The notes under the pieces were generated by a model, which was given only the letters and a program-made list of their open reading frames with translations, searched no databases and was not told the origin of the DNA. This document shows positions 1 through 64,000 of a stretch of DNA of 64,000 nt, piece by piece. This DNA is from Deferribacterales bacterium Deferri_01 (lineage in GTDB: Bacteria; Chrysiogenota; Deferribacteres; Deferribacterales; Geovibrionaceae): NCBI GenBank assembly GCA_001603805.1, contig LUZY01000008.1, positions 124,001-188,000 on the forward strand. The letters run 5' to 3'. The first letter of the stretch is position 1; each line of letters opens with the position of its first letter. The translations under genes and the position numbers were made by a program.

Positions 1-1217
1 AGCTTTCTGTTAAGCTCAAAGATCACATCGTCTATGTCGCTGTATCCTTTCTGGTCCAGAGTGATTTTAAATTCTTCGTCGGCGTATTTCAGGGTTACTG
101 TTCTTTCCGATTCGGTAGCCGTTGACATGTCAAGGGTGACTGCTGAAGGTGCCGTAAGTTTAGCTATACCTATTTTGTAGCCGTTGTGGTCTGTACCGTT
201 TACGGTTATACCGTCAGCCAGAGCGGCGTTGGCTGCGTCAAGGGCGGAAAAATAAGTGGTGGATGTTGCGTAGAGACCGTTTGTCTTATTGGTTACAGTT
301 CCACGGAGTGTTTTATAGGTAGCCATGAATATTTCCTGCCCCGAAAGGTTTATATCCACATCCTGACTGTAGCCTATTTTTGTTGTGATTATACCGTCAT
401 CTCCGTAGTAACTTACGTTATCTCCGGGTTTGTAGTAGAAACTGGTGGTGAGGCTTCGCCCTTCCATGTCTGTATCGGGAAGCTTGATGCCTGCTCCTGT
501 ACCTGTATTAATTACCATACCCTTGGTGTAGGCAGTTGTAAGGGTATATGAAGTATTGTTGCCTTTTGCCGCTGTTTCATCAGTACCGTTGGTGTCTATG
601 AGGATTTTGTTGTTGTTTTTGTCAAAAAGCTGAACTGTTGCTATTCCATTGGTTACAGTAACTTTCGCAGTGTAAGAGCCTTCGGTGAGTTCAGGCATGT
701 CGTTATACTGTTTCTGAACCATGGCATCAGCGCCAGATATGCTGGATGTTACAGAGCTGACCTGCCTTTCCTGAGTCTGAAATGGCTTTGTCTGTGTTTC
801 AAAACCGGCGAAAAGGTAACGTCCGTTGTAGTATGCGTTGCCGGAGTTAAGAAGACCTTCGATAATTCCTTTAACATCTCCGGCGAGAGCCTTACGGCTT
901 TCAGCACTCTGGCTGTCGTTCATGCCGTATATGGCGTATTCATTCAGCGCCTTGCTTATAAGATCTGAAGCGGACTGAAGCTCGTTATCCGCATTTTTAA
1001 GCCATGTCTGCGCACTTTCCGCATTTCTTTTGAACTGCGCTGATTCGTCAAGCATAGTCTGAATGGTGAGAGCGGAGATATAGCTCACCGGGTCCTGCTC
1101 CGGAGTGAGAAGGTTACGTCCTTTTGTCACTGCGGAGAGGCTGTTTGATACCGAGTTAAGGTTGTTCTGGATACCCGTAAGATATCTCATTGTCATATAA
1201 TTTTGTGTAACTCTCAT
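1..1217 (-). CDS. flgL: Flagellar hook-filament junction protein FlgL (3' end outside window)
   Basis: FlgL (HAP3) is exported through the flagellar type III apparatus and joins the hook, via FlgK, to the filament. The reading frame is open from ATG at 1217 to the left edge, giving about 405 codons with no stop; the C-terminus is missing. The start MRVTQNYM and the following helical stretch rich in N, S and Q are typical of the FlgL D0/D1 region, and the middle resembles the beta-rich variable domain. The start lies 9 bp after the flgK stop, so it is the last visible gene of the flgM-flgN-flgK-flgL transcript. Family assignment rests on the N-terminus and the position next to flgK. Confidence 0.93.
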   Translation of the reverse strand, partial: MRVTQNYMTMRYLTGIQNNLNSVSNSLSAVTKGRNLLTPEQDPVSYISALTIQTMLDESAQFKRNAESAQTWLKNADNELQSASDLISKALNEYAIYGMNDSQSAESRKALAGDVKGIIEGLLNSGNAYYNGRYLFAGFETQTKPFQTQERQVSSVTSSISGADAMVQKQYNDMPELTEGSYTAKVTVTNGIATVQLFDKNNNKILIDTNGTDETAAKGNNTSYTLTTAYTKGMVINTGTGAGIKLPDTDMEGRSLTTSFYYKPGDNVSYYGDDGIITTKIGYSQDVDINLSGQEIFMATYKTLRGTVTNKTNGLYATSTTYFSALDAANAALADGITVNGTDHNGYKIGIAKLTAPSAVTLDMSTATESERTVTLKYADEEFKITLDQKGYSDIDDVIFELNRK

Positions 1218-1226
1218 ATCTTCACC

Positions 1227-2984
1227 TTATCTGCCCACAAGCCCTGTACCGTTAATCAGCTTGTCGATCATGCTGTCAACAGTGGTTATGAATCTTGCGC
1301 TGGCTTCGTATGAACGTTGAAATCTCATGAGGTTGGTGAGTTCCTCATCCATTGAAACACCCTGTATTTCTTCCATTTTCAGTTCAAGTTCGCTTAAGGA
1401 ATATTTTACCGTGGTTACAAATGTATCCACCTGCTGCTTTTCGGCAGCTATGCCTGTTACGAAATAGCTGTAAAAGCCGTCTATGGTTATGCCTTGATTC
1501 TCAAAAACTTTTTCATATTTCAAACCTGCTATGTCTCTTGCCACGGTGTTGTCACCGTCAGCATCGCTTTTGCCTGTTGCAATATAAAGGTTGTTTTCCT
1601 GTATCTGCGTTGAAAGCTGTATATCGCCTGCTCCGGTTCCTGAGAAAAATGAGTTAAGCCCGGCGGCAACGAGGAAGTTTGAGGTATCTTCCGTAAAGGC
1701 AAAGGTATAGCCGGCTTCTGTGGATATCTTTATTGTGTTGTCCAGGGATACGTTTGCCTGAAGCTTGCCGCCTGCCATATCGCCGTCAGCGGCGGATATT
1801 TTCTGTATGATACTGTTAAGGTTGTCCTTACTGGGGTCAATATCTATGTCATAGGTTCCGGCGACATTGTCTTCGGAATCATAAACTGTTACTCTAAGTG
1901 TTCCTTTCGTAATTTCAGCAGTCGGGAATGCTCCTGCAGTCTCAGCGAACACAAAAGATGTATTCGGCACTCCGTTATTTGATGTTATTTGGGTAAACCT
2001 GCTTGTACCCTGACCGAGGGAGTGTATCCGGTTTGTCTCGTTTATGAGGGTGACGGCGAGTTCATCAAGCTGGGACATATAACCTGTGAGTATTTCGTCT
2101 CTGGCAGCAAGTTCCGCTCCCATTGCACCGCCGGTGATGTACTGGGTAAGGTCGGTCTGACCTTTAGTGTCGTTGGCTGTGCCCCATGTTATATTATAAT
2201 ACCCATCTTCATTCTCGCTGTTTTCGGCAAAGAGCTTGTAATTCACTTTGTCATCTACAAGTGCGCTTCCGCCGAGGTAGACAGTTACCTGACCGTTGGA
2301 CTTTTCGTTTACAGTCACATTAGCAAGTTCGGAAAGCCTCGATAGTATCTGATCTCTCTGGTCTCTGTAATCGTTTGCAGTGTTGCCGAGTGCCTCAACC
2401 TTTGCTATTTCACCGTTAATTTTTGCCAGAGATTCTGTGAGCTGGTTTATTTCAGTTACATAGGTGCCTAGGTTGTAGTCAGCTTCTTCCCTGAATTTTT
2501 CAAGCTGATTATAGTTGCTCTGTATCTTCTGGGTCAGAGTATTAGTCACTTCCACCAGAGAGACTCTGTGCGCCATGGCTTCTGCAGCCTGATCTGTTGA
2601 TGTTTTGGCAAGGTCTTCCCATGCTGCGAAATAGTCACGGAGTGATTCGCCCAGACCGGAACCCTTTTCAAGCTCGTTAAAATAGACCGTTACTTTTGAG
2701 AGAGTAGTCTGAACAGACGAATAGTAGCTTAACTGAGACTGATTATTGCGTATACTTTCAGCTAATATCTCATCGTAGACCCTTGAGATGGAAGTGACTT
2801 GAACACCACGTCCGTAGACCTGCGCTCCGGAGATATTAGGTGTCTGGGTCGTAAGGCTCACAACCTGTCTTGAGTAGCCGTTGGTATTGACATTTGCGAT
2901 GTTGTGACCGGTGACGTCAATACCGGCCTGTGATGCCATAAGCCCTGAAATACCGCTGTTGAATATGCCGAAAATATTGGACAT
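1227..2984 (-). CDS. flgK: Flagellar hook-associated protein 1 FlgK
   Basis: FlgK is the first hook-filament junction protein, exported and assembled at the hook tip. The 585-residue product starts with the rod/hook-family N-terminus: GISGLMASQAGIDVTGHN at about residues 11-28, then NTNGYSRQ. It ends with the matching C-terminal helix (LMRFQRSYEASARF at about 550-563) that packs in the D0 coiled coil. Length is normal for the family (about 450-650). It sits between flgN, its export chaperone gene, and flgL, with gaps of 9 bp on each side, so the three are one transcript. Expression is expected from the sigma28 promoter upstream of flgM, the usual late class for hook-associated proteins. Confidence 0.97.
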   Translation of the reverse strand: MSNIFGIFNSGISGLMASQAGIDVTGHNIANVNTNGYSRQVVSLTTQTPNISGAQVYGRGVQVTSISRVYDEILAESIRNNQSQLSYYSSVQTTLSKVTVYFNELEKGSGLGESLRDYFAAWEDLAKTSTDQAAEAMAHRVSLVEVTNTLTQKIQSNYNQLEKFREEADYNLGTYVTEINQLTESLAKINGEIAKVEALGNTANDYRDQRDQILSRLSELANVTVNEKSNGQVTVYLGGSALVDDKVNYKLFAENSENEDGYYNITWGTANDTKGQTDLTQYITGGAMGAELAARDEILTGYMSQLDELAVTLINETNRIHSLGQGTSRFTQITSNNGVPNTSFVFAETAGAFPTAEITKGTLRVTVYDSEDNVAGTYDIDIDPSKDNLNSIIQKISAADGDMAGGKLQANVSLDNTIKISTEAGYTFAFTEDTSNFLVAAGLNSFFSGTGAGDIQLSTQIQENNLYIATGKSDADGDNTVARDIAGLKYEKVFENQGITIDGFYSYFVTGIAAEKQQVDTFVTTVKYSLSELELKMEEIQGVSMDEELTNLMRFQRSYEASARFITTVDSMIDKLINGTGLVGR

Positions 2985-2993
2985 GACGCCCTC

Positions 2994-3473
2994 CTATCCT
3001 CTTTTGTCAAGCAGGGAGTTCACGCCTCTGGTCTTTGCCTGCGCTCCGTATGTGCTGCCGGCTGTGATGCCCAGTTTGTCGAAGAAATCGTTTACGAGGC
3101 TTATGTTTGTTCTGTAAAGAATTTTGAGGGCGAGATTCTCGTCATTAAGCCTGTGCATCACCAGTTTCAGGTCTGCTTTGACCTGATTGAATTCCTGCCT
3201 AAGATTATCCTCGTCCATGAGGTCTATTATTTCTAACAGAGATATTTCATCTCTGCCTTCATCCATGCTGATTTTTTTGATAATTGTGCGTCTTGCTTCC
3301 TCAAGGAGCTTTTCTTTGTACACAAGGGTATCCTTGCGCTTGGTAAGCTCCAGCGTATCGTCAACGTTCCATCTTGCCACTGCTTCTTTTTCCAGTGCCA
3401 TAACGGACGCAAGCTCAGAGTAAAGCTCGCACTGAGACTTCAGTATATCAAGAAGGTTTCTGAATCTGTCCAT
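2994..3473 (-). CDS. flgN: FlgN-family flagellar export chaperone
   Basis: This 159-residue, almost wholly helical and highly charged protein has no signal peptide or membrane segment. Its length, coiled-coil character and place between flgM and flgK match FlgN, the cytoplasmic chaperone that holds FlgK and FlgL for export. Sequence conservation in this family is low, so context carries most of the weight. The ATG at 3473 has only a weak purine-rich site (AAGAG) before it. The gap to flgM is 48 bp and to flgK 9 bp. Confidence 0.82.
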   Translation of the reverse strand: MDRFRNLLDILKSQCELYSELASVMALEKEAVARWNVDDTLELTKRKDTLVYKEKLLEEARRTIIKKISMDEGRDEISLLEIIDLMDEDNLRQEFNQVKADLKLVMHRLNDENLALKILYRTNISLVNDFFDKLGITAGSTYGAQAKTRGVNSLLDKRG

Positions 3474-3521
3474 CTCTTGCCTCCATATGCGAAGGTTCGA
3501 GACGCGTGTGAAAGGGCTTTT

Positions 3522-3818
3522 TTAGAAAATGTCGTCTATAGCGGCATTGACAACTTTTTCCGCAACCTGCTTTCCGGAAACCTCATAGGTTCCGTTTTCG
3601 ATTTTGCTGCGGATTTCGTTTACAAGGTCAATGCGTATGTCTGAAGCTGCTTTAAGCTTTTTGGATATGGAAACCGCTTCTTTAGCACCGGAGGATAAGG
3701 AGACACTGTCGGTTCCTGCAGACTTTTTCGCTGTGGAAGATTCACTCTTCTTAGCTTTTGCCTGTTCTGACTGTTCAGTTTTTTTCAGCGTAAGGCTGAT
3801 CTTGTCTTCAATCCTCAT
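3522..3818 (-). CDS. flgM: Anti-sigma28 factor FlgM
   Basis: FlgM binds and inhibits the flagellar sigma factor FliA (sigma28) until the hook is finished, when FlgM is exported. The 98-residue protein has a disordered, Lys/Ser/Thr-rich N-terminal half and a C-terminal helical half with the family pattern: DSVSLS at about 37-42, AASDIRIDLVNEIRSKIENGTY at about 58-79, then a final helix. The start at 3818 is preceded by AGGAG at good spacing. A strong sigma28 promoter lies 25 bp upstream, so FlgM would control its own synthesis. It heads the flgM-flgN-flgK-flgL transcript. Confidence 0.93.
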   Translation of the reverse strand: MRIEDKISLTLKKTEQSEQAKAKKSESSTAKKSAGTDSVSLSSGAKEAVSISKKLKAASDIRIDLVNEIRSKIENGTYEVSGKQVAEKVVNAAIDDIF

Positions 3819-3842
3819 CTTAATGCTCCTCCGATGACTTAT

Positions 3843-3869
3843 ATATCGGCAGATTACATCCCAACTTTA
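3843..3869 (-). promoter_or_regulatory. Sigma28 (FliA) promoter of flgM-flgN-flgK-flgL
   Basis: On the minus strand the sequence reads TAAAGTT, 12 bases, then GCCGATAT. This nearly equals the enterobacterial sigma28 consensus (TAAAGTTT, 11 bases, GCCGATAA). Transcription would begin within about 10 bp, shortly before the AGGAG ribosome site of flgM. It separates the late flagellar genes from flgJ, whose stop is at 3930. Confidence 0.85.
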
Positions 3870-3929
3870 GCAGTATTTGCCTTTTGTTTCCACTGAAACT
3901 TGCCTTTCGCGCGTTCTCGTTCGCAAATA

Positions 3930-4334
3930 TTAAATAGCAACGTTTATGCCATTACTTTTTTTGTTGTCGATCAGCGTGTTTACTGCGTTATAGGGATTTT
4001 TGAGATCTGTTTTCTTTTCCCCGTGGTAATTGTTTCCCTGATCTGATCCGGGAAGATATTTCTTCATCTGGTTAAAAAGCATATCGCCTATGCCGTTTTC
4101 AGCTTCGGCTGCAGCTTTTTTTGACATCTCCGTATCGAGCATCTCTGTGAAGAATTTCTCTCCGGCATTTTTCTTTATCAGTCCGCCGTCTGTTGTGGCT
4201 TTTCTCATACATTTGTAGATCATGTCATAGAACATCGCTTCAAAGTCCTGACATGCTTCTTTCAGTCTTTTTTCCTGATTTTTTGTGGTGAAACCGTCAA
4301 AGCTCTGAGCTTCTCTTACACTGGGTGCAGACAT
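3930..4334 (-). CDS. flgJ: Rod-binding domain protein (FlgJ N-terminal domain only)
   Basis: The 134-residue product contains the FlgJ rod-binding domain: KEACQDFEAMFYDMIYKCMRK at about 25-45 and the following AEKFFTEMLDTEMSKKAA segment. This domain is thought to cap or chaperone the growing rod. The C-terminal glucosaminidase domain of enterobacterial FlgJ is absent, a common single-domain arrangement outside gammaproteobacteria. If peptidoglycan must be opened for the rod, a separate enzyme would do it. The start overlaps the end of flgI by one base, showing translational coupling in flgH-flgI-flgJ. Confidence 0.87.
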   Translation of the reverse strand: MSAPSVREAQSFDGFTTKNQEKRLKEACQDFEAMFYDMIYKCMRKATTDGGLIKKNAGEKFFTEMLDTEMSKKAAAEAENGIGDMLFNQMKKYLPGSDQGNNYHGEKKTDLKNPYNAVNTLIDNKKSNGINVAI

Positions 4335-5419
4335 TACATCACCTCAAGTTCGCCGTGCAGCGCACCGGCAGAGTTTATTGCCTGAAGAACAGATATGAGA
4401 TCTCTGGGGGTAACGCCTATGGAATTCAGAGCCTTTACAAGGTCACTTATGCTTATGCCTTCAGGCACAACCATCAGCTTGTTGGGTTCTTCCTGAACCT
4501 GAATATTTGTTGTCTCTGTCCTTGTTTCCTCAAAGGGGTTGAAGAGGTTGCGCTCCGTATCCACCGTGCTGCTTATGGTTATGGTAAGGTTTCCGTGCGA
4601 TACAGCCACGGTACTCAGCCGGACATCAGCACCCATCACAATTGTTCCGGTGCGTTCATCAACCACAACTTTTGCCTTGCCCGCAGGCTCAACAGGTACA
4701 CTCAGAACCGAATCCATGAAGTCATAAAAATTGGTGCGGAAAACATCCGGTATATCAACCTTGATGCTTGTGGGTGAAGTGATGGACGCAACGTCAGAGC
4801 CTATATAGGCGTTGATCGCGTCTTTTGATCTGACTACATTTGTCATATTGTATGTGTTGAAGGCTATTTCAAAATAGTTAGTGTTCATCTGAAAGTCAAT
4901 TTCACGCTCAACAAGTCCGCCGTTGGGTATCATCCCCACTGTCGGGTGGTTTTTGACTGCGCCCGCACCGCCGGAGGACACATTCATTCCGCCTACAGAA
5001 ATAGGACCCTGCGCAACGGCGTAGGTCTGCCCGTTTGCCGCAGAGAGCGGAGTCATGAGCAGTGTGCCCCCTTCAAGGCTTTTTGCATCGCCGATGGAGG
5101 AGACTACAACATCTGTTTTACTGCCGTTCTTGGCAAATGCGGGAAGCTTTGCCGTAACCATTACGGCGGCAACGTTTTTCACTTTAACATCGTTTTTATT
5201 GACTGTGATGCCCATTCTTTCAAGCATGTTTACAAGAGACTGTATAGTGAACTCCGTTCCGGTTTTGTCACCCGTTCCGTTGAGTCCGACAACAAGACCG
5301 TAACCTATAAGCTGGTTGTCTCTGATTCCTTTAACATTAACAAGGTCACGTATTTTGACATTAGCGGAAGCCTGTATGCTTATAAGAAACAGGAGCAGGA
5401 ATACTGCAGTTTTTTTCAT
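4334..5419 (-). CDS. flgI: Flagellar P-ring protein FlgI
   Basis: FlgI forms the periplasmic P ring around the rod. From ATG 5419 the protein has about 361 residues, the usual length. It begins with a Sec signal peptide (MKKTAVFLLLFLISIQASA), then VKIRDLVNVKGIRDNQLIGYG, the family hallmark. An in-frame ATG eight codons upstream lies inside flgH and would spoil the signal peptide. The chosen ATG has AGGAG about 7 bp before it and follows the flgH stop by 11 bp. Near the C-terminus SISDLVKALNSIGVTPRDL is also typical. Confidence 0.96.
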   Translation of the reverse strand: MKKTAVFLLLFLISIQASANVKIRDLVNVKGIRDNQLIGYGLVVGLNGTGDKTGTEFTIQSLVNMLERMGITVNKNDVKVKNVAAVMVTAKLPAFAKNGSKTDVVVSSIGDAKSLEGGTLLMTPLSAANGQTYAVAQGPISVGGMNVSSGGAGAVKNHPTVGMIPNGGLVEREIDFQMNTNYFEIAFNTYNMTNVVRSKDAINAYIGSDVASITSPTSIKVDIPDVFRTNFYDFMDSVLSVPVEPAGKAKVVVDERTGTIVMGADVRLSTVAVSHGNLTITISSTVDTERNLFNPFEETRTETTNIQVQEEPNKLMVVPEGISISDLVKALNSIGVTPRDLISVLQAINSAGALHGELEVM

Positions 5420-5430
5420 TATATCAGCTC

Positions 5431-6165
5431 CTAGAACGGCCATACCCAGCTAAGGACATTGCCCAGCCAGCCTTTTTTATTTGAGTCAGAAAGAATTCCC
5501 TTGCCGCTGTAAGAAATTCTGGCATCTGCTATGGCAGTGGAGGGAACAGTGTTTTCCGCACTTATATCTTTCTGTCTTATTACTCCGGTGAGTTTAATTA
5601 TCTGTTTTTCCTGATCCACTATGATTTCACGGTTGCCTTCGATAACAAGGTTTCCGCTGGGGAGAACTTCTATAACCCTTGCGGCGATGGTTGCACTGAC
5701 TGTGTCTGATTTACTTTTACTGCCGTTGCCTGCAAATGATTCAGATGTTGTTGTTCCGATTGCGGGGTTGAATTCATTTCCTGTTCCGAGGAAATTGTTC
5801 ATACCGAAATTGAGCGGAAGACCCAGAGCTGCTGTGACTGATGAGTTGTTACTGCCTGCTTTGCTTGTCTGGGTGGAGTTTGAGTTGCTTGCGGAGGATG
5901 ATTCAACTATGTTGACAACAATGAGATCGCCGATCTGGCGTGCTTTATAATCCAGAAACAGTGTTCCTCTTACACCGGAATCTGCCCAGAGAGATGCAGT
6001 GGGTACTTTTTCCCTTTGCTGCATTCCGTAGCGTTCCAGATCGTCTTTATAGCTTGGTGCGTACGCTTCCGGTTCAAAGTCGTACTGCTTGGCACAGCCG
6101 CTGAATATGACAAGGGCAGTTAAAACAATTCCTGCCGTGAAAAATTTTCTCGCAAACTTCTTCAT
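5431..6165 (-). CDS. flgH: Flagellar L-ring lipoprotein FlgH
   Basis: FlgH forms the outer-membrane L ring. From ATG 6165 the protein (about 244 residues) starts with a lipoprotein signal ending in the lipobox FSGC. It continues with GSLWADSG-like and FLDYKARQIGDLIVVNIVESS motifs, then a Ser/Asn-rich stretch, and VIEGNREIIVDQEKQIIKLTGVIRQ near the C-terminus, all typical of FlgH. The more upstream in-frame ATG at 6189 would put eight residues before the signal peptide and lies at the predicted sigma54 transcription start, so it is rejected. AGGTG precedes the chosen start. Confidence 0.96.
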   Translation of the reverse strand: MKKFARKFFTAGIVLTALVIFSGCAKQYDFEPEAYAPSYKDDLERYGMQQREKVPTASLWADSGVRGTLFLDYKARQIGDLIVVNIVESSSASNSNSTQTSKAGSNNSSVTAALGLPLNFGMNNFLGTGNEFNPAIGTTTSESFAGNGSKSKSDTVSATIAARVIEVLPSGNLVIEGNREIIVDQEKQIIKLTGVIRQKDISAENTVPSTAIADARISYSGKGILSDSNKKGWLGNVLSWVWPF

Positions 6166-6198
6166 GAAACACCTCGAATCAGGATTCAATAATGTATT

Positions 6199-6214
6199 AG
6201 AAAGAAACGTGCCA
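6199..6214 (-). promoter_or_regulatory. Sigma54-type promoter before flgH
   Basis: The minus strand reads TGGCACGTTTCTTTCT. Against the sigma54 consensus (TGGCACG, 4 bases, TTGCW) the -24 element is perfect and the -12 element differs at one base (TTTCT). The predicted start is about 20 bp before the flgH ATG. The same first 11 bases (TGGCACGTTTC) recur before the lipoprotein gene at 9664-9679. The 165-bp flgA-flgH gap that holds it also carries a short palindrome (AGGAA, 5 bases, TTCCT) near 6270-6284, which might serve an activator; that part is speculative. Confidence 0.68.
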
Positions 6215-6330
6215 AATGTGTGATTTTCTTTACTGACAGATGTTTGGTTTAATTGATATGCTTACGGAGGAATATATTTCCTAGCTGAACCGCATGAGCA
6301 GAAGGATCTTCGTCAGAAGACGGCTGCGTG

Positions 6331-7197
6331 TCAGAAGTTGACCACAGCCGTTCTGCCACCCTGATACTTTGCAGTGACAATTTTGCCGGAGTCCGCATTT
6401 TTAACCTTGATTATGCTGCCGGAGAAGGCATTTTCCTGTAGTATTCCCCGTGCTTCAAGGTGCAGTCCGCTGCCGTTATACACAAGCCTTACTGCTGCTC
6501 CTTCGGGAAGATCCGGCTGTTCGGAAACATATTCACTTGTGATGGGAACCCCTGCGCCAAGACCTCTGACCGCAATGAGCCCTTCAGGATTTGTGATGGG
6601 TTCGCCTCTGAGCCTTGAAAGGTCAACTTTTTCAACCTTAATATTATTTGCGATCAGGTCTCCTTTCCGGATTCTGTCTGTGGTGACAAAAACTTCAATA
6701 AACCCTTTCACATAAACAGTAAAGCCCACCTCTTTGAAGCCGTTGTTAAGTCTGCCGTACATACCGCCTATTCTGGGGTTTGATATATCGATTGAGAATC
6801 TGCCGCTGTCATCGGTGTAGATATCACTCTGAATACGTACTTTTTCTATCTGAATCTCGGCGTTGGGGTATATCTGCGAGAGTCTGTCATATATTCTTGC
6901 TTCGATCTCGCTCATCTGTATCTTTTTGCCCCTGCGGTTGAAGTATGCTTCTCCGGGGGCGGCTTTGATGTTGTATTTATTGATGATATGAGTGGCAAGC
7001 TGTACACTGAGCTTTCTTGTTTCACCATAGTCAAGCCCGCAGAAAACCTGATCCTTTATGCCTATTCCGGGGAAGACATCCTCAACTGTCACACATTCAT
7101 TTTCGATAGTAATGACATTTGCCGCATAAGCGGAAAAAGATGCCGCAGTGATTATCAGGAAGAACAGTGAAAAAAGAGCAGTTTTCATGGCTTTCAT
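6331..7197 (-). CDS. flgA: Flagella basal body P-ring formation protein FlgA
   Basis: FlgA is the periplasmic chaperone for P-ring assembly. The 288-residue product starts with a Sec signal peptide (hydrophobic residues about 6-25, cleavage after SAYA). The C-terminal half holds the SAF domain and FlgA core: VFVTTDRIRKGDLIANNIKVEKVDLS at about 168-193, then GLGAGVPITSEYV and a final KNADSGKIVTAKYQGGRTAVV. GGAG lies 7 bp before ATG 7197; a second ATG three codons later is also possible. The stop of flgG is 15 bp upstream, so flgF-flgG-flgA is one transcript. Confidence 0.94.
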   Translation of the reverse strand: MKAMKTALFSLFFLIITAASFSAYAANVITIENECVTVEDVFPGIGIKDQVFCGLDYGETRKLSVQLATHIINKYNIKAAPGEAYFNRRGKKIQMSEIEARIYDRLSQIYPNAEIQIEKVRIQSDIYTDDSGRFSIDISNPRIGGMYGRLNNGFKEVGFTVYVKGFIEVFVTTDRIRKGDLIANNIKVEKVDLSRLRGEPITNPEGLIAVRGLGAGVPITSEYVSEQPDLPEGAAVRLVYNGSGLHLEARGILQENAFSGSIIKVKNADSGKIVTAKYQGGRTAVVNF

Positions 7198-7212
7198 ATC
7201 ATACTCCGTTTA

Positions 7213-8001
7213 TTAGCGTTTAAGGTTGTTAACTATCTGGAGCATATCATCTCCGGTCTGCACCGCTTTTGAGTTGATTTCATATGCTCTTTGCCCGGTG
7301 ATCATTGCAACCATTTCCTCAACAAGGTTCACGTTGCTCATCTCAAGTATATTCTGTGTGAGTTTTCCATAGCCTTCCTCTCCGGGAACACCCACCTGCG
7401 GATCACCGCTTGCGCCTGTTACCGCATAGAGGTTTTTGCCCATTGCATGAAGCCCTGACGGGTTAATGAAACGAGCAAGTTCTATGGCGCCTATTTCTGT
7501 GGGCTCTTCATCCCCCGGCAAAACAACACTGACTGTGCCGTCTTCTGCGAAGGAGATTTCTTTCGCATCCTCCGGAATAACTATGGCCGGTTCAATAAGG
7601 TATCCGTTTGGAGTCGTGAGGTTTCCGTTACCGTCGACCTGAAAGGCTCCGGCACGGGTATACGCTATGTTTCCGTCGGGAAGGGCTACCTGAAAATAAC
7701 CGTCGCCTTCTATCGCAACGTCATAATTATTTCCGGTGTATTGAAATGAGCCCGAGGAGTGTATTTTTTGTATAGCAGTGACTTTTGTACCCAAACCTAT
7801 TTCAATACCAGTGGGATGTTCCAACCCTGCGGCAGTTATTGCACCGGCACGTCTGACCTCCTGATACATCAGGTCGTCAAACAGAACTCTGGATTTTCTG
7901 AAACCCACGTTGTTGACGTTGGAAAGGTTGTTTGCAATGGTATCCACATTTGTCTGCTGCGCCGTCATGCCTGTGGCGGCTGTCCAGAGAGTCCGCATCA
8001 T
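7213..8001 (-). CDS. flgG: Flagellar distal rod protein FlgG
   Basis: FlgG forms the distal rod. The 262-residue product is of standard size. It carries the N-terminal rod signature (MMRTLWTAATGMTAQQTNVD, then IANNLSNVNNVGFRKSR), the FlgG-specific YQEVRRAGA segment, and the C-terminal NVNLVEEMVAMITGQRAYEIN followed by TGDDMLQIVNNLKR. It lies 12 bp after flgF, the normal order. No signal peptide is expected because rod proteins leave by the flagellar export gate. Confidence 0.98.
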   Translation of the reverse strand: MMRTLWTAATGMTAQQTNVDTIANNLSNVNNVGFRKSRVLFDDLMYQEVRRAGAITAAGLEHPTGIEIGLGTKVTAIQKIHSSGSFQYTGNNYDVAIEGDGYFQVALPDGNIAYTRAGAFQVDGNGNLTTPNGYLIEPAIVIPEDAKEISFAEDGTVSVVLPGDEEPTEIGAIELARFINPSGLHAMGKNLYAVTGASGDPQVGVPGEEGYGKLTQNILEMSNVNLVEEMVAMITGQRAYEINSKAVQTGDDMLQIVNNLKR

Positions 8002-8013
8002 GTTATATGCTCC

Positions 8014-8778
8014 TTACACCGATTTGCCCACGGTGTTGATCACTGTTCCGTTTATAGAGTCGATGCTTTGTATTACTTTCTGATAAGTTTCAAACCCGCG
8101 CATTGCATCTATCATGCGCACCATTTCAAGGACGGAGTTTACGTTACTCCCTTCAACATAGCCTGCGGTAACGCCGGGGTTTTCTGCCTGCTGGGGTATT
8201 GTGTCCACTGCCGCATAAAGATTATGACCCACTTTCTGAAGGTTATCAGTATCTTCAACGTAAGCTATGCCAAGCTGATCCTGTGCTTCACCGTCTACAA
8301 GAATCACACCGGTTTCTGTTACTGTGTAGTTGTCAGGGAGGATAATAGGCTGCGGATTGTCATCGTCAATATTTGAAAGCACAGGGTAACCCTCTGCGGT
8401 CACAAGCTCATTGTTTTCGTTCACTGTAAAGCTTCCGTCACGGGTGTAACGGATACCGAAAGGGGTATCCACCACAAAAAAAGTATCAGGATCTGTGAGG
8501 GCAAAGTCCAGCTTATTGCCTGTTTCATGCAGGTAGCCGATGGAAAAATCAGTCTTCACTTCAGATAATTTCACTGTGGAATTCATCGCCTTGTTATAAT
8601 CCGTGGTGCGGATAAAATTCTGCGGGAACTCTTTTTCAGTGGGGAAATACTCGGTGAAAACCGGTACATCCTTCTTGAACCCTGTGGTGTTTACGTTGGC
8701 TAAGTTGTTGGCTATGTTCTCCACCCGCCTGTTCTGCATCATCAGTCCGCTGGTGGCGACATAAAGTCCGTTCAGCAT
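8014..8778 (-). CDS. flgF: Flagellar proximal rod protein FlgF-type
   Basis: The 254-residue product begins with MLNGLYVATSGLMMQNRRV and IANNLANVNTTGFKKD, the flg_bbr N-terminus. It ends with EGSNVNSVLEMVRMIDAMRGFETYQKVIQSID, typical of FlgF. The middle holds a FlgF/FlgG-like beta domain (FFVVDTPFGIRYTRDGSF). Placement directly before flgG supports FlgF rather than FlgE. The start is 4 bp from the stop of the upstream lipoprotein gene. Confidence 0.94.
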   Translation of the reverse strand: MLNGLYVATSGLMMQNRRVENIANNLANVNTTGFKKDVPVFTEYFPTEKEFPQNFIRTTDYNKAMNSTVKLSEVKTDFSIGYLHETGNKLDFALTDPDTFFVVDTPFGIRYTRDGSFTVNENNELVTAEGYPVLSNIDDDNPQPIILPDNYTVTETGVILVDGEAQDQLGIAYVEDTDNLQKVGHNLYAAVDTIPQQAENPGVTAGYVEGSNVNSVLEMVRMIDAMRGFETYQKVIQSIDSINGTVINTVGKSV

Positions 8779-8781
8779 ATG

Positions 8782-9639
8782 TTATTCCTCCTCTGAGGAT
8801 GTTGTTTTATTATCAAGGCTTTTGAGGTATTCATCAAATTCCCTCTGCCATTGTTCCTCTTTTTTTATGGCGTCTCTTTTTTCCTCAAGCTCACGTATTT
8901 CCTGTTGTTCAATATCAGTTGCCTTAGCTTCTTTTTTTGATTTTGCCCGTTCTTCCATACGTTTCTCAAATTTTTCCATACGGGTGACAGGTATGCCGTA
9001 CGCCTTAGGAAGAGCCACAGCAAAAATCTGCCCCATAGCTTTCATGGAAAGGGTGCTGGAGGGGATGGCGTTTTTTGTGGGATAATACCAGAAGTTAGGG
9101 TCAGCCTTGCTCTCAAGGGCTATTACGCTTGAGAAAACAGGTATGTCACTCTTGGTCATTATGCTTAAAACAACAGTGCTTGAGTTTCTCTCGTAGCTTC
9201 TTTCTATGCTTTCCTTCATGCGGGAAACTATTATATAGTCAGCCTGCTGAATTTTGTCAGTTACCTTGCCCAGCCTTGAGAGCTGAAAATAGTTCCGCAT
9301 CATCCTGCCGGTTTCTTCATCGTAGTATGTTTTTCCTTCCCTTGTGATTCTTGCGGGGAGAATGTAATATGTCTTTCCGATCGGGAGTGTCTCATGCGCC
9401 TTGGCGTAGAATGTGACGACTTTTTCTTTTGTTTTGTCGAACACGAGGGAGGAGATGTTCGAGTTTGCTTCAAGGCTGATCAGAACAAAAAGAACACCCG
9501 AATTAAGGCGCGCTGTGAGTTCCACAACCTCTGTGAGTGTATCGTCAATGCTTGAGGCAACTTTGCCCGGGTTTGCAACTTTAGATGAGCATCCCGTAAA
9601 TAAAGCGATTGCGATCAGCAGGGGAAATATTTTCTTCAT
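8782..9639 (-). CDS. Unrecognised lipoprotein heading the flgF-flgG-flgA operon
   Basis: I do not recognise this family with confidence. From ATG 9639 (GGAGG five bases before it) the protein has 285 residues. It starts with a lipoprotein signal ending in the lipobox LFTGC at about residues 13-17, so it should be anchored in a membrane, probably the outer one. A mixed alpha/beta domain follows to about residue 215; its segment around ADYIIVSRMKESIER resembles the assembly-lipoprotein fold seen in FlgO and LpoB, but only loosely. The last 70 residues are a highly charged coiled coil (E/K/R rich). It stands 4 bp before flgF and directly after a sigma54-like promoter, so it is made with the rod genes. 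A role in rod or ring assembly is inferred from context only. Confidence 0.7.
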   Translation of the reverse strand: MKKIFPLLIAIALFTGCSSKVANPGKVASSIDDTLTEVVELTARLNSGVLFVLISLEANSNISSLVFDKTKEKVVTFYAKAHETLPIGKTYYILPARITREGKTYYDEETGRMMRNYFQLSRLGKVTDKIQQADYIIVSRMKESIERSYERNSSTVVLSIMTKSDIPVFSSVIALESKADPNFWYYPTKNAIPSSTLSMKAMGQIFAVALPKAYGIPVTRMEKFEKRMEERAKSKKEAKATDIEQQEIRELEEKRDAIKKEEQWQREFDEYLKSLDNKTTSSEEE

Positions 9640-9663
9640 CCTGTCCTCCGTCATGGAGATACA

Positions 9664-9679
9664 AACAAGAAACGTGCCA
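9664..9679 (-). promoter_or_regulatory. Sigma54-type promoter of the lipoprotein-flgF-flgG-flgA operon
   Basis: The minus strand reads TGGCACGTTTCTTGTT: a perfect -24 element and a -12 element with one mismatch (TTGTT against TTGCW). The predicted start near 9653 leaves just enough leader for the GGAGG site of the gene starting at 9639 and excludes the in-frame ATG at 9654. Its first 11 bases are identical to the flgH promoter at 6199-6214. Confidence 0.7.
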
Positions 9680-9702
9680 ATATTATGACGATGAGGTGAT
9701 TT

Positions 9703-10524
9703 ATGCTTGAATTTTCAATAGACCGTAAAAAATGCCGCCGATGTTCACTCTGTATGGAAGACTGTCCGGTTAGTATTATAGAAAAAGATTCAGAAGGCTT
9801 TCCTTTCATCACGAAAGAAAAAGAAAAACTCTGTCTTAAATGTCAGCATTGTTTAGCTATCTGCCCTGATGCGGCACTCTCAATTCTGGGTAAAAACCCT
9901 GACGAAAGTATGCCAGCTTCTGATATGCCCGCAGCAAAGCAGGTCGAAGCACTTATCCGCAACAGAAGATCCATAAGACATTTTAAAAAGAACGATGTGG
10001 AGTTTGAAACGATCCGCTCTCTCCTCTGTGTTACGGCAAACTGCCCGACAGGAGAGAACATGCGTGCCCTGACTTTTACCATAATTGATAACCGTGAAGA
10101 CATGGAGAAATTTGTGGTGAAGGCTTACGGGCTTCTTGAAAAAAGAATAGAGGAAGGGACTTTGCCGGAAAGGTTCAGGTTTTATGCCGCCCTCCTCAGA
10201 AGATATAAGTCAGGCAGGGATATTATCTTCAGGGGTGCGCCGCATCTCATTGTTGCCTCTGCGCCAAAAGGCGAGGGAACTCCGGAGGCGGACTGTTTTA
10301 TTGCGCTTAGTTATTTTGACCTTTATGCGTACAGTCTTAAAGTAGGAACTGTCTGGGTGGGCTTTCTGGCGTTTATGTTTGAATTCATGCCGGAGATAAA
10401 GGATGTGCTTGGAATTCCTGCTGACCATGAAGCGCCGTATGCGCTGCTTTTCGGCAAGGCAAAATACAAATATCCCAGAGGCGTTCAGAGGGATGATTTC
10501 AGAATAAACAGACCTGAGTTTTAA
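9703..10524 (+). CDS. Ferredoxin-nitroreductase fusion protein
   Basis: The 273-residue protein joins an N-terminal two-cluster ferredoxin domain to a nitroreductase domain. Cluster motifs are CRRCSLCMEDCP at about 10-21 and CLKCQHCLAICP at about 46-57, each CX2CX2CX3CP, for two [4Fe-4S] clusters. From about residue 88 an FMN-dependent nitroreductase domain starts with RNRRSIRHF, which binds FMN phosphate. Such fusions are common in anaerobes and pass electrons from the clusters to FMN; the natural substrate is unknown. ATG 9703 has GAGGTG before it. The gene is divergent from the flagellar block and convergent with the PilZ gene. Confidence 0.9.
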   Translation: MLEFSIDRKKCRRCSLCMEDCPVSIIEKDSEGFPFITKEKEKLCLKCQHCLAICPDAALSILGKNPDESMPASDMPAAKQVEALIRNRRSIRHFKKNDVEFETIRSLLCVTANCPTGENMRALTFTIIDNREDMEKFVVKAYGLLEKRIEEGTLPERFRFYAALLRRYKSGRDIIFRGAPHLIVASAPKGEGTPEADCFIALSYFDLYAYSLKVGTVWVGFLAFMFEFMPEIKDVLGIPADHEAPYALLFGKAKYKYPRGVQRDDFRINRPEF

Positions 10525-10531
10525 AAGAACA

Positions 10532-10553
10532 GGGGGCGGAGAGATCCGCCCTC
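10532..10553. terminator. Hairpin between convergent genes
   Basis: A perfect 7-bp stem (GGGCGGA / TCCGCCC, loop GAGA) at 10534-10551 lies between the stops of the nitroreductase gene (plus) and the PilZ gene (minus). On the minus strand it is followed by TGTTCTTTT, weakly like a terminator tail. It probably ends transcription from one or both sides. Confidence 0.6.
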
Positions 10554-10558
10554 AGTGA

Positions 10559-10930
10559 TTATTTGTAGGGAACATTCTCCTCATATTCATTGAGGAATTC
10601 ATTTATAAGGTGTTTGTCCACATCGGAAATTTTGGTAAACTGAAAGGCAACAAAGCGTTTTTTAGCGCTGATTTCTTCCTTATTTGCCTCAGTGCGCCAC
10701 ACAACAGCATGTGCATGTACAACGTCTTTAACCCCGTGGTTGGGGAACTGAACCTTTGCTTCGTAGTCATCGTAGATTTCAAAAGATATTGCTGTATTTG
10801 AAAGAAACCCGCCAATACTTATATCAACAAGCTCCACCTGTTTGTATTCTCCGTCTTTTTTTAAATAAAGTTTAAGGGGTACTCCGCTGTAGCGTTTATG
10901 CTTGCGGCGTTCGTTTTTTTTTGTGTACAT
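10559..10930 (-). CDS. PilZ-domain protein
   Basis: The 123-residue protein is a single PilZ domain, which binds cyclic di-GMP. Both binding motifs are visible: the RXXXR box in ERRKHKRYSG (about 7-16) and DISIGGFL (about 37-44), matching D/NXSXXG. The rest is the expected six-stranded barrel and a C-terminal helix. Single-domain PilZ proteins often act on flagellar motors or adhesion, and the flagellar genes nearby make that plausible, but no target can be read from the sequence. Confidence 0.9.
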   Translation of the reverse strand: MYTKKNERRKHKRYSGVPLKLYLKKDGEYKQVELVDISIGGFLSNTAISFEIYDDYEAKVQFPNHGVKDVVHAHAVVWRTEANKEEISAKKRFVAFQFTKISDVDKHLINEFLNEYEENVPYK

Positions 10931-11037
10931 TATAAATCCCCGGACAAAAATTGTATAAATAATTATGGCACTTTAAGGATAATCTTGCCAGAATTATTCT
11001 ATGAGGAAATAAAGATTATTTGAGAGTATTAATAGAG

Positions 11038-11074
11038 AATAAAAAAGGCTTCCCTGATCTCTCAAAGAAGCCTT
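11038..11074 (-). terminator. Rho-independent terminator after tRNA-Met
   Basis: On the minus strand an 8-bp perfect stem (AAGGCTTC / GAAGCCTT) with a 14-base loop is followed by a T run. The stem is 11045-11052 with 11067-11074. It starts 9 bp after the tRNA 3' end, as expected for a tRNA transcription unit. Confidence 0.88.
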
Positions 11075-11082
11075 ATCGTTAA

Positions 11083-11156
11083 TGGCGGTGCAGGGACTTG
11101 AACCCCGGACACTGCGGATATGAGCCGCATGCTCTAACCACCTGAGCTACACCGCC
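11083..11156 (-). tRNA. tRNA-Met (CAT), probably elongator type
   Basis: The minus strand folds as a complete cloverleaf. The acceptor stem is GGCGGTG / CACCGCC, the D arm GCTC...GAGC with GGTGG in the loop, and the anticodon stem TGCGG / CCGCA with loop CTCATAT (anticodon CAT). The T arm is CGGGG-TTCAAGT-CCCTG. A G1:C72 pair rules out an initiator tRNA. CAT could also be tRNA-Ile2 read after lysidine modification; the variable loop GTGTC and anticodon stem favour elongator Met. The 3' CCA is not encoded: the base after the acceptor stem is A, then TTA. Confidence 0.95.
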
Positions 11157-11172
11157 TTACATCGGGACTGAT

Positions 11173-11201
11173 TTATTAAACTATTTTCACGTCCTAGTCA
11201 A
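11173..11201 (-). promoter_or_regulatory. Sigma70 promoter of tRNA-Met
   Basis: On the minus strand TTGACT and TAATAA are separated by 17 bp, ending 16 bp before the tRNA 5' end. Both hexamers differ little from the consensus. Confidence 0.75.
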
Positions 11202-11228
11202 CGTAATTTTATCTTTATCGGTAATTTT

Positions 11229-11705
11229 TTAAAGGAAATTTTCCGAAAGAGAGGCATTAAGTATTCCGGAAAGACGCTCTTCGAGTTTGTACATTCTCTC
11301 AGAGACGGTTTTTGCCATTATCCACACGAACTTACCAAAAAGAGCCGGATGAGCATTTTTCATTTCAGAAAGCTTTTCTCCTGTTATGGAGAATAATGTC
11401 ACTGCCGTGTATGCTTTGGCGTTTGCCGAGCGTGGATAGCCCGTGAGGATTGCCATTTCACCAAAAAAGTCTCCTGCTTTGAGGTTGTTCAGGAAGATGG
11501 ACGTCTGCTCATTTACATCTTTTGATATACCGACTTCGCCCTCAGCAATTATACAGAAACTATTGCCCGCGTCTCCCTCTTTGAGTATGAGTTCACAGGG
11601 CTGATAGTCTTCTTTTGTGAAATAGTTTAAAAACTCTTCCATCTCTGCTGCGGAAAAATCAGCAAATCTGGGATTTTTCTTTAAAATCTCCGCACTTGTT
11701 TTCAA
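11229..11705 (-). CDS. Cyclic nucleotide-binding (Crp/Fnr-fold) domain protein
   Basis: The 158-residue protein is one cNMP-binding domain with no helix-turn-helix. The phosphate-binding cassette is visible at about 89-105 (GDFFGEMAILTGYPRSA), with the Glu and the Arg-Ser expected for a cyclic nucleotide contact, and a hydrophobic barrel before it (EGDAGNSFCIIAEGEVGI). The lack of DNA-binding or catalytic domains makes it a stand-alone sensor or adaptor; the partner is not known. It is in line with the sirtuin gene, 16 bp downstream of it on the same strand. Confidence 0.85.
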   Translation of the reverse strand: MKTSAEILKKNPRFADFSAAEMEEFLNYFTKEDYQPCELILKEGDAGNSFCIIAEGEVGISKDVNEQTSIFLNNLKAGDFFGEMAILTGYPRSANAKAYTAVTLFSITGEKLSEMKNAHPALFGKFVWIMAKTVSERMYKLEERLSGILNASLSENFL

Positions 11706-11721
11706 TTTTATACACCTTTGA

Positions 11722-12546
11722 TCATATTTTGATTCTCAGTTCCCGGACAATTTCCGTCATGGCTGCTCTTGCGCCGGACTGTATGTATACATCCGGTTTA
11801 CAGACTCTTAATGACGATTCATCCGGGTTGATAGTAATAATTTTACAGCCGGATGCCTGAAGGCGGACGGCAAGGTAGTCATTGGTAGGAACACTGCCGC
11901 TTGAGCCGATCAAAATGGCTACATCGGGAATCCCTGCACGTTCAAGAAAATCACGGAAATTATTATACTGGTAAGCATGCTCAACATAGTCAAAATCGCC
12001 GAACATAAGTACATGGGGGCGCAGAAGCCCGCCGCATTTCGGACACATAGGCAGGTTTGACGCTGTCATCATATCATAGTCCAGCCCGCACAGAGGCACG
12101 TCTTCATTCTCTTCGTATGTGTAGCTGCATCCAAGCCCCGCCATGCACTGAAGGCGCCATATGCTCCCGTGGATCTCATAAACATGGTCGGCGGATGTGC
12201 CGGAGGTCATGTGGTAGCCGTCTGTGTTGGTTGTGTGAATGAATGAGTTTTCAAAATGATTATCTATGAGTGAGTTGATGGCGGTGTAGCCTTCGTGGGG
12301 TTTGTTCTCTTTTGCGTTGCGCCTGCGCCATTCATAAAATGCCCATGCGTGGGCGGGTCTTGTCTTAAAGCTTCGGGGATTTGCAAGATCCACTGCTTCG
12401 AGCTTTAGGTTTTTGTATGCCGGAAAATTTCGCCAGTAGCCTTCCTTATCTCTGAAAGTGGGGATGCCGGATTCAGCGCTCATTCCGGCGCTGGTCAGGA
12501 AAAGGCAGCTTCGTGCGCTGCCGATGATGTCCACAGCTTTATTCAT
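11722..12546 (-). CDS. Sir2-family NAD-dependent protein deacetylase (variant)
   Basis: Sirtuins remove acyl groups from lysines using NAD. The 274-residue protein has TSAGMSAESGIPTFR at about 18-32 (NAD/ribose loop), YEIHGSIW with the catalytic His at about 144, and RPHVLMFGD at about 197-205. It also has GSSGSVPTNDY at about 240-250 and four Cys (CMAGLGC and CPKCG) in a zinc-binding position. The usual TQNID motif reads TTNTD at about 106-110, so the glutamine is replaced while Asn and Asp remain. The start at 12546 has AGGAAC before it. It lies downstream of ogt on the same strand but a hairpin stands between them. Confidence 0.88.
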   Translation of the reverse strand: MNKAVDIIGSARSCLFLTSAGMSAESGIPTFRDKEGYWRNFPAYKNLKLEAVDLANPRSFKTRPAHAWAFYEWRRRNAKENKPHEGYTAINSLIDNHFENSFIHTTNTDGYHMTSGTSADHVYEIHGSIWRLQCMAGLGCSYTYEENEDVPLCGLDYDMMTASNLPMCPKCGGLLRPHVLMFGDFDYVEHAYQYNNFRDFLERAGIPDVAILIGSSGSVPTNDYLAVRLQASGCKIITINPDESSLRVCKPDVYIQSGARAAMTEIVRELRIKI

Positions 12547-12559
12547 AGGAACACCGCCG

Positions 12560-12585
12560 TTTTTTTGGTAATTTTACCAAAAAAA
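12560..12585. terminator. Symmetric hairpin between ogt and the sirtuin gene
   Basis: TTTTTTTGGTAA and its exact inverse complement TTACCAAAAAAA face each other across two bases. Both strands give a GGTAA/TTACC stem flanked by A and T runs, so it can act as a bidirectional terminator. It lies after the ogt stop and 14 bp before the sirtuin start. The stem has little G+C and may be leaky. Confidence 0.65.
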
Positions 12586-12590
12586 GATAG

Positions 12591-13058
12591 TTATTTCCAG
12601 TTAGCTCCCTCTTCGGCGAGAAGTTTTTCTTTTTTATGAACTCCGCTTGAATAATTTCCCAGCCCGTTTGCTCTCACAACTCTGTGACATGGAACAATAA
12701 GCGGATATGGATTTGTCGCCATAGCTGTTCCCACGGCTCTTGCGGCATTTTTGCTCCCGCTGATTTCCGCAAGTTTTCCGTAAGTAAGAACCTCGCCCTT
12801 CGGGATATTGAACAGGTTTCTGTAAACAGATTTATGAAATTCGCTTCTGCCTTCAAAAACAAGCTCATCGAATTTAAGGGGGCATTCACCCGCAGGGTAT
12901 GATTCCAGATAAGCACATATTTTCTCATGCTCTTTCTTCATAGGCTGAACATCATATTCCTCCGGACGTATGAGGCACACTTCCACAAGCGTACCTTTGT
13001 CGTCAAATACCGGGAAAACATCACCGATGTGCTTGTTTTGAAGGTGAACCATATACAT
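12591..13058 (-). CDS. ogt: Methylated-DNA--protein-cysteine methyltransferase (Ogt/AGT family)
   Basis: This protein repairs O6-alkylguanine by moving the alkyl group to its own cysteine. The 155-residue product holds the active-site motif PCHRVVRANG at about 123-132. The DNA-recognition helix region FNIPKGEVLTYGKLAEISGSKNAARAVG lies at about 87-114. There is a short N-terminal domain of the Ogt type and no Ada AraC domain. ATG 13058 is one base after the thiH stop; an ATG two codons later is also possible. Expression probably comes from the thiG-thiH transcript. Confidence 0.93.
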   Translation of the reverse strand: MYMVHLQNKHIGDVFPVFDDKGTLVEVCLIRPEEYDVQPMKKEHEKICAYLESYPAGECPLKFDELVFEGRSEFHKSVYRNLFNIPKGEVLTYGKLAEISGSKNAARAVGTAMATNPYPLIVPCHRVVRANGLGNYSSGVHKKEKLLAEEGANWK

Positions 13059-13059
13059 A

Positions 13060-14175
13060 TTATGACCTCACGAGGAAGTTTTTATCCCAGTCTTTCATAA
13101 CAGGGTCGTAACCTTTGGAGCGGAGCATGGCACAGAATTCTGCCACACTTCTGTCGTCCTCAACTTTAAACTGTTTGCCGTCATGTTCTTTATTGTATCC
13201 GCCGGGTTCGGTTTTGGAACCTGCGCTCATCTGGGTTACGCCAAGGGGCAGAAGATGCTCTCTCATCTCCGCCGGTTCACGGGTGGAGATAACCAGCCCC
13301 GCATCATGGAGAAAAAGGCGAAGAGCAAGCATGGACTGCACAAGGTTTTTGTCTTTTATAAGCTCGTAAGGGGTAAAATTTCCCGCTGCAAAGCGTATGC
13401 GGGGGAAAGATACTGTCACATGGGTTTTCCAGTAATGTTTCATGAGGTAACGGGCGTGGAGTCCGACAAAAAATTCTTCGGTGCGGAAGTCTTCCAGCCC
13501 CATGAGAGCCCCTATGCCCACTGTGCGGTATCCGGCTTCTGCTCCTCTGTCCGGCGTTTCAAGACGCCATTCAAAATCACGCTTTCTGCCTGCCGGGTGT
13601 ACTTTTGCATAGGTTTCTCTGTTGTATGTTTCCTGATATATTGTAAGTCCGTCTGCACCGGAATTGCGAAGTATGGAATATTCTTCCGTACTCATGGGGA
13701 AAACCTCTATGGAAAGTGAGCTGAACATATCCCGCAGGAGATCGCATGTTCTGGCGAGGTCAGAAACGCTTACAACCTTTGGTGATTCACCTGTAACCAG
13801 AAGAAGGTGCTGAATACCCATGTCTGCAATGGTTTTTGCTTCCGCAACCACTTCCTCATCAGTCAGGGTCACTCTGGGAATTTCGTTATGCCTGTTGAAC
13901 CCGCAGTAAACACAGGAGTTGGTGCATTCGTTGGAAGTGTATATCGGACCGTAGATTTTTATGGTTTTGCCGAATCTCTGCAATGTTATGCGGCTTGCCT
14001 CTTTCGCCATGGGCTCGAGGAATTTTTCCGCCGCAGGGGAGAGGAGGACGGCGAAGTCTGTTTCGGTGATTATATCTTTGTTAAGTACGGCGGCAACGTC
14101 TTCTGCCGTCCTTGAGTGGATGAAGTTTTTAACCTCGTTCCAGTCGTATTCTTTAAGTATTTGTGTGAATGTCAT
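13060..14175 (-). CDS. thiH: 2-iminoacetate synthase ThiH (radical SAM)
   Basis: ThiH splits tyrosine with S-adenosylmethionine to give dehydroglycine (2-iminoacetate) for the thiazole ring of thiamine. The 371-residue protein has the radical SAM motif ECTNSCVYCGF (CX3CX2C) near residue 85, and later GIGALMGLEDFR and MSAGSKTEPGGY, all ThiH-typical. The oxygen-sensitive ThiH route instead of glycine oxidase ThiO fits an anaerobe. thiG ends one base upstream, so thiG-thiH are coupled. No thiS or thiF is next to them in this window. Confidence 0.96.
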   Translation of the reverse strand: MTFTQILKEYDWNEVKNFIHSRTAEDVAAVLNKDIITETDFAVLLSPAAEKFLEPMAKEASRITLQRFGKTIKIYGPIYTSNECTNSCVYCGFNRHNEIPRVTLTDEEVVAEAKTIADMGIQHLLLVTGESPKVVSVSDLARTCDLLRDMFSSLSIEVFPMSTEEYSILRNSGADGLTIYQETYNRETYAKVHPAGRKRDFEWRLETPDRGAEAGYRTVGIGALMGLEDFRTEEFFVGLHARYLMKHYWKTHVTVSFPRIRFAAGNFTPYELIKDKNLVQSMLALRLFLHDAGLVISTREPAEMREHLLPLGVTQMSAGSKTEPGGYNKEHDGKQFKVEDDRSVAEFCAMLRSKGYDPVMKDWDKNFLVRS

Positions 14176-14176
14176 C

Positions 14177-14953
14177 TTAATCTCTTAAAAAACCTGTGAG
14201 CGGGCTTGATGCTTCCGCTTTTTCTTTTTGTGAGGGCATACCGGCGTCTCTTGCTGTAACTGCCGCATCAACAGCGAGTTTAAATGCCAATGCCATTTTA
14301 ACAGGGTCGCCCGCTGTGGCTATTGCCGTGTTTACAAGAACAGCATCCGCACCCATTTCAATGGCAAGTGCGGCGTGGCTTGGTGCGCCTATTCCAGCAT
14401 CCACAACAACAGGTACATGTGCCTGCTCTATTATTATGCGTAAATTATCCACGGTTTTTATTCCCTTGTTGCTGCCGATGGGTGCGCCGAGGGGCATTAC
14501 TGTTACGGTGCCTATCTCCTCAAGGCGTTTGCAGAGAACAGGATCCGCATTAATGTAAGGCAGAACCTTGAACCCTTCCTTCACGAGTATTTCCGCCGCC
14601 TTGAAGGTTTCAATAGGGTCGGGGAGAAGGTAGTACGGATCGGGTGTGACCTCAAGTTTGATCCAAGGCTCACAGCCTGCCGCACGGGCGATCCTTGCCA
14701 GCCTCACTGCCTCTTCTGCGTCTCTTGCACCGGATGTATTGGGGAGGAGAAGGTACTTTGATGTATCTATGTGGTTGAGAATATCGTCCTGGGGGTTGTT
14801 TACGTCCACTCTGCGCAGAGCAACAGTAACAATCTCCGCTCCGCTTGCTTCAGCCGCAGCAGCCATCACATCACTGCCGGCAAATTTTCCTGTGCCGACC
14901 ATAAGTCTGCTTCTGAAGGTTCTTCCGTCTATAATAAGATTTTTTGAGAACAT
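14177..14953 (-). CDS. thiG: Thiazole synthase ThiG
   Basis: ThiG condenses 1-deoxyxylulose-5-phosphate, dehydroglycine and ThiS-thiocarboxylate into the thiamine thiazole. The 258-residue TIM barrel shows [10 protein letters not shown] at about 15-24, VALRRVDV at about 44-51, [16 protein letters not shown] at about 96-111, [31 protein letters not shown] at about 183-213, and an ending typical of the family. It is the first gene of thiG-thiH-ogt on the minus strand. Unlike the thiC operon it has no visible TPP riboswitch in the 209-bp upstream gap. Confidence 0.97.
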
Positions 14954-15013
14954 GCTCTTTTACCGCCTGAAATCTAATGTATTTCAATAGTAATTACCGC
15001 AGATTAAATGTCA

Positions 15014-15039
15014 ACAATATATTGATAGATAAATATTGT
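15014..15039. repeat. Short inverted repeat in the divergent thiG / aminotransferase gap
   Basis: ACAATAT (15014-15020) and ATATTGT (15033-15039) face each other 12 bases apart in the 209-bp gap between divergent genes. A small perfect hairpin CCTGA-TGCGC-TCAGG follows at 15041-15055. The arrangement could be a repressor operator. A chance A+T palindrome is also possible. Confidence 0.35.
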
Positions 15040-15162
15040 CCCTGATGCGCTCAGGCAGGGCTGTTCCTGAATACCCTTGCGAAAAATAAAAATAGGCGTA
15101 AACTTAGTTGCGTCAATTTTGTCAGATACAAGGACGAATAATAAACCTGCGAGGATTTCCAC

Positions 15163-16287
15163 ATGGATTTTTGCAATCTTAAAAGCCAGTATTCATTAGT
15201 AAAAGAAGATATCGACCGCCGTGTTCTTGCGGTATTTGAGCATGGAAGATACATTTTCGGACCCGAAATAACGGAGCTTGAAAAAAAATGCGCAGAATTT
15301 TGCGGAGTTAAACACGCTCTGGCTGTTTCTTCAGGCACAGATGCTCTTCTCATGGGGCTTATGGCTTATGATGTTAAGCCCGGTGACTATGTTATCACCA
15401 CGCCTTTTACCTTTATAGCAACAGCAGAGATGATAGCTCTCCTCGGCGCAATTCCTCTTTTTGTTGATATAGAAGAAACAACCTACAACATTGACCCTGC
15501 AAAGCTTGGGGAAATGCTTAAAAACCCTCCCGTTGATAAATCAAAAATCAGGGGCGTTATTACCGTTGACCTCTATGGTCAGATGCCTGATTACGAAGCC
15601 ATAGAAAAGGTTATCAAAGAAAGCGGTCTTGACCTCTTTCTCATGGAGGATGCTGCACAGAGCTTCGGTGCAATGCAGAGAGGCAAAAGAGCCTGTGCAT
15701 TCGGAGATATTGGCGCCACATCATTCTTTCCTTCAAAGCCTCTCGGCTGCTACGGCGACGGCGGTATGGTTTTCACCAACTGCGATAAGCTCGCAGAAAA
15801 AATGGGATGGATCAGAAACCATGGTCAGAATGAGAGATACTGCCACAAAATAGTGGGTATCAACGGCAGGCTGGACAGTGTTCAGGCGGCTGTTCTCCTC
15901 GGCAAGTTTGATCTTTTTGTAAACAAAGAGATCGATGGCCGTGACAAGGTTGCATCCATGTACACTGAAAAGCTTTCCAAAATAAAAGGTGTTAAAACTC
16001 CGGCAGTTACAGATTTCAACCGCTCCGTATGGGCTCAGTATTCCATAATGGTTGAGGACAGGGATGCCCTTGCCGCTCACCTTAACTCAAAAGGCATACC
16101 CACTGCGGTTCACTATCCGATACCCCTGCACATGCAGGAAGTTTTCAGCGGTCTCGGCGTGAAGAAAGGCACTCTCCCTGTTTCAGAGAAGGTTGCCGCT
16201 CATATAATGAGCCTTCCCATGTGCGCTTATAAAACGCAGGAAGACATAAACACAGTTGCTGAGGCAATAGCCGAATACTACAAATAG
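15163..16287 (+). CDS. DegT/DnrJ/EryC1/StrS-family sugar aminotransferase
   Basis: A PLP-dependent aminotransferase of the kind that makes amino sugars for lipopolysaccharide or capsule. The 374-residue protein shows the family core: ALAVSSGTDALLMGLMA at about 49-65, PFTFIATAEMI near 80, the PLP lysine in SFFPSKPLGCYGDGG at about 187-201, and a C-terminal HYPIPLHMQ (about 315-323). The closest pattern I recall is WbpE/WlbE-type 3-oxo-glucuronate aminotransferases, but the substrate cannot be fixed. It is a single-gene unit with its own terminator. A coat-sugar role is inferred. Confidence 0.9.
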   Translation: MDFCNLKSQYSLVKEDIDRRVLAVFEHGRYIFGPEITELEKKCAEFCGVKHALAVSSGTDALLMGLMAYDVKPGDYVITTPFTFIATAEMIALLGAIPLFVDIEETTYNIDPAKLGEMLKNPPVDKSKIRGVITVDLYGQMPDYEAIEKVIKESGLDLFLMEDAAQSFGAMQRGKRACAFGDIGATSFFPSKPLGCYGDGGMVFTNCDKLAEKMGWIRNHGQNERYCHKIVGINGRLDSVQAAVLLGKFDLFVNKEIDGRDKVASMYTEKLSKIKGVKTPAVTDFNRSVWAQYSIMVEDRDALAAHLNSKGIPTAVHYPIPLHMQEVFSGLGVKKGTLPVSEKVAAHIMSLPMCAYKTQEDINTVAEAIAEYYK

Positions 16288-16298
16288 TCAATGGTTTG

Positions 16299-16335
16299 AG
16301 GGGAATTTCATTGAAGTTCCCCTTCTTTTTCTCTT
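16299..16335 (+). terminator. Terminator after the aminotransferase gene
   Basis: A 7-bp stem AGGGGAA / TTCCCCT with an 11-base loop is followed by a T-rich tail (CTTCTTTTTCTC), starting 12 bp after the stop. Confidence 0.85.
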
Positions 16336-16394
16336 CATAATCTATTTTTTCGATTTTTATTGACTGCTGATCTTTTTCAGGCTTTACTTTCCGG

Positions 16395-17729
16395 ATGGAA
16401 AAAAACCGGGTATTTATTGAGCGTTTCAGCAATGTCTTAGGTGCGGATTCGGATGCATTTTTTGCATCCCTTGAACGTCTGCCGTCTAAGCATATACGCA
16501 TAAATACCAAACGTAATATAAACTACCTGCCGGAAATAGCTGAACAAGGCATAGTTCTTGAAAATGATGCACGTTTTCCCGCTGTTTATAAGGTTCTCAG
16601 CGGAGCGGAAAAGCTTACTTCCACTGTTTCTTTCCAGACGGGCGGTTTTTATATCCAGAACCCTTCTTCAGTTTTTCCGCCGGATGTACTATGCAGATTT
16701 CTTCCTGAAAATCCCGCCGTTATGGATGTTTCCGCCGCTCCCGGCGGGAAAACCGTAGCATTGTGTGATATGCTTAAAAACAGCGGTGTGGTTGTTGCTA
16801 ATGAGCCGTCATCAAAACGGCTTAAATCCCTTGAGTTTAATTTAGAGAAATACGGCTGCTGGAGCGCTAAAACCGTATCATATGACGGACGTGTGCTTGA
16901 CAGACATCTGGAGGAAACCTTTGACGGTATACTTCTGGATGCACCATGCAGCAATGAAAATAAAATATTCCGCAATGAAACCGTGAACGCATCGTGGGAG
17001 CCGGCGCTTGTGGAACGTATGGCAAAACTCCAGAGAGAGATACTTGAATCAGCCTTTAAGTGTCTGAAGAAGGGGGGCGCTCTTGTTTATTCCACATGCA
17101 CATTCTCCGTTGAGGAGAACGAAGGTGTGATACACGCCTTTCTGGATGAACATCCAGAAGCAGAGCTTCTGGATATTTCTGAGGGTGAAAACACCTTCGG
17201 CATGAGCGGGGATACAGCTTTTGATGAGAAAGTCCTCCGTGTGATGCCCCATAAACTGCCTTATGACGGTTTTTTTATAGCCGCTTTAAGAAAGAAAGGG
17301 GACGATGCGGAGGGTTGTAGTTTAAAGATTAAAAGAGACAAACAGCTTGACTCGCTGTTTTATGAATTACCGCCGAATCTTTCGGTTTCACACGGGTCAA
17401 ATATTGCATATATAGAAACTGGCTGCGTTCTTGAAGCAAGACCAAGGCTTGGCAAAAGCGGCATTCTTCTCTGGAAGCGTGCGGGGGAACTGAGTGCCCA
17501 GAGTGCATGGGAGCTCGGTGCGGAACTTAAACCAGACTACAGGGCACAAACAGGACTTGACGGGGCATTGCGCTATTTAAAAGGGTTTGACACGGATAAG
17601 ACGTCCGACTATCATACTCCGGTTCTTTACTATGGCGAAATCCCCGTGGGAACGGTGAAAACCGTTGAGGGCAGATTTAAAAACAAGCTGGACAGGTATT
17701 TTTTGTATGGCAAAAACATTGAGTTTTAA
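16395..17729 (+). CDS. RsmB/RsmF-type rRNA m5C methyltransferase
   Basis: A SAM-dependent RNA cytosine-5 methyltransferase of the NOP2/NSUN fold. The 444-residue protein has motif I DVSAAPGGKT at about 116-125, motif IV DAPCSNENKIF at about 183-193 (Cys releases product) and motif VI YSTCTFSVEENE at about 232-243 (nucleophile Cys). A long C-terminal part ending in a PUA-like region resembles RsmF of E. coli. The start codon lies in a small predicted hairpin (TTTCC-GGAT-GGAAA at 16388-16401). It is the first of six overlapping genes running to dam. Confidence 0.9.
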   Translation: MEKNRVFIERFSNVLGADSDAFFASLERLPSKHIRINTKRNINYLPEIAEQGIVLENDARFPAVYKVLSGAEKLTSTVSFQTGGFYIQNPSSVFPPDVLCRFLPENPAVMDVSAAPGGKTVALCDMLKNSGVVVANEPSSKRLKSLEFNLEKYGCWSAKTVSYDGRVLDRHLEETFDGILLDAPCSNENKIFRNETVNASWEPALVERMAKLQREILESAFKCLKKGGALVYSTCTFSVEENEGVIHAFLDEHPEAELLDISEGENTFGMSGDTAFDEKVLRVMPHKLPYDGFFIAALRKKGDDAEGCSLKIKRDKQLDSLFYELPPNLSVSHGSNIAYIETGCVLEARPRLGKSGILLWKRAGELSAQSAWELGAELKPDYRAQTGLDGALRYLKGFDTDKTSDYHTPVLYYGEIPVGTVKTVEGRFKNKLDRYFLYGKNIEF

Positions 17730-18987
17730 ACTTTCAGCACTTTTTATCTTATTGGCGGTTTTTTTTACCGCACCGGGCGTTAAGGCACAACAGCTTTCAG
17801 GCAATGTATTCTCTTATAAAAGTGAGCCTTTTACAGCAGTTGTTGTGGATAAAAACACAAGCACACTCTACATAGTGGAGATGAAGAACGACACTCCTGA
17901 AATAATTGCGAAAACAAGCGTTCTTGTTGGCGGCGGCGGAGGCGATAAGAAAGTCTCCGGCGATATGAAAACCCCTGAAGGCGTTTACTATATAACGGGC
18001 TACCTGTCTCCTGAACAACTGAGGAGAGCATACGGCAGTGTGGCGGATGACTACGGAACAGGGGCATTCCCTCTGAATTATCCCAACTTTTTTGACCGGA
18101 TGAGCGGCAAAACCGGCAGTGGAATATGGCTGCACGGCAAAAGGGTTGACAGAAAAGAGCAGTCCACGAGAGGGTGTGTTGCTCTTGAAAACAATGTTCT
18201 TGATGACTACAAAAAATATCTCAAAAAAGGTATTCCCGTTGTAATCACAAACGGAGTGAGCTTTGAGCAGCGCCAGAACTATGAATCGGAAAAGGCGTTT
18301 CTGAAAGAGAAGCTGGACAGCCTTGTGGCTTCATGGAGCGGGCTGGACTTTGAAAATTTTGCATCGCACTACCATATTCAGTTCAGAAGCGGTTCCGGTG
18401 AAAATTATACACAGTATCTAGGCAAGAAGAAAACCCTGATGAACCTTTATCCCGAAAGGAAGATAGAGGTGACATCTGTGCGCTCGTTTAAGGAAAATAA
18501 TGACGAGTTTGTTTATGACTTCGACCAGCTCTACTGTGCTGACAATATCCTTGCCTACGGAAACAAGAGGCTTTACCTCAAAAGAGAAATAGATGAGCTC
18601 AAAATAATAGCGGAGGAGTTTTTCTCCGAATCCTCAGAACCTATTGTCCGTGAACGTGTGGCTGTTTTCCTTGAAAATTGGAAAAAAGCATGGGAAAGCA
18701 TGGACATAGAAAAGTATATGGCTGTTTATTCTCCCTCATTTTCAGCGGCAGGTTTTAACTACGGAAGCTGGAAGACGGACAAAGAAGAAAAATTCGAGAA
18801 ATATTCATCCGTAAAAATCGGAATAGATAATATAAAAATTTCGCAGATTTCCCCTAAAAGGGTCAGAGTGAGCTTCATTCAGCACTTCAGCGGAGATTCT
18901 TACAGTGATAAGGGTGTCAAAACCCTTGAGCTTGAGGGGTGTCCCGGGGATTATAGGATCAGAAGCGAACTCTGGAGCGCCAGATGA
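17707..18987 (+). CDS. Csd6/Pgp2-like L,D-carboxypeptidase (YkuD fold) with NTF2-like C-terminus
   Basis: Csd6 of Helicobacter and Pgp2 of Campylobacter trim peptidoglycan tetrapeptides to tripeptides and are needed for helical shape. From ATG 17707 (inside rsmF) the 426-residue protein has a Sec signal peptide with cleavage after GVKA. A YkuD domain at about 40-175 holds GDMKTPEGVYYIT, FPLNYPNFFD, the catalytic-site His143 (WLHG), and STRGCVAL with Cys157. Two NTF2-like segments follow at about 190-300 and 305-426 (AWESMDIEKYMAVYSPSF). The FPxNYPNxxD and C-terminal NTF2 features are Csd6-like rather than those of generic L,D-transpeptidases. It is about 100 residues longer than Helicobacter Csd6. 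The next gene encodes its functional partner, overlapping by 4 bp. Confidence 0.87.
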   Translation: MAKTLSFKLSALFILLAVFFTAPGVKAQQLSGNVFSYKSEPFTAVVVDKNTSTLYIVEMKNDTPEIIAKTSVLVGGGGGDKKVSGDMKTPEGVYYITGYLSPEQLRRAYGSVADDYGTGAFPLNYPNFFDRMSGKTGSGIWLHGKRVDRKEQSTRGCVALENNVLDDYKKYLKKGIPVVITNGVSFEQRQNYESEKAFLKEKLDSLVASWSGLDFENFASHYHIQFRSGSGENYTQYLGKKKTLMNLYPERKIEVTSVRSFKENNDEFVYDFDQLYCADNILAYGNKRLYLKREIDELKIIAEEFFSESSEPIVRERVAVFLENWKKAWESMDIEKYMAVYSPSFSAAGFNYGSWKTDKEEKFEKYSSVKIGIDNIKISQISPKRVRVSFIQHFSGDSYSDKGVKTLELEGCPGDYRIRSELWSAR

Positions 18988-20477
18988 AAAAAATTCTTAT
19001 TATTTTTGCTCTGCTGATTACCGCTGCTGTATCTTTTGCCCAGACACGCCCGTATACTCAGAACGATGTTTATTTCAAAGGCACTGAGTATGAGCTTGAC
19101 GTGTACAGGATATACGGCAGACAGGACGGCAAGACAATGCTGATCATAGGCGGAATTCAGGGAGACGAGCCGGGAGGCTTTCTCTCTGCTGATCTCTATG
19201 CGGAAATGCGCCTTGAAAAAGGAAATCTTATTGTAGTACCCAGAGCTAATTTCAAATCAGTAATCCTTTTTGACAGGGAAACTGAAGCCGATATGAACCG
19301 CCGTTTCACCAAAGATTTAGGTGTTATGGAAATGGATAAGGTTGTGGAAATTATCATCAGACTGATGGAAGAGTCCGATGTTTTTCTCAATCTTCATGAC
19401 GGATGGGGCTATCATAATCCAAAATATATAGACCAGTGGCGCAACCCGCGCAGGTTTGGTCAGTCGATCATTACCGATGCCGACGTTTTCTCCTGCGATG
19501 ACGGGCGCATGCTTGATCTTAAAACTCCGGCGAAACAGGTTCTTGAAGCTGTTAATAAAATGATAAACGATGAAAAGTATTTTATGCACTACTTCAACAC
19601 CCAAACGGAAGATCCTCTGACGAAGTTCACCGACATGCGCAAAACAGCAACATTCTACGCACTTAAGCATTTCTGTCTTCCTTCATTCGGTGTGGAATCA
19701 TCAAAAAATCTGCCGTCTGTTGAGCTGAAAGTTCTTCACCATAATTACGTCGTGAACGAATTTATGAAATATTATGACATAGTTCCCGAACATCCCCGTA
19801 TTTTTCTGAAAGAGCCCCTTCTTAACTATGCTGTTATCAGGGTAAATGATGAAGTGGTGACTGTGGAAAACGGGCAGACTCTGTATGCCGACAAGGGAGA
19901 CTTGATCGAAATAACAAACGTTGACGCTAACTATGACAGGGGCATATCATGCGATATCCTCGGAATGGGTGATCTCAATGACTGCGGAAAGCAGATTGAG
20001 GTCAAAGGCGAATCAAGAATTGTTTTCCGTAAGGACAATCAGAAGATGGGGGAGATCAAGCTTGCGTATAAGAACGCTCCGAAGCCTGTTAAACCCGCAG
20101 TCGCTGTAAAACAGCCGGTTAAGCCTGTTGTTAAGGAAGACCTTGTTCCGTCAAAGACCAATGTTGTTTTTGTTATGAAGATAAACGGTGATGAAGTGCG
20201 TGTCAGGTCAGGCGGAATAGTTAAATTGAAAAAAACCGATACTATCGAGTTTATAGAAGCTCTCGGCGGTGATTTCGGTTCACCTGATGTTCCTGTGAAT
20301 GTTAAAGGCTATGTGCCGCCCGGAGCAATTAACAACGGTGATGACAGAGGATATCAAATCCGCATGACAGACTATTTTATGCTGAAATACTCCCGTGACG
20401 GTATGGGGAAGGCGTATCCTGTTATTGCAGGAAACAGCCGTAATGAAATCGGTGAAATGTGGATAGAGATTGAGTAA
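18984..20477 (+). CDS. Csd4/Pgp1-like peptidoglycan D,L-carboxypeptidase (M99 family)
   Basis: Csd4 cleaves muramyl tripeptides to dipeptides and is required for helical cell shape. The 497-residue protein has a signal peptide cleaved after SFA (about residue 19) and an M14-fold domain. The zinc site has the unusual Csd4 pattern: Gln59 and Glu62 in GGIQGDEPGG where other M14 enzymes have His, and His138 in LNLHDGWGYH. Glu238 in FGVESSKNL is the likely catalytic base. Csd4 itself uses Gln/Glu/His in the same spacing. The C-terminal 230 residues hold beta-rich, Pro/Lys-linked repeats, as in Csd4. It overlaps the csd6-like gene (ATGA) and acyP (one base). Confidence 0.9.
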   Translation: MKKILIIFALLITAAVSFAQTRPYTQNDVYFKGTEYELDVYRIYGRQDGKTMLIIGGIQGDEPGGFLSADLYAEMRLEKGNLIVVPRANFKSVILFDRETEADMNRRFTKDLGVMEMDKVVEIIIRLMEESDVFLNLHDGWGYHNPKYIDQWRNPRRFGQSIITDADVFSCDDGRMLDLKTPAKQVLEAVNKMINDEKYFMHYFNTQTEDPLTKFTDMRKTATFYALKHFCLPSFGVESSKNLPSVELKVLHHNYVVNEFMKYYDIVPEHPRIFLKEPLLNYAVIRVNDEVVTVENGQTLYADKGDLIEITNVDANYDRGISCDILGMGDLNDCGKQIEVKGESRIVFRKDNQKMGEIKLAYKNAPKPVKPAVAVKQPVKPVVKEDLVPSKTNVVFVMKINGDEVRVRSGGIVKLKKTDTIEFIEALGGDFGSPDVPVNVKGYVPPGAINNGDDRGYQIRMTDYFMLKYSRDGMGKAYPVIAGNSRNEIGEMWIEIE

Positions 20478-20749
20478 TGAAAAGGCTTGCGATACGTGTT
20501 AAAGGGCGTGTGCAGGGGGTCGGCTACAGGGCATTTCTCCACAACGGAGTTGTTCCTCTTGGTGTGGGAGGCTATGTGCGCAACCTTTCTGACGGAAGCG
20601 TGGAGATCATAGCAGAAGGTACGGAGGCGCAGCTAAACGAAGTGCTGAAAAAAGCCCGTGCCGGTTCCCCATTTTCAGAGGTTACGGACATGACTGTGGT
20701 TGAGGAAAAACCCACAGGCGAGTTTGAAACATTTGAGATAATACACTGA
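20477..20749 (+). CDS. acyP: Acylphosphatase
   Basis: A 90-residue enzyme that hydrolyses acyl phosphates. It has the signature VKGRVQGVGYRAFLHN at about 8-23, with the catalytic Arg in GVGYR, and the Asn of GGYVRNLSDGSVE at about 31-43. The start overlaps the previous stop by one base and its own stop overlaps the next start. The physiological role is uncertain in bacteria generally. Confidence 0.95.
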   Translation: MKRLAIRVKGRVQGVGYRAFLHNGVVPLGVGGYVRNLSDGSVEIIAEGTEAQLNEVLKKARAGSPFSEVTDMTVVEEKPTGEFETFEIIH

Positions 20750-21405
20750 TGAATAGATATAAATATAAACTGCTGATATTCGACTTTGACGGCACTCTGG
20801 CGGCGACTGAGCCTGCCATACAATTCTGTATGAAAGCAGCTTTCGAGGAGTACGGGCTTACGCCACCGCCTGAAAAATCCGTACGGGAGGCTATCGGTAT
20901 ACCTCTGAACAGGATGATAGCCGGTCTGGGCGGGCTGGATGATGAAACGGCGCAGACAGTAACCGATATATACAGAAAATACTACAAGCGTGAAGGGATG
21001 GAGATGACGAAACTTTTTCCTTCAGCTCTCTCAACTGTTGAGGCGCTCCGTGGCAGAGGCTATAAGACAGCCGTTATCAGCAATAAAAATCATGAAGTGG
21101 TGCATAAATCTGTTGAAGTTACAGGCTTAATGCCTTTTTTTGACCTTGTTGCCGGAGAAAAGGGCGGTCAGTTTCAGAAACCCCACCCGCAGGCTTTTAC
21201 AGATATAATTGTACCCGGCTTCGGTGTGGATGCGTCTGATTGTTTAATGATAGGCGACGCTGTGCAGGATACAGGTTTTGCCCTTAATTGCGGCATGGAC
21301 GCGGCATGGGCTTCATACGGTTTCGGGAATGAAACAGAGTGTATGAACAAAAATGTTAAATTCGTGCTTAATGATATTTCGGAGCTGACCGATATACTTG
21401 GTTGA
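20749..21405 (+). CDS. HAD-family hydrolase, phosphoglycolate phosphatase-like
   Basis: The 218-residue protein has HAD motif I FDFDGTLAATE at about 10-20 with two Asp, motif II AVISNKNH at about 107-114, Lys in GGQFQKPHPQ near 143, and motif IV LMIGDAVQDTGFA at about 165-177. A four-helix cap sits between motifs I and II. This is the Gph/PGP-like subclass; the exact phosphate ester is unknown. It is translationally coupled to acyP (ATGA overlap). Confidence 0.9.
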   Translation: MNRYKYKLLIFDFDGTLAATEPAIQFCMKAAFEEYGLTPPPEKSVREAIGIPLNRMIAGLGGLDDETAQTVTDIYRKYYKREGMEMTKLFPSALSTVEALRGRGYKTAVISNKNHEVVHKSVEVTGLMPFFDLVAGEKGGQFQKPHPQAFTDIIVPGFGVDASDCLMIGDAVQDTGFALNCGMDAAWASYGFGNETECMNKNVKFVLNDISELTDILG

Positions 21406-21428
21406 CAACGCTTTTTACGGAGATTTCA

Positions 21429-22340
21429 TTGAGTGTCAGACAGGCGATACAAATCAGGGAGGATGCGTTTCGCCCCCGTCCGTTTTTGAAATGGGCAGGT
21501 GGCAAAAGCAGACTTATTCCTCAGCTTGAACCATTTTTCCCAAAGAGAAGAATGGTTTATTTCGAGCCGTTTATAGGCGGCGGAGCTGTGTTCCTTCATC
21601 TTGCTGCAAAAGGGCTCATAAAAAAAGCGTTCCTAAATGACCTTAATTCGGATCTTGCAGGTCTTTATTCAGTGATCAAAAACACCCCGGATGTTTTTAT
21701 AGAGCAGTGTCTTGCGTTGTCGGATGAATATCTTGCCTTGAGCGATGTTGAGCGTGCGGAGTATTATTACAACAAACGTAGGCAGTATAACAAAGGTGCA
21801 TGGACGAACCCTGTAACCCGTGCTGCAGCAACGGTTTTTTTGAACAAAACCTGCTTTAACGGACTCTTCAGGGTTAACAGCAAAGGCGAGTTTAATGTAC
21901 CTGCCGGCAAATATAAGTCACCCACCATAATTGAACCTGAGAACATATACGCTGTCTGCCGTGCCTTGAACGAAACGGAAGCGGAAATTACCTGTGCTGA
22001 TTTCAGTGATGTTCTGGAAAACGCATCAAATGGTGATTTCGTGTACTATGACCCGCCATACAGACCCCTGAACAGAACAGCCTGCTTCACAACATACGCA
22101 GCAGGCGGATTTGACGACAGTGAACAGGCACGCCTTGCCTCCTGCTTTCGTAAGTTATCCGCAAAGGGTACGGCACAAATGCTCAGTAACTCAGACCCAA
22201 AAAATGCCGATCCTTCTGACGGCTTTTTTGAGGAACTCTATGATGGCTTCCGCATACGCAAAGTCAGAGCTTCACGCAATATAAACAGCAGTGCCGACAA
22301 ACGAGGCTCAATCAGCGAGCTTCTCATTATGAACTACTGA
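21429..22340 (+). CDS. dam: DNA adenine methyltransferase (Dam/D12 class)
   Basis: A SAM-dependent N6-adenine methyltransferase. Motif I is FLKWAGGKSRLIPQL near the N-terminus, FEPFIGGGAVFLHL follows, and the catalytic DPPY motif (YYDPPYRPL) is in the C-terminal third. This order is that of the Dam class, which usually methylates GATC. No restriction partner adjoins it, so it is a solitary enzyme. No ATG is available: the frame opens with TTG at 21402 (overlapping the previous stop), but TTG at 21429 has GGAG 7 bp before it and is preferred. The length, about 303 residues, is slightly above E. coli Dam (278). Confidence 0.9.
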   Translation: MSVRQAIQIREDAFRPRPFLKWAGGKSRLIPQLEPFFPKRRMVYFEPFIGGGAVFLHLAAKGLIKKAFLNDLNSDLAGLYSVIKNTPDVFIEQCLALSDEYLALSDVERAEYYYNKRRQYNKGAWTNPVTRAAATVFLNKTCFNGLFRVNSKGEFNVPAGKYKSPTIIEPENIYAVCRALNETEAEITCADFSDVLENASNGDFVYYDPPYRPLNRTACFTTYAAGGFDDSEQARLASCFRKLSAKGTAQMLSNSDPKNADPSDGFFEELYDGFRIRKVRASRNINSSADKRGSISELLIMNY

Positions 22341-22374
22341 TTTTCTCCGGTTGTAATAAACCATTCACTTATCC

Positions 22375-22403
22375 TTGCATTCATGTTAATCACAGTGTAA
22401 ATT
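22375..22403 (+). promoter_or_regulatory. Probable promoter of the thiC operon
   Basis: TTGCAT and TAAATT are 17 bp apart. The predicted start, about 22410, coincides with the first bases of the TPP riboswitch, which supports it. Confidence 0.55.
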
Positions 22404-22413
22404 ATAACCACAT

Positions 22414-22495
22414 CCGTGGGGGTGCTTGCCGATGAAAGGGCAGGCTGAGAGAGTCCCCGTAACCTGATCCGGATAATGCCGGCGTAGGGAAACGG
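22414..22495 (+). promoter_or_regulatory. TPP riboswitch (THI element)
   Basis: All conserved THI-box blocks are present in order: GGGGGTGC, GCTGAGAGAG, then AACCTGATCCGGATAATGCC and GGCGTAGGGAA. The outer P1 stem is CCGT / ACGG. It senses thiamine pyrophosphate and lies 91 bp before thiC. No strong terminator hairpin with a T run follows. CCTGC (22541-22545) can pair with GCAGG at the thiC ribosome site (22573-22577), so control of translation is the more likely mechanism; that last point is inference. Confidence 0.97.
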
Positions 22496-22586
22496 TTTTT
22501 CTTCTTTAGTCTATTCCAAGCCTTTTTCACCCAGCCTGTTCCTGCGGAATATAATCAATAGTTCACTTAAAGGCAGGTATAAATTC

Positions 22587-23864
22587 ATGACACAGCTCGA
22601 AGCAGCCCGTAAAGGGATTATCACACCGGAAATGAAAAAAGTAGCCGCTGACGAATTCATGGACGCTGAAAAGCTCATGAATCTCATAGCGGAAGGCAAA
22701 GCAGTTATCCCGAAAAATAAAAACCGTGAATATGAAAAGGTTATGGGGATAGGGCGTGGGCTCCGCACAAAAGTCAACGCCAATATCGGCACATCCGGCG
22801 ACCGTCCGTTTATAGATTGTGAGCTGGATAAGCTGAAAGCAGCCCTTGATGCGGGCACTGACAGTGTTATGGATCTTTCCACCGGAGGGGATCTCGAAGC
22901 TGTGCGTAAAGTGATTCTCGATGCTTCGCCCGTTATGGTGGGTGCTGTTCCGCTTTATGCTGTTGCGGCAGAGCTTGCTATGGCGGATAAAACAACAGAG
23001 ATGATGGATCCTGAAATTCTTCTCCGCAGCATAGAAAAACAGTGCGAACAGGGAATAGACTATATAACAGTTCATTGCGGCGTTACGAAGGAATCCGTTG
23101 CCAGAATGGACAAAACTGAAAGAGTATGCGGCATAGTGAGCAGGGGCGGTTCCATCACTGCTAACTGGATACGCAGAAACGGTAAAGAAAACCCGCTTTA
23201 CGAATATTATGAAGACCTTTTAAGCATAGCTTATAAATATGACGTAACGCTTAGTCTCGGTGACGGCTTCCGCCCGGGAGCTATAGTTGACGCTTCCGAC
23301 CGTGCGCAGATTGATGAACTGATCATCCTCGGCGAACTTGCCAAAAGAGCAAAAGAGCGTGATGTTCAGGTTATAATCGAAGGTCCCGGACATGTGCCGC
23401 TGAACCAGATCGAAGCTAACATGACATTGCAGAAAACTCTTTGTGACGGTGCGCCTTTCTACATCCTCGGACCGCTCCCCACTGATATTGCACCCGGATA
23501 CGACCATATAACAGCAGCCATAGGCGGAGCAATCGCCGGTGCGGCAGGTGCTGATTTCCTTTGTTATGTAACCCCTGCGGAACACCTTTGTCTGCCCGAT
23601 GAAAACGATGTGCGTGAAGGTGTTATCGCTTCCCGCATAGCCGGACACATAGCAGACATCGCAAAAGGCTACCCCGGAGCGATGGAACGTAATATACTTA
23701 TGAGTAAGTACAGAAAAGAGCTTAACTGGGAAGGGATGTTTGCCCTTGCTATAGACCCGGCTAAGGCGAGAGAAAAATTTGAAAGGAACAGGGATGTTGA
23801 TTCCTGCTCCATGTGCGGGAAATTATGCGCAGTGAAGATAGACAAAAAACTTCCGACTATTTAA
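22587..23864 (+). CDS. thiC: Phosphomethylpyrimidine synthase ThiC
   Basis: ThiC rearranges aminoimidazole ribotide to the thiamine pyrimidine using SAM and a [4Fe-4S] cluster. The 425-residue protein is the short form common in anaerobes. It shows NANIGTSGDRP at about 63-73, the C-terminal half with EGPGHVPLNQIE and FYILGPLPTDIAPGYDHI, and the C-terminal cluster motif CSMCGKLC. The riboswitch upstream controls it. thiE begins inside its 3' end. Confidence 0.98.
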   Translation: MTQLEAARKGIITPEMKKVAADEFMDAEKLMNLIAEGKAVIPKNKNREYEKVMGIGRGLRTKVNANIGTSGDRPFIDCELDKLKAALDAGTDSVMDLSTGGDLEAVRKVILDASPVMVGAVPLYAVAAELAMADKTTEMMDPEILLRSIEKQCEQGIDYITVHCGVTKESVARMDKTERVCGIVSRGGSITANWIRRNGKENPLYEYYEDLLSIAYKYDVTLSLGDGFRPGAIVDASDRAQIDELIILGELAKRAKERDVQVIIEGPGHVPLNQIEANMTLQKTLCDGAPFYILGPLPTDIAPGYDHITAAIGGAIAGAAGADFLCYVTPAEHLCLPDENDVREGVIASRIAGHIADIAKGYPGAMERNILMSKYRKELNWEGMFALAIDPAKAREKFERNRDVDSCSMCGKLCAVKIDKKLPTI

Positions 23865-24469
23865 GGCTTTACCTCGTTTTTGAGGAAGATATGCTTCAGA
23901 TGCCGCTTGATGAATTTATTCAGGCGGCTGTTGAAGGCGGTGTGACGGCAATTCAGCTCCGCAACAAGGGTAAGGATATACGCAGTTCCATCATCACAGG
24001 GTATCGGATAATGGAACTGATCGAAGGAAAGGACATACTCTTTGTGGTGAATGACCGCATAGATGCGGCGTTCACCCTCGGTGCAGAGGCGGTGCATCTG
24101 GGGATAAAGGATATACCCCTTGCCTCTGCTGTGGATACTTGGGCGGAAATGGTCTACGGATATTCCTGCAACAGCCTTGAAGATCTGGAAACCGCCGTGA
24201 ACGGCGGTGCGTCATACATCGGCGTGGGTCCGGCGTTTCATACTGATACTAAAAAAGATCTCCGTCCGGTAATCGGCACGGAGGGGATAAGGCTGATTAC
24301 CGAGAGAAGCCCGCTTCCCGCCATCGCCATAGGCGGAATCAAGGCTTCCAATATGAAGAACCTGAAAGGGCTGGGGCTCTCCGGAGTGGCTGTTTCATCT
24401 GCTCTGTGCGCTTCCGGTGATCCTTACTGCGATGCCAAATTAATGCGTGAGCTTGCGGAGGAGCTTTGA
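23825..24469 (+). CDS. thiE: Thiamine-phosphate synthase ThiE
   Basis: ThiE joins the pyrimidine and thiazole halves of thiamine. From ATG 23825 the TIM-barrel protein has about 214 residues. It shows VTAIQLRNKGKDI near 42, FVVNDRIDAAFTLGAEAVHLG near 72-92, ASYIGVGPAFHTDTKKD, and PAIAIGGIK near 165. A GTG at 23813 is in frame but the ATG suits the first beta strand (LRLYLVFE) better. It overlaps thiC by 40 bp and thiL by 4 bp. Confidence 0.94.
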   Translation: MRSEDRQKTSDYLRLYLVFEEDMLQMPLDEFIQAAVEGGVTAIQLRNKGKDIRSSIITGYRIMELIEGKDILFVVNDRIDAAFTLGAEAVHLGIKDIPLASAVDTWAEMVYGYSCNSLEDLETAVNGGASYIGVGPAFHTDTKKDLRPVIGTEGIRLITERSPLPAIAIGGIKASNMKNLKGLGLSGVAVSSALCASGDPYCDAKLMRELAEEL

Positions 24470-25329
24470 AAGAGTTTGCCTTTATAGAAAGCCTTAAAGA
24501 GCTTAGTCCGGATGACCGCCTGCACGGAATAGGTGATGACGCTGTGCTTACGGACGGACTCCTCATCGCAAAAGATATAATAACGGAAGGAGTCCATTTT
24601 ACAAAGGATGCTCCTTTGCAGAATATCATATTCAGGCTTTTTACAGCAAATGTAAGCGACATTGCTGCCATGGGCGGCAGGGCGGAAAAGGCACTGCTGG
24701 GCGTTGCGCTTCCTTCTTATGTGGATAAGTCAAGGCTCACCGAGGCTGTTCGCTACTCATGTGCTTATTACGATATAAAGCTGATCGGCGGGGACACTAC
24801 ATCCTCCGCCTCACACTTCTTCGCATCCCTCACCATAATCGGCTGCCCTTCTGAAAACGTGCTTGTACGAAGCGGAGCGCAGGAGGGGGATGATATATAC
24901 CTCTCCCGCCCTGTGGGCGGAGCGGCGGCTATGCTTGCCAGAGAACTTTCCGGAGAAAAAGTGTACGACCATTATCTTTACAAGGCTGAGACGGAGCTGG
25001 GGGAGTATCTTGGCTCTTTCGGAGTGAACTCCTGCATTGATATAAGCGACGGACTGGGGCGAGATGCTTCGCACATAGCCGAAGCCGGAAAAGTCCGCAT
25101 AGAGCTTGATTCAAGGCTTATTCCTGAATACGGACTTTCTGACGCTGTCAGCTCCGGCGAGGAATACGCACTGCTTTTCACTGTTCCCGAAAGCCGCTCG
25201 AAAGAAATGGAAGAACTTATCCACCGTGATCTCAAACGCCCTGTTTACCGCATAGGCAAGGTAAAAAAGGGTTCTGGTGTTTTTCTGGACGGCGAAGACA
25301 TTTCCCACAAAGGCTGGGAGCATCTTTAG
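24466..25329 (+). CDS. thiL: Thiamine-monophosphate kinase ThiL
   Basis: ThiL phosphorylates thiamine monophosphate to the active cofactor. The 287-residue protein has HGIGDDAVL at about 20-28, GVHFTKDAP at about 43-51, NVSDIAAMGGRAEKALLGVALP near 62-83, LIGGDTT near 105, and CIDISDGLGRDA near 190, the PurM-like motifs for ATP and magnesium. The TTG start at 24466 overlaps the thiE stop and has GGAGG just before it; no ATG fits. It is the last gene of thiC-thiE-thiL. Confidence 0.94.
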   Translation: MKEFAFIESLKELSPDDRLHGIGDDAVLTDGLLIAKDIITEGVHFTKDAPLQNIIFRLFTANVSDIAAMGGRAEKALLGVALPSYVDKSRLTEAVRYSCAYYDIKLIGGDTTSSASHFFASLTIIGCPSENVLVRSGAQEGDDIYLSRPVGGAAAMLARELSGEKVYDHYLYKAETELGEYLGSFGVNSCIDISDGLGRDASHIAEAGKVRIELDSRLIPEYGLSDAVSSGEEYALLFTVPESRSKEMEELIHRDLKRPVYRIGKVKKGSGVFLDGEDISHKGWEHL

Positions 25330-25414
25330 GTGTATTGCGGAATTCGGCACAGGTCTTTTCTGATTGAGATTTTGTTGTTAGAATATATTTGAAATTAATT
25401 AGTCACCACAATAA

Positions 25415-26494
25415 TCAAGCAGTCAAAACGGATTCCATATAACAGTCTAGAAATTCTTCAGTAACGCCTTTAATTTTTCTTCTATTGCATAGTGCATAGA
25501 GTTCTTCAACTGCTGAATAAGGGAAATATCGGGCATTTAGTTCAGCAAATTGAGGTTTACTAATCTCTCGGACTACTTTGTCTCTGTCTTCATCAGGAGC
25601 TACAATAACATATCTTGTTGGAAAAGGAGGGAAATTATCTTGGAAATTCTTCATTCTGGTCAGCCCGCTAGTTACTCCTGTAGAGTGTTCTATCTCCATG
25701 ACAGCAGGCATGAGTTTGCCATTTTTAAACCAAATACAATCTATCATCAAGGCAGCTTTTGCTGCTTCACTATATGCAGTCATTAACCTCTCATTCTCAA
25801 GAGAATCAATCACACCATCGTATTCACATATTTTCTTGTTTTGATACACAATCCCCTTATCGTTTTGCGCAATCCATGTTCTATAGTTTAATTGAGTACC
25901 AATAAAATATAGGGCAACTTGTATTTGAGCATGTCTCCTTTTGATTTCAATATCAATCTCATTATCCTCAAGGGAGTCGGGCAAAGACAATGATTCATAA
26001 AATGCATCAGTAGATGGTATTTCCGAAACAACAAGTTCAGAATCTGCTTTCACTATAATTTGTGGCATATGTGGAGTATCTGGTTTCCAAACTAAATGCT
26101 TGTGACCTGGCTTAACTTGTGTTACTCCATTTTTGCTTTCAATTCGTCCTGGAAAACAGTAATAGAACTCTGGAGTATTGGCTAGTAAAGCCTCAAAAAC
26201 ACTACGTGTGTTATAGCTTCCACCAAGTATTCGATCGAAATTTATTGGTATATTCGGAGTAAAAGCGTTAGCTATTCTCCATATTAATTCAGGGGATATT
26301 GGTTCGGATTTTTTTGATTTCTCATTTTGCCTTTTTGCTGGATCCCATCTTTTAATGTATATTGGACCCTCCGGTAGCGTGACATGATCAATTTTAATAA
26401 ACCCTTTATTTTTTTGGTTAACATAGTTGTATGCAATGTTTTTATCTAAATTATTAATAAAATTAACAAGATTACTTGCAGTTAATTTTCGCAT
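25415..26494 (-). CDS. Putative type II restriction endonuclease
   Basis: I do not recognise the exact family, but context and the active site support a type II enzyme. From ATG 26494 (AGGAG before it) the protein has 359 residues. A PD-(D/E)XK-type site is likely at Asp252 (MIDCIWF), Glu267 and Glu269 (VMEIEHSTG), that is D, 14 residues, E-X-E as in BamHI, followed by STGVTSGLTRM as seen in several such nucleases. It overlaps the 3' end of the cytosine methyltransferase gene by 23 bp. The region is clearly more A+T-rich than its neighbours, which suggests acquisition. The recognition sequence is unknown. Confidence 0.75.
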   Translation of the reverse strand: MRKLTASNLVNFINNLDKNIAYNYVNQKNKGFIKIDHVTLPEGPIYIKRWDPAKRQNEKSKKSEPISPELIWRIANAFTPNIPINFDRILGGSYNTRSVFEALLANTPEFYYCFPGRIESKNGVTQVKPGHKHLVWKPDTPHMPQIIVKADSELVVSEIPSTDAFYESLSLPDSLEDNEIDIEIKRRHAQIQVALYFIGTQLNYRTWIAQNDKGIVYQNKKICEYDGVIDSLENERLMTAYSEAAKAALMIDCIWFKNGKLMPAVMEIEHSTGVTSGLTRMKNFQDNFPPFPTRYVIVAPDEDRDKVVREISKPQFAELNARYFPYSAVEELYALCNRRKIKGVTEEFLDCYMESVLTA

Positions 26495-27620
26495 TATAGA
26501 ATTCTCCTGATGTAAGTTCAGAAATAAATACACTGATAGTTTCTGCTAGTGATTTAGATGCTAAGTAAGGAACACCGTTTCCTATGGCTTTAAACATATT
26601 TGAGAGTGAAATCTCTGCTGGAATTATAAATTCTTTAGGCAAAGACTGGATTGCTAAAGCTTCAGATGCCGATAGCCTTCTAAGTTTATACGGGTGTAAA
26701 TGAACTTCGTTATTCCCATATGCAGCTGTAGGAGAATATCTCCACCTGTGAAGTCTTTTATATGATTTCTTTAAATCGTCGCCTTCTGGAATTATCTTAA
26801 ATTTCTCCAATCCTGCTCTTGGTTTAAAATGGTGTATTGCATTTGGGTGTTGATAAACCTTATTTTTCCTAAACCAATATTCTACTGTCAACTCAAGAGG
26901 TAAGTCTTGATTATATACTCTTATTGAATCTTCGTGAAACGTATCTTGCTTCGCCCAGTTCAGAGCAAACACTTCACCTTTATCAAATTTTTTAGTTAAG
27001 TCCCAGTCAAAGTGATTTATCGTAATTTTAGAGTTATCAAAAAGTTTATTTTTAAAACCAACAAGTATAATTCTTTCTCTGTCTTGGGGCACCCCATACT
27101 CAATAGAATTAATCAGTTTTTCAGTAAGTATATATCCAAAATGGGACAATTTTGTTTTTAGTGATTCAAAAAACTCCCTATGTTTAATTGTTCGATATAA
27201 GCCTTTAACATTTTCGAATAAAAAGAAATCAGGCTGTTCCGAAATAATTAAATCAACATATGTCGCAGAGAGTTTACCATTTTCACCTTCTTTGCCTCTA
27301 TTCTTTCCACCAACTGAAAAATCAGGACAAGGTGGTCCACCAATAAAACCTGTTAGTTTGTAGGTTTTCTTTGCTTCTTTGATATATTCTTTTAGTGCTT
27401 TTGATTTTTCTCCTTTTAATAAGGTTGAAATATCACAATTATGATACCCATACTTAGGTTTACTTATTCCTAATGCTTCCCTTGAGCCAGTATAGATATC
27501 TAAAAAGGGTTTATGGTACTCATTTACGAATAAAACATCAAAATTCCCATTATGCTCAAAACCCAAATCTAAAAAACCAGCTCCTGAAAAAAAAGAAAAT
27601 AGGGCAATTTTATTAGACAT
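26472..27620 (-). CDS. DNA (cytosine-5) methyltransferase
   Basis: This enzyme protects a host site from the partner endonuclease by methylating cytosine C5. From ATG 27620 the protein has 382 residues. Motif I is FSFFSGAGFLDLGFE at about 8-22, motif IV GGPPCPDFSVGGKN with the nucleophile Cys98, motif VI FENVK (Glu136), motif VIII QDRERIILVGF at about 179-189, and motif X AIGNGVPYLASKSLAETI near the C-terminus. The target-recognition domain lies between VIII and IX. An in-frame ATG at 27653 is possible but less likely. Gene order is methyltransferase first, endonuclease second. Confidence 0.95.
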   Translation of the reverse strand: MSNKIALFSFFSGAGFLDLGFEHNGNFDVLFVNEYHKPFLDIYTGSREALGISKPKYGYHNCDISTLLKGEKSKALKEYIKEAKKTYKLTGFIGGPPCPDFSVGGKNRGKEGENGKLSATYVDLIISEQPDFFLFENVKGLYRTIKHREFFESLKTKLSHFGYILTEKLINSIEYGVPQDRERIILVGFKNKLFDNSKITINHFDWDLTKKFDKGEVFALNWAKQDTFHEDSIRVYNQDLPLELTVEYWFRKNKVYQHPNAIHHFKPRAGLEKFKIIPEGDDLKKSYKRLHRWRYSPTAAYGNNEVHLHPYKLRRLSASEALAIQSLPKEFIIPAEISLSNMFKAIGNGVPYLASKSLAETISVFISELTSGEFYNAKINCK

Positions 27621-28064
27621 AATACACCTGAACAATTTTAACTTAAATGTCATTATACAATCTGTTTCATCTCCCTGCTAGTAATAAAAATTAAAATATT
27701 GCTTCACACTATTATAAAGCCACTTCGCTGCAAGATATTCAATTTAGACCGTTTTTTCGTTCTGAATTGAATATCGTCCAATTATGCCCAAAACTACCAA
27801 AAAATAATTCCATGCTTTTTATAATGAACAATAAATACTATAATTTTATTTATTATAAGGCGTTTTGTGAAGTTCTTATGGTGATTTACCAGAGAAGAAA
27901 GCGCTGCCACTGCCATCTTAAGGCTCACAACGACTGGTTTAGAAACTATGCAAAGCAAAGAACTCAAACGAAGCAGATCAATTTGGGTCATTTCCTAATC
28001 CTTGCCTTTTCATTTATTTACGTTTACCTTAAAATATTCGATATATTGAGAAATAAGGAGAAAG
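27621..28064. other. A+T-rich intergenic region between the R-M pair and rnj
   Basis: This stretch of 444 bp has no convincing gene. An open frame at 27767-28129 overlaps the rnj start, has low complexity and no recognisable motif, and is not called. The region is as A+T-rich as the R-M genes, so the acquired segment probably runs to near 28030. It contains an inverted repeat (separate entry), and the promoter and ribosome site of rnj (AAGGAG shortly before 28065). Confidence 0.6.
27734..27775. repeat. 15-bp inverted repeat upstream of the methyltransferase gene
   Basis: GATATTCAATTTAGA (27734-27748) and TCTGAATTGAATATC (27761-27775) are inverse complements at 14 of 15 positions, 12 bases apart. 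No T run follows on either strand, so a terminator is unlikely. It lies 114 bp upstream of the methyltransferase start and could be an operator or a remnant end of the acquired segment. Confidence 0.6.
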
Positions 28065-29705
28065 ATGAGGGCATCAGTTGCCGTACTCGGCGGAGTCGGC
28101 GAAATCGGCATGAATATGTATGTCTATGAAACCGAAGACACTGCGGTAATAATAGACTGCGGCGTAATGTTTGCGGACTACACTTATCCGGGTGTGGACT
28201 ACATAATTCCCGATTTTACATACATCAGGGAGATAGAGCATAAGCTGAAGGCTGTTCTGGTGTCTCACGGGCATGAAGATCACATCGGCGCTCTTCCTTA
28301 TTTTTTTAGCGAGTTTAATGTTCCCGTTTACGGCGGCAAGCTTTCGCTGGGGATACTCGCCGCCAAGCTCGGTTCAAAGAAGGAGCGGGTTAAGCTCATA
28401 CCTGTTGAGGCGAGGGAAACTGTCAAAATAGGTGATTTCTCAGCCACATTCCTTCCCGTAACTCACTCAATAGGCGATACTTTCGGCATATACCTCAAAC
28501 ATGGTCCTTTCTCCGCTCTACACTGCTCCGACTTTAAGATAGATTACACCCCCGTCTCCGGCGAACCTTTTAATGAGGATGATTTCGCCAAGCTTGCAGA
28601 AGGCGGGCTGACATGCCTGATGCTTGATTCCACTAATTCCCAGAATGAGGGGTTCACCAACTCTGAATCATCAATAAAGTCAGAGCTCAAAGATATTATG
28701 AGAAGCTCTGCCGGACGTGTATTTTTCACCACATTCTCCTCAAATCTGGACAGGCTCCGTCAGGTTATCGAAGCGGCGGATGAGCTTGGGAGAAAGGTTG
28801 TGATAGAAGGGGCGTCCATTGAACGTAATGTTGATATAGCAAAGAAAATCGGCTATCTGGACATACCTGCAAGAAGCATAGTTCAGCTTTCCACCGGCAA
28901 AAAAATGCCTGAAAATAAGGTGGTTTACATAATTACCGGCTGTCAGGGCGAAACTCAGAGTACCCTTTACCGCATAGCGTCCAGAGAGCGCAGAGATTTG
29001 AAAGTCGAACCCGGAGATACCTTTATTATTTCCTCAAGGGTTATCCCCGGCAATGAAAAAAACTTAAACAGACTCATCAACCTGATATACGAAAACGGCG
29101 GAGAAGTGATAGACACTGCCGCACGGAAAATACATGTATCCGGTCATGCTTCCAGAGGGGAGCTGACAAAAATGATGAACCTTACCAAGCCCTCATACCT
29201 CATACCTGTACACGGCGAAGAGATGCACCTTGCCCACATGACTAAAACCGCAATGAAGACAGGTATTTTTCAGCGGGATAATATTCTCCCCGTCAAAGAC
29301 GGCATGAGAGCGGTTTTTGAAGGCGGCAAACTTGTTGCCGTTGACGATATACCCCACGGGACTGTATATATTGACCAGCGGGGCAGAACCGTAATAGACG
29401 AAGAACTGCTTAAAGACCGTAAAAGCCTCTGCCGTGATGGTGCTGTGGCTGTTACAGTGCTTTACAGCCCATTGTATGAAGCTTTGGAAATGCCCCCTGT
29501 GATAAGAGTCAAGGGTTTCAGGATTGATGACCGGACAACCTTTGAACTCAGAAAATATCTGAACGACAGCATGGCAAGCCTTATAGAAGAGGCGAACGGG
29601 GATTACACCCTTTTGGAAGATTTTATTGAAAAACTCGTCAGGCGTTTTTTCAGGAAAAGTATGGACAGGAGACCCGCTGTGGCGGCTGCTGTCGTGGAGG
29701 TATAA
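28065..29705 (+). CDS. rnj: Ribonuclease J
   Basis: RNase J is an endo- and 5'-exoribonuclease for mRNA decay and rRNA maturation. The 546-residue protein has the metallo-beta-lactamase motif SHGHEDHIGALPY at about 66-78, a second His motif PVTHSIGD near 138, CSDFKIDYTP near 160, and the beta-CASP part with HVSGHASRGEL near 360 and PVHGEEMH near 383. A C-terminal domain follows. AAGGAG precedes the ATG. It ends one base before uppP, so rnj-uppP-ftsK form one unit. Confidence 0.96.
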   Translation: MRASVAVLGGVGEIGMNMYVYETEDTAVIIDCGVMFADYTYPGVDYIIPDFTYIREIEHKLKAVLVSHGHEDHIGALPYFFSEFNVPVYGGKLSLGILAAKLGSKKERVKLIPVEARETVKIGDFSATFLPVTHSIGDTFGIYLKHGPFSALHCSDFKIDYTPVSGEPFNEDDFAKLAEGGLTCLMLDSTNSQNEGFTNSESSIKSELKDIMRSSAGRVFFTTFSSNLDRLRQVIEAADELGRKVVIEGASIERNVDIAKKIGYLDIPARSIVQLSTGKKMPENKVVYIITGCQGETQSTLYRIASRERRDLKVEPGDTFIISSRVIPGNEKNLNRLINLIYENGGEVIDTAARKIHVSGHASRGELTKMMNLTKPSYLIPVHGEEMHLAHMTKTAMKTGIFQRDNILPVKDGMRAVFEGGKLVAVDDIPHGTVYIDQRGRTVIDEELLKDRKSLCRDGAVAVTVLYSPLYEALEMPPVIRVKGFRIDDRTTFELRKYLNDSMASLIEEANGDYTLLEDFIEKLVRRFFRKSMDRRPAVAAAVVEV

Positions 29706-30497
29706 ATGACAACGGGTATGGCTGTTCTGCTTGGGCTGATTCAGGGGCTTACTGAGTTTCTGCCGGTAAGCAGTTCGGGGCATCTTGTGCTTGCCCAGTC
29801 TCTTATGTCTGGGTTTTCCCAGCCGGGGCTTCTTTTTGATACATTACTGCATCTTGCGACCCTTTTCGCTGTTCTCCTTTTCTTCAGGGAGAGGGTGAAA
29901 AACCTGATGCTTGCATTTTTCGGAATATTTTTCCAGCAGTACAGGATAGTTTACTATCAGAACAAAAACTTTCTCTGGGGAATAGTAATAGCCAGCATAC
30001 CCACTGCGGTTATCGGTCTCTCTCTTGAGAACTCTGTGGAGCATCTTTTCGCAACTCCTTCATTTGTAGGTTATTTTCTTATCTTTACATCTGTGCTGCT
30101 TGTGCTGTCGGATAAAATGAAGTCAACAGGCGAAGTGACACTGCCGAAGTCTTTTTTTATAGGCATAATGCAGGGAATAGCTGTTATTCCGGGTATTTCC
30201 CGCTCCGGCTCAACTGTTGCCGTGGGGCTTTTCCTCGGAATAAAAAGGGAGGAAATGGCGGAGTTCACCTTCCTCATGTCTGTTCCTGCTATTTTCGGTG
30301 CTGCGCTTTTACAGGTGCGCCATCTGGAAACTCTGCCTGTGGGTCAGCTTCCCGCATATGGAATTGGGATGTTTGCTGCTTTTCTCAGCGGTCTTTTTGC
30401 CATAAGCTTTATGGTATATTTTATAAAGAGAGCCAACCTTAAGGTATTTGCTCTTTACTGCCTTGTGCTGGGGATAACAGCTATAATATGGATGTAG
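29706..30497 (+). CDS. uppP: Undecaprenyl-diphosphatase UppP (BacA)
   Basis: UppP recycles undecaprenyl diphosphate, the lipid carrier for peptidoglycan and O-antigen. The 263-residue protein is a multi-span membrane protein with both conserved motifs: LIQGLTEFLPVSSSGHLVL at about 11-29 and the second catalytic region PGISRSGSTVAVGLFLGIKRE at about 161-181. Its length matches the family (about 265-275). It follows rnj directly and overlaps ftsK by 10 bp. Confidence 0.97.
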   Translation: MTTGMAVLLGLIQGLTEFLPVSSSGHLVLAQSLMSGFSQPGLLFDTLLHLATLFAVLLFFRERVKNLMLAFFGIFFQQYRIVYYQNKNFLWGIVIASIPTAVIGLSLENSVEHLFATPSFVGYFLIFTSVLLVLSDKMKSTGEVTLPKSFFIGIMQGIAVIPGISRSGSTVAVGLFLGIKREEMAEFTFLMSVPAIFGAALLQVRHLETLPVGQLPAYGIGMFAAFLSGLFAISFMVYFIKRANLKVFALYCLVLGITAIIWM

Positions 30498-32728
30498 AAA
30501 ACAGGAAAAGCCTGCCCCTTGATATAATCTTTCTGCTTGGCGTTACTGCGCTGATTTTTCTGACGCTGTCCATATACTCCTATTCTTCGGCAGATCCCTC
30601 ATTCTCTCATATAATTTTCAGTGACTATGAGTTAAGGGTAAATAACCTTTTCGGCAAGACAGGGGCTTATGTTGCTGATCTTGCCGGAACCTTTTTCGGC
30701 TGGGCAGCTTTGTGCATCCCTGTATTTTTCTCCGGCGTGGTTTACAGGCTGTATCTGCTTAGAAGCGGTAGGGAAACAGGCAGATTCAGCGCAGTTTATT
30801 CATTCATGGCAATGATGGTTTTTGTTTTCCTTCTCTCTGTTATGTCTGGTTTCTTTGGCGGGCAGGACTTCTTTTTTGAGTCCCAGTACACAGGAGGAAT
30901 CTCCGGTAAAGCATCTTCTGATATACTTGCTTCTCTGCTTGGCAAGGCGGGCGGGGTAATAATCGTATCATTCCTGCTTGTTATAGTGTTCATGGTGTTT
31001 TTTGCCGTGACACTGAGCGATATTAAGCATGCGCTTCTGAATATCAGAGGCGGAGCGGACACAAAAGGCAGAGGGTTCAAAGGCATGTTTCTCAATGCCG
31101 GACGAAATGTTGAAACAGAAACCGCAAGTGAAGAACCAGCACCCGCAGCAGAAAGCATAACCTACGAAGAACCGTTTGACGACTATGTTCCCGTGACAAA
31201 GCCCCTTGGTGATGAACTCTTCATGGAGGAAGCACCGGAGGAGATTGAAGAAGTACCTGCGGAAACATTTGAAAAACCTAAAGAAAACGGAATAGACATA
31301 AAACCGAAGGAAACAGTGGAGCAGACAAGTGTTAAGTATGATGTTCCGCTGAATCTGCTGGATAAACCCTCCGGTAAGGTCAGGGGCGAGTCTGACGAGG
31401 AGCTGAAGCAGAAAGCTTCAATCCTTGAACAGAAGCTGAAAGATTTCGGTGTTCTCGGTAAAGTGCGTGAAATACGTCCCGGTCCTGTTGTTACTCTTTT
31501 TGAGTTTGAACCGGCTCCGGGTATAAAGATCAATAAAATTGCGAACCTGTCCGATGATTTGGCTCTTGCCATGAGTGCCCTGAGTGTAAGGATCATCGCT
31601 CCCATCCCCGGCAAGTCTGTGGTGGGGATCGAACTGCCCAATGAAAACAGGGAATCTGTTGTGCTGAGTGAGCTTCTCACCTCTTTGAGATTTGCAGAAA
31701 GTCAGTCACCGCTTACTTTTGCAATGGGCAAGGATGCTTCGGGCAAGCCGTACATATCAGACCTGACAAAGATGCCTCACCTGCTCATAGCCGGGACAAC
31801 GGGAAGCGGAAAATCTGTTTCTGTGAATGCGATGATCTGTTCTGTCCTTTATAAGTCTTCGCCTGATATGGTGAAGTTTGTGATGATTGACCCTAAAATG
31901 GTGGAACTGAGCATATATGAAGGCATACCCCACCTTGCTGCTCCTGTGGTTGTGGATGTGCGCAAGGCGGCAACAGTGTTGAAGAATGTTGTTCAGGAAA
32001 TGGAGTCCAGATACAGCCTGCTTGCCGAATCAAAGGTCAGAAATATCGATTCGTATAACCAGAAATCGGATACTGACGGGCATGCAAAGATGCCTTATCT
32101 CATTGTTGTTGTTGATGAGTTTGCCGACTTGATGATGGTTGCGGGAAAAGATGTAGAGCAGTCCATAATCCGTATCGCACAAATGGCCCGTGCGGTGGGA
32201 ATACACCTTATTCTGGCTACCCAGAGACCCTCTGTAAACGTAATAACGGGCATAATCAAGGCGAATATGCCTGCCAGGCTGTCGTTTAAGGTATCATCAA
32301 AGATAGATTCCAGAACAATCATAGATTCAAACGGTGCAGAACTTCTCCTCGGCAGGGGTGACAGCCTGTTCATTCCGCCCGGAACCAGCGAGACTGTCCG
32401 TGTACACGGATGTTTTGTTAGTGACGATGAGGTGGGCAGAATAACCGAACACCTTAAAACCCTCGGCGAGCCGGAATACAATATGGATCTGGTGAAGGAT
32501 GAAGAAACAGATTTCTCAGAGATAGATGAATCTGAAATCGATGATAAATACTTCGAAGCACTTGAGCTTGTCAGGCAGAAGGGCTTCGCCTCAATATCAA
32601 TGGTTCAGCGGTACCTTCGTATAGGGTACAACCGTGCTGCCCGAATTGTTGAGATAATGGAGCAGAAAGGCATAGTCGCACCGTCTGACGGAACATCCAA
32701 ACCCAGAGAAGTCATTAAAAAAGATTAA
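30488..32728 (+). CDS. ftsK: DNA translocase FtsK/SpoIIIE
   Basis: FtsK pumps chromosomal DNA through the closing septum and activates dimer resolution. The 746-residue protein has four N-terminal membrane helices (about 15-185) and a short acidic linker (about 190-300). The motor domain carries Walker A GTTGSGKSV near 437-445, Walker B IVVVDEFADLM near 537-547, and LATQRPSVNVITG. A gamma winged-helix domain at about 675-746 reads the KOPS sequence. The linker is much shorter than in E. coli FtsK, as in many bacteria. It overlaps uppP by 10 bp. Confidence 0.97.
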   Translation: MDVENRKSLPLDIIFLLGVTALIFLTLSIYSYSSADPSFSHIIFSDYELRVNNLFGKTGAYVADLAGTFFGWAALCIPVFFSGVVYRLYLLRSGRETGRFSAVYSFMAMMVFVFLLSVMSGFFGGQDFFFESQYTGGISGKASSDILASLLGKAGGVIIVSFLLVIVFMVFFAVTLSDIKHALLNIRGGADTKGRGFKGMFLNAGRNVETETASEEPAPAAESITYEEPFDDYVPVTKPLGDELFMEEAPEEIEEVPAETFEKPKENGIDIKPKETVEQTSVKYDVPLNLLDKPSGKVRGESDEELKQKASILEQKLKDFGVLGKVREIRPGPVVTLFEFEPAPGIKINKIANLSDDLALAMSALSVRIIAPIPGKSVVGIELPNENRESVVLSELLTSLRFAESQSPLTFAMGKDASGKPYISDLTKMPHLLIAGTTGSGKSVSVNAMICSVLYKSSPDMVKFVMIDPKMVELSIYEGIPHLAAPVVVDVRKAATVLKNVVQEMESRYSLLAESKVRNIDSYNQKSDTDGHAKMPYLIVVVDEFADLMMVAGKDVEQSIIRIAQMARAVGIHLILATQRPSVNVITGIIKANMPARLSFKVSSKIDSRTIIDSNGAELLLGRGDSLFIPPGTSETVRVHGCFVSDDEVGRITEHLKTLGEPEYNMDLVKDEETDFSEIDESEIDDKYFEALELVRQKGFASISMVQRYLRIGYNRAARIVEIMEQKGIVAPSDGTSKPREVIKKD

Positions 32729-32746
32729 TGTAAAAGCCGGTGTGCC

Positions 32747-32763
32747 CTGCTGAGGCAGTTTTT
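32747..32763 (+). terminator. Possible small terminator after ftsK
   Basis: CTGC-TGAG-GCAG is followed by TTTTT, 19 bp after the ftsK stop. The stem is only 4 bp, so termination is uncertain. Confidence 0.4.
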
Positions 32764-32847
32764 CCGGTTAAACCCTATAATTCTGGATTTACAGAAGAAT
32801 AAACCTTATAATGAAAATAATCGTAAAAACTCATTAAGGAAGGAACT

Positions 32848-33828
32848 ATGGCTGATTTAAGCGTGAACTACATGGGGCTCAAGCTGAAAAGCCCGATAAT
32901 TCTCGGAAGCTCCACCATGTCCAAAACTATTGAGAATATGAAAGCAGCTGAAAGCGAAGGGGCGGGGGCTGTTATTCTCAAATCACTTTTTGAAGAAGAA
33001 CTAAGGCAGACAGACGGCGGTTATTCTGATAATTTCCACCCCGAAGCCTATGAATATATAATGAAAGATGCGCTTATGGTCTACGGAACAAAGGGCTATG
33101 TGGAAAATATCGAAAAAACCAAAAGCGCCCTTAATATACCCGTGATAGCCAGTATAAACTGCATGGGCGGTAAATGGTGGGCAGGCTTTGCAAAAGATAT
33201 TGAGCATGCCGGAGCGGATGCGGTTGAGCTGAATATAGCTTATGTTCCCTTCAGCGTGACAGACGACCCCAGAGAAGTTGAGCAGAGATATATAGACACT
33301 GTTAAGGCTGTGAAGGCAGAAGTAAAAATCCCTGTTGCGGTCAAGATCGGCTCAAACTTCACATCAATTCCATACATGGCAGCAAAAATAAAGGAAGCAG
33401 GGGCGGACAGCCTGACGCTTTTTAACAGATACTACCAGATGGCGATAGATACTAATACTCTCAAACTCAAACCTGTTCATTACTACAGCACAGAAAACGA
33501 GACATACAATGTTCTGCGCTGGGTGTCTGTGATCACTTCGCAGCTTGGGATAAACGTAAGCTCCTCAACAGGTGTCCATTCCTCCTCTTCCGTGCTTCAG
33601 CATATACTTGCCGGAGCGTCAGCGGTTCAGATGGTTTCAGAAGTATATAAAAACGGATTCGGACGCATTTCAACTATTCTTGAAGAGGTTGACCAGTGGC
33701 TTGACCTCCGTAAAAAAGCTTCCTTAAGCGATATACGGGGACTTGCTTCAAAGAAAAACGCAGGAGAACACATGGGGTTTGAGCGTACCCAGTACATGAA
33801 AATAGCAGAGGCTATGCTTGTTGAATAG
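32848..33828 (+). CDS. Dihydroorotate-dehydrogenase-like flavoprotein
   Basis: The 326-residue protein is a TIM barrel of the PyrD/DHODH superfamily. It starts with LSVNYMGLKLKSPIILGSST, as in FMN-binding class I-like enzymes, and contains AVILKSLFEEE, VPVIASINCMGG-like, IPVAVKIGSNFTS and SSSTGVHSSSSVLQHILAGASAVQMVS. It is annotated in many genomes only as DHODH-like; substrate and electron acceptor are unknown. No pyrimidine genes are nearby, so I would not assign it to UMP synthesis. AAGGAA precedes the ATG. Confidence 0.83.
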   Translation: MADLSVNYMGLKLKSPIILGSSTMSKTIENMKAAESEGAGAVILKSLFEEELRQTDGGYSDNFHPEAYEYIMKDALMVYGTKGYVENIEKTKSALNIPVIASINCMGGKWWAGFAKDIEHAGADAVELNIAYVPFSVTDDPREVEQRYIDTVKAVKAEVKIPVAVKIGSNFTSIPYMAAKIKEAGADSLTLFNRYYQMAIDTNTLKLKPVHYYSTENETYNVLRWVSVITSQLGINVSSSTGVHSSSSVLQHILAGASAVQMVSEVYKNGFGRISTILEEVDQWLDLRKKASLSDIRGLASKKNAGEHMGFERTQYMKIAEAMLVE

Positions 33829-33837
33829 GCCTGCTGC

Positions 33838-35178
33838 ATGAAAATATTTATAGCCGGAGCGGGCGAGGTGGGCTTCCACATCGCAGAACAGCTTATTCTT
33901 GAAAACAAGGATGTCGTGGTTATCGAACGTGATAATGAGCGTGCGAAGCATGCCTCGAATCACCTTGACTGCATGGTGATCAATGATGATGCGACTAATA
34001 TCGAAGTGCTGAAAGAAGCGGGGATAGCAAAGGCAACAGCCTTTATTTCCGCCACCGACTCCGATGAAGTTAACATGATAAGCTGTTTTGTGGTTGCCAG
34101 TGAATTTGATGTACCGCTCAAAATTGCCCGTGTAAAAAGCCTTAAATATGTGGGAACACGTATTTTCAGCGGCGGCTACGGTGTTGACTACATAGTTAAC
34201 CCTGAAATAGAGGCGGCAAAGGCTATTGTAAACAATATCCAGCACGGAGCCACAAGCGATATTTTCAGCTTTGATGACAGTGAAATACAGCTTCGTGACA
34301 TATATGTAGACGATGAACATTTCCTCCTCGGTAAAAAGCTGAAGGAGATAAAGGGAACTCTCAAAGAGGAGTTCATAATAGCGGGGATAATCCGTGAGGA
34401 CGACATAATTATCCCCGATGGTGAAACCCTTGTGGAAGAAGGGGATCACGTTTTCATAGTCGCATCGGTCAATACCTTTGAAAAAATACTCGCAAAAACC
34501 GGAACACCGAAAAAGCGCATAAAAACCGTTGTCATAATCGGCGCAGGGCGAATGGGCAGGTATGTCACTGAAAAGCTCCTTCAGCTCGGCAGAAGAGTTA
34601 AGGTTGTGGACAGGGATTATGAGCTGTGCAAGAAGGTTGCCTCTGATTATCCCGGTGCTTTGGTGATAAACGGAGATATTTCCGACAAGAGTATCTTTGA
34701 GGATGAACAGTTTGACGGCAGCGATCTCATTGTTACCACCACAAGCAACGAAGAGCTGAATATCCTCACTGCGATTTACGCTAAATCTCTCGGTGTTAAA
34801 AAGGCTATAGCTCTGGTAAACAAGACAAACTATCTGCATATCTCCGCTGAACTGGGGCTTAACGCCACAGTCAGTCCCAAACTCAGCTCGGTGAATGCGA
34901 TCCTCAAATATATGCGTCAGGGCAATATACTGAATGTATTTAAGATCTTTGACGGAAGAGCAGAAGTTACGGAGTTCAGCCTCGGAGCGGGGAATGAACT
35001 CTGCGGGAAGACACTCAAGGATATAAAATTTCCTTCCGGCTCACTTGTTGCGGCTGTTTCCAGAGGCTCAAAGCACATTATCCCTGACGGTAATTTTGTT
35101 TTTAAGGAAAAAGACAGAATCGTGACTTTCTCCGCCAAAGAAGCCTCCACCGATCTGTCAGAGATGTTCTCCGGCTGA
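33838..35178 (+). CDS. trkA: Trk potassium uptake regulatory subunit TrkA
   Basis: TrkA is the cytoplasmic NAD-binding gating subunit of the TrkH channel. The 446-residue protein has two RCK repeats. Each has a Rossmann motif (IAGAGEVGFHIAEQL at about 4-18 and IIGAGRMGRYVTEKL near 234-248) and each is followed by a TrkA-C domain (about 140-218 and 365-446). Length is standard. The trkH start is 2 bp after its stop. Confidence 0.96.
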   Translation: MKIFIAGAGEVGFHIAEQLILENKDVVVIERDNERAKHASNHLDCMVINDDATNIEVLKEAGIAKATAFISATDSDEVNMISCFVVASEFDVPLKIARVKSLKYVGTRIFSGGYGVDYIVNPEIEAAKAIVNNIQHGATSDIFSFDDSEIQLRDIYVDDEHFLLGKKLKEIKGTLKEEFIIAGIIREDDIIIPDGETLVEEGDHVFIVASVNTFEKILAKTGTPKKRIKTVVIIGAGRMGRYVTEKLLQLGRRVKVVDRDYELCKKVASDYPGALVINGDISDKSIFEDEQFDGSDLIVTTTSNEELNILTAIYAKSLGVKKAIALVNKTNYLHISAELGLNATVSPKLSSVNAILKYMRQGNILNVFKIFDGRAEVTEFSLGAGNELCGKTLKDIKFPSGSLVAAVSRGSKHIIPDGNFVFKEKDRIVTFSAKEASTDLSEMFSG

Positions 35179-35180
35179 TT

Positions 35181-36632
35181 ATGCATTTCAAGGTTATATT
35201 CAAAACCGTTTCGGTTCTCATACTGATTCTTGATATTTTTCTTCTCTTCTGCGCCGGAGTGGGCGCATATTATGAGGAGTGGGCAGCTGTACGCAGCTTT
35301 CTGCTTTCCATATCCGTCAGCGGGCTGATCAGCTGCGGTATTCTATTTGTTTTCCGGCACGAAAAGCAGAAAACCCTTTCCACAAGGGACGGACTGCTGG
35401 TTGTTACCCTGAGTTGGCTTGTCGCTTCAACTGTGGCAGCTTTTCCGTATATTTTTGAAGTCGGCGTACTCAGTGTTACTGATGCCTTTTTTGAAACAAT
35501 GTCAGGTTTTTCTACTACGGGCGCAACAATTCTTACTGATATAGAACAAATGCCAAAATCTCTCCTTCTGTGGCGCTCACTTACTCACTGGCTGGGCGGA
35601 ATGGGCATTGTTGTCCTTGGTGTTGCGATCTTGCCGCTTCTCGGAATCGGCGGTATGCAGCTTATGCAGGCGGAAGCCCCCGGACCCACTGTGGATAAGA
35701 TTACTCCACGCATAGCGGAAACAGCTAAATATCTCTGGTATGTTTATGTGGGGTTCACCGCTCTTGAGACATTTCTTCTGGTGTGCGGCGGGATGACTTT
35801 CTTTGACGCTGTAAACCACAGCTTCAGCACACTGGCTACGGGCGGGTTCTCCACAAAGAATTTAAGTGTCGGGCATTATGATTCGGCCTATATTGACGGA
35901 GTGATAACTGTCTTTATGGTGATAGCAGGCATGAACTTCACCCTGCATTTCAGGCTTATGAGCGGAAACTTCAAAGGGATTTTCCGCAATACGGAGCTTA
36001 AGGCATATCTTTTGATCTTCGTTTCCGCCAGTGCGGTTATCACTTTCAGTCTGTATGGAAAAATATATGACAGTATCTGGCAGAGCATACGCTACGCATC
36101 TTTTCAGGCAGCATCCATCCTCACCACCACGGGCTTTGCCACTGCGGATTATGAATACTGGACATTCTTGGGGCAGGTTGTTCTGCTTACTTTGATGTTT
36201 GTAGGTGGATGTTCCGGCTCAACAGCCGGCGGTATAAAGGTTGTCAGGATAGCAACCCTCCTCAAACAGGGGTTTAATGAAATGAAATTTCTTGTGCATC
36301 CCAGAGGAGTCTTTGTGTTGAAAATCAGCGGACATCCTGTGCGTAAAAACATTGTTTATGCCATAAGCGGATTCTTTTTCCTGTATGTCTGCACCATTCT
36401 GCTTGTAACTGTAGCTCTGGCAGCGTCAGAAATAGATCTGCTCACTTCTCTTACAGCGGCTCTTGCAACTGTTGGAAATATTGGTCCCGGTTTCGGCAAT
36501 GTCGGACCTGCGGAGAACTATGCTTTTCTGCCTGATCATGTTAAATGGATCTTAAGCTTTGCCATGATGGCAGGCAGGCTTGAGCTTTATACAGTGTTTG
36601 TACTGTTTACACCTATGTTTTGGAAAAAATGA
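35181..36632 (+). CDS. trkH: Trk potassium uptake channel TrkH
   Basis: TrkH is the K+-conducting membrane subunit. The 483-residue protein has about ten membrane helices and four pore loops with the family filter pattern: ETMSGFSTTGATIL near 104-117, STLATGGFSTKN near 216-227, TTTGFATADYEYW near 315-327, and LATVGNIGPGFGNVGPAENY near 430-450. The signature RSLTHWLGGMGIVVL follows the first loop. It is coupled with trkA, and hypF begins within its stop codon. Confidence 0.96.
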   Translation: MHFKVIFKTVSVLILILDIFLLFCAGVGAYYEEWAAVRSFLLSISVSGLISCGILFVFRHEKQKTLSTRDGLLVVTLSWLVASTVAAFPYIFEVGVLSVTDAFFETMSGFSTTGATILTDIEQMPKSLLLWRSLTHWLGGMGIVVLGVAILPLLGIGGMQLMQAEAPGPTVDKITPRIAETAKYLWYVYVGFTALETFLLVCGGMTFFDAVNHSFSTLATGGFSTKNLSVGHYDSAYIDGVITVFMVIAGMNFTLHFRLMSGNFKGIFRNTELKAYLLIFVSASAVITFSLYGKIYDSIWQSIRYASFQAASILTTTGFATADYEYWTFLGQVVLLTLMFVGGCSGSTAGGIKVVRIATLLKQGFNEMKFLVHPRGVFVLKISGHPVRKNIVYAISGFFFLYVCTILLVTVALAASEIDLLTSLTAALATVGNIGPGFGNVGPAENYAFLPDHVKWILSFAMMAGRLELYTVFVLFTPMFWKK

Positions 36633-38857
36633 CAAATACTTACATTATACGAATCAAAGGGATTGTGCAGGGTGTCGGCTTCCGCCCGTTTGTGTATCAG
36701 CTTGCTTCGGATAAGGGGTTAAAGGGCTATGTGCTTAATGACTCAGCCGGAGTGGAGATAGGGGTTGAATGTCCGTATGAAGCAGCCGCAGGGTTTGCCG
36801 ATGAAGTCAGAAGGCTTGCCCCTCCTCTTTCACACATAGTTTCTGTTAAAATAACAGAAGGGGTGGAAAATGGTTTTCACGGCTTTGAAATCAGAGAATC
36901 TGAGAATACTGACGGTCTGACACTGGTTTCCCCTGATGTGGCTATATGCCCGGACTGCCGCAGAGAACTGTTTGACAAATCAGACAGACGCTATAAGTAC
37001 CCCTTCATAAACTGCACCAATTGCGGACCCAGATATTCCATAATAAAAGCAATACCCTACGATAGAAAAATGACAACAATGAGCAGTTTTGCCATGTGCA
37101 GAGACTGCGAATCAGAATATAAAAACCCTGCTGACAGACGTTTTCATGCACAGCCTGACTGCTGTCCGGTCTGCGGACCGCAGGTCTACGGCTTCGGGCT
37201 AAACGGGGATGATGCTTTACAGGCGGCGGCTGATGCTGTGAATAAAGGCGAAATCCTCGCCATGAAGGGCTTGGGCGGTTACCATCTAATTTGTGACGCT
37301 ATGAACGATTCTGCTGTTAACAGACTGCGGGAGCTTAAGCGCAGGGGCGAAAAACCATTCGCCGTGATGTGTGCTGATGCGGTTGTACTCGAAAAATACC
37401 GCCCTTTGAGCGATACAGAAAAAAATATAATCACAAGTCCGCAGGCTCCGGTTCTCCTTCTGGACTGGGATAATCCTCCTTTTTCCACCGCAGTAAACCC
37501 CATGGGGAGCAATGTAGGCGTCATGACAGCCTATACCCCTCTCCATGCTGTGCTGATGAGCCGTCTTGATACGGACTTTATAATAGCCACAAGCGGAAAC
37601 CTGCGTGATGAGCCTATCTGCATAAATGAAGCAGAGGCGGAAGAAAAACTGAAGCATTATACGGATAAATTCCTTCATCATAACAGAGATATACATAACA
37701 GAGTGGATGACTCCGTGGCGGCAGTTGCCTGCGGTTTTCCATATGTTCTGCGCCGTGCAAGGGGCTTTGCGCCCTATCCTGTGATGCTGCCTTTTGAGGC
37801 GGATATACCCGTGGCGGGTGCGGGAGCGCATCTTAAAAACGGGATCTGCTTCGCCTCCGGCGGATACGCATTTCCGGGGCAGTACATAGGCGACCTTGAC
37901 AACCCCGAAACACGGGACTTTTATGCCGAAACATGGGATAAAATGCGTCTGTTGCTCGGCATAGAGCCAAAGAAGATTATTACAGATACTCACCCTGATT
38001 ATTTCAGCACCCGATTTGCCGCAGAAACAGGGATTGAGACCGTTACTTTGCAGCATCATCTGGCGCATTTTTATGCTGTTCTGGGAGAAAACGGACACAC
38101 CGGCGATTCTTTAGGGCTGATACTGGACGGAACCGGACTCGGAACAGACGGACGGATATGGGGCGGAGAACTATTTGTCAGGAAAGATAAAACCGTGACA
38201 CGTTCCACTCATTTGCCGTATATTTTACAGCCTGCTATGGATACTGCGGCGAAAAAGCCCGTGATGATGCTTGTTTCGCTGATGAAGGCATACGGGCTGG
38301 AAGAATACACTGATTTTCTTTACGAAAGATTTCCTCAGATGCAGACTGTTCTGAAACTCACTGAAAAAATAGTGGAAACAAGGCTGAACTCCATCGAAAC
38401 CTCCAGCACCGGGAGGCTTTTTGAGGCAGCAGGGACTCTGGTTTCAGGTATAGCAGAAAATGATTTTGAAGCACATCTGGCGATAAAGCTGGAATATATG
38501 GCGGATAAAACTGTCACAGACTATTATGATACAGGTGAAATGAATCCGGCGGGGCTGTTTGATGGGCTTTTTCATGACCTGACATCCGGCGTTCCGCAGT
38601 CCGTATGCTCCGCAAGATTCCACAACGGTTTTGCCCGCATGCTCCTGAATGCCTGCATTAAACATGGCAGCGGAATAAAGCATGTAGCTCTCTCCGGCGG
38701 TGTGTTCCAGAATATGCTTCTGCTTGAGCGAGTTACATCTCTCCTGAAAGCAAACGGATTCTCCCCCCTGATTCACGGCAGAATTCCTGCTAATGACGGT
38801 TGTATCTCCCTTGGGCAGATCTGCGGTTATGTTTATGGTGATAGGATAAATTTTTAA
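36629..38857 (+). CDS. hypF: [NiFe]-hydrogenase maturation carbamoyltransferase HypF
   Basis: HypF makes thiocarbamate on HypE from carbamoyl phosphate, for the cyanide ligands of [NiFe] hydrogenases. The 742-residue protein has all domains: acylphosphatase (GIVQGVGFRPFVYQ at about 9-22), two zinc fingers (CPDC and CTNC near 105-135, CRDC and CPVC near 155-185), YrdC-like ATP-binding (about 195-380), and the Kae1-like carbamoyltransferase (HHLAHFYA near 475, LDGTGLGTDG near 495). ATG 36629 overlaps the trkH stop. No other hyp or hydrogenase gene is in the window, so the target enzyme is elsewhere. Its last 61 bp are copied downstream at 38965-39025. Confidence 0.96.
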   Translation: MTNTYIIRIKGIVQGVGFRPFVYQLASDKGLKGYVLNDSAGVEIGVECPYEAAAGFADEVRRLAPPLSHIVSVKITEGVENGFHGFEIRESENTDGLTLVSPDVAICPDCRRELFDKSDRRYKYPFINCTNCGPRYSIIKAIPYDRKMTTMSSFAMCRDCESEYKNPADRRFHAQPDCCPVCGPQVYGFGLNGDDALQAAADAVNKGEILAMKGLGGYHLICDAMNDSAVNRLRELKRRGEKPFAVMCADAVVLEKYRPLSDTEKNIITSPQAPVLLLDWDNPPFSTAVNPMGSNVGVMTAYTPLHAVLMSRLDTDFIIATSGNLRDEPICINEAEAEEKLKHYTDKFLHHNRDIHNRVDDSVAAVACGFPYVLRRARGFAPYPVMLPFEADIPVAGAGAHLKNGICFASGGYAFPGQYIGDLDNPETRDFYAETWDKMRLLLGIEPKKIITDTHPDYFSTRFAAETGIETVTLQHHLAHFYAVLGENGHTGDSLGLILDGTGLGTDGRIWGGELFVRKDKTVTRSTHLPYILQPAMDTAAKKPVMMLVSLMKAYGLEEYTDFLYERFPQMQTVLKLTEKIVETRLNSIETSSTGRLFEAAGTLVSGIAENDFEAHLAIKLEYMADKTVTDYYDTGEMNPAGLFDGLFHDLTSGVPQSVCSARFHNGFARMLLNACIKHGSGIKHVALSGGVFQNMLLLERVTSLLKANGFSPLIHGRIPANDGCISLGQICGYVYGDRINF

Positions 38858-38859
38858 AC

Positions 38860-38953
38860 TGATGCCATGGATGGCATCACGTCGTGCGTAGCGAAGCCTT
38901 GTTTTACAAGGCGCGAGCGTGTACATCAGCCTGACAGGATGTACAGGCTGATG
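38860..38953 (+). ncRNA. Three-hairpin GGA-loop repeat element, copy A (candidate CsrA-binding RNA)
   Basis: This 94-bp element starts 2 bp after the hypF stop. Hairpin 1 (38860-38879) is TGATGCC / GGCATCA with loop ATGGAT. Hairpin 2 (38896-38912) is GCCTTG / CAAGGC. Hairpin 3 (38924-38953) is a perfect 10-bp stem CATCAGCCTG / CAGGCTGATG with loop ACAGGATGTA. The linkers (CGTGCGTAGCGAA and GCGAGCGTGT) match those of the array at 44191-44559, but the stems have different bases and still pair. Loops with a GGA core on stems are how CsrA is bound in CsrB-type RNAs. Strand is given as plus because GGA loops appear there and hypF reads into it. Transcription and function are inferred. Confidence 0.6.
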
Positions 38954-38964
38954 CTGATAATACA

Positions 38965-39025
38965 GACGGTTGTATCTCCCTTGGGCAGATCTACGGTTAT
39001 GTTTATGGTGATAGAATAAATTTTT
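38965..39025 (+). repeat. Duplicated 3' end of hypF
   Basis: These 61 bp repeat 38795-38855, the last codons of hypF, with two mismatches (59 of 61 identical). The GGA-hairpin element lies exactly between the two copies. It is not a gene; it looks like a remnant of duplication linked with the element. The rest of the gap, 39026-39216, is A+T-rich and shows nothing I can name beyond the lnt upstream region. Confidence 0.85.
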
Positions 39026-39216
39026 GATAAAAATTCTATATTTTGAAAATTATTTACTTAATAAATAGTTATAGTGTTGAAGAAATATGTTTTAGAGAAA
39101 CCCTTCAAAAACTCATTCGCTTTGCGGATGTGCTGAATAAAGTTACTTCGTAAGGTATGACGGCTGAAAAATGTCCGTCTTTACCTTCGGTTTTCCAGAG
39201 GCGGTATATATTCATT

Positions 39217-40710
39217 ATGAACAAAAAGGTAAATACAAGGGACCTGTTTCATGCGGCGGCTTTGCTGTTTGCTTCGGTTATGCTGCTCACTCTTGCGTCA
39301 CCGGGCTTTGGCAGAGGCTTTCTGGCTTGGTTTGCTCTTGTGCCTTTGTTTATCCTCGGAGAGAAGAGATACATCCGCCCGCTTTGGGCAGGGCTTTTAT
39401 TCGGAGAGTTTTATTACTTTTTCGGAATCTCATGGCTGTCGTTTCCGCTCACGGACATAGGCAGTGCGCCTCTCTTTGTATCATGGATTGTAACTGCGGT
39501 TTTTGCCGCTTATCTTGGGCTTTATTACGGGCTGTCGATGTGGGTCTTTGCCCGCACCAGAGGCTCTTTGCTTTTTGTACCTGTGGTTTTCGCCTGCGGC
39601 GAGTATTTCAGGGGGGTATTCCTTACGGGTTTTCCGTGGCTCACTCTGGGGCAGACACAGTATCTGTACCCTGATGTTCTCACTGTGACTTCGTTCATAG
39701 GCGAATACGGGCTGAGTTTTCTTATAATTGCGGGAAACCTCCTTGTTTATCACGGAGTCCGCAGTAAAAAGCACGCAATGTTCGCAGGGGGCATTTTCCT
39801 CCCTGTGGTGCTGTATCTGGCTGGCTCTTTCATGCCTGAACCTGTGGCGGAAGGCGCTGTAAAAGTCCGCATGGTTCAGACAGGCGTGGCGCAGGAAGAA
39901 AAATGGGACGAAAATAAAAAAGAACAGATAATAAGCAATGTTCAGCAGATGGTGCTGGACAGCGGTTTTAAAGACTATGACCTTCTTGTACTGCCGGAGA
40001 CTGCATATCCGGTTATGGTGCAGGACGATGCTTTGATAGATCTCACCCTTTCCACTGTGGGTGAGGACACCCCTGTGCTGATAGGCGTGATGCGCAGGGA
40101 AGAACAGGAAGATAAACGCAGGTATTATAACAGCGCTGCCCTTTATGCAGGGACAGGTTCTGCGGTATATGACAAAGTACATCTTGTTCCTTTTGGAGAG
40201 TATTTTCCACTTGGCCGGGTTTTTAAGTCTGTGGATGAATACTTTTTCGGCGGGGCACAGGACTACAGCAAAGGCGATACCTTCAGCGTTTTTGACCTTG
40301 ATAAAATGAAGATTGCGCCTATGATCTGCTACGAGGGCGCATTTTATAAACAGCTCATGGCACAGACTGCAGCCGGAGCAAATATGGTGGCGATCATCTC
40401 TAACGACAGCTGGTTCGGATTTTCCCACGGACGTTATCAGCACTTGGCAGTGGATGTAATGCGTGCCTCGGAATTCGGCAGATGGATAGCCCGCTGCACA
40501 CAGTCCGGAATATCTGCCTTTATAGACCAGAAGGGACGTATAAAGTCCGTTATGGGAGTTGGCGAAAAAGGGTATCTGGACTACGAGATGAACCTTCTCA
40601 CAAAGAGAACGTTCTTCAGTTTATACGGTTACACATGGCTTGGAGTGCTTTTATTTATAAGTCTATCAGTGACACTTATAAAGCGGATTCGCAAGTATAA
40701 TAAGCCTTGA
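39217..40710 (+). CDS. lnt: Apolipoprotein N-acyltransferase Lnt
   Basis: Lnt adds the third acyl chain to lipoproteins in the inner membrane. From ATG 39217 the protein has 497 residues: six or so N-terminal membrane helices (to about 190), then a nitrilase-fold domain and one C-terminal helix. The catalytic triad is visible as Glu in LLVLPETAYP near 257, Lys in YDKVHLVPFGEYFP near 320, and Cys in APMICYEGAF near 373. An in-frame ATG at 39157 would add 20 hydrophilic residues and lacks a suitable ribosome site. It agrees with the several lipoproteins encoded in this window. Confidence 0.94.
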   Translation: MNKKVNTRDLFHAAALLFASVMLLTLASPGFGRGFLAWFALVPLFILGEKRYIRPLWAGLLFGEFYYFFGISWLSFPLTDIGSAPLFVSWIVTAVFAAYLGLYYGLSMWVFARTRGSLLFVPVVFACGEYFRGVFLTGFPWLTLGQTQYLYPDVLTVTSFIGEYGLSFLIIAGNLLVYHGVRSKKHAMFAGGIFLPVVLYLAGSFMPEPVAEGAVKVRMVQTGVAQEEKWDENKKEQIISNVQQMVLDSGFKDYDLLVLPETAYPVMVQDDALIDLTLSTVGEDTPVLIGVMRREEQEDKRRYYNSAALYAGTGSAVYDKVHLVPFGEYFPLGRVFKSVDEYFFGGAQDYSKGDTFSVFDLDKMKIAPMICYEGAFYKQLMAQTAAGANMVAIISNDSWFGFSHGRYQHLAVDVMRASEFGRWIARCTQSGISAFIDQKGRIKSVMGVGEKGYLDYEMNLLTKRTFFSLYGYTWLGVLLFISLSVTLIKRIRKYNKP

Positions 40711-40759
40711 ATAAATGGACGATGTGTATTAATGTTCATACATCTTTAGGAGGCAAAGT

Positions 40760-40966
40760 ATGGGTTCAGTAGGTTCTCAGCAGATTCTGATCATCCTTAT
40801 AATCGCTCTGGTTATATTCGGTGCGGGCAAACTTCCTCAGATCGGTGACGGTCTCGGAAAAGCCATCAGAAACTTTAAAAAGTCCGCAAAGGATGCAGAA
40901 GACGCCCTCGATATTACTCCGGAAACGGATAAAAAGAAAATCGAGAACGAAAATAAAGACGCCTGA
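40760..40966 (+). CDS. tatA: Twin-arginine translocase subunit TatA/TatE
   Basis: TatA forms the export pore for folded Tat substrates. The 68-residue protein has one N-terminal membrane helix (about 8-22), then the hinge FGAGKLPQIGDGLGKAIRNFKKS at about 21-43 with the conserved F-G and amphipathic helix, and an acidic/lysine tail. AGGAGG is 7 bp before the ATG. TatB and TatC are not in the window. Confidence 0.95.
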   Translation: MGSVGSQQILIILIIALVIFGAGKLPQIGDGLGKAIRNFKKSAKDAEDALDITPETDKKKIENENKDA

Positions 40967-40999
40967 TTATTTCAGGGCTGTCTGACGGTACGGTTTTAA

Positions 41000-41683
41000 G
41001 TGGCTGAGGGGAGTTTCGGTTCCTATATAGATACTGATTCCTTCTTTCATAAACTGCATCCCGCTGTTAAGGCGGTTTCTGTTATTATATTGACAATTAC
41101 GGCCGGAACGGTGAAATCTCCTTCCGGCTTGTTTTATTTCTGGGTCGTGTTTGCCGCTGTTCTCCTTTTTTCAAGGATTAGCCCTGTTCTTTTTTTAAGG
41201 GCACTGATTCCTCTTTCCCCTGTTCTTATCGCATCCTTTGCAAGCCACTGGTTTTTCGGTATAAAAGATACGGAGTACTCCCTTTTTATAGTGTGCAGGC
41301 TTACGCTTCTCATATTTTTTTCATCACTTCTCACATTCATGATCAGAACAGATCACCTCACTGCGCTGTTTTACCGTGTGTTCCGCATTGTACCGTTTGT
41401 CGATGCCAAGGGGCTGAGCGTTTCACTGGGCTGCGCCCTGAGTTTTGTGCCGGAGTTCTTCACTTTCTTCAGACCAAAAGGGGAAAAACGAATCGGCAGG
41501 CTCTTTTCCATAAAGGAGTTTCTCGCTCCGTTAGCGGAAAAAGCCATGACACATTCAAGGAACTCGGTGTGTGTTATGCTTGAAACATTTGATGAAAGAA
41601 TGAGACTTCCATATATGAAACCGGCAGACTATACTGCCCTTTTGTGTGTGATAATTATTTCTGCCGGCGGTTACTATGTATAA
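41000..41683 (+). CDS. Energy-coupling factor transporter membrane protein (EcfT/CbiQ family)
   Basis: EcfT couples two ABC ATPases to a vitamin or metal-binding S subunit. The 227-residue protein starts with DTDSFFHKLHPAVKAVSV, the family opening, and has about five membrane helices. The C-terminal cytoplasmic helix region usually holds Ala-Arg-Gly coupling motifs; here I see only divergent versions (around FDERMR near 196). No ATPase or S-component gene adjoins it. The start is GTG 41000. It overlaps truA by 8 bp. Confidence 0.8.
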   Translation: MAEGSFGSYIDTDSFFHKLHPAVKAVSVIILTITAGTVKSPSGLFYFWVVFAAVLLFSRISPVLFLRALIPLSPVLIASFASHWFFGIKDTEYSLFIVCRLTLLIFFSSLLTFMIRTDHLTALFYRVFRIVPFVDAKGLSVSLGCALSFVPEFFTFFRPKGEKRIGRLFSIKEFLAPLAEKAMTHSRNSVCVMLETFDERMRLPYMKPADYTALLCVIIISAGGYYV

Positions 41684-42410
41684 CAGAAAATGTATTGTGG
41701 AATATGACGGAACAGACTTTTGCGGATGGCAGGCACAGAAGGAGGTACGCACAGTTCAGGCAGAGATAGAAAACGCACTGGCTACAATGTATAAAACAAA
41801 CCTTTTTGCCATAGGTTCAGGGCGTACGGATGCCGGAGTCCATGCTCTCAATCAGGTTTTTAATTTTCGTACAGAGAGCTGCATACCCCTTGATGGGTTT
41901 GTGATGGGCATTAATACTCTTCTGCCGAAGGACATAGCAGTAAAATCGGCGGAGGATGTTGAGCCGGAGTTTCACTCCCAGAAATCAGCAGTCAGCAAAA
42001 CATATATGTACAGACTGCTTGCACGCTGGACACCTTCCGCACTGGACAGAAACAGGGCTTGGTGGCTGAAAAAGAGACCCGATATTGAGCTGATGGCGGA
42101 GCTTCTGAAGGCTGTGGAGGGCGAGCATGATTTCGCCTGCTTCTGCGCCGCAGAGGGGATGAAGGAAAATACCGTCCGAACCATATACCACACAAAGGTT
42201 TATACCGACGGGGACTACATTAACCTTGAAATAAACGGAAGCGGATTCCTGCACATGATGATCCGCATCATCACCGGAACGGTTGTCAGGGGGGCATTCA
42301 GGAAGCAGACCCCTGCGGACATATATGAGATTATCAAAGGAAAAGACAGAAGAAAGGCGGGGATGACCGCCCCCGCCTGCGGATTGTATCTTAAGGAAGT
42401 TTTTTACTGA
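41676..42410 (+). CDS. truA: tRNA pseudouridine synthase A TruA
   Basis: TruA makes pseudouridine at positions 38-40 of tRNAs. The 244-residue protein has the catalytic motif GSGRTDAGVHAL at about 47-58 (Asp53), YDGTDFCGWQAQ at about 10-21, AVSKTYMYRL near 105, and NGSGFLHMMIRIITG near 188. Length is normal. Its stop abuts the stop of the convergent lipoprotein gene with no gap. Confidence 0.97.
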   Translation: MYNRKCIVEYDGTDFCGWQAQKEVRTVQAEIENALATMYKTNLFAIGSGRTDAGVHALNQVFNFRTESCIPLDGFVMGINTLLPKDIAVKSAEDVEPEFHSQKSAVSKTYMYRLLARWTPSALDRNRAWWLKKRPDIELMAELLKAVEGEHDFACFCAAEGMKENTVRTIYHTKVYTDGDYINLEINGSGFLHMMIRIITGTVVRGAFRKQTPADIYEIIKGKDRRKAGMTAPACGLYLKEVFY

Positions 42411-42977
42411 TTATTTGTGGAAAATATCCTTCACAATTCCATCATCACCGAAAGTCACATATGTTTTCTGGAACAGGTTCAGGTGATAAATCCATGTTTC
42501 TGCATTAAGTGAAGGGGTTAAATCCACAGGGGGAGTCCCTAATGCTTTGAGCATAATGTCTTTGCTCATTCCCTTTGCCGCTTCACCGTTACGTATAAAG
42601 CTTTGTGCTTGCTCGGAATATCCGGACAAGTCAACCTTCTCTGCACCGAGAAGCTTGTTTCTGTAATCCGTGAGGCTTACGCCGCTGTTATCTTTATCGT
42701 TAGATACGACAATCTTATGCCTGCCGTCAACAGTGGCTATCTCAAAGGATTCATCACCCGTGAGGTCATATCCGCCTATGGAACGGATTTTAACAGGGGT
42801 ATTGATTGGGATAAGCGTTCCTTCTCGGTAGTTTGCGGATTTATGGATACCCGCTTTATAAAAGAAGGAGAACTGGGTGTAATAGGTTGTATCGTCCATT
42901 GATGTGGTCTTTTTGCCCACTGTAACGCAGGCGGCAACCGAAAGGAGTACCGCCAGCACCAGAAATATCCGCTTCAT
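42411..42977 (-). CDS. Hypothetical lipoprotein, possible BamE/SmpA-like C-terminus
   Basis: The 188-residue protein starts with a lipoprotein signal ending in the lipobox SVAAC at about residue 17. The C-terminal part reads GMSKDIMLKALGTPP, then WIYHLN and TYVTFGDDGIV. That is the helix-strand pattern of the BamE/SmpA fold: G-x-S, a helix, LGxPP, then W-x-Y. The similarity is from pattern only. It follows the 77-residue gene by 11 bp and shares its promoter. Confidence 0.72.
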   Translation of the reverse strand: MKRIFLVLAVLLSVAACVTVGKKTTSMDDTTYYTQFSFFYKAGIHKSANYREGTLIPINTPVKIRSIGGYDLTGDESFEIATVDGRHKIVVSNDKDNSGVSLTDYRNKLLGAEKVDLSGYSEQAQSFIRNGEAAKGMSKDIMLKALGTPPVDLTPSLNAETWIYHLNLFQKTYVTFGDDGIVKDIFHK

Positions 42978-42988
42978 TATAATCTCCG

Positions 42989-43222
42989 TTATCCCTCGCA
43001 GGGCTTTATAAAAATTTTGGTTTCAACATCAATATATTCCGCATACCACACAGCGAAACCGTCTTCAATCCATTTGAGATCTACTTCGTTCATGCCTTTC
43101 GTGAGCTTATCGTACTCTGCCTCACGGTCTCTGGCTATCTGTTTTTCGCCTTCGGTAAGTTCTTCCCAGTCATCTTTCATGCGGGTGAATTCCTTTTTGA
43201 GTTCAAGAGCTTTTTCTTTCAT
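42989..43222 (-). CDS. Hypothetical small charged protein
   Basis: A 77-residue protein rich in Lys, Glu and Asp. The N-terminal 45 residues are helical and probably form a coiled coil (KKEFTRMKDDWEELTEGEKQ), followed by a mixed tail ending FIKPCEG. No signal peptide or known motif. It heads a two-gene unit with the lipoprotein gene. A good ribosome site (GGAGG-like, GAGGTAG) precedes ATG 43222. Function unknown. Confidence 0.72.
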   Translation of the reverse strand: MKEKALELKKEFTRMKDDWEELTEGEKQIARDREAEYDKLTKGMNEVDLKWIEDGFAVWYAEYIDVETKIFIKPCEG

Positions 43223-43266
43223 GACAACTACCTCCGGTTTATGTTCATTTGTTAGCGGATATTAAT

Positions 43267-43295
43267 ACCTTAATTATCTTAATTTATTTTGTCAA
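43267..43295 (-). promoter_or_regulatory. Probable promoter of the 42989-43222 / 42411-42977 unit
   Basis: On the minus strand a perfect TTGACA is 17 bp from TAAGGT. A near-palindrome AATTA-AGA-TAATT lies in the spacer and might be an operator. Confidence 0.5.
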
Positions 43296-43336
43296 CACCT
43301 CTTGCGGAAATCAGGAGCTGTTACTACTATATTAGC

Positions 43337-44176
43337 ATGAAAACTATATCTATCTTTGCCGCTGTCTTACTGTATTTTGTCCCTGATTCGGCTTTTGCAT
43401 GGGGCTTCCAGACACACCTTGCCATAGCCAGCAGTATCTTAGCGTCTGCAAACGGAGTTATTAAAGCATACCCTGCCTACTTCATGCTGGGCAATATCTT
43501 TCCTGACTTTTTCCTGTTTCTGAAAGATTTTTCGGAATATAAGCGTAATCTCGACACACATTCATGGAAAACTGTCTCAAAGCTGTTTAAGGGTATTAAA
43601 ACCGATGAGGAACAGGCATTTGCCCATGGTTATGCGGCGCATCTGTCTGCGGATATTGTGGCGCATAACCGCTTTGTCCCTCAGCATCTTATGTATATGG
43701 GTAAGGGGCGCATGGGGTCTCACCTGATGCTGGAATACGCAGAAGAGGCTCTGCACAACAACCGCTACAGCGGAACGATGATGAAACTGATGACGGAGGC
43801 GGAAGAGCTTGGCGATCTGTTTATACGGGTGATGAATATTGATCCTTCGTTTTTCGCTAAAGAGATGCACACACTTCGCCTTGCCCTAAGCTATCAGAAA
43901 ATGTTCCGCCTGCAGAAAGCTGTCAAGGCTTATAAACTTGCCACTATGCCTTCATTCAAGGAGCATTGCGTCAGCTTCCGCATCGAGGCGGAAAAGCTTG
44001 CCGGTTTATCTGTCTCCAAAGGTTTTGAAGCCCTCAGCGACTATGACCCCATGGGTAAGCAGGCTATGGAAAAAGCCCGCGAGAAACACGACAGGCTGGT
44101 AAAAAACGTGGGAATCCGCAAGATGAAGGAACGCTACCGCAACAGAGATGTTTATTCTTATATGCCGACTGATTAA
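43337..44176 (+). CDS. Secreted zinc-dependent phospholipase C-like protein
   Basis: From ATG 43337 the protein has 279 residues. The signal peptide ends DSAFA, and the mature chain would begin WGFQTHLAIA. In the zinc-dependent phospholipase C family (PF00882) the N-terminal Trp and following His are zinc ligands, so this cleavage site is telling. Further ligand-like motifs are GNIFPDFF near 55, DTHSWKT near 74, and FAHGYAAHLSADIVAHNRFVPQH near 96-118. The protein may hydrolyse lipids in the periplasm or outside, but the substrate is unknown. An in-frame ATG at 43289 would destroy the signal. The GGA-hairpin array starts 15 bp after its stop. Confidence 0.8.
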   Translation: MKTISIFAAVLLYFVPDSAFAWGFQTHLAIASSILASANGVIKAYPAYFMLGNIFPDFFLFLKDFSEYKRNLDTHSWKTVSKLFKGIKTDEEQAFAHGYAAHLSADIVAHNRFVPQHLMYMGKGRMGSHLMLEYAEEALHNNRYSGTMMKLMTEAEELGDLFIRVMNIDPSFFAKEMHTLRLALSYQKMFRLQKAVKAYKLATMPSFKEHCVSFRIEAEKLAGLSVSKGFEALSDYDPMGKQAMEKAREKHDRLVKNVGIRKMKERYRNRDVYSYMPTD

Positions 44177-44190
44177 GGTATGTTGGTTAC

Positions 44191-44559
44191 GGCGCGAGCG
44201 TGTGCTTAAAACTGACAGGATGTGCAATTTTAAGCTATGTAAATTTACAACTCCAAGGATGGAGTTGCGCCGTGTGAAGCGAAGCCGCATTAATTGCGGC
44301 GCGAGCGTGTGCTTAAAACTGACAGGATGTGCAATTTTAAGCTATGTAAATTTACAACTCCAAGGATGGAGTTGCGCCGTGTGAAGCGAAGCCGCATTAA
44401 TTGCGGCGCGAGCGTGTGCTTAAAACTGACAGGATGTGCAGTTTTAAGCTATGTAAATTTACAACTCCAAGGATGGAGTTGCGCCGTGCGAAGCGAAGCC
44501 GCATTTACTGCGGCGCGAGCGTGTGCTTAAAACTGACAGGATGTTCAGTTTTAAGCTAT
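44191..44559 (+). ncRNA. Tandem array of GGA-loop hairpins, 107-bp period (candidate CsrA-sequestering RNA)
   Basis: The block GGCGCGAGCGTGTGCTTAAA begins at 44191, 44298, 44405 and 44512, an exact 107-bp period, giving 3.4 near-identical units. Each unit folds into three hairpins. Type 3 (GCTTAAAACTG / CAGTTTTAAGC, loop ACAGGATGTG or close) occurs at 44204, 44311, 44418 and 44525. Type 1 (CAACTCC / GGAGTTG, loop AAGGAT) occurs at 44248, 44355 and 44462. Type 2 (GCCGCA / TGCGGC) has no GGA. That makes seven GGA-bearing loops in 370 nt. The element after hypF has the same order, loops and linkers but different, still-paired stems. It could be the 3' UTR of the gene at 43337-44176 or an independent RNA; no promoter is evident within it. 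Confidence 0.7.
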
Positions 44560-44563
44560 TAAG

Positions 44564-44592
44564 TTGACATTCATCATTCATTAACCTATATC
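44564..44592 (+). promoter_or_regulatory. Sigma70 promoter of the TSUP gene, giving a leaderless mRNA
   Basis: TTGACA (44564-44569), 17 bp, TATATC (44587-44592). The ATG is at 44598, only 5 bp after the -10 element, so transcription should start at or beside the A of ATG. No ribosome site is present before the ATG, in agreement. Confidence 0.7.
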
Positions 44593-44597
44593 AGTAT

Positions 44598-45419
44598 ATG
44601 ATTGAAATATTACAGCTTATCCCCGTGGGGATACTTGCGGGCGTCCTTGGTTATCTGCTGGGAATCGGCGGCGGAGTGCTGATTGTCCCTGTGCTTGTTC
44701 TTATATTCGGTTACCCGATTCACACAGCGGTGGCTGCTTCCCTTGCGTCCATAACCGTGGGCAGTGTGCTTATCTCTGCATCAAACCTCAACCGTAATTT
44801 TGTCAATGTACCCCTCGCTGTGACACTTGAGACAGTGACTATTCTCGGCGCTCTTATCGGCGGTTACATTAGTGTTTCCGTGAGCGAAAGACCTATCCTC
44901 ATCATGTTCTCCATTGTTACCCTTATAACTGCTTATCTCATGTGGAAAAAAACTGTCAGCACAGAAGATGCCGAGACCCCGCCGGATGAAGGAAACGGAT
45001 TTTATTCCGGTTCGTACATGGATGAACTGCGGGGCAGAGTGATTCACTATAAGGTAAAAAAAGTGCATTATTCTATGCTTGTTTCAGCGGGTGCAGGCGT
45101 TATCTCAAGCATGCTTGGTGTAGGCGGCGGTTTTTTCAAGGTTCCTGCTATGAATATTCTGTCCGGCGTGCCGCTGCGTGTGGCGACTGCAACAAGCAAT
45201 TTTATGATAGGTTTCACGGCTGCGGCGGGCTGTGTAGCGTACATTTTCCACGGGTATATGCTGCCGCAGCTTGCAGGCTCAATAATAGCCGGAGTTCTCA
45301 TCGGTTCAACATTCGCTACGGCAAAACTCCGCAAAGTGACGGACAGCCGAATCAAAAAACTTTTCATATTCATTCTGCTCCTCATTGCAGTGCAGATGTT
45401 CATAAGGTCGCTGGGGTAG
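44598..45419 (+). CDS. TSUP-family (TauE/SafE) sulfite/organosulfur permease
   Basis: The 273-residue membrane protein has about eight helices in two halves. Each half opens with the family repeat: LGYLLGIGGGVLIVPVL at about 17-33 and SSMLGVGGGFFKVPAM near 168-183. These are the conserved glycine-rich signatures of TauE/SafE exporters. Cargo is often sulfite, sulfoacetate or related anions, but it cannot be told here. The gene probably starts a leaderless transcript that includes the small membrane gene and the two crotonase-like genes. Confidence 0.9.
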   Translation: MIEILQLIPVGILAGVLGYLLGIGGGVLIVPVLVLIFGYPIHTAVAASLASITVGSVLISASNLNRNFVNVPLAVTLETVTILGALIGGYISVSVSERPILIMFSIVTLITAYLMWKKTVSTEDAETPPDEGNGFYSGSYMDELRGRVIHYKVKKVHYSMLVSAGAGVISSMLGVGGGFFKVPAMNILSGVPLRVATATSNFMIGFTAAAGCVAYIFHGYMLPQLAGSIIAGVLIGSTFATAKLRKVTDSRIKKLFIFILLLIAVQMFIRSLG

Positions 45420-45423
45420 GGCT

Positions 45424-45741
45424 ATGGAAAAAAATCTTGGCAGACTCCTTAAATATATAGGTCTTTTCGGCGTTGGTATTGTTATCCTCGGTCTGGCGGA
45501 AAATCTGCTCGGACTGGGCGCTGAATATGTTAATAAGAGCATTGCAGGGCATATAGCGGGTGCGTTTACTCTCAACGGGACTGACACCATAATGACAGGC
45601 ATATGGACTGTTATCACAGCTCCTGCTATCGGTGTGCTTTATGTTCTCTGGCACGGGCTGGCTAAGAAAAACTACCGCCTTGCTGCCATGTGTATTATTA
45701 TAGTCGCCATGCTCTGCGTGGTTATGATTCTGGGTGAATGA
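45424..45741 (+). CDS. Small three-helix membrane protein, DUF1634-like
   Basis: The 105-residue protein has three hydrophobic helices (about 10-30, 55-75, 83-102). Small membrane proteins of the DUF1634 family (PF07843) are often encoded after TSUP permeases, and position plus size fit, though I cannot confirm the family from motifs. It is 4 bp from the permease stop and overlaps the next start by 4 bp, so it is coupled with both. Confidence 0.7.
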   Translation: MEKNLGRLLKYIGLFGVGIVILGLAENLLGLGAEYVNKSIAGHIAGAFTLNGTDTIMTGIWTVITAPAIGVLYVLWHGLAKKNYRLAAMCIIIVAMLCVVMILGE

Positions 45742-46523
45742 TGGGATGTTTCAGTCTTGAAATTTCAGGAAAATCAGCGGTTATCACATTAGAAAAAAGA
45801 TGCTTTGATCCGCTTATACTCTGCCGTGTTCTTGAGGATGCGGAAGCGGACAGAAATATAGATTTTGTACGCCTTCGCGGAAAAGACGGCAGCTTTACAA
45901 TGGGGCGTGCAGTGTCAGATCTGGGTTCTTTCGGCGAGAAGGAAGCCAGAGTCTATGCCGAACGTGGGCAGAGACTTATAAAGACAATACGCAGGCTGAA
46001 AAAGCTGGTGATAGCCGAGATTGAAGGCGAGGCATTCGGGGCAGGATTTGAAACCGCTCTTGCCTGTGATCTTATATTTGCTGTCTCTTCATCTAAATTC
46101 GCCTTTCCTGAAGTTAACTTAGGTATTATTCCCGGGTTCGGAGGAACCCAGCTTGCTTCCCGCAAAGTTTATGAAACATTCGCAAAGTATCTGGTTTTCA
46201 CAGGCGAAGCAGTTTCTGCGGAGGAGCTTTACGCTAAAGGTATAGTTAATGCGGTATTCAGCGATGCTTCATCAATGTATGAGCATGTGGATTCCCTGTG
46301 CATGAAACTTTCCGGAAAAAGCACTTTTATACTTGGTCTCGCCAAAGAAACTGTGAATAACGGACTGGAGATGGATTTTGACAAGGCTTTGCTGTTTGAG
46401 CAAAACGCTTTTACCTTTTCATTTTCCTGTGAGGACAAGCGTGAGGGTATGGGCGCTTTTATAGAGAAGAGAAAGCCGGTATTCAGAAACCGCTGGGAAG
46501 ATCTCCGGTTTGAGGATGAGTGA
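45738..46523 (+). CDS. Enoyl-CoA hydratase/isomerase (crotonase) family protein
   Basis: The 261-residue protein has the crotonase fold. The oxyanion loop and first catalytic Glu are in EIEGEAFGAGFETALACD near 95-112. The second catalytic Glu is in FAFPEVNLGIIPGFGGTQ near 120-137. Both crotonase glutamates (E144 and E164 of the rat enzyme) are thus kept. The N-terminal part is divergent (FDPLILCRVLEDAEADRN). Reaction and substrate are unknown. It is followed directly (TGATG overlap) by a second, degenerate paralogue. Confidence 0.85.
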   Translation: MMGCFSLEISGKSAVITLEKRCFDPLILCRVLEDAEADRNIDFVRLRGKDGSFTMGRAVSDLGSFGEKEARVYAERGQRLIKTIRRLKKLVIAEIEGEAFGAGFETALACDLIFAVSSSKFAFPEVNLGIIPGFGGTQLASRKVYETFAKYLVFTGEAVSAEELYAKGIVNAVFSDASSMYEHVDSLCMKLSGKSTFILGLAKETVNNGLEMDFDKALLFEQNAFTFSFSCEDKREGMGAFIEKRKPVFRNRWEDLRFEDE

Positions 46524-47170
46524 TGATAAGCCTCACTTTGAAAGAACTCACAGCATTCATAACGCTTACCCCGCCTGAAGGCAGGTTTACCCTGCTGGAT
46601 GCGCCGACCATAAAGAAGATTATCCGCAGCATTAAAGAGGCGGCGGAGACTCCCGCTAAGGTGATCCGTATTCAGGGTGCTTCCGGATGTTTTGCAGTGG
46701 GAGCAGACCTCAAGACTATGTATGACTATGACGGGTTCACTGCAAAGGGGTTTTCGATGCTCGGTAACTCTCTGTTTAACCTGATGCGTACTGTTCCGCA
46801 GATAGTCATAGGGGAGATAGACGGCTACTGCATGGGCGGAGGCATGGATTTCGCTGCTGCGTGTGATTTCAGACTTGCCACGGCTGAGAGCGTATTCGCC
46901 CATCCGGGGACGAAGCTTGGAATAATCACAGGGTTCGGCGGAACGCAGGCGATCCCACGGATAATGAAACCAGCCGCCGCTGCTGACTTCTTTTACACCG
47001 GAGAAATGTTCCGTGCGGATGTAATGAAAAAAAACGGGTTTCTTCTTGATGTCTTTTCTTCCGCAGCAGATATGGATTCTTACACTAACTCCTTAGCATC
47101 TAAGATTTCTTTAAAAGACAGGACTCTTCTTAGCAGTATGAAAAGGAGCTTTTTTCACAAAGGTTTATAA
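46523..47170 (+). CDS. Crotonase-family paralogue lacking catalytic glutamates
   Basis: The 215-residue protein has the crotonase core: GASGCFAVGADLKTMYD near 52-68, GEIDGYCMGGGMDFAAACDF near 94-113, and AHPGTKLGIITGFGGTQAIPR near 123-143. The glutamate equivalent to E144 is Asp and that equivalent to E164 is Gly, and the chain stops early, so hydratase activity is doubtful. It may form a hetero-oligomer with the upstream paralogue, or do another CoA reaction that needs only the oxyanion hole. A+T-rich sequence follows its stop. Confidence 0.83.
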   Translation: MISLTLKELTAFITLTPPEGRFTLLDAPTIKKIIRSIKEAAETPAKVIRIQGASGCFAVGADLKTMYDYDGFTAKGFSMLGNSLFNLMRTVPQIVIGEIDGYCMGGGMDFAAACDFRLATAESVFAHPGTKLGIITGFGGTQAIPRIMKPAAAADFFYTGEMFRADVMKKNGFLLDVFSSAADMDSYTNSLASKISLKDRTLLSSMKRSFFHKGL

Positions 47171-47210
47171 GTTTCTATATATTTTTTCCCTTTTTTTCTT
47201 AAAAATTACT

Positions 47211-47236
47211 TAAGTTTTTTTCATTTTAGCCGATAA
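47211..47236 (+). promoter_or_regulatory. Sigma28 (FliA) promoter
   Basis: GCCGATAA at 47229-47236 is a perfect sigma28 -10 element. TAAGTTTT at 47211-47218 is a near-perfect -35 (TAAAGTTT), with a spacer one base shorter than usual (TAAG, 14 bases). The start should be near 47243, giving a leader of about 146 nt for the gene at 47389. Confidence 0.75.
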
Positions 47237-47242
47237 GAAAGA

Positions 47243-47388
47243 TGCACGGATGCAATTGTTTTACAGGGATGTTGCCTTATAGGTGTGCCCGTGCGAAGAA
47301 CTCCTTTCTTACCAGTATTTTCAGACGCTTCAGAAAGTTCCCGCACAGTATTCAAGCACCCCTAATTTGTACAAGTCAGGGGGACAGT
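47243..47388 (+). other. Structured 5' leader with CsrA-consensus site
   Basis: Near the predicted start the leader has GCACGG (47244-47249) able to pair with CCGTGC (47290-47295). Inside lie TGCA-CGGA-TGCA and TTACAGGGATGT (47271-47282). The latter matches the CsrA SELEX consensus RUACARGGAUGU at 11 of 12 positions. The ribosome site of the downstream gene (CAGGGGGACAG) adds another GGA. A CsrA-controlled leader is the likely reading; it does not match a cyclic-di-GMP or other riboswitch I know. Confidence 0.5.
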
Positions 47389-47766
47389 ATGAAAATCGAA
47401 CGCAGCAGCGCCCTGCCGGAAAGGCAGGACAACAGAAATTCATCAGGCGAGGTGGTTAAGTTTCACAACTCAGCCATCGCAGAAACAGCAAGCAGAATCG
47501 AGGATAAACGCAGGCTTCGCATAGCGGAATACGATACTATTGAGTATCACAGTGAACTGCGTGAAAAAGATTTTGCCAAGCAGGAAAAGGTTAAATACCT
47601 GCGCTTTGTAGAGTATGACGAAATAGTGAAGGAACGCAAAGAGCTTAAAGATCTTCTTGTGAAGTTTGAAGAAAAAAAGGAAGAGAGAGTTACGAGAGAG
47701 TACCGTGACCAGCAGTATCTCACTGAGCTTTTCATGAGGGGGCTCTATTTTGATGAGCTTGTGTGA
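47389..47766 (+). CDS. Unknown protein under sigma28 control
   Basis: I do not recognise this 125-residue protein. The first 20 residues are Ser/Asn/Arg-rich and probably disordered. The rest is a strongly charged helical chain (REKDFAKQEKVKYLRFVEYDE, KERKELKDLLVKFEEKKEER) with several repeats of xxEYDxI-type pattern at about 45-50 and 70-75. No signal peptide, no Cys. ATG 47389 has AGGGGG six bases before it; an upstream in-frame start at 47242 coincides with the predicted transcription start and is rejected. The sigma28 promoter suggests a role in the flagellar filament, motor or chemotaxis. Confidence 0.7.
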   Translation: MKIERSSALPERQDNRNSSGEVVKFHNSAIAETASRIEDKRRLRIAEYDTIEYHSELREKDFAKQEKVKYLRFVEYDEIVKERKELKDLLVKFEEKKEERVTREYRDQQYLTELFMRGLYFDELV

Positions 47767-47838
47767 AACTCTTTTTCCTTGCGGGGTTTTTCAAGGGCTG
47801 TTATAACTCCCTCTAGCTAATCAGCTAAGGAAAGGAAT

Positions 47839-48516
47839 ATGATAATACACGGAAGAAACACTGTAGCGGAAGCGCTTAAACTCGGACTGGTTAAAAACCT
47901 TTTTCTCCGCAAGGGCTCAACATTCAGGGAGAAACCTGATGACCTTGAAGCGGCGGAGTTTGGCAGAAGGGAGTTTGAACACCGTTTCGGGGATGAGGCG
48001 CAGGGCGTTGCGGCAGAGATAAATGATATAGAACCGAAAGAATTTGTCCGCCATAAGAAAGATATACAGGGCGATGTCCTCATTCTGGACAGGATACAGG
48101 ATCCCCATAACTACGGAACTATAATCCGTGCGGCTAACTGTTTCGGCGTGAAGACAATAATCGTGGCGAGATATCATCAGGCTCCTGTCACGGCGGCAGT
48201 TTGCAAGGCATCAAGCGGAACTCTGTTTTATGCAGACCTTTATGAAACAACGAACATCAGCTCTGCCGCTGAAGATTTGCAGAAGATGGGCTATAAGATA
48301 TATGCCGCCGATGTGGACGGAGAAACAGTACTGAATGATGTGAAGTTTGCGGAAAAATCAGCGATTATCCTGGGCTCCGAAGGCAAAGGAATACGCCCCG
48401 GTGTGCTGGAGAAGGCTGACACTGCGTTCCGCATACCCATGTCAGGAGATATTGACTCGCTGAACGTGTCACAGAGTGCGGCGGTGATCCTTCACGCTCT
48501 TTTCTCTTCAAAATAA
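47839..48516 (+). CDS. rlmB: SpoU-family RNA 2'-O-ribose methyltransferase, RlmB-like
   Basis: The enzyme methylates a ribose in 23S rRNA (G2251 in E. coli). The 225-residue protein has an N-terminal RNA-binding domain (starting IIHGRNTVAEAL) and the SPOUT knot: motif 1 ILDRIQDPHNYGTIIRAANCFG at about 76-97, motif 2 ILGSEGKGIRPGVLEKAD at about 176-193, motif 3 IPMSGDIDSLNVSQSAAVILHAL at about 198-220. A small inverted repeat TAGCT-AATC-AGCTA lies just before its ribosome site (AAGGAAAGG). It could also be a TrmH-type tRNA enzyme, but RlmB is closer. Confidence 0.88.
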   Translation: MIIHGRNTVAEALKLGLVKNLFLRKGSTFREKPDDLEAAEFGRREFEHRFGDEAQGVAAEINDIEPKEFVRHKKDIQGDVLILDRIQDPHNYGTIIRAANCFGVKTIIVARYHQAPVTAAVCKASSGTLFYADLYETTNISSAAEDLQKMGYKIYAADVDGETVLNDVKFAEKSAIILGSEGKGIRPGVLEKADTAFRIPMSGDIDSLNVSQSAAVILHALFSSK

Positions 48517-48517
48517 G

Positions 48518-49033
48518 CTATTTAACCGACTCTTCCAGTTCATCGAACGCGTTTCCGGCGCGTTCGTGGGAGAGGGAGTATTTCAGCTTTTCAAGCCTTT
48601 CTTCCTGATAGCTTATCAGCTCATTTTTCCCTATGCATGCTTTTGAAAATGCGGTGTGTATATCTTTGTCGTACACTATATTTCTGAACTGCATTGTTTT
48701 GGTTATAAACACGGGAAGTTCAGGGTCTTTCATAAATGCTTTTGTGAATTCAATCTCTTTAGGGTCTTTCAGGTTTCTGTATTCATCATAGACCGCAACC
48801 TGAAGTATGCCGTTTATCTTTTCATTCATAAGGGTATATGAACTGCCTTTCAGTGCGTCCACGGCGTCGTAGCCGCCCCTCTCGTGGACAAATACGCATA
48901 TTTCATTTGAAGATTCCTTATAAAACCAGTTTGGTGCGCCTTCGATTTTTACAACGGGTGTCGCCAGAACATAAAATTTGAAGAGATAAGCCGCCAGAGC
49001 CTTTGCCAGAGCCAGAGCAATTGATTCAAACAT
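48518..49033 (-). CDS. Hypothetical protein, possibly membrane-associated
   Basis: The 171-residue protein begins with a moderately hydrophobic helix (ALALAKALAAYLFKFYVLATPVV, about 6-28) that could be an uncleaved anchor. A domain of mixed structure follows (NWFYKESSNEICVFVHERGG, ITKTMQFRNIVYDKDIH) and then a charged C-terminal helix. I recognise no family. Its stop faces the rlmB stop at one base distance. The 120-bp gap upstream carries the ccm terminator. Confidence 0.7.
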   Translation of the reverse strand: MFESIALALAKALAAYLFKFYVLATPVVKIEGAPNWFYKESSNEICVFVHERGGYDAVDALKGSSYTLMNEKINGILQVAVYDEYRNLKDPKEIEFTKAFMKDPELPVFITKTMQFRNIVYDKDIHTAFSKACIGKNELISYQEERLEKLKYSLSHERAGNAFDELEESVK

Positions 49034-49110
49034 AACTCCACCGCCTTAAATAAGTCTATGAATGAATTATACAGCTTAAAGCAGGCAATGGCATGGTAAT
49101 TTTACTGATT

Positions 49111-49144
49111 AAAAAAGCCTCCTCAGTTTTACACCGGGAGGCTT
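49111..49144 (-). terminator. Rho-independent terminator after ccmC
   Basis: On the minus strand AAGCCTC / GAGGCTT (7 bp, 16-base loop) is followed by six T. It starts 10 bp after the ccmC stop and ends the ccm operon. Confidence 0.9.
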
Positions 49145-49153
49145 GGAGTTTTT

Positions 49154-49819
49154 CTAGGATGCTCTTTCCAGAGCTGCGAATCTGCGTCTCGCTCTTGCAA
49201 GGCGCACTCTTTTGATAAGCAGGCTGAAATAAAGCAGCGTGAATATCAGAAGAGCAACAAACATAGCATGAAGCATCATGGGGTGAAGTCCGCCGCCGCC
49301 TTTCTGTACCACGTTGGGGTGTATGGTGTTTTTCCATATGCGGATAGAGAAGAAGACAATAGGCACATCTATAAAGCCGATTATACCCACAGCAGCCGCA
49401 AAACGGGCTCTTTTGCTGTCTTCATCTATGAACTTGCGGAGCATTATGTAGCCCACGTATATAAACCAGAGGATCGCAGTGGTGGTAAGTCTGGGGTCCC
49501 ATGTCCACCAAGCTCCCCATGCAGCCTTGCCCCATACCGGACCTGTGGTAAGAACTATGGTACAGAAAAGAAGACCGATTTCGGCGGAGCTTTCAGCTAT
49601 ATCGTCAAAGCTGAAGTCATCCTTCATCAGGTAAAGAATGCTCGTGCAGAAGGTCACAAAAAAGGCGAAAAACGAAATCCACGCCGATGCCACATGGAAA
49701 TAGAAAATCTTCTGGTTTGGTCCCAGAGATTTTGCCACGGGAGCGTAGATGAACGCCATATAAAGACCGAAAGGCACAAGGATAATAAGTGCTGCGTCAA
49801 GGATTTTTTCTTTGCTCAT
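49154..49819 (-). CDS. ccmC: Cytochrome c maturation protein CcmC
   Basis: CcmC carries heme to the chaperone CcmE in the inner membrane. The 221-residue protein has six membrane helices and the tryptophan-rich heme motif WGAWWTWDPRLT near 102-113, between two conserved His positions (FHVASAW near 43 and the MLHAMFV segment near 180). Length is a little below E. coli CcmC. It follows ccmB by 3 bp. Confidence 0.95.
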   Translation of the reverse strand: MSKEKILDAALIILVPFGLYMAFIYAPVAKSLGPNQKIFYFHVASAWISFFAFFVTFCTSILYLMKDDFSFDDIAESSAEIGLLFCTIVLTTGPVWGKAAWGAWWTWDPRLTTTAILWFIYVGYIMLRKFIDEDSKRARFAAAVGIIGFIDVPIVFFSIRIWKNTIHPNVVQKGGGGLHPMMLHAMFVALLIFTLLYFSLLIKRVRLARARRRFAALERAS

Positions 49820-49822
49820 TAG

Positions 49823-50500
49823 CTATTCCTCTACTATGAAGTCAAACACCGCAAATACGACGGCGGTGAAAATAATATCGAATATAAGAAGGATCTTCAG
49901 CCACGGATAAGCAAGAGCATGATCGTGACCGAGGACAAAAATATTAAGACTCTGCACTGAGGCGAGAATGACCGGAACAAGTATCGGCAGAAGCAGAAGC
50001 GGAAGCATGACTTCCCTTGTTCTGGTGTTTACGGATATAAGCGAGAACAGCGTTCCCAGCACGGCGAACCCGTATGTGCCGAGGAAAAAGACAGATGCAG
50101 TCAATGCTCCGCCGGCGAAAACATTTACATTATAAAGCACTGTGAATATGGGGATTGTGATTATCTCCACCATCGCCATGAATGTGAAGTTGCTCAGAAC
50201 TTTGCCGAAGAAGATTGAGCTTGGATCAACGGGAGATAAGAGAAGCGCCTGAAGGTTGCCCCCCTGAACTTCTGTCATCATAGACTTGTTCAGCCCCAGA
50301 AGCCCTGCAAAAACAAAACTCATCCACAATATGCCGCCGACAACCTCGTTTTTCATGTCGCTGCCCGGCTCGAAAATGAAGCTGAATACGACAACAACAA
50401 GAAGGGAGAAGACCAGCATGGAATTAACAACTTCCTTAGACTTGAACTCTTCAAGAATATCTTTTCTGAAAATGCAGAATACGGTATTAAAATAGCCCAT
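49823..50500 (-). CDS. ccmB: Heme exporter permease CcmB
   Basis: CcmB is the membrane subunit of the CcmAB ABC complex that releases holo-CcmE. The 225-residue protein has six membrane helices. It starts with a cytoplasmic segment (IFRKDILEEFKSKEVVNSM) and includes the family pattern GGILWMSFVFAGLLGLNKSM near 55-74 and EVQGGNLQALLLSPVDPS near 76-93. It sits between ccmA and ccmC with gaps of 1-3 bp. Confidence 0.95.
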   Translation of the reverse strand: MGYFNTVFCIFRKDILEEFKSKEVVNSMLVFSLLVVVVFSFIFEPGSDMKNEVVGGILWMSFVFAGLLGLNKSMMTEVQGGNLQALLLSPVDPSSIFFGKVLSNFTFMAMVEIITIPIFTVLYNVNVFAGGALTASVFFLGTYGFAVLGTLFSLISVNTRTREVMLPLLLLPILVPVILASVQSLNIFVLGHDHALAYPWLKILLIFDIIFTAVVFAVFDFIVEE

Positions 50501-50501
50501 C

Positions 50502-51209
50502 TCAGCTTACCGCCTGCATGTATATTTCCTCGAACTCTTTTTCGGGAATCTCTTCTTTTTTGCTGTCCAGAGTGAATTTGCCGCCTTTGACAACAACTAT
50601 TCGGGAGGCAAGCTCATAACCTCTGGGGAGGTTGTGAGTAACCATAACTATGGTTTTTTTAAGGGAAAACTGTTCCTTGAGAATACCTGTAAGAACCAGT
50701 GAGGCATGCTGATCAAGCCCTGTGTAGGGTTCATCAAGCAGAATAATATCAGGGTCATGCATGAGCGCACGAGCTATGGAAAGCCTCTGGAGCATACCTC
50801 TTGAAAATGCCCTTACTCTGTCATGCTTCCTAGCGAGAAGCTCAACCCTCTTAAGGAGAAAGTCAGCCCTTGCGGGGACATCCTTTAGACCGTAAAGCCT
50901 GCCGTAAAAGACAAGGTTCTCAAAAGCACTCAGGTTTTCATATAAAAAAGGCTGGTGAGAGATTACTCCGAAGTGTCTTCTAAAATCGTCCTTCATTTTT
51001 TTTATGGGCGTACCTTTAAAAAAAATATCACCCTCACTCGGTTTGGTGAGGGTGGAAAGAATTTTCAGAAGAGTGGACTTTCCTGCCCCGTTCGGTCCGA
51101 ACACAGACATGAAGTCCCCTTCTGCAAGTTCAAAGGTCACACCTTTCAATGCTTCGGTGTGACCGTATCTCTTTTTTACGTTATCCAGCCTGAAAATAGG
51201 CTCAGGCAT
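50502..51209 (-). CDS. ccmA: Heme exporter ATPase CcmA
   Basis: CcmA hydrolyses ATP to drive heme transfer from CcmC/CcmE. From ATG 51209 (AGGAG 6 bp before) the protein has 235 residues. Walker A is GPNGAGKSTLL near 37-47, the signature FSRGMLQRLSIARAL near 134-148 (LSGGQ replaced by FSRGM), Walker B IILLDEPYTGLD near 153-164, and the switch His in MVTHN. The upstream in-frame ATG lies inside ccmF and is rejected. It overlaps ccmF by 8 bp. Confidence 0.94.
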   Translation of the reverse strand: MPEPIFRLDNVKKRYGHTEALKGVTFELAEGDFMSVFGPNGAGKSTLLKILSTLTKPSEGDIFFKGTPIKKMKDDFRRHFGVISHQPFLYENLSAFENLVFYGRLYGLKDVPARADFLLKRVELLARKHDRVRAFSRGMLQRLSIARALMHDPDIILLDEPYTGLDQHASLVLTGILKEQFSLKKTIVMVTHNLPRGYELASRIVVVKGGKFTLDSKKEEIPEKEFEEIYMQAVS

Positions 51210-53142
51210 TTTTGCTCCTGCCGCTAACAGTATAAACAGCGCCCACACACATAATTGCGCAGCCTATCCAGAGCCATACAAGAAGAGGCTCGTAAACCAC
51301 CTGAATACCAATGTAATTTTCAGGTTTAGAATAGCTGGCGAGTATGAAGTAGAGGTCGCCTTTAAGTTTCGAGTAGATTGCAACTTCCGCCCATGCTTCT
51401 TCACGTTTGTTATAGAAGCGTCTTTCCGGAGCGACAGTGACTATCTCTTTGCCATTTTCTGTTACTTTAACAGGTGCGTAGACAGATGTAAAGTTCTGAC
51501 TCTGATTTACAGTGAGTTCTCCCACCTGCATTTCATACTGACCGAATGAAAAGCTTTCGCCCGGGGCTACCACATGTTCATCCTTGATGTTGTAGAATGA
51601 GGAGGCGATGATCCCGTAAGCCATTATAACAACGCCTATGTGGACAAGGAGTCCCCCGTAGAGTCTGCGCTGGGTGAGCATTACTTTAGCTCCATTATTT
51701 TTAACAGAGATTACAATTTTTGTGATGATTGTGGCGAGTGAAAGTGATGTTACGCCAGTGAGAATGAGTGGTATAGGCATCGTATAGCCCTTTACATACA
51801 TTAACACCATAGACGCCAGGGCGGCTATAACGGCGGGAATAATTCTTTTATAGAATGTTTCACCTACCTCCTTGCCGTACTGAGCCATAGGAGCAAGACC
51901 CGCAAAAAGGAGGATCAGTATGAAGAAGGGGGTGGATACTTTATTGAAGTAGGGGATATTAACCGTAAGCTTGTTGCCCACAACTCCGAAAATGCCCATA
52001 ATACCGTAATATGCCTGTGAGAGAATAGGCATAGTTGTTCCCACAAGGACAACAACCATGAGACCGAGGAAAACCCAGTTTGCGATAAAGAACATTCCTT
52101 CTCTTGAGGAGAAATGGAATTCTTTTTCTTCAGGGTCTTTATAAAGCTTAAGGTTTGTAAGCAGCATGATGAGGTAAGCAGCAGCTGCAACCACCATAAA
52201 TACTATGAAAAATGTACCGAGGCTTGATTTGCCGAATGAGTGAACAGACTCTATAACTCCGCTTCTTGTGAGAAACGTTCCGAATATGCAAAGCAGGAAG
52301 GACGTCATCAGCAGAGTGTGAGTCCAGATTTTAAGCTTGTTTCTCTGCTCATATATAAGAGCGGAGTGCATATACGCAGTAGCTGTGATCCATGGGAGAA
52401 GAGATGCGTTTTCAACGGGATCCCATGCCCAGTATCCGCCCCAGCCAAGCTCAACATAAGCCCACTGACCGCCGAGAACTATACCTATTGTAAGGAAAAC
52501 CCATGAGAATATTGCCCATCCTCTGCTCTCTTTCACCCAGAGGTTTGAACCGTCATTGGTGATGATGGAGGCAATGGCGTGTCCCAGAGGAACTGTGAAG
52601 CCGGCAAAGCCAAGAAAAAGTGTTGGAGGATGATAAATCATTCCGGGGTTCTGGAGAAGGGGGTTCATTCCCACGCCGTCCTGAGGCATAAAGCCGAGTT
52701 CCGCAAAAGGGTTAGTTACAAAACAGGTAAGGATCAGGAAAAAAGAAGACGAAACTGATATAATAAAGAGAACAGAACTCTTATATCTGGGGTCGTAATC
52801 CCTAAGCCTTATCATTTCAACCATGGCGAATATAACAAGAAGAAGTCCCCAAAAAAGGAGAGAACCCGCCTGACCTGCCCAGAAAGCACTGAGCTTATAA
52901 ACCATAGGCAGTGCAAGGTCTGTGTACTGAGCGACATATTCTATCTTGAAATTGCTTGTGACAAGCGCCAAAAGAAGAATCAGAGAAGCAATACCTATTG
53001 CCGCTGTCTGTGCGATGAGGAAATATCCTCCGATTTTATCGTAAATTTTGTTTTCGCTTCTCATACCTGTTAAGTAGAAGTAAGAAGCACCCGCGCCCGT
53101 TATAAGCGCAAGGAGCATAAACAAAAATCCTGCTCCGCCCAC
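51202..53142 (-). CDS. ccmF: Cytochrome c heme lyase CcmF
   Basis: CcmF attaches heme to apocytochrome c. The 646-residue protein has about 14-15 membrane helices. The heme-handling motif WGGYWAWDPVENASLLPW lies near 230-247. HPPTLFLGFAGFTVPLGHA is near 170. A periplasmic domain near the C-terminus (about 540-610) precedes the last helix. Length is normal. In standard System I, CcmF works with CcmH; no CcmH is encoded here. Confidence 0.97.
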   Translation of the reverse strand: MGGAGFLFMLLALITGAGASYFYLTGMRSENKIYDKIGGYFLIAQTAAIGIASLILLLALVTSNFKIEYVAQYTDLALPMVYKLSAFWAGQAGSLLFWGLLLVIFAMVEMIRLRDYDPRYKSSVLFIISVSSSFFLILTCFVTNPFAELGFMPQDGVGMNPLLQNPGMIYHPPTLFLGFAGFTVPLGHAIASIITNDGSNLWVKESRGWAIFSWVFLTIGIVLGGQWAYVELGWGGYWAWDPVENASLLPWITATAYMHSALIYEQRNKLKIWTHTLLMTSFLLCIFGTFLTRSGVIESVHSFGKSSLGTFFIVFMVVAAAAYLIMLLTNLKLYKDPEEKEFHFSSREGMFFIANWVFLGLMVVVLVGTTMPILSQAYYGIMGIFGVVGNKLTVNIPYFNKVSTPFFILILLFAGLAPMAQYGKEVGETFYKRIIPAVIAALASMVLMYVKGYTMPIPLILTGVTSLSLATIITKIVISVKNNGAKVMLTQRRLYGGLLVHIGVVIMAYGIIASSFYNIKDEHVVAPGESFSFGQYEMQVGELTVNQSQNFTSVYAPVKVTENGKEIVTVAPERRFYNKREEAWAEVAIYSKLKGDLYFILASYSKPENYIGIQVVYEPLLVWLWIGCAIMCVGAVYTVSGRSKNA

Positions 53143-53188
53143 TGTTCACCTCGTGATTTTTAGATTTGCAAAACATCACCGCTGAGTA

Positions 53189-53208
53189 TCTGCCCGTTTA
53201 CGGGCAGA
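53189..53208. other. Perfect 8-bp hairpin in the ccmE-ccmF gap
   Basis: TCTGCCCG / CGGGCAGA with loop TTTA, extendable by GAG/CTC across a two-base bulge. It lies in the 145-bp gap between ccmE and ccmF on the minus strand. No T run follows, so it may be an RNA processing or stability hairpin that adjusts ccmE relative to ccmF, or a weak terminator. Confidence 0.6.
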
Positions 53209-53287
53209 CTCCGCACACCGTAATAAACTTTGCATAGTATACTAAGTTGATATGGAATTGTATAAAAAGTTCTTTAAGGTATAAAAA

Positions 53288-53710
53288 TTATCCTTTAGTT
53301 GTCTCTTCTTCTGCGTCAACCTCATATTTTGAGGGGCATTTTGTAAGAAGAGTTTTTGCAATAAACTTTTTATTTTCAATGTCGTAGTTGCCTTCGATGA
53401 TGACATGGATTTCTTCTTTGAATGTGTCGGGAATAATGCCTTTGTAATCAACGGTCATTACTGCTCCGCCCTCTTCAACATCCATGATATCGAAAACAAG
53501 GTGCCTTTCTTTTGTGTTTTTTGTGATTGTGCCGGGGATAACTTCACCGCTCACGCGCATGCCCTTCTCATTAAGCTTTTCCGGGTTATGGAGAACTTCG
53601 CCCACAGTGAGGTAGTACACCCCTTCTGATTTGAAGCCGCTGAAAAGCAGGAACGAAATGGCAATTACAATGACCGCAGTGGCAACGAGGAACTTAGTGT
53701 TTTTGTTCAT
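53288..53710 (-). CDS. ccmE: Heme chaperone CcmE, CXXXY type
   Basis: CcmE binds heme covalently in the periplasm and passes it to CcmF. The 140-residue protein has one N-terminal anchor helix (about 8-24) and an OB-fold domain with YYLTVGEVL, GMRVSGEVIPGTI and VVVEGNYD-like strands (IHVIIEGNYD). The heme site at the C-terminus reads LTKCPSKYE: Cys125 and Tyr129, that is CXXXY instead of the classic HXXXY. That type is known from archaea and some bacteria whose System I lacks CcmH. It heads the ccmE-F-A-B-C set. Confidence 0.95.
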   Translation of the reverse strand: MNKNTKFLVATAVIVIAISFLLFSGFKSEGVYYLTVGEVLHNPEKLNEKGMRVSGEVIPGTITKNTKERHLVFDIMDVEEGGAVMTVDYKGIIPDTFKEEIHVIIEGNYDIENKKFIAKTLLTKCPSKYEVDAEEETTKG

Positions 53711-53928
53711 TGGCTGACTCCGTAACGTCTTGACTTTGATTTTATAATGTACATAATCCGACAGTTGATCAAGGAAAAAGTTTAGTAAAAGATATTAAGA
53801 AACCTAAGATTTATAGGTATTTCAGTATCGTTTTAGCGTAATATCTGAATATAATATATATTCGCGGGGAACATTTAACAGCTCCGCCTGTCTTTACCAG
53901 AGTGAAAAATGAGTATAAGGTAGTGATT

Positions 53929-54669
53929 ATGAATGAAATCGGATTTATTACAGCATTTACAGCAGGTGTTCTGTCTTTTCTTTCCCCGTGTGTTCTTCCT
54001 CTGCTCCCGGCTTATCTGTCTTTCATATCCGGTGAGACAATCGACACTCTAGCCTCCGGTGAATCGAGAAAAGCAAGGGTTAAGGCTGTTCTCGGGGCGG
54101 TGTTTTTCGGACTTGGGTTCCTTCTGGTCTTCGTGGTTCTGGGTGCGAGTGCAACCGCAGTCGGCAAGGCTCTGGCGCAGCATAAAATAATGCTCGGACG
54201 CATTGCAGGCATCCTTATTATAATCCTCGGTCTGCATATGGCGGGCATTTTTCGTATAAACAAGCTTCTGGTGCAGAAGAAGTGGAACTATCAGCGCAAG
54301 GCCGGCGCACCGTTTCTTATTCAGGCTTTTTTTCTTGGCGTGGCTCTTGTTCTCGGCTGGTCCCCCTGTCTTGGTCCTGTGGTTGCGGCTATATTCGCCA
54401 TGGCTTCCCAGCAGGAAACCGTGGGACAGGGAATAGGTCTCCTTGTTACATACGGACTGGGCCTGTGGATTCCTTTTCTCCTTGCTGCTCTTGCTGTTGG
54501 TCATGTTATTTCCGGTATGAAAAGAGCTGGAAAGGTTGTCATGGTAGTTGAGAAAGTTTCGGGTGTGCTGCTCATAATAATAGGTCTGCTTATGGCGACA
54601 AACAGCATGGTTATTCTCAGTGCATATCTTGTAAGGTGGTTTCCGTTTCTCGGCAGCATAAATTTTTAG
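53929..54669 (+). CDS. ccdA: Thiol-disulfide transporter CcdA
   Basis: CcdA carries reducing power across the inner membrane to periplasmic thiol proteins in cytochrome c maturation. From ATG 53929 the protein has 246 residues and six membrane helices. Its two redox cysteines are in LSFLSPCVLPLLPAYLS near 13-29 and LGWSPCLGPVVAAIFAMA near 145-162. The ORF could start at GTG 53902, but the ATG gives a normal N-terminus. It is divergent from ccmE. A thioredoxin-like partner (CcmG/ResA) is not seen here. Confidence 0.93.
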   Translation: MNEIGFITAFTAGVLSFLSPCVLPLLPAYLSFISGETIDTLASGESRKARVKAVLGAVFFGLGFLLVFVVLGASATAVGKALAQHKIMLGRIAGILIIILGLHMAGIFRINKLLVQKKWNYQRKAGAPFLIQAFFLGVALVLGWSPCLGPVVAAIFAMASQQETVGQGIGLLVTYGLGLWIPFLLAALAVGHVISGMKRAGKVVMVVEKVSGVLLIIIGLLMATNSMVILSAYLVRWFPFLGSINF

Positions 54670-54738
54670 CGCTTTCATTGCGATTTTGATCTTTTTTTGA
54701 AACTGCATTTATACTATACTATTCTGCTTTTTTTGCTT

Positions 54739-54759
54739 GCCCCTGCACCCTGTGGGGGC
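54739..54759. other. Hairpin between ccdA and yebC
   Basis: GCCCC / GGGGC with an 11-base loop, 70 bp after the ccdA stop. There is no clear T run, so it may be a weak terminator or a leader structure of yebC. Nothing else is recognisable in the 150-bp gap apart from the yebC ribosome site (AAAGGAG). Confidence 0.4.
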
Positions 54760-54819
54760 TATTTATGCAAAATACCCCTAAAGGTTTGATAAATATATTT
54801 TTCAAAGGAGTAAACCCGT

Positions 54820-55569
54820 ATGGCAGGACATAGTAAGTGGGCGAATATTAAGCACAGAAAGGCGGCTCAGGACGCTAAAAAAGGGAAAGTCTTCACTAAG
54901 GTTGCCCGTGAGATCACAGTGGCAGCAAAAGAAGGGGGCGGAGATCCTGACATGAACCCCCGCCTCAGACTGGCTCTTGACAAGGCAAAAGCTGTAAACC
55001 TGCCTAAAGACAACGTTGAGCGAGCAATCAAGAAAGGAACAGGCGAAGGCAACGAAGCTTCATACGAAGATGTGACATATGAAGGCTACGGTCCCGGCGG
55101 TGTTGCTATTCTTGTTAAAACTCTGACAGATAACAGGAACAGAACGGTTGCGGAAGTCCGCAGCACTCTCACTAAAAAAGGCGGCAGCATGGGTGAAGCC
55201 GGCTGCGTTGCATGGATATTTGAACAGAAGGGTCTGCTTGAGATCGCAAAAGACAAGGCGGATGAGGAAAAACTTCTGGAAGAAGCTCTGGAAGCCGGAG
55301 CAGAAGATGTTGTGGATGACGGTGATGTCTTCGCTGTTTACTGCGAGTATTCCGACTTCATGGATGTAAAGACTGCTCTTGAAGAGAAAGGCTATTCCTT
55401 TGAATTTGCAGAAATAACCATGAAACCTAAAAACAGTGTTCCCGTGAATGCTGAAGATCTCCGTAAACTTATGAATATTACCGATTCTCTTGAGGATTTG
55501 GACGATGTTCAGGAGGTTTATTCTAACTTTGAGGCTGATGACGAAGTAATGTCTCAGCTTGAGGACTAG
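54820..55569 (+). CDS. yebC: YebC/PmpR/TACO1-family protein
   Basis: The family regulates transcription in some bacteria and helps ribosomes through polyproline stretches in others. The 249-residue protein starts MAGHSKWANIKHRKAAQDAKKG, the family signature, and continues with GGGDPDMNPRLRLALDKAKAVNLPKDNVERAIKKG and YEGYGPGGVAILVKTLTDNRNRT. Length is normal. ruvC follows after 0 bp, the common yebC-ruvC-ruvA order. Confidence 0.97.
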   Translation: MAGHSKWANIKHRKAAQDAKKGKVFTKVAREITVAAKEGGGDPDMNPRLRLALDKAKAVNLPKDNVERAIKKGTGEGNEASYEDVTYEGYGPGGVAILVKTLTDNRNRTVAEVRSTLTKKGGSMGEAGCVAWIFEQKGLLEIAKDKADEEKLLEEALEAGAEDVVDDGDVFAVYCEYSDFMDVKTALEEKGYSFEFAEITMKPKNSVPVNAEDLRKLMNITDSLEDLDDVQEVYSNFEADDEVMSQLED

Positions 55570-56058
55570 TTGTCCCGCATAGTAATGGGGATTGACCCCG
55601 GGCTTAACTGCACAGGCATAGGTGTTGTGCGGGCATGGCCGGGGAAAGTGGAACATGTTTACCACGGCGTGATCCGCACTGACAGCAAAAAAACTCTCCC
55701 TGAACGCCTTGGTGTAATATGCGAAGGAATCAGAGGGGCTGTGGATGAGTATAAACCGGAGATATCTGCGGTTGAGGATATTTTCCAGTCAGTCAATATA
55801 AAAAGCGCAATGCTTCTGGGGCAGACAAGGGGGGCGATAATTGCCACCCTTCTTTCATACGGCTTGAGTGTTAATGAGTACACCGCTTTGCAGGTGAAAA
55901 AGTCTGTTGTGGGCTACGGCAAGGCGGATAAAGAGCAAGTCAGGCATATGGTGGAGGTTCTCCTCGGCATGAAGATGGGCAAAAGCCCCCTTGATGCATC
56001 CGATGCCTTGGCTGTGGCTGTGTGTCTGGGACTTGAGATTACCGGGAGGCGGTTTTGA
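55570..56058 (+). CDS. ruvC: Holliday junction resolvase RuvC
   Basis: RuvC cuts Holliday junctions. The 162-residue protein has the acidic residues of the active site: Asp in MGIDPGLNCTG near 6-16, Glu in AVEDIF near 67, and the Asp pair in SPLDASDALAVAVCL near 139-153. The TTG start directly after the yebC stop has GAGG five bases upstream; an ATG five codons later would cut into the first strand. Confidence 0.96.
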   Translation: MSRIVMGIDPGLNCTGIGVVRAWPGKVEHVYHGVIRTDSKKTLPERLGVICEGIRGAVDEYKPEISAVEDIFQSVNIKSAMLLGQTRGAIIATLLSYGLSVNEYTALQVKKSVVGYGKADKEQVRHMVEVLLGMKMGKSPLDASDALAVAVCLGLEITGRRF

Positions 56059-56627
56059 TATACAGAGTTAAAGGCGAACTGCTTGAAAAGCACCCCGACT
56101 TTGCGGTGATAGATACAGGCGCCGTAGCTTTTAAAATAGGCATCTCCATGCAGAGCTTTGCTTCCCTGCCTGATATAGGGGAAGAAGCTTCCCTTTATAC
56201 ACTGATGAATGTTCGTGAGGATGATATCAGCCTGTTCGGGTTTGTGACTCCTGAGGAAAAAAAGCTTTTCACCCTCCTGACATCAATAAGTAAAGTAGGA
56301 CCCAAGATGGCGCTGGGCATTCTCTCCGGGCTTGATGTGAGGTCGTTTGAAAAAGCGGTGGTCTCAGGTGATGTGGTTAAGATTAAAGGAATCCCTGGGA
56401 TTGGTCTGAAAACGGCGGAGAGGATAATCCTTGAGCTGAAAGATAAATTTGATCTTGTTTTTAAAACAGAAACCCAGCCGGAAGAATCCTCAGAGGATGT
56501 GGTGAGTGCGCTGTGCAATCTTGGTTATTCCAGAAAAGATGCTGAAAACGCCGTCCGCATATCATTCTCTGCGGAAAGCTCATTTGAGGATAATCTTAAA
56601 AAAGCGCTACGTGGGCTCACCTTGTAG
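56055..56627 (+). CDS. ruvA: Holliday junction branch-migration protein RuvA
   Basis: RuvA binds four-way junctions and loads RuvB. The 190-residue protein has the N-terminal OB fold (MIYRVKGELLEKHPDFAVIDTGAVAFKI), two helix-hairpin-helix motifs (LLTSISKVGPKMALGILSG near 72-90 and IKGIPGIGLKTAERIILEL near 106-126), and a C-terminal RuvB-binding domain with LCNLGYSRKDAENAV. The TTG start overlaps the ruvC stop and follows GGGAGG. RuvB is not in the window. Confidence 0.96.
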   Translation: MIYRVKGELLEKHPDFAVIDTGAVAFKIGISMQSFASLPDIGEEASLYTLMNVREDDISLFGFVTPEEKKLFTLLTSISKVGPKMALGILSGLDVRSFEKAVVSGDVVKIKGIPGIGLKTAERIILELKDKFDLVFKTETQPEESSEDVVSALCNLGYSRKDAENAVRISFSAESSFEDNLKKALRGLTL

Positions 56628-56666
56628 TATATGATATTCACAAATAAGGCATTTTTTTTATTATTA

Positions 56667-56695
56667 TTGACTTGAAAAGATAACAGGATTATAAA
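56667..56695 (+). promoter_or_regulatory. Sigma70 promoter of ktrB
   Basis: TTGACT, 17 bp, TATAAA: close to consensus. The leader to ktrB is about 140 nt and holds a small hairpin GTGTTT-GTTTCA-AAACAC near 56716-56733. No known riboswitch is apparent. Confidence 0.72.
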
Positions 56696-56841
56696 TTCCG
56701 CATGAAAACTGTTCGGTGTTTGTTTCAAAACACAATAGTTGCAGATCTTAAAGCATTGTTTTCTACACACTTTCTGCCAATATCAAAAAATTTTCATTCT
56801 GTAATAAAAAAAATCAATCATAAACTGTTTAAGGAGAATAC

Positions 56842-58149
56842 ATGCAATTTATGTCAGGATTGAAGCCATTTCAGTTTCTTATATTGGGATTTTTATCTTA
56901 TGTTGTTGTCGGGACAGTCTTTTTATCTTTTCCAATGTCTCAAGCAACTGATATAAAAGTTATAGATAATCTTTTTAATGTTACATCGGCTGTTTCAACA
57001 ACAGGACTCAGCACTGTCGGTGTGTCAGACTCTTACACACTTTTTGGTCAAATAGTAATTTTAGTTTTGTTCCAATTAGGCGGAATAGGCTATATGACTT
57101 TGACTTCTTTTATTATTCTCGCAAGAGGCAGGCAGCTTTCTGATATGAGAAATGGTATTCTGGTGACAGAGTTCACACTTCCTGTTGAGTTTAAAATCAC
57201 CAGTTTCATTTTTCAGGTTGTAGTTTTTACTCTAATTATTGAGTTTATAGGTACTATGATTTTGTACGTGGAATTCAAATCTTCTGGAGTAACTTCTCCT
57301 TTCTGGATGGCTTTGTTCCATGCAGTATCAGCATTTACTACTTCAGGTCTCAGTACATTTAGCAACAGTATGGAAGAATTTAAAAATAATTGGGTCATAT
57401 GCACCACTGTCGGTACGCTGTGTTATATGGGATCGATAGGTTTTATTGTTATGCATGATGCATTTTTAGCAGTGAAAAGCAGGACTCATAGAATAACGTT
57501 CACTTCAAAAGTTATTTTGGTTATTACTATGATAATTTTTGTTGTAAGCGCACCTCTTTTCTATTTATTTGAACCTTCATTGGAAAATAAAGGACTTGCA
57601 GAAGGAATTTTGATTTCAGCATTTCAGATCATGACAGCTTCGACAACAGCAGGTTTTAATACTGTACCAATAGGAGAACTTGCTCCTGCTTCTCTCACTC
57701 TTCTGATTATTGCGATGGTAATCGGTGCATCTCCAAGCGGAACAGGTGGCGGGATAAAAACAACCTCCATTTCCTCATGTACAGCAATAGTCATGAGTAT
57801 CCTCCGAGGAAGAAATACTATTACTTTTTTCGGGCATTCAATTCCAAGTGCCAGGCTTATGACTGCAGTTGCTTCGGTGTCAATTTATATCGCTGTTCTT
57901 GCTGTGGGAGTGTTTGTTTTGAGTGTGGTAGAAAAACAAGAATACGTGAAGCTTGTTTTTGAAGCTGCTTCCGCTCTGGGAACAGTCGGATTAAGTATGG
58001 GTATAACAGGTGAACTCAGTAACACAGGGAAGATCTTGGTAACTTTTCTGATGTTTATTGGAAGAGTTGGACCTCTTACTGTCGGGTTATCACTTTTTTA
58101 TTCAAGCAAAAAATCTGAAAAAATAAAGAAAAGCGACCTTGCAGTGTAG
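56842..58149 (+). CDS. ktrB: KtrB/TrkH-family potassium transporter
   Basis: KtrB is the K+-translocating subunit of Na+-linked Ktr systems. The 435-residue protein has the four pore-loop motifs: TSAVSTTGLSTVGV near 49-62, HAVSAFTTSGLSTFS near 159-173, TASTTAGFNTVP near 265-276, and ASALGTVGLSMGITG near 375-389. QLGGIGYMTLTSFI is also typical. It is more A+T-rich than its neighbours and has no ktrA beside it; TrkA at 33838 or a distant KtrA may serve. The window thus encodes two K+ uptake channels. Confidence 0.9.
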   Translation: MQFMSGLKPFQFLILGFLSYVVVGTVFLSFPMSQATDIKVIDNLFNVTSAVSTTGLSTVGVSDSYTLFGQIVILVLFQLGGIGYMTLTSFIILARGRQLSDMRNGILVTEFTLPVEFKITSFIFQVVVFTLIIEFIGTMILYVEFKSSGVTSPFWMALFHAVSAFTTSGLSTFSNSMEEFKNNWVICTTVGTLCYMGSIGFIVMHDAFLAVKSRTHRITFTSKVILVITMIIFVVSAPLFYLFEPSLENKGLAEGILISAFQIMTASTTAGFNTVPIGELAPASLTLLIIAMVIGASPSGTGGGIKTTSISSCTAIVMSILRGRNTITFFGHSIPSARLMTAVASVSIYIAVLAVGVFVLSVVEKQEYVKLVFEAASALGTVGLSMGITGELSNTGKILVTFLMFIGRVGPLTVGLSLFYSSKKSEKIKKSDLAV

Positions 58150-58155
58150 TTAAAT

Positions 58156-58188
58156 ATCTCTTCCGTTACTTCAAGCAACGGAAGAGAT
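58156..58188. terminator. Bidirectional terminator between ktrB and the small Cys/His-rich gene
   Basis: A perfect 12-bp stem ATCTCTTCCGTT / AACGGAAGAGAT with a 9-base loop, between two convergent genes. On each side it is bordered by A/T-rich sequence (TATAAAATT and ATTTAACT). Confidence 0.88.
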
Positions 58189-58195
58189 TATAAAA

Positions 58196-58447
58196 TTACT
58201 CGACTTTTTCGCCGGTTTCTGAATCGATAAGATGCAGATCGCCGTTTGTAATGCCGATGCCAACTTCAAGGCAGCTGTAAACGAATTCTTCAAAGCTCAT
58301 GCCGTTAACTTCGCACGCCTGATTTATTTCGTCCATAAATTCTTTTTCCATGGCAAAAGCCATGCTCACCATACTCTCGTCATCAATTTCGTGGTCATGG
58401 TCGTGACCGCCGCAGCCGCCGCTTCCGCATCCGCATGTGTCGCTCAT
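58196..58447 (-). CDS. Small protein with Cys/His/Gly-rich N-terminus
   Basis: The 83-residue protein starts with a metal-binding-like segment (CGCGSGGCGGHDHDHE at about 5-20: four Cys and three His). A helical acidic domain follows (AMEKEFMDEINQACEVNGMSFEEFVYSCLEVGIG) and a short beta end. I know no named family. It is 9 bp downstream of the hybrid kinase gene and co-directional, so it is likely made with it. Binding of nickel, zinc or copper is suggested by composition only. Confidence 0.75.
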   Translation of the reverse strand: MSDTCGCGSGGCGGHDHDHEIDDESMVSMAFAMEKEFMDEINQACEVNGMSFEEFVYSCLEVGIGITNGDLHLIDSETGEKVE

Positions 58448-58456
58448 GTTGTCTCC

Positions 58457-60613
58457 TTATATGAATCCGGTAAAATTATCTATCGTTCCGGTTAATGAGT
58501 CAATATCGAACTCTTTTGCTTCTTTTGCAAGTTTTTCCGCCCAGTTTTTCAATTCTTTTATATTTTCTTTCTCCGCAAGGACAAGAGCCTCATCTGCGAA
58601 GCTTATCATATCGCTTATAACGAACCGTCTTGATATACTCTGCCATTTTCCGTAAAGCTCATCTCTGATTAATTTTTTTTGTTCATCAGTAAGAACTGAA
58701 ACTTCCGCAATGAGAGCAGGCTTCGGATTTTCTTTTACCGTGTATGTAAGAAAGACCTTGAGAGCATTGATAAGTTCTGATGAAACAATGGGTTTTTTCA
58801 CATAGACCGAACAGCCGCAGGCAAATGCCTCGTCCATACGGTCATTTAAAACATCCGCCGAAACTGCAATTATGGGAATATTTTTTGTTTTGCCGCTGCT
58901 TTTCAGCATCTTAGCAGCAGTGTATCCGTCAGTATCGGGCATTTTCATATCCATCAGTATCACATCAGGGATAAATTCTTCTGCCTTGCTGAAAGCTTCA
59001 CGTCCGTTCTGAGCTTCTATAAAAGTGAAGGGGTATTCTTTGAGCAGAAGACGGATAAGAAATCTGTTCTGGGGGCTGTCGTCAGCTATTAGTATTGTTG
59101 CAGGCTCGAAGATTACCGTTTCATCCGTCGGTGTCTGTTTTTCAATTTTGCAGGAGATGGGAACATTGAGGAATCTGACTGTGAATACTGAACCTTTTCC
59201 TTTAGTGCTTGAAACAGTTACTGTTCCGTTCATTGCTTCGGTGAGTTTCTTTGTGATGGCAAGTCCGAGACCTGTTCCGCCGTATCTGGCGTGATCCTGC
59301 CCCTGCGGTTGTGTGAAGTTGTCAAATACTTTCTCAAGCTGATCTTCCTCTATTCCTATGCCGCTGTCTTCCACTGTGACTGTTAAGGAGCATGTGTCTT
59401 TATCTTCGTTTTTCATACTGCATGAAAGCCTTATAAAGCCTTTCTCCGTGAATTTGACAGCGTTGCCCACGAGGTTGAAAAGTATCTGACGTAGCCTTGT
59501 TCCGTCGAATAGAATTGCATCACTGCATCCGGACGTTTCTGTCAGAAGTTCAACGCCTTTCTGACCTGCTGTAGAGGAAAAAATGTTAAGTGTTTCTTCA
59601 AACACAGCGGCAATATTAAGAGGTGACGGGTTTATATCTATTTTACCTGACTCTATTTTTGATAGATCAAGCAGATCGTTTATGAGCTTCATTAATGTTT
59701 CGCCGCTGTCCTTGATTGCCTCAAGGAGCTTTGCATGCTCTGGTTCATTTATTTCCCTGCCGAGGATTTCGGCGAAACCGAGTATTATGTTCATGGGCGT
59801 GCGTATTTCGTGACTTATATTAGCCAGAAATTCACTTTTTGCTCTGTTTGCCGTGTCTGCTGCATCTTTTGCGGATTTAAGCTCTTCTGTTCTGCTGACT
59901 TTCAGCAGGTTGTCATGATATCTGGCAAAAAGAATGTTGAGGGATTCTGTGAGAACCCCAAGCTCATCCTTTGCGTGTCTGTCAGATACGTTGATGCTGT
60001 ACACTGACTGGTTTGAAGGGTCTGCAACGGCGAGCCTGCCTGCAATTTTCTGAATCTCACGCACCAGTGTGAGATGAAACGAAACAGCGTAAAGTAATGA
60101 GAGGATAGCAGTAACGAGGAATGTTGATATTATCACTGTGCCGGCATGTGAGGCGAAGTCTTCTGATATGCTCTGGATATCGGGATAGATTTCCGCATAA
60201 CCTGCGTAGTTCCAGTTCTTTCCATAAACCAGAGGGAAACGGAATATCGTTTTTCCTGTGTACATATTGCGTATTATTGAAATGGCAAAGCCTGAATCAG
60301 CATCAGGTGCTTCGCTTTCGGCGAGTGCTTCGTTTTTATCATTTACCAGACGTGCTTTTTTGATTATCCCGACTTGTATCAGCCCGTCTGTTATGCTCTG
60401 GGCAAGGCTTTTATTTCCTGAAACAAGAGCATAGCCCGCCGTTTGTGACATCATAGAGTTAATACGTTCAAGGCGGGCTTCCACATTCGTCTGTTCCTTT
60501 CTGAAATCCATCCATAGCAATAGGGCGCTGAGGAGAAGACCCAGAGTGAAGGCAATGAAAAAAGTCATTTTCGCCTGCTTGTAGGGCAGACTTCGGGTGA
60601 ATTTAACTTTCAT
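58457..60613 (-). CDS. Hybrid sensor histidine kinase with receiver domain
   Basis: The 718-residue protein has a first membrane helix (about 16-35), a periplasmic sensor region (about 36-155), a second helix (about 158-180), and a HAMP-like linker (about 183-240). The HisKA domain has the H-box SHEIRTP (His268), and the ATPase domain N (NLVGNAVKF near 380), G1 (DSGIG near 416) and G2 (GGTGLGLAI near 445) boxes. The receiver (about 505-620) has the phosphoacceptor Asp555 in ILMDMKMPD. The last 90 residues are helical like an Hpt domain but lack the phosphoryl His, so another protein must receive the phosphate. Signal and target are unknown. Confidence 0.93.
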   Translation of the reverse strand: MKVKFTRSLPYKQAKMTFFIAFTLGLLLSALLLWMDFRKEQTNVEARLERINSMMSQTAGYALVSGNKSLAQSITDGLIQVGIIKKARLVNDKNEALAESEAPDADSGFAISIIRNMYTGKTIFRFPLVYGKNWNYAGYAEIYPDIQSISEDFASHAGTVIISTFLVTAILSLLYAVSFHLTLVREIQKIAGRLAVADPSNQSVYSINVSDRHAKDELGVLTESLNILFARYHDNLLKVSRTEELKSAKDAADTANRAKSEFLANISHEIRTPMNIILGFAEILGREINEPEHAKLLEAIKDSGETLMKLINDLLDLSKIESGKIDINPSPLNIAAVFEETLNIFSSTAGQKGVELLTETSGCSDAILFDGTRLRQILFNLVGNAVKFTEKGFIRLSCSMKNEDKDTCSLTVTVEDSGIGIEEDQLEKVFDNFTQPQGQDHARYGGTGLGLAITKKLTEAMNGTVTVSSTKGKGSVFTVRFLNVPISCKIEKQTPTDETVIFEPATILIADDSPQNRFLIRLLLKEYPFTFIEAQNGREAFSKAEEFIPDVILMDMKMPDTDGYTAAKMLKSSGKTKNIPIIAVSADVLNDRMDEAFACGCSVYVKKPIVSSELINALKVFLTYTVKENPKPALIAEVSVLTDEQKKLIRDELYGKWQSISRRFVISDMISFADEALVLAEKENIKELKNWAEKLAKEAKEFDIDSLTGTIDNFTGFI

Positions 60614-60673
60614 AGTCCATGATCAGGCAGAACAGTGAAATTATCAATATAAAAAAGTATCAGAATGATCTTA

Positions 60674-61660
60674 TCAGAGCTTTATCACTGTCCTTCCCGC
60701 TGCTTTTCCTGCAAGCATCTGCTTAATTTTTTCATCCAGTCCGTTAAGTTCTGTTTCATGGCTGAGATCATCCAGTATAGATGGCTTCCATATGCTTCCC
60801 AGCTTTTCCCATGCTCTGATACGCTTATCATTAGGGCATTCTACAGAGTCTATCCCTATCAGGCTGACGCCCCGCAGTATAAAAGGAAACACATTCAGCG
60901 GAAGATCAGGAGACATGGCAAGCCCGCAGCAGGAAACCGCACTGCCATATTTTACGGATTTAAGCATCGCCGTAAGGGCATTTCCGCCTAAAACATCCAC
61001 GCCGCCGTCCCATATGGGCTTCATAAGTGGTTTTTCGCTTCCTGCTGTGAAATCGGAGGAAGGGATTATGCCTTCTGCTCCCAGCGATTTGAGAAAATCT
61101 GCCTGATCCGTCTTACCTGTTACTGCAAACGGAGCAAATCCTTCGGTTTTCAGAATTGAGATCGCAATGCTTCCTACACCGCCTGTTGCTCCGGTGACTG
61201 CTATTTGTCCACTTTTCAGCCCCATGTGCAGGAGACCCTCTACACAGAGTGCGGCTGTAAGACCCGCTGTTCCGAGGGACATAGCCTCTTTCATTGTTAA
61301 GCCCGCAGGGAGAGGCAGAGCCCACGAGGACGGCACACGTATATATTCGCCGTAACCGCCTGCGGTGTTCATGCCGAGGTCATGACCCGTGACAATGACC
61401 TTGTCGCCTTGTTTAAAGCTGCCGTCTGTGCATTCCGCAACCTCTCCGGCAGCGTCAACACCGGGAGTGTGCGGATATTTCTTTGTTACACCTTTATTTC
61501 CAGAGGCGGACAGAGCATCTTTATAGTTCAGTGATGAATAGCGCACGCGGATAAGCACTTCCCCTGCGGGGAGATCGTCTGTGCTGCGTTCCGTGATCCT
61601 GCCTGAATATGTACCGTCTGAATTTTCAGATGTAACATAAGCCCTGAAAGATATGCTCAT
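60674..61660 (-). CDS. Zinc-free alcohol dehydrogenase, AcuI/YhdH type (acrylyl-CoA reductase-like)
   Basis: The family reduces acrylyl-CoA or related enoyl compounds with NADPH. The 328-residue medium-chain dehydrogenase has SLNYKDALSASGNKG near 48-62, PGVDAAGEVAEC near 70-81, the nucleotide motif VTGATGGVGSIAISILK near 153-169, and CGLAMSPDLPLNVFPFILRGVSLIGID near 250-276, all YhdH/AcuI-like. The zinc-binding Cys/His of classic enzymes are absent. It follows the iron alcohol dehydrogenase gene by 17 bp and probably shares its transcript. Confidence 0.9.
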   Translation of the reverse strand: MSISFRAYVTSENSDGTYSGRITERSTDDLPAGEVLIRVRYSSLNYKDALSASGNKGVTKKYPHTPGVDAAGEVAECTDGSFKQGDKVIVTGHDLGMNTAGGYGEYIRVPSSWALPLPAGLTMKEAMSLGTAGLTAALCVEGLLHMGLKSGQIAVTGATGGVGSIAISILKTEGFAPFAVTGKTDQADFLKSLGAEGIIPSSDFTAGSEKPLMKPIWDGGVDVLGGNALTAMLKSVKYGSAVSCCGLAMSPDLPLNVFPFILRGVSLIGIDSVECPNDKRIRAWEKLGSIWKPSILDDLSHETELNGLDEKIKQMLAGKAAGRTVIKL

Positions 61661-61677
61661 GACTGCCTCCTGTTTGA

Positions 61678-62844
61678 TTAATAAGCCATTTTAAGAATGG
61701 CGAGTACGTCTTTTGATTTCAGTTTTTTAAATGTGCCTATTTCACCGAAACGGACAGCGCCTTCAGCCATTATTTGCAGAGATTCCTCCTCAACACCTGT
61801 TTCAGAAAGTTTTGAGGGCATGCCTATGGAGTTATAAAAAGATCTCAGACGGTCTATTCCTTCCAATGCTGCGGTTTTTTTATCGCTGCTTTCCGCAACG
61901 CCGAACACATTTACCGCAAGCTGGTAAAATTTATCTGCATTTGTGTCATCCATCACATATTTCATCCAGTTCGGAAAAAGAACGGCAAGCCCAGCCCCGT
62001 GGGATATATCAAATATTGCGCTGACTTCATGCTCTATGGCGTGGTTTGCCCAGTCACCTTCTTTTCCCAGAGAGAGAAGAGTGTTGAGGGCAAGGTTGCC
62101 AGCCCAGAGTATCTCTGCTCTGGCAGTGTAATCATTGGGGTTTTCCATAACAACAGGAGCATATTTAAGGCAGGTTTTAAGGAGTGCTTCCGCCAGCCTG
62201 TCCTGCGTGAATGTATCAGCGGTGGATGAAAAATACTGCTCGAATATATGGCTCATTATATCTGCTATGCCCGCTGCTGTATGGAAAGGAGGCACAGAGT
62301 ATGTGTATTCCGGATCAAGGATCGAAAACTTAGGCCAGAGAATAGGCGAATAAACGGGGAGCTTCTGCTTTGTCTCAACATTTGAGATAACGGCATTTCC
62401 GTTTGATTCGGAACCTGTTGCGGCGAGTGTAAGCACAGTGCCGATGGGCAGCGCCTTGCTGATTGCTGCTTTACGCAGGCAGAAGTCCCATGGGTCTCCG
62501 TCATAACTTACAGAGCCGGCGATAACTTTTGCGCAGTCTATTACGCTTCCCCCTCCCACCGCAAGGATGAAGTCTATGTTCTCCTCTCTGCATATTTTAA
62601 CCCCTTCACGTACGCTGGTTATTCTGGGGTTAGGCTCTATTCCGCCGAGTTCGGCGAAGTAAAGCCCTCTGTCTGCGAGTTTGTCTGTTATGGTCTGGAA
62701 CAGCCCTTCTTTTTTTATTCTTTTACTGCCGTAGCAGATAAGAACCCTCTTGCCGCCGTATTTTTCTATTTGTCTTCCCAGAACCTTTATCTGGTTTCTG
62801 CCGAAGAAGATTTTTGTGGGAATGTTCAGTGTGAAATTGTCCAT
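61678..62844 (-). CDS. Iron-containing alcohol dehydrogenase
   Basis: A group III metal-dependent alcohol dehydrogenase. The 388-residue protein has FGRNQIKVLGRQI near 14, the NAD(P) motif AVGGGSVIDCAKVIAG near 95-110, and the metal ligands Asp and His in the segments AAGIADIMSHIFEQYF near 190-205 and NHAIEHEVSAIFDISHGAGLAVLFPNW near 266-292. Its pattern is nearest to butanol dehydrogenase/YqhD-type aldehyde reductases, NADPH-using. With the AcuI-like gene it may detoxify aldehydes or enals; that link is inference. Confidence 0.93.
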   Translation of the reverse strand: MDNFTLNIPTKIFFGRNQIKVLGRQIEKYGGKRVLICYGSKRIKKEGLFQTITDKLADRGLYFAELGGIEPNPRITSVREGVKICREENIDFILAVGGGSVIDCAKVIAGSVSYDGDPWDFCLRKAAISKALPIGTVLTLAATGSESNGNAVISNVETKQKLPVYSPILWPKFSILDPEYTYSVPPFHTAAGIADIMSHIFEQYFSSTADTFTQDRLAEALLKTCLKYAPVVMENPNDYTARAEILWAGNLALNTLLSLGKEGDWANHAIEHEVSAIFDISHGAGLAVLFPNWMKYVMDDTNADKFYQLAVNVFGVAESSDKKTAALEGIDRLRSFYNSIGMPSKLSETGVEEESLQIMAEGAVRFGEIGTFKKLKSKDVLAILKMAY

Positions 62845-62964
62845 TACATGTCCTCCGTTAATATAGTAAGGATAGCATTTATACGGATTGGTTCAAGTCC
62901 CTTGACAGCTAATTGGCTTTACTGCGCTCTTATATTCTGCTATTAATCCGTTAAAGAGGGACAT

Positions 62965-63822
62965 ATGAAAAGAAGTATAGGGAAAATAACAATAAAAATT
63001 ATAATGATTCTTCTGATCCTCGGTCTTGTGGGCAGAGCAGTCTATGTTATCAGCGGTGCAGAGGGCGGACATCTTCCAGAAAACACTGTAGCTGAAATTT
63101 CTGTTTCAGGGATAATATATGATGCGGAAGAGACAATTAACACACTGAAAGAGCTTTCTGAAAATGACAGGGTGAAAGGTATAATCATAAGGGTAAACAG
63201 CCCCGGCGGAGTTATCACCCCCACAAAAGAGATTTTTGACTATATCCAGACGATAAATAAGCCCGTTTACGCCTCGATGGAGAGCGTTGCAGCGTCCGGC
63301 GGCTACTATGTTTCCGCCGCATGCGACCGCATATTTGCCATGCCGACCACAATCACGGGCAGCATAGGGGTAATAATGCAGCTTTCAAACTATGAGAAGC
63401 TGATGAACACCATAGGCATTAAAAATTTTGCTCTGAAAAGCGGCGAATTTAAGGATATAGGTTCTCCTGACAGAGAAATGACCGATGCAGAAAAGGAAAT
63501 TCTGATGCAGACTGTTATGGATATGTATGAACAGTTTGTTGAGGATATTCAGAAGCGCAGAAACATGGATGAAACACTTCTTCGTTCTCAGGCTGACGGC
63601 AGGGTTTTTACCGGCAAGAGAGCCTTTGAGATGGGCTTTGTGGATAACCTCGGCAGCAGAAGAGACGCCTTTGAAGAGATGAAGAACGAGCTTAAGCTTG
63701 AAAATGTTGAGCTTAGAAGCTTTGATAAGAAAATTACCGTATGGGACAAACTGTTCGGCAGTTTTGAGGGTGTAAGCCTTGCAGGGGGCGCACACTTTAT
63801 GTATCTGTATAAGGGATACTAA
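62965..63822 (+). CDS. sppA: Signal peptide peptidase SppA
   Basis: SppA degrades cleaved signal peptides in the membrane. The 285-residue short form has one N-terminal membrane helix (about 9-28). The catalytic Ser is in ESVAASGGYYVSAACD near 107-122 and the catalytic Lys in LKSGEFKDIGSPDREMTDAE near 156-175. RVNSPGGVITPTKEI near 74-88 is also typical. Length matches Gram-positive and delta-type SppA, half of the E. coli fusion. A strong terminator follows. Confidence 0.95.
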   Translation: MKRSIGKITIKIIMILLILGLVGRAVYVISGAEGGHLPENTVAEISVSGIIYDAEETINTLKELSENDRVKGIIIRVNSPGGVITPTKEIFDYIQTINKPVYASMESVAASGGYYVSAACDRIFAMPTTITGSIGVIMQLSNYEKLMNTIGIKNFALKSGEFKDIGSPDREMTDAEKEILMQTVMDMYEQFVEDIQKRRNMDETLLRSQADGRVFTGKRAFEMGFVDNLGSRRDAFEEMKNELKLENVELRSFDKKITVWDKLFGSFEGVSLAGGAHFMYLYKGY

Positions 63823-63849
63823 AACTTTTTAAGTAAATCAGCTTTCGCA

Positions 63850-63876
63850 GGCGGGGAAAACCCCGCCTTTTCTTTT
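63850..63876 (+). terminator. Rho-independent terminator after sppA
   Basis: GGCGGGG / CCCCGCC (7 bp) with loop AAAA followed by TTTTCTTTT, 28 bp after the sppA stop. Textbook form. Confidence 0.95.
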
Positions 63877-63887
63877 GGTCTTAACTA

Positions 63888-63917
63888 TTGAACATCCCGT
63901 GTTTATTAGCATATACT
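63888..63917 (+). promoter_or_regulatory. Promoter of the comM/yifB gene
   Basis: TTGAAC and TATACT are 18 bp apart, 24 bp before the start codon. Confidence 0.6.
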
Positions 63918-63940
63918 CTTTGTAAATATGAGGAGGGGCG

Positions 63941-64000
63941 ATGTTCTGCCGTATTTTTTCTGCCCACGTGGCGGGTATTGATGGTGTTCTTATTGAGGTT
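63941..64000 (+). CDS. ComM/YifB-family Mg-chelatase-like ATPase (5' end only)
   Basis: Only 20 codons are in the window (MFCRIFSAHVAGIDGVLIEV). They match the start of the YifB/ComM family, whose proteins begin with a short strand, S-A-x-x-G-I-D, and L-(V/I)-E-V. AGGAGGGG lies just before ATG 63941. ComM is a hexameric helicase for branch migration in natural transformation. With so little sequence the call is probable rather than certain. Confidence 0.75.
   Translation, partial: MFCRIFSAHVAGIDGVLIEV

Follow-up and report, generated by a model that had tools for sequence, protein, structure and literature searches.

A genus-specific mobile intergenic element with selection on RNA structure and candidate CsrA-binding loops in a Deferribacterales bacterium

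Within the 64,000-nucleotide window analysed here, a unit of three hairpins at the 3' end of hypF (38860-38953) recurs in a tandem array at 44190-44559, and the two loci have their loops and linkers in common but not the sequences of their three stems, which remain paired. This raises the question of whether the unit is maintained as a structured RNA or as a repeat of the DNA, and what its constant loops might bind. A preliminary description had taken the loci for copies of one element with kept linkers, unchanged loops and compensated stems, and the sequence reads as it claimed; covariation between two loci alone would prove little, and the comparison was extended to all copies in this genome and its relatives.

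Architecture of the element in the window

The element consists of hairpin 1 (apex CCA(T/A)GGATGG), linker CGYCGTGYGWAGCGAAG, hairpin 2, linker GCGAGCGTGT and hairpin 3 (apex ACAGGATGT), in this order (Table 1). Hairpin 3 of the hypF copy (38924-38953) is CATCAGCCTG/CAGGCTGATG and that of the array is CTTAAAACTG/CAGTTTTAAG; 4 of the 10 stem positions are changed and all 4 are compensated, in agreement with the earlier count, which had overlooked the single unpaired base directly 3' of the loop and the one A-C mismatch left in array copy 1 and the 5' partial copy, both of which read CAATTTTAAG. The stems of hairpins 1 and 2 likewise differ by compensated changes, as had been noted. The RNA of the hypF copy folded better than any of its 200 shuffled versions (z = -4.75).

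Three further features were observed elsewhere in the window: a short direct repeat of 76% identity (20492-20536 and 36647-36691), the first copy of which is probably a separate acylphosphatase gene because the second sits in the acylphosphatase domain of HypF; a TPP riboswitch at 22408-22508 (Rfam RF00059, 66.2 bits); and a minus-strand tRNA gene with the anticodon loop CTCATAT at 11083-11156 (Rfam RF00005).

Table 1. Coordinates of the element, its parts and its flanks in the window
Feature	Position	Strand	Remark
Left copy of 61-bp target duplication: hypF 3' end up to the insertion point	38795-38855	+	97% identity to 38965-39025
Inserted element at the hypF locus, 109 nt	38856-38964	+	Between the duplicated segments; covariance model R1, 107 bits
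Hairpin 1, loop ATGGAT (CA-N-GGA-TG)	38860-38879	+	GGA in hairpin 1 loop of 311/342 copies
Linker 1, CGTCGTGCGTAGCGAA	38880-38895	+	Consensus positions 95-100% conserved except free position 32
CGTGC in linker 1, 5' arm of long-range stem	38883-38887	+	RNAalifold pairing with linker 2
Hairpin 2, GCCTTG/CAAGGC	38896-38912	+	99% of cells paired; both-sided changes at 5/6 pairs
Linker 2, GCGAGCGTGT	38913-38922	+	90-100% conserved in 342 copies; substitutions mostly pairing-preserving as G-U
GCGTG in linker 2, 3' arm of long-range stem	38917-38921	+	RNAalifold pairing with linker 1
Hairpin 3, loop ACAGGATGT	38923-38954	+	Loop CAGGA(T/A/C)G in 282/342 copies, GGA in 321/342
Right copy of 61-bp target duplication, with the former HypF C-terminus and its TGA stop	38965-39025	+	Second HypF match (residues 239-260)
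5'-truncated first copy of tandem array	44190-44243	+	TRF period 107 from 44190; weak R1 match
Array copy 1	44246-44345	+	R1, 106 bits
Array copy 2	44353-44452	+	R1, 110 bits
Array copy 3	44460-44559	+	R1, 113 bits, best in the genome

Distribution and mobility

An exact-linker pattern matched 35 times in this genome (G000), the reversed control pattern not at all, and the covariance model R1 gave 142 matches. The 139 matches with E<0.03 formed 68 clusters, every one of them confined to a single strand (68/68) and 44 of them holding two to five copies. Copies with the exact linker pair numbered 71 in G000, 88 and 224 in its congeners G004 and G005, respectively, and zero in nine genomes of three sister genera. 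R1 also detected weaker cousins in the sister-genus genomes G002 and G006 and in another family (G036 and G039), which keep GGA-loop outer hairpins around a different centre and have other linkers; the element is genus-specific, and the sister genera have diverged cousins only. Cousins lie at L161, L162, L168 and L169 (G036, G039) and at L164 and other loci of G006, where the copies have one or two additional inner hairpins. A search of Rfam, which the preliminary description had proposed, returned no family for the element: no model reached its gathering score, a relaxed threshold of E<10 brought up nothing relevant, and nine further loci with copies or cousins were likewise without a match. 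A wide distribution was rejected, since unrelated species had only five isolated, chance-like occurrences of the exact linker pair, in a scan that may omit this genome or very near ones. A phage origin was rejected, the linker pair having no matches in viral contigs, and no description of this element was found in the literature. A second, unrelated intergenic repeat family (GTCATTCTGAGG..., GCGAAGCAATCTC... and CCCCCTTTATAAAAGGGG) was seen in intergenic regions of G004 and G005 (L201, L196 and L287), often beside the element or in its place.

The element is mobile. At the hypF border both congeners hold the 61-bp sequence once and have no element, so the hypF copy arose by insertion, which duplicated 61 bp of the target. 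Flanking duplications at other loci are not of fixed length (28 to 68 bp), and the cleanest of the further empty sites is a gap between two operon genes (L144), where the flank matches of the element-free G004 site lie six bases apart. The unit of the arrays is host flank plus element. The 3' tail has a fixed end and the approximate sequence TAWNAAG(T/G)(A)CA; of 37 distinct duplicated host segments, 14 begin with GA. No common inverted ends were seen in the copies read. In four arrays of G000 (L118, L140, L107 and L159) the first copy is truncated at its 5' side, with the broken edge near the stop codon of the upstream gene.

Candidate engines were then weighed. The Y1 transposase profile (PF01797) had no match in G000 while the controls were detected, and RAYT/IS200 was rejected as the mover on the strength of this one genome. 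A single reverse transcriptase (PF00078) is present in G000 and none in G004 or G005; reverse transcription was rejected as the engine because these two genomes lack RVT_1, although G005 has the most copies. Copying of hairpin 3 from the target site, hinted at by L161, L168 and L157, was discarded since the upstream matches resemble older 5'-truncated copies of the element. The insertion of so small an element, with a fixed 3' end, such variable target duplications and no obvious enzyme, constitutes a mechanistic problem.

Empty sites, the fixed tail end and the recurrent initial GA would all suit selfish, MITE-like DNA, whose hairpins, loops and linkers would act as signals for a transposition or recombination protein on single-stranded DNA, with incidental effects at the RNA level and a sense placement at gene borders that reflects insertion specificity and harmlessness. 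Also found in the linkers are GCGAAGC and GCGAGC, sequences that as DNA fold into mini-hairpins of high stability. The missing Y1 transposase of G000 and the missing reverse transcriptase of G004 and G005 count against this explanation, as do the substitution patterns described below, and we consider it unlikely.

Hairpin exchange and RNA-level selection

To what extent the differing stems record base-by-base compensation depends on how the hairpins are inherited. Across 98 clusters (G000 and the first G005 sample) there were 59 distinct arms of hairpin 1, 29 of hairpin 2 and 84 of hairpin 3. Among the 296 cluster pairs with a common hairpin 2, hairpin 1 was also common in 11 and hairpin 3 in 2, and array neighbours can have two identical hairpins while the third differs wholly. 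In a set of 41 orthologous clusters from the three species (G000, G004 and G005; flank identity 82%), at least one hairpin was kept in 30, and in 25 of these 30 another hairpin had been replaced with the linkers intact. This is most economically read as copies recombining with, or converting, one another, with the linkers as anchors. Because whole hairpins swap between copies, covariation over all copies mixes cassette exchange with true compensation, and R-scape applied to all genomic copies would overstate stepwise covariation. The same caution concerns repeat copies at large, whose covariation can come from whole-hairpin exchange beyond base-by-base compensation.

In an alignment of 16 copies, each from a separate locus, standard pairs filled 94.3% of the pair cells compared with 70.6% after shuffling, and the covariation score was 0.628 compared with 0.174 (0 of 500 shuffles reached 0.628; slid-register controls, 0.078-0.129). 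Without a given structure, RNAalifold returned from this alignment the three hairpins and a long-range linker-linker stem, CGUGC/GCGUG, with both-sided changes at 21 of the 34 pairs. The pattern of linker changes described below further suggests a centre made up of an outer stem, then a G-H-A/G-A internal loop, then a two-pair stem followed by a GAA bulge and hairpin 2, with a putative three-dimensional motif; the middle base of the internal loop is free, as column 32 varies to all four bases.

Inverted repeats can be maintained at the DNA level as well, and RNA tolerates a G-U pair but not its mirror, A-C. At linker positions that RNAalifold pairs across the linkers, C-to-T changes, which keep the pair as G-U, outnumbered G-to-A changes, most of which create A-C, by 48 to 16 (cluster counts). 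At unpaired linker positions the order was reversed, with 5 C-to-T and 18 G-to-A changes. The two classes of position differ at Fisher P = 1e-5, and at P = 0.008 when the dominant column 57 is left out. Strand-biased deamination would hit both classes alike, and the asymmetry therefore supports an RNA of the given strand together with the long-range stem; its confinement to positions paired in RNA counts against selfish DNA. Single-sided stem changes within arrays likewise favoured G-U over A-C (31 and 14, respectively; P = 0.016), while in orthologous hairpin stems the two were equal (11 each), which counts against an RNA-acting, CsrA-binding element. Eighteen double Watson-Crick changes remain when the comparison is restricted to kept orthologous hairpins, and the compensation is therefore real.

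Taken together, the pair counts, these 18 double changes and the linker asymmetry support RNA-level selection on the element, as the preliminary description had proposed. True compensations occur in the orthologous hairpins, while most stem differences turned out to be whole-hairpin replacements rather than stepwise changes. Its argument against a simple DNA repeat is incomplete, since the element is at the same time a mobile repeat, dispersed through the genome, for which empty sites exist in congeners and whose target duplications are long.

Candidate CsrA binding at gene borders

To place the element relative to genes, 177 clusters were compared with ORFs; these counts are not genome-wide rates because the G005 and G004 stretches were partly picked for holding copies. 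The 5' edge of the first copy fell within -12 to +6 nt of the stop codon of a co-directional ORF of at least 100 codons in 47 clusters, compared with 24 in the antisense control, and a Shine-Dalgarno site with an ORF start followed the 3' edge of the last copy within 30 nt in 29 clusters, compared with 1 in antisense. From this sense bias we infer that the elements lie mostly inside transcripts, at cistron borders. No intrinsic terminator (G+C-rich hairpin with T run) was present in 38700-39200.

The outer loops point to a candidate partner. CsrB repeats carry CAGGA(U/A/C)G, and the SELEX consensus of CsrA is RUACARGGAUGU (PMC7652899); the loop motif of hairpin 3 is the same as the CsrB repeat motif and near the SELEX consensus, 147 of the 184 copies scored for hairpin 1 have a loop of the form CA(N)GGANG, and the GGA loops of the outer hairpins (Table 1) agree with the CA(R)GGAUG context of CsrA-binding RNAs. 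Between orthologs, a change was seen at 1 of 117 GGA sites but at 21 of 181 sites elsewhere in the loops (P = 0.0002), and linkers changed by 4.0% (2.5% without column 32) compared with 18% in the flanks. A csrA gene lies at C8:120351-120506 of G000 (PF02599, 5.5e-25; L031), about 3.6 kb before the window, and csrA (76-77 aa) is directly downstream of fliW (159 aa), a pair known from flagellin control. Within the order, each of the 13 genomes with element matches has csrA, and none of the 8 genomes that lack csrA has the element, a co-occurrence that is suggestive and confounded by ancestry. Some copies share the layout of the glgC leader, a GGA hairpin followed by a Shine-Dalgarno site; in glgC, a CsrA dimer bridges the high-affinity hairpin and the Shine-Dalgarno site (PMC7652899). 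On the basis of the loop motif, the conservation of GGA, the GGA loops still present in the cousins, the csrA co-occurrence and the glgC-like layout, we read the element as a mobile, putatively CsrA-binding module, the outer loops CA(N)GGA(N)G being the predicted contacts and an effect on the mRNA the presumed consequence.

Other measurements weigh against binding. The SELEX-optimal CsrA stem has about four pairs (PMC7652899), and the stems of the element are longer. Within arrays, elements diverged by 1.7% and spacers by 0.9%, so that purifying selection relative to the spacers was not seen there, and the GGA of hairpin 3 is unprotected, changes in it being not rare. This lack of better conservation than the spacers favours selfish DNA; it could mean that the array copies are redundant or that the element is for the most part selfish. 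Pointing the other way are the rarity of GGA changes between orthologs and the identity of the loops to CsrA sites.

We therefore weigh the readings as follows. The account that we favour, with modest confidence, is of a mobile intergenic element, specific to the genus, that functions as an RNA, putatively as a CsrA-binding mRNA module at gene borders. The unit, about 109 nt long and comprising three hairpins, inserts in sense at gene borders with duplication of 28-68 bp of target and multiplies in tandem, and its hairpins are exchanged between copies as cassettes. Its two outer GGA loops would bind CsrA, and the central hairpin, closed by the linker-linker stem, would space them so that one CsrA dimer could bridge both; alternatively, the dimer could bridge hairpin 3 and the following Shine-Dalgarno site. 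Each insertion would bring the translation or stability of its mRNA under CsrA, and the copies would jointly titrate the protein. Against this account, a CsrA sponge is not needed for control since the organism has FliW, the antagonist of CsrA in other bacteria.

A REP/BIME-like mRNA element, whose stable hairpins would protect 3' ends or insulate cistrons independently of CsrA, would account for stable co-oriented hairpins right after stop codons and within operons and for the lack of an intrinsic terminator at the hypF copy; it leaves unexplained the fixed GGA loops, the non-canonical G-H-A/G-A loop of the central hairpin and the invariant linkers, and appears improbable. GGA pairs with the anti-Shine-Dalgarno sequence of 16S rRNA, and the 3' end frequently adjoins the true Shine-Dalgarno site of the next gene (29 sense, 1 antisense), yet loops that act as decoy or standby sites loading ribosomes on the downstream gene are very improbable, given that GGA is enclosed in hairpin loops, that the flanking CA..G pattern is unnecessary for rRNA pairing and that many copies have no gene start after them.

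A further-reaching form of the favoured account, offered tentatively, is a mobile RNA operator: a self-spreading CsrA platform with hairpins renewed as cassettes across invariant linkers and an insertion that duplicates tens of base pairs independently of Y1 transposase and reverse transcriptase, which would rewire the Csr regulon species by species. If true, a CsrA-binding platform stands at dozens to more than 100 gene borders per genome, and, if CsrA binds, transposition alone would add operons to a global post-transcriptional network, for which the three related genomes provide natural before-and-after states.

Relative to known systems, the element resembles CsrB/CsrC and RsmY/RsmZ, in which hairpins likewise recur with loops of the form CAGGA(U/A/C)G or ANGGA (PMC7652899). 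Each of those is a single trans-acting sRNA, whereas the element comprises more than 100 dispersed and mobile cis copies in mRNAs, has a conserved central hairpin and does not match their Rfam models. As in CsrA-repressed leaders such as glgC, a GGA hairpin lies just upstream of the Shine-Dalgarno site and dimer-bridging is possible (PMC7652899); unlike the glgC leader, its hairpins form a standard mobile module at many unrelated operons, and CsrA binding is putative. With REP, BIME and REPIN sequences and their RAYT, it has in common small palindromic intergenic repeats, tandem arrays and an extragenic position, but G000 has no Y1 (RAYT-type) transposase, and the element has three hairpins with fixed linkers and 28-68 bp target duplications. 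Like MITEs and small interspersed repeats such as BOX and RUP, it is non-autonomous and dispersed and duplicates its target on insertion; in contrast to them, no terminal inverted repeats were seen, its stems vary between copies, and its duplications are far longer than those of DDE transposases.

Follow-up and report, generated by a model that had tools for sequence, protein, structure and literature searches.

Two kinds of CsrA antagonist are known, namely small RNAs dedicated to this task and the FliW protein. The RNAs CsrB/CsrC and RsmX/Y/Z carry several A(N)GGAX or CAGGAUG hairpins on one strand, and this property is shared by the repeated element that we describe in this work. With the REP/BIME/REPIN elements, which are accompanied by RAYT (Y1), it has in common the high copy number, the extragenic location, the palindromic sequence and the frequent position after genes. 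In addition, it is short, non-autonomous and associated with target duplications like the DDE-derived MITEs, and resembles the eukaryotic SINEs in its short structured form, variable target duplications and 5'-junction microhomology.

On the other hand, the element departs from each of these systems. Compared with CsrB/CsrC and RsmX/Y/Z, it is dispersed at no fewer than 67 loci, usually with two sites per copy, has a conserved linker domain, lies mostly in 3'-UTRs and has no Rfam match. REP is a single 20–40 bp palindrome with a GTAG or CGTC tag (PMC3733652), whereas our unit is 105 bp long and has three hairpins whose order and orientation are fixed, and its consensus contains no conserved tag of either kind; it also differs from the whole REP/BIME/REPIN group in its long variable target duplications, its head-to-tail arrays and the absence of Y1_Tnp from the genus. 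Unlike MITEs, it has no terminal inverted repeats: the end hairpins are local, with GGA on the same strand, and the duplications span 22–92 bp, whereas those of MITEs are short and of constant length. As for SINEs, a reverse transcriptase was not found in two of the three species that carry the element, and an RNA intermediate is here just a possibility. No bacterial element class with matching long variable target duplications was found in the literature searched.

In the window, i.e., the whole 64-kb stretch of DNA that was analysed, Tandem Repeats Finder has detected one tandem array only, at 44190–44559, with a period of 107, 3.5 copies, 98% matches and no indels. It contains seven GGA-loop hairpins, all on one strand within ~370 nt. 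An earlier reading made from the sequence only had described ~3.4 units of exactly this period with three hairpins each, and four ACAGGATGT plus three AAGGAT loops; both descriptions have been borne out, the latter by sequence reading. Its first unit, however, is not complete, being cut at the 5' side so that the array starts inside a hairpin at 44190. The start was also correctly placed ~15 nt past the stop codon of a gene, taken then as a secreted enzyme and now recognised as phospholipase C-like. The features are as follows.

38795–38855, + strand: left copy of a target duplication, the last 61 bp of hypF (flank comparison, empty sites in two sister species)
38856–38964, + strand: lone full copy of the element, which has inserted where hypF ends on its 3' side (sequence, fold, covariance model)
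38860–38879 and 38923–38953, + strand: 5' and 3' outer hairpins of this hypF-end copy
38965–39025, + strand: right copy of the target duplication, the hypF-end repeat now outside the gene (same basis)
43289–44176, + strand: upstream gene, zinc-dependent phospholipase C-like (PF00882), with the array ~15 nt past its stop codon
44190–44559, + strand: tandem array with period 107, a 5'-truncated unit followed by three full ones (sequence reading, Tandem Repeats Finder, covariance model)
44190–44241, + strand: first unit, 5'-truncated within the middle hairpin, leaving the right linker and the 3' hairpin
44248–44267, + strand: 5' hairpin in the first of the full units, with an AAGGAT hexaloop on a C-G closing pair
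44268–44310, + strand: conserved linker CGCCGTGYGAAGCGAAG ... GCGAGCGTGT surrounding the variable middle hairpin, recurring at +107 and +214
44311–44342, + strand: 3' hairpin with ACAGGATGT on top
44355–44374 and 44462–44481, + strand: further AAGGAT 5' hairpins of the same design
44204–44235, 44418–44449 and 44525–44556, + strand: the other ACAGGATGT 3' hairpins
44598–45419, + strand: downstream gene, TauE/SafE permease (PF01925)

The array strand (377 nt) folds with −154.3 kcal/mol and a z of −7.8 against shuffles, and the single-copy relative near 38855–38960 with a z of −4.5. When the covariance model of the family was run on the window, it matched the array units and the copy near 38854–38963 and nothing else; the truncated first unit (44190–44241) was a weak match only, with 33.6 bits. 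In an Rfam scan of the window, TPP and tRNA alone reached the gathering score while the array had no family match, which agrees with the earlier suggestion of a new family. The TPP riboswitch lies at 22408–22508 (RF00059, 66 bits).

Each unit consists of a 5' hairpin, CGCCGTGCGNAGCGAAG, a middle hairpin, GCGAGCGTGT, a 3' hairpin and a short tail. The 5' hairpin has a stem of ~7 bp with an ANGGAX loop and the 3' hairpin a stem of ~13 bp with an A(N)GGAX loop, both with a C-G closing pair. The middle hairpin varies in stem and loop, and the linker around it is nearly invariant. Over the family, the stem sequences diverge strongly but pairing is kept: 97.2% of the pair cells are paired, double changes occur in 24 of 32 stem pairs, and the covariation score is 0.605, compared with 0.168 for shuffled and at most 0.108 for slid alignments. 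By this covariation, the predicted two-hairpin structure is shown to be real. In the loops, A is present in 97% and GGA in 92–100%, with N and X free, and the closing C-G is found in 245/263 and 249/263 rows for the two outer hairpins. In copies at one and the same site, the middle-hairpin stem appears to have been exchanged as a block between species, with both outer hairpins retained (same-site alignments, e.g., C13:510323 and C10:83857). This suggests that the middle part may undergo conversion between copies, and some of the covariation may therefore stem from conversion. The element also occurs in a longer form, whose left linker contains an extra hairpin (..CCGGCGGTTTCTGTACCAAGCTTGCTGAAAAG..), in stretches L202, L129, L128 and L079 (L079:11372).

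A covariance-model search of the genome and its relatives, as had been proposed earlier, has found the element in 67 clusters of the own genome (G000), with at least 134 copies distributed over both strands and those within any one cluster sharing one orientation; a DNA similarity search gave 59 matches in the same genome. The sister species G001 has at least 146 copies, and G002 at least 186 in the 438 kb around its clusters. In a second genus of the family, 26 copies occur, in a third genus 2–8 copies in two genomes, and in nearly all other relatives examined none. That is, the element is abundant in one genus, and relatives within the family have few copies or none. An exact core pattern searched in 84,980 genomes, a set that may lack entries for the own genus, matched only a Denitrovibrio assembly and, in one isolated case that is probably due to chance, Mycolicibacter. 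The plasmids and phages searched contained no related element, with one 26-base match at chance level.

The flanks of the copies tell how they arrived. In 23 of 141 clusters, the element is flanked left and right by two copies of one stretch of host DNA (direct repeats counted at a score of 16 or more), with variable lengths of 22–92 bp. For hypF and the pheS-pheT junction, sister species have neither the element nor the duplication at the orthologous site, and the same holds for the G002 insertions at 12898, 1951934 and 563732. Since these empty sites reveal insertion with target duplication, the element is mobile. At G000:C2:73376 (L070), it has inserted into the first codons of a gene, where a 51-bp duplication recreates the ribosome-binding site and the start codon downstream. 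The 3' junction is mostly ..TCA or ..ACA followed by the target GA, and the 5' junction often has 3–4 bases in common with the target. Truncation of either end occurs in some copies, and no clean bias to the 5' side was found. From two sites it had seemed that the target was the source of the left arm in the 5' hairpin, but this idea was dropped, as the empty sites overlap by only 3–4 bp and the remaining similarity is explained by remnants of a lost unit. In many arrays the repeat unit is the element plus the duplicated flank, which would fit recombination between flanking duplications.

All copies lie outside the predicted genes, and many start between −6 and +3 nt from the upstream stop codon. 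Where the neighbouring genes are in tandem, sense clusters outnumber antisense ones by 73 to 18 (p = 5e-9), and 39 clusters lie in convergent against 8 in divergent gaps; these calls come from a simple hexamer-based gene finder, and individual cases may therefore be wrong. The sense strand is preferentially the leading strand, with a ratio of 52:22 over all contexts and of 20:6 when only convergent gaps are counted. Replication alone accounts for the orientation only in part, as gene orientation contributes as well.

The loops have been followed further in copies that share one genomic site in two species (25 comparisons). In these, A/GGA changed at 6 of 185 positions and N/X at 29 of 67 (p = 5e-14), the latter drifting comparably to the middle loop and the edges of the element (38% each). 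A subset of 11 5' hairpins has almost the same stem in both species, which speaks against conversion from one copy to another; here the changes amount to 0/44 in A/GGA and 8/21 in N/X (p = 4e-5). This constraint persists independently of the covariance-model alignment, and A/GGA is apparently held in place after insertion.

An ANGGAX hexaloop directly on the stem is a published high-affinity site, in which N and X are the two bases looped out in RsmE structures (PMC4005645), and the SELEX consensus of E. coli CsrA is RUACARGGAUGU (PMC7652899). The loops of the element fit both consensus forms, and the same-site pattern, with A/GGA fixed and N/X drifting, is that of the RsmE/CsrA contacts. Because of this match, we infer that the host CsrA should be the most likely partner of the loops. 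Its gene (77 aa, VSVHR motif kept) is located directly after fliW (159 aa), 3.5 kb upstream of the window, so that the two genes whose presence was to be checked are both there and adjacent; the locus, C8:118800-124000 (L234), has a flagellar gene, fliW and csrA consecutively and is of the FliW-CsrA partner-switch type. Every element-rich genome has csrA, yet many relatives without the element have it too, which makes the co-occurrence uninformative and is a point against a CsrA sponge. A genome with csrA and fliW may also control CsrA through the FliW protein, with no RNA sponge. One E. coli CsrA dimer bridges two sites 10–63 nt apart (PMC7652899); the GGA-to-GGA spacing within a unit is ~69 nt in linear sequence, slightly more than this range, and the folded linker may shorten the distance. 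The conservation of the linker itself exceeds what would be needed for the binding of CsrA alone.

Based on the above analyses, we consider, with a probability of about 60%, that the array has arisen through tandem amplification of a mobile element, non-autonomous and ~105 bp long, with CsrA-type hairpins, which provides distributed paired CsrA sites. The element would have been amplified within one genus of Deferribacterales by insertion mostly at gene ends, where the long variable duplication (22–92 bp) would regenerate the gene border, as seen for hypF and several others, and arrays would arise by recombination between flanking duplications or between units. Transcribed copies, mainly sense in 3'-UTRs, should fold into two hairpins flanking the linker domain, with A(N)GGAX loops set immediately on top of C-G closed stems, and hundreds of copies may titrate CsrA and/or anchor it at the ends of mRNAs. 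That this constitutes a new class of bacterial mobile element, in which the RNA of each copy offers paired CsrA sites and the copies together act as a genome-wide sponge or anchor, kept by selection and regenerating gene ends, we propose only tentatively. Since the element is mobile and has CsrA-type hairpins, the two interpretations of the sequence-only reading both hold in part. Its CsrA-type sites are supported by the presence of csrA, the loop conservation and the match to the contact pattern. Its alternative, a mobile palindromic repeat, was right about mobility but not about the type, because there is neither a Y1 gene for REP/RAYT nor terminal inverted repeats for a MITE. The many scattered copies that it would have counted against CsrA sites do occur, though with no RAYT and with conserved loops.

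It had preferred a dedicated CsrB/RsmZ-like small RNA encoded by the array alone, and this is now highly improbable. Seven GGA hairpins within 370 nt and csrA in the genome would suit such an RNA, but the unit belongs to a dispersed mobile element with 66 other clusters, the array does not match the Rfam models of CsrB/CsrC/RsmX/Y/Z, no sigma-70-like promoter site was found in 43000–45000, and the orthologous place, with a related copy in G001, carries none in G002 (L213). A purely selfish DNA, in which GGA loops and linker serve for transposase recognition on single-stranded DNA hairpins with no role for CsrA, deserves more attention, although we regard it as rather unlikely. Mobility with target duplications and the leading-strand bias, both overall and in convergent gaps, are in its favour, and so are the copies antisense to both neighbours: their GGA is intact in 15/17, compared with 91/109 in sense copies, so the relaxed constraint expected for an RNA role is absent and a purely transcript-level role is weakened. 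Either antisense regions are also transcribed, or the loops serve a DNA-level purpose. Against selfish DNA, A/GGA is kept in old shared copies with N/X free, which relics need not do, the pattern exactly matches that of CsrA/RsmE contacts, and the genus has no Y1 transposase.

How the element moves bears on two further explanations. Y1_Tnp (PF01797; RAYT, IS200-type) is absent from G000–G003, i.e., the three carrier species and the moderately rich G003, and RAYT was thus rejected as mobiliser. The reverse transcriptase family PF00078 is present in G000 and absent from G001 and G002, in a search that could miss a distant enzyme; as it also occurs in relatives without the element, it was rejected likewise. 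Movement by target-primed reverse transcription, as in a bacterial SINE, would account for the variable 22–92 bp duplications, the fairly constant 3' junction, the short 5' microhomology and the 5'-truncated copies, but 3'-truncated copies occur as well and G002 has recent insertions despite its lack of PF00078, which makes this route distinctly improbable. Replication template switching between existing copies, with no dedicated enzyme, is unlikely too. It would agree with microhomology at both junctions, with a duplicated segment bounded by the points of exit and return, with the replication-strand bias and with the absence of a recognised mobiliser among the families tested, whereas random switching does not predict that most copies are full-length with an identical 3' end.

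If the mobile element with CsrA-type hairpins indeed scatters selected, paired CsrA sites, over a genome, it would represent a new route to a global post-transcriptional network. The empty sites in sister species make the question of its mobiliser directly approachable. The own genome has an orphan PF00078 reverse transcriptase of 500 aa on C3 (L168, ORF 1219–2721), which was not found in the sister species. Another dispersed repeat, GAGATTGCTTCACCCTTTCAGGGTTCGCAATGACG, is present in the G002 stretches L061, L121 and L152, often beside or within the target duplications of the element.
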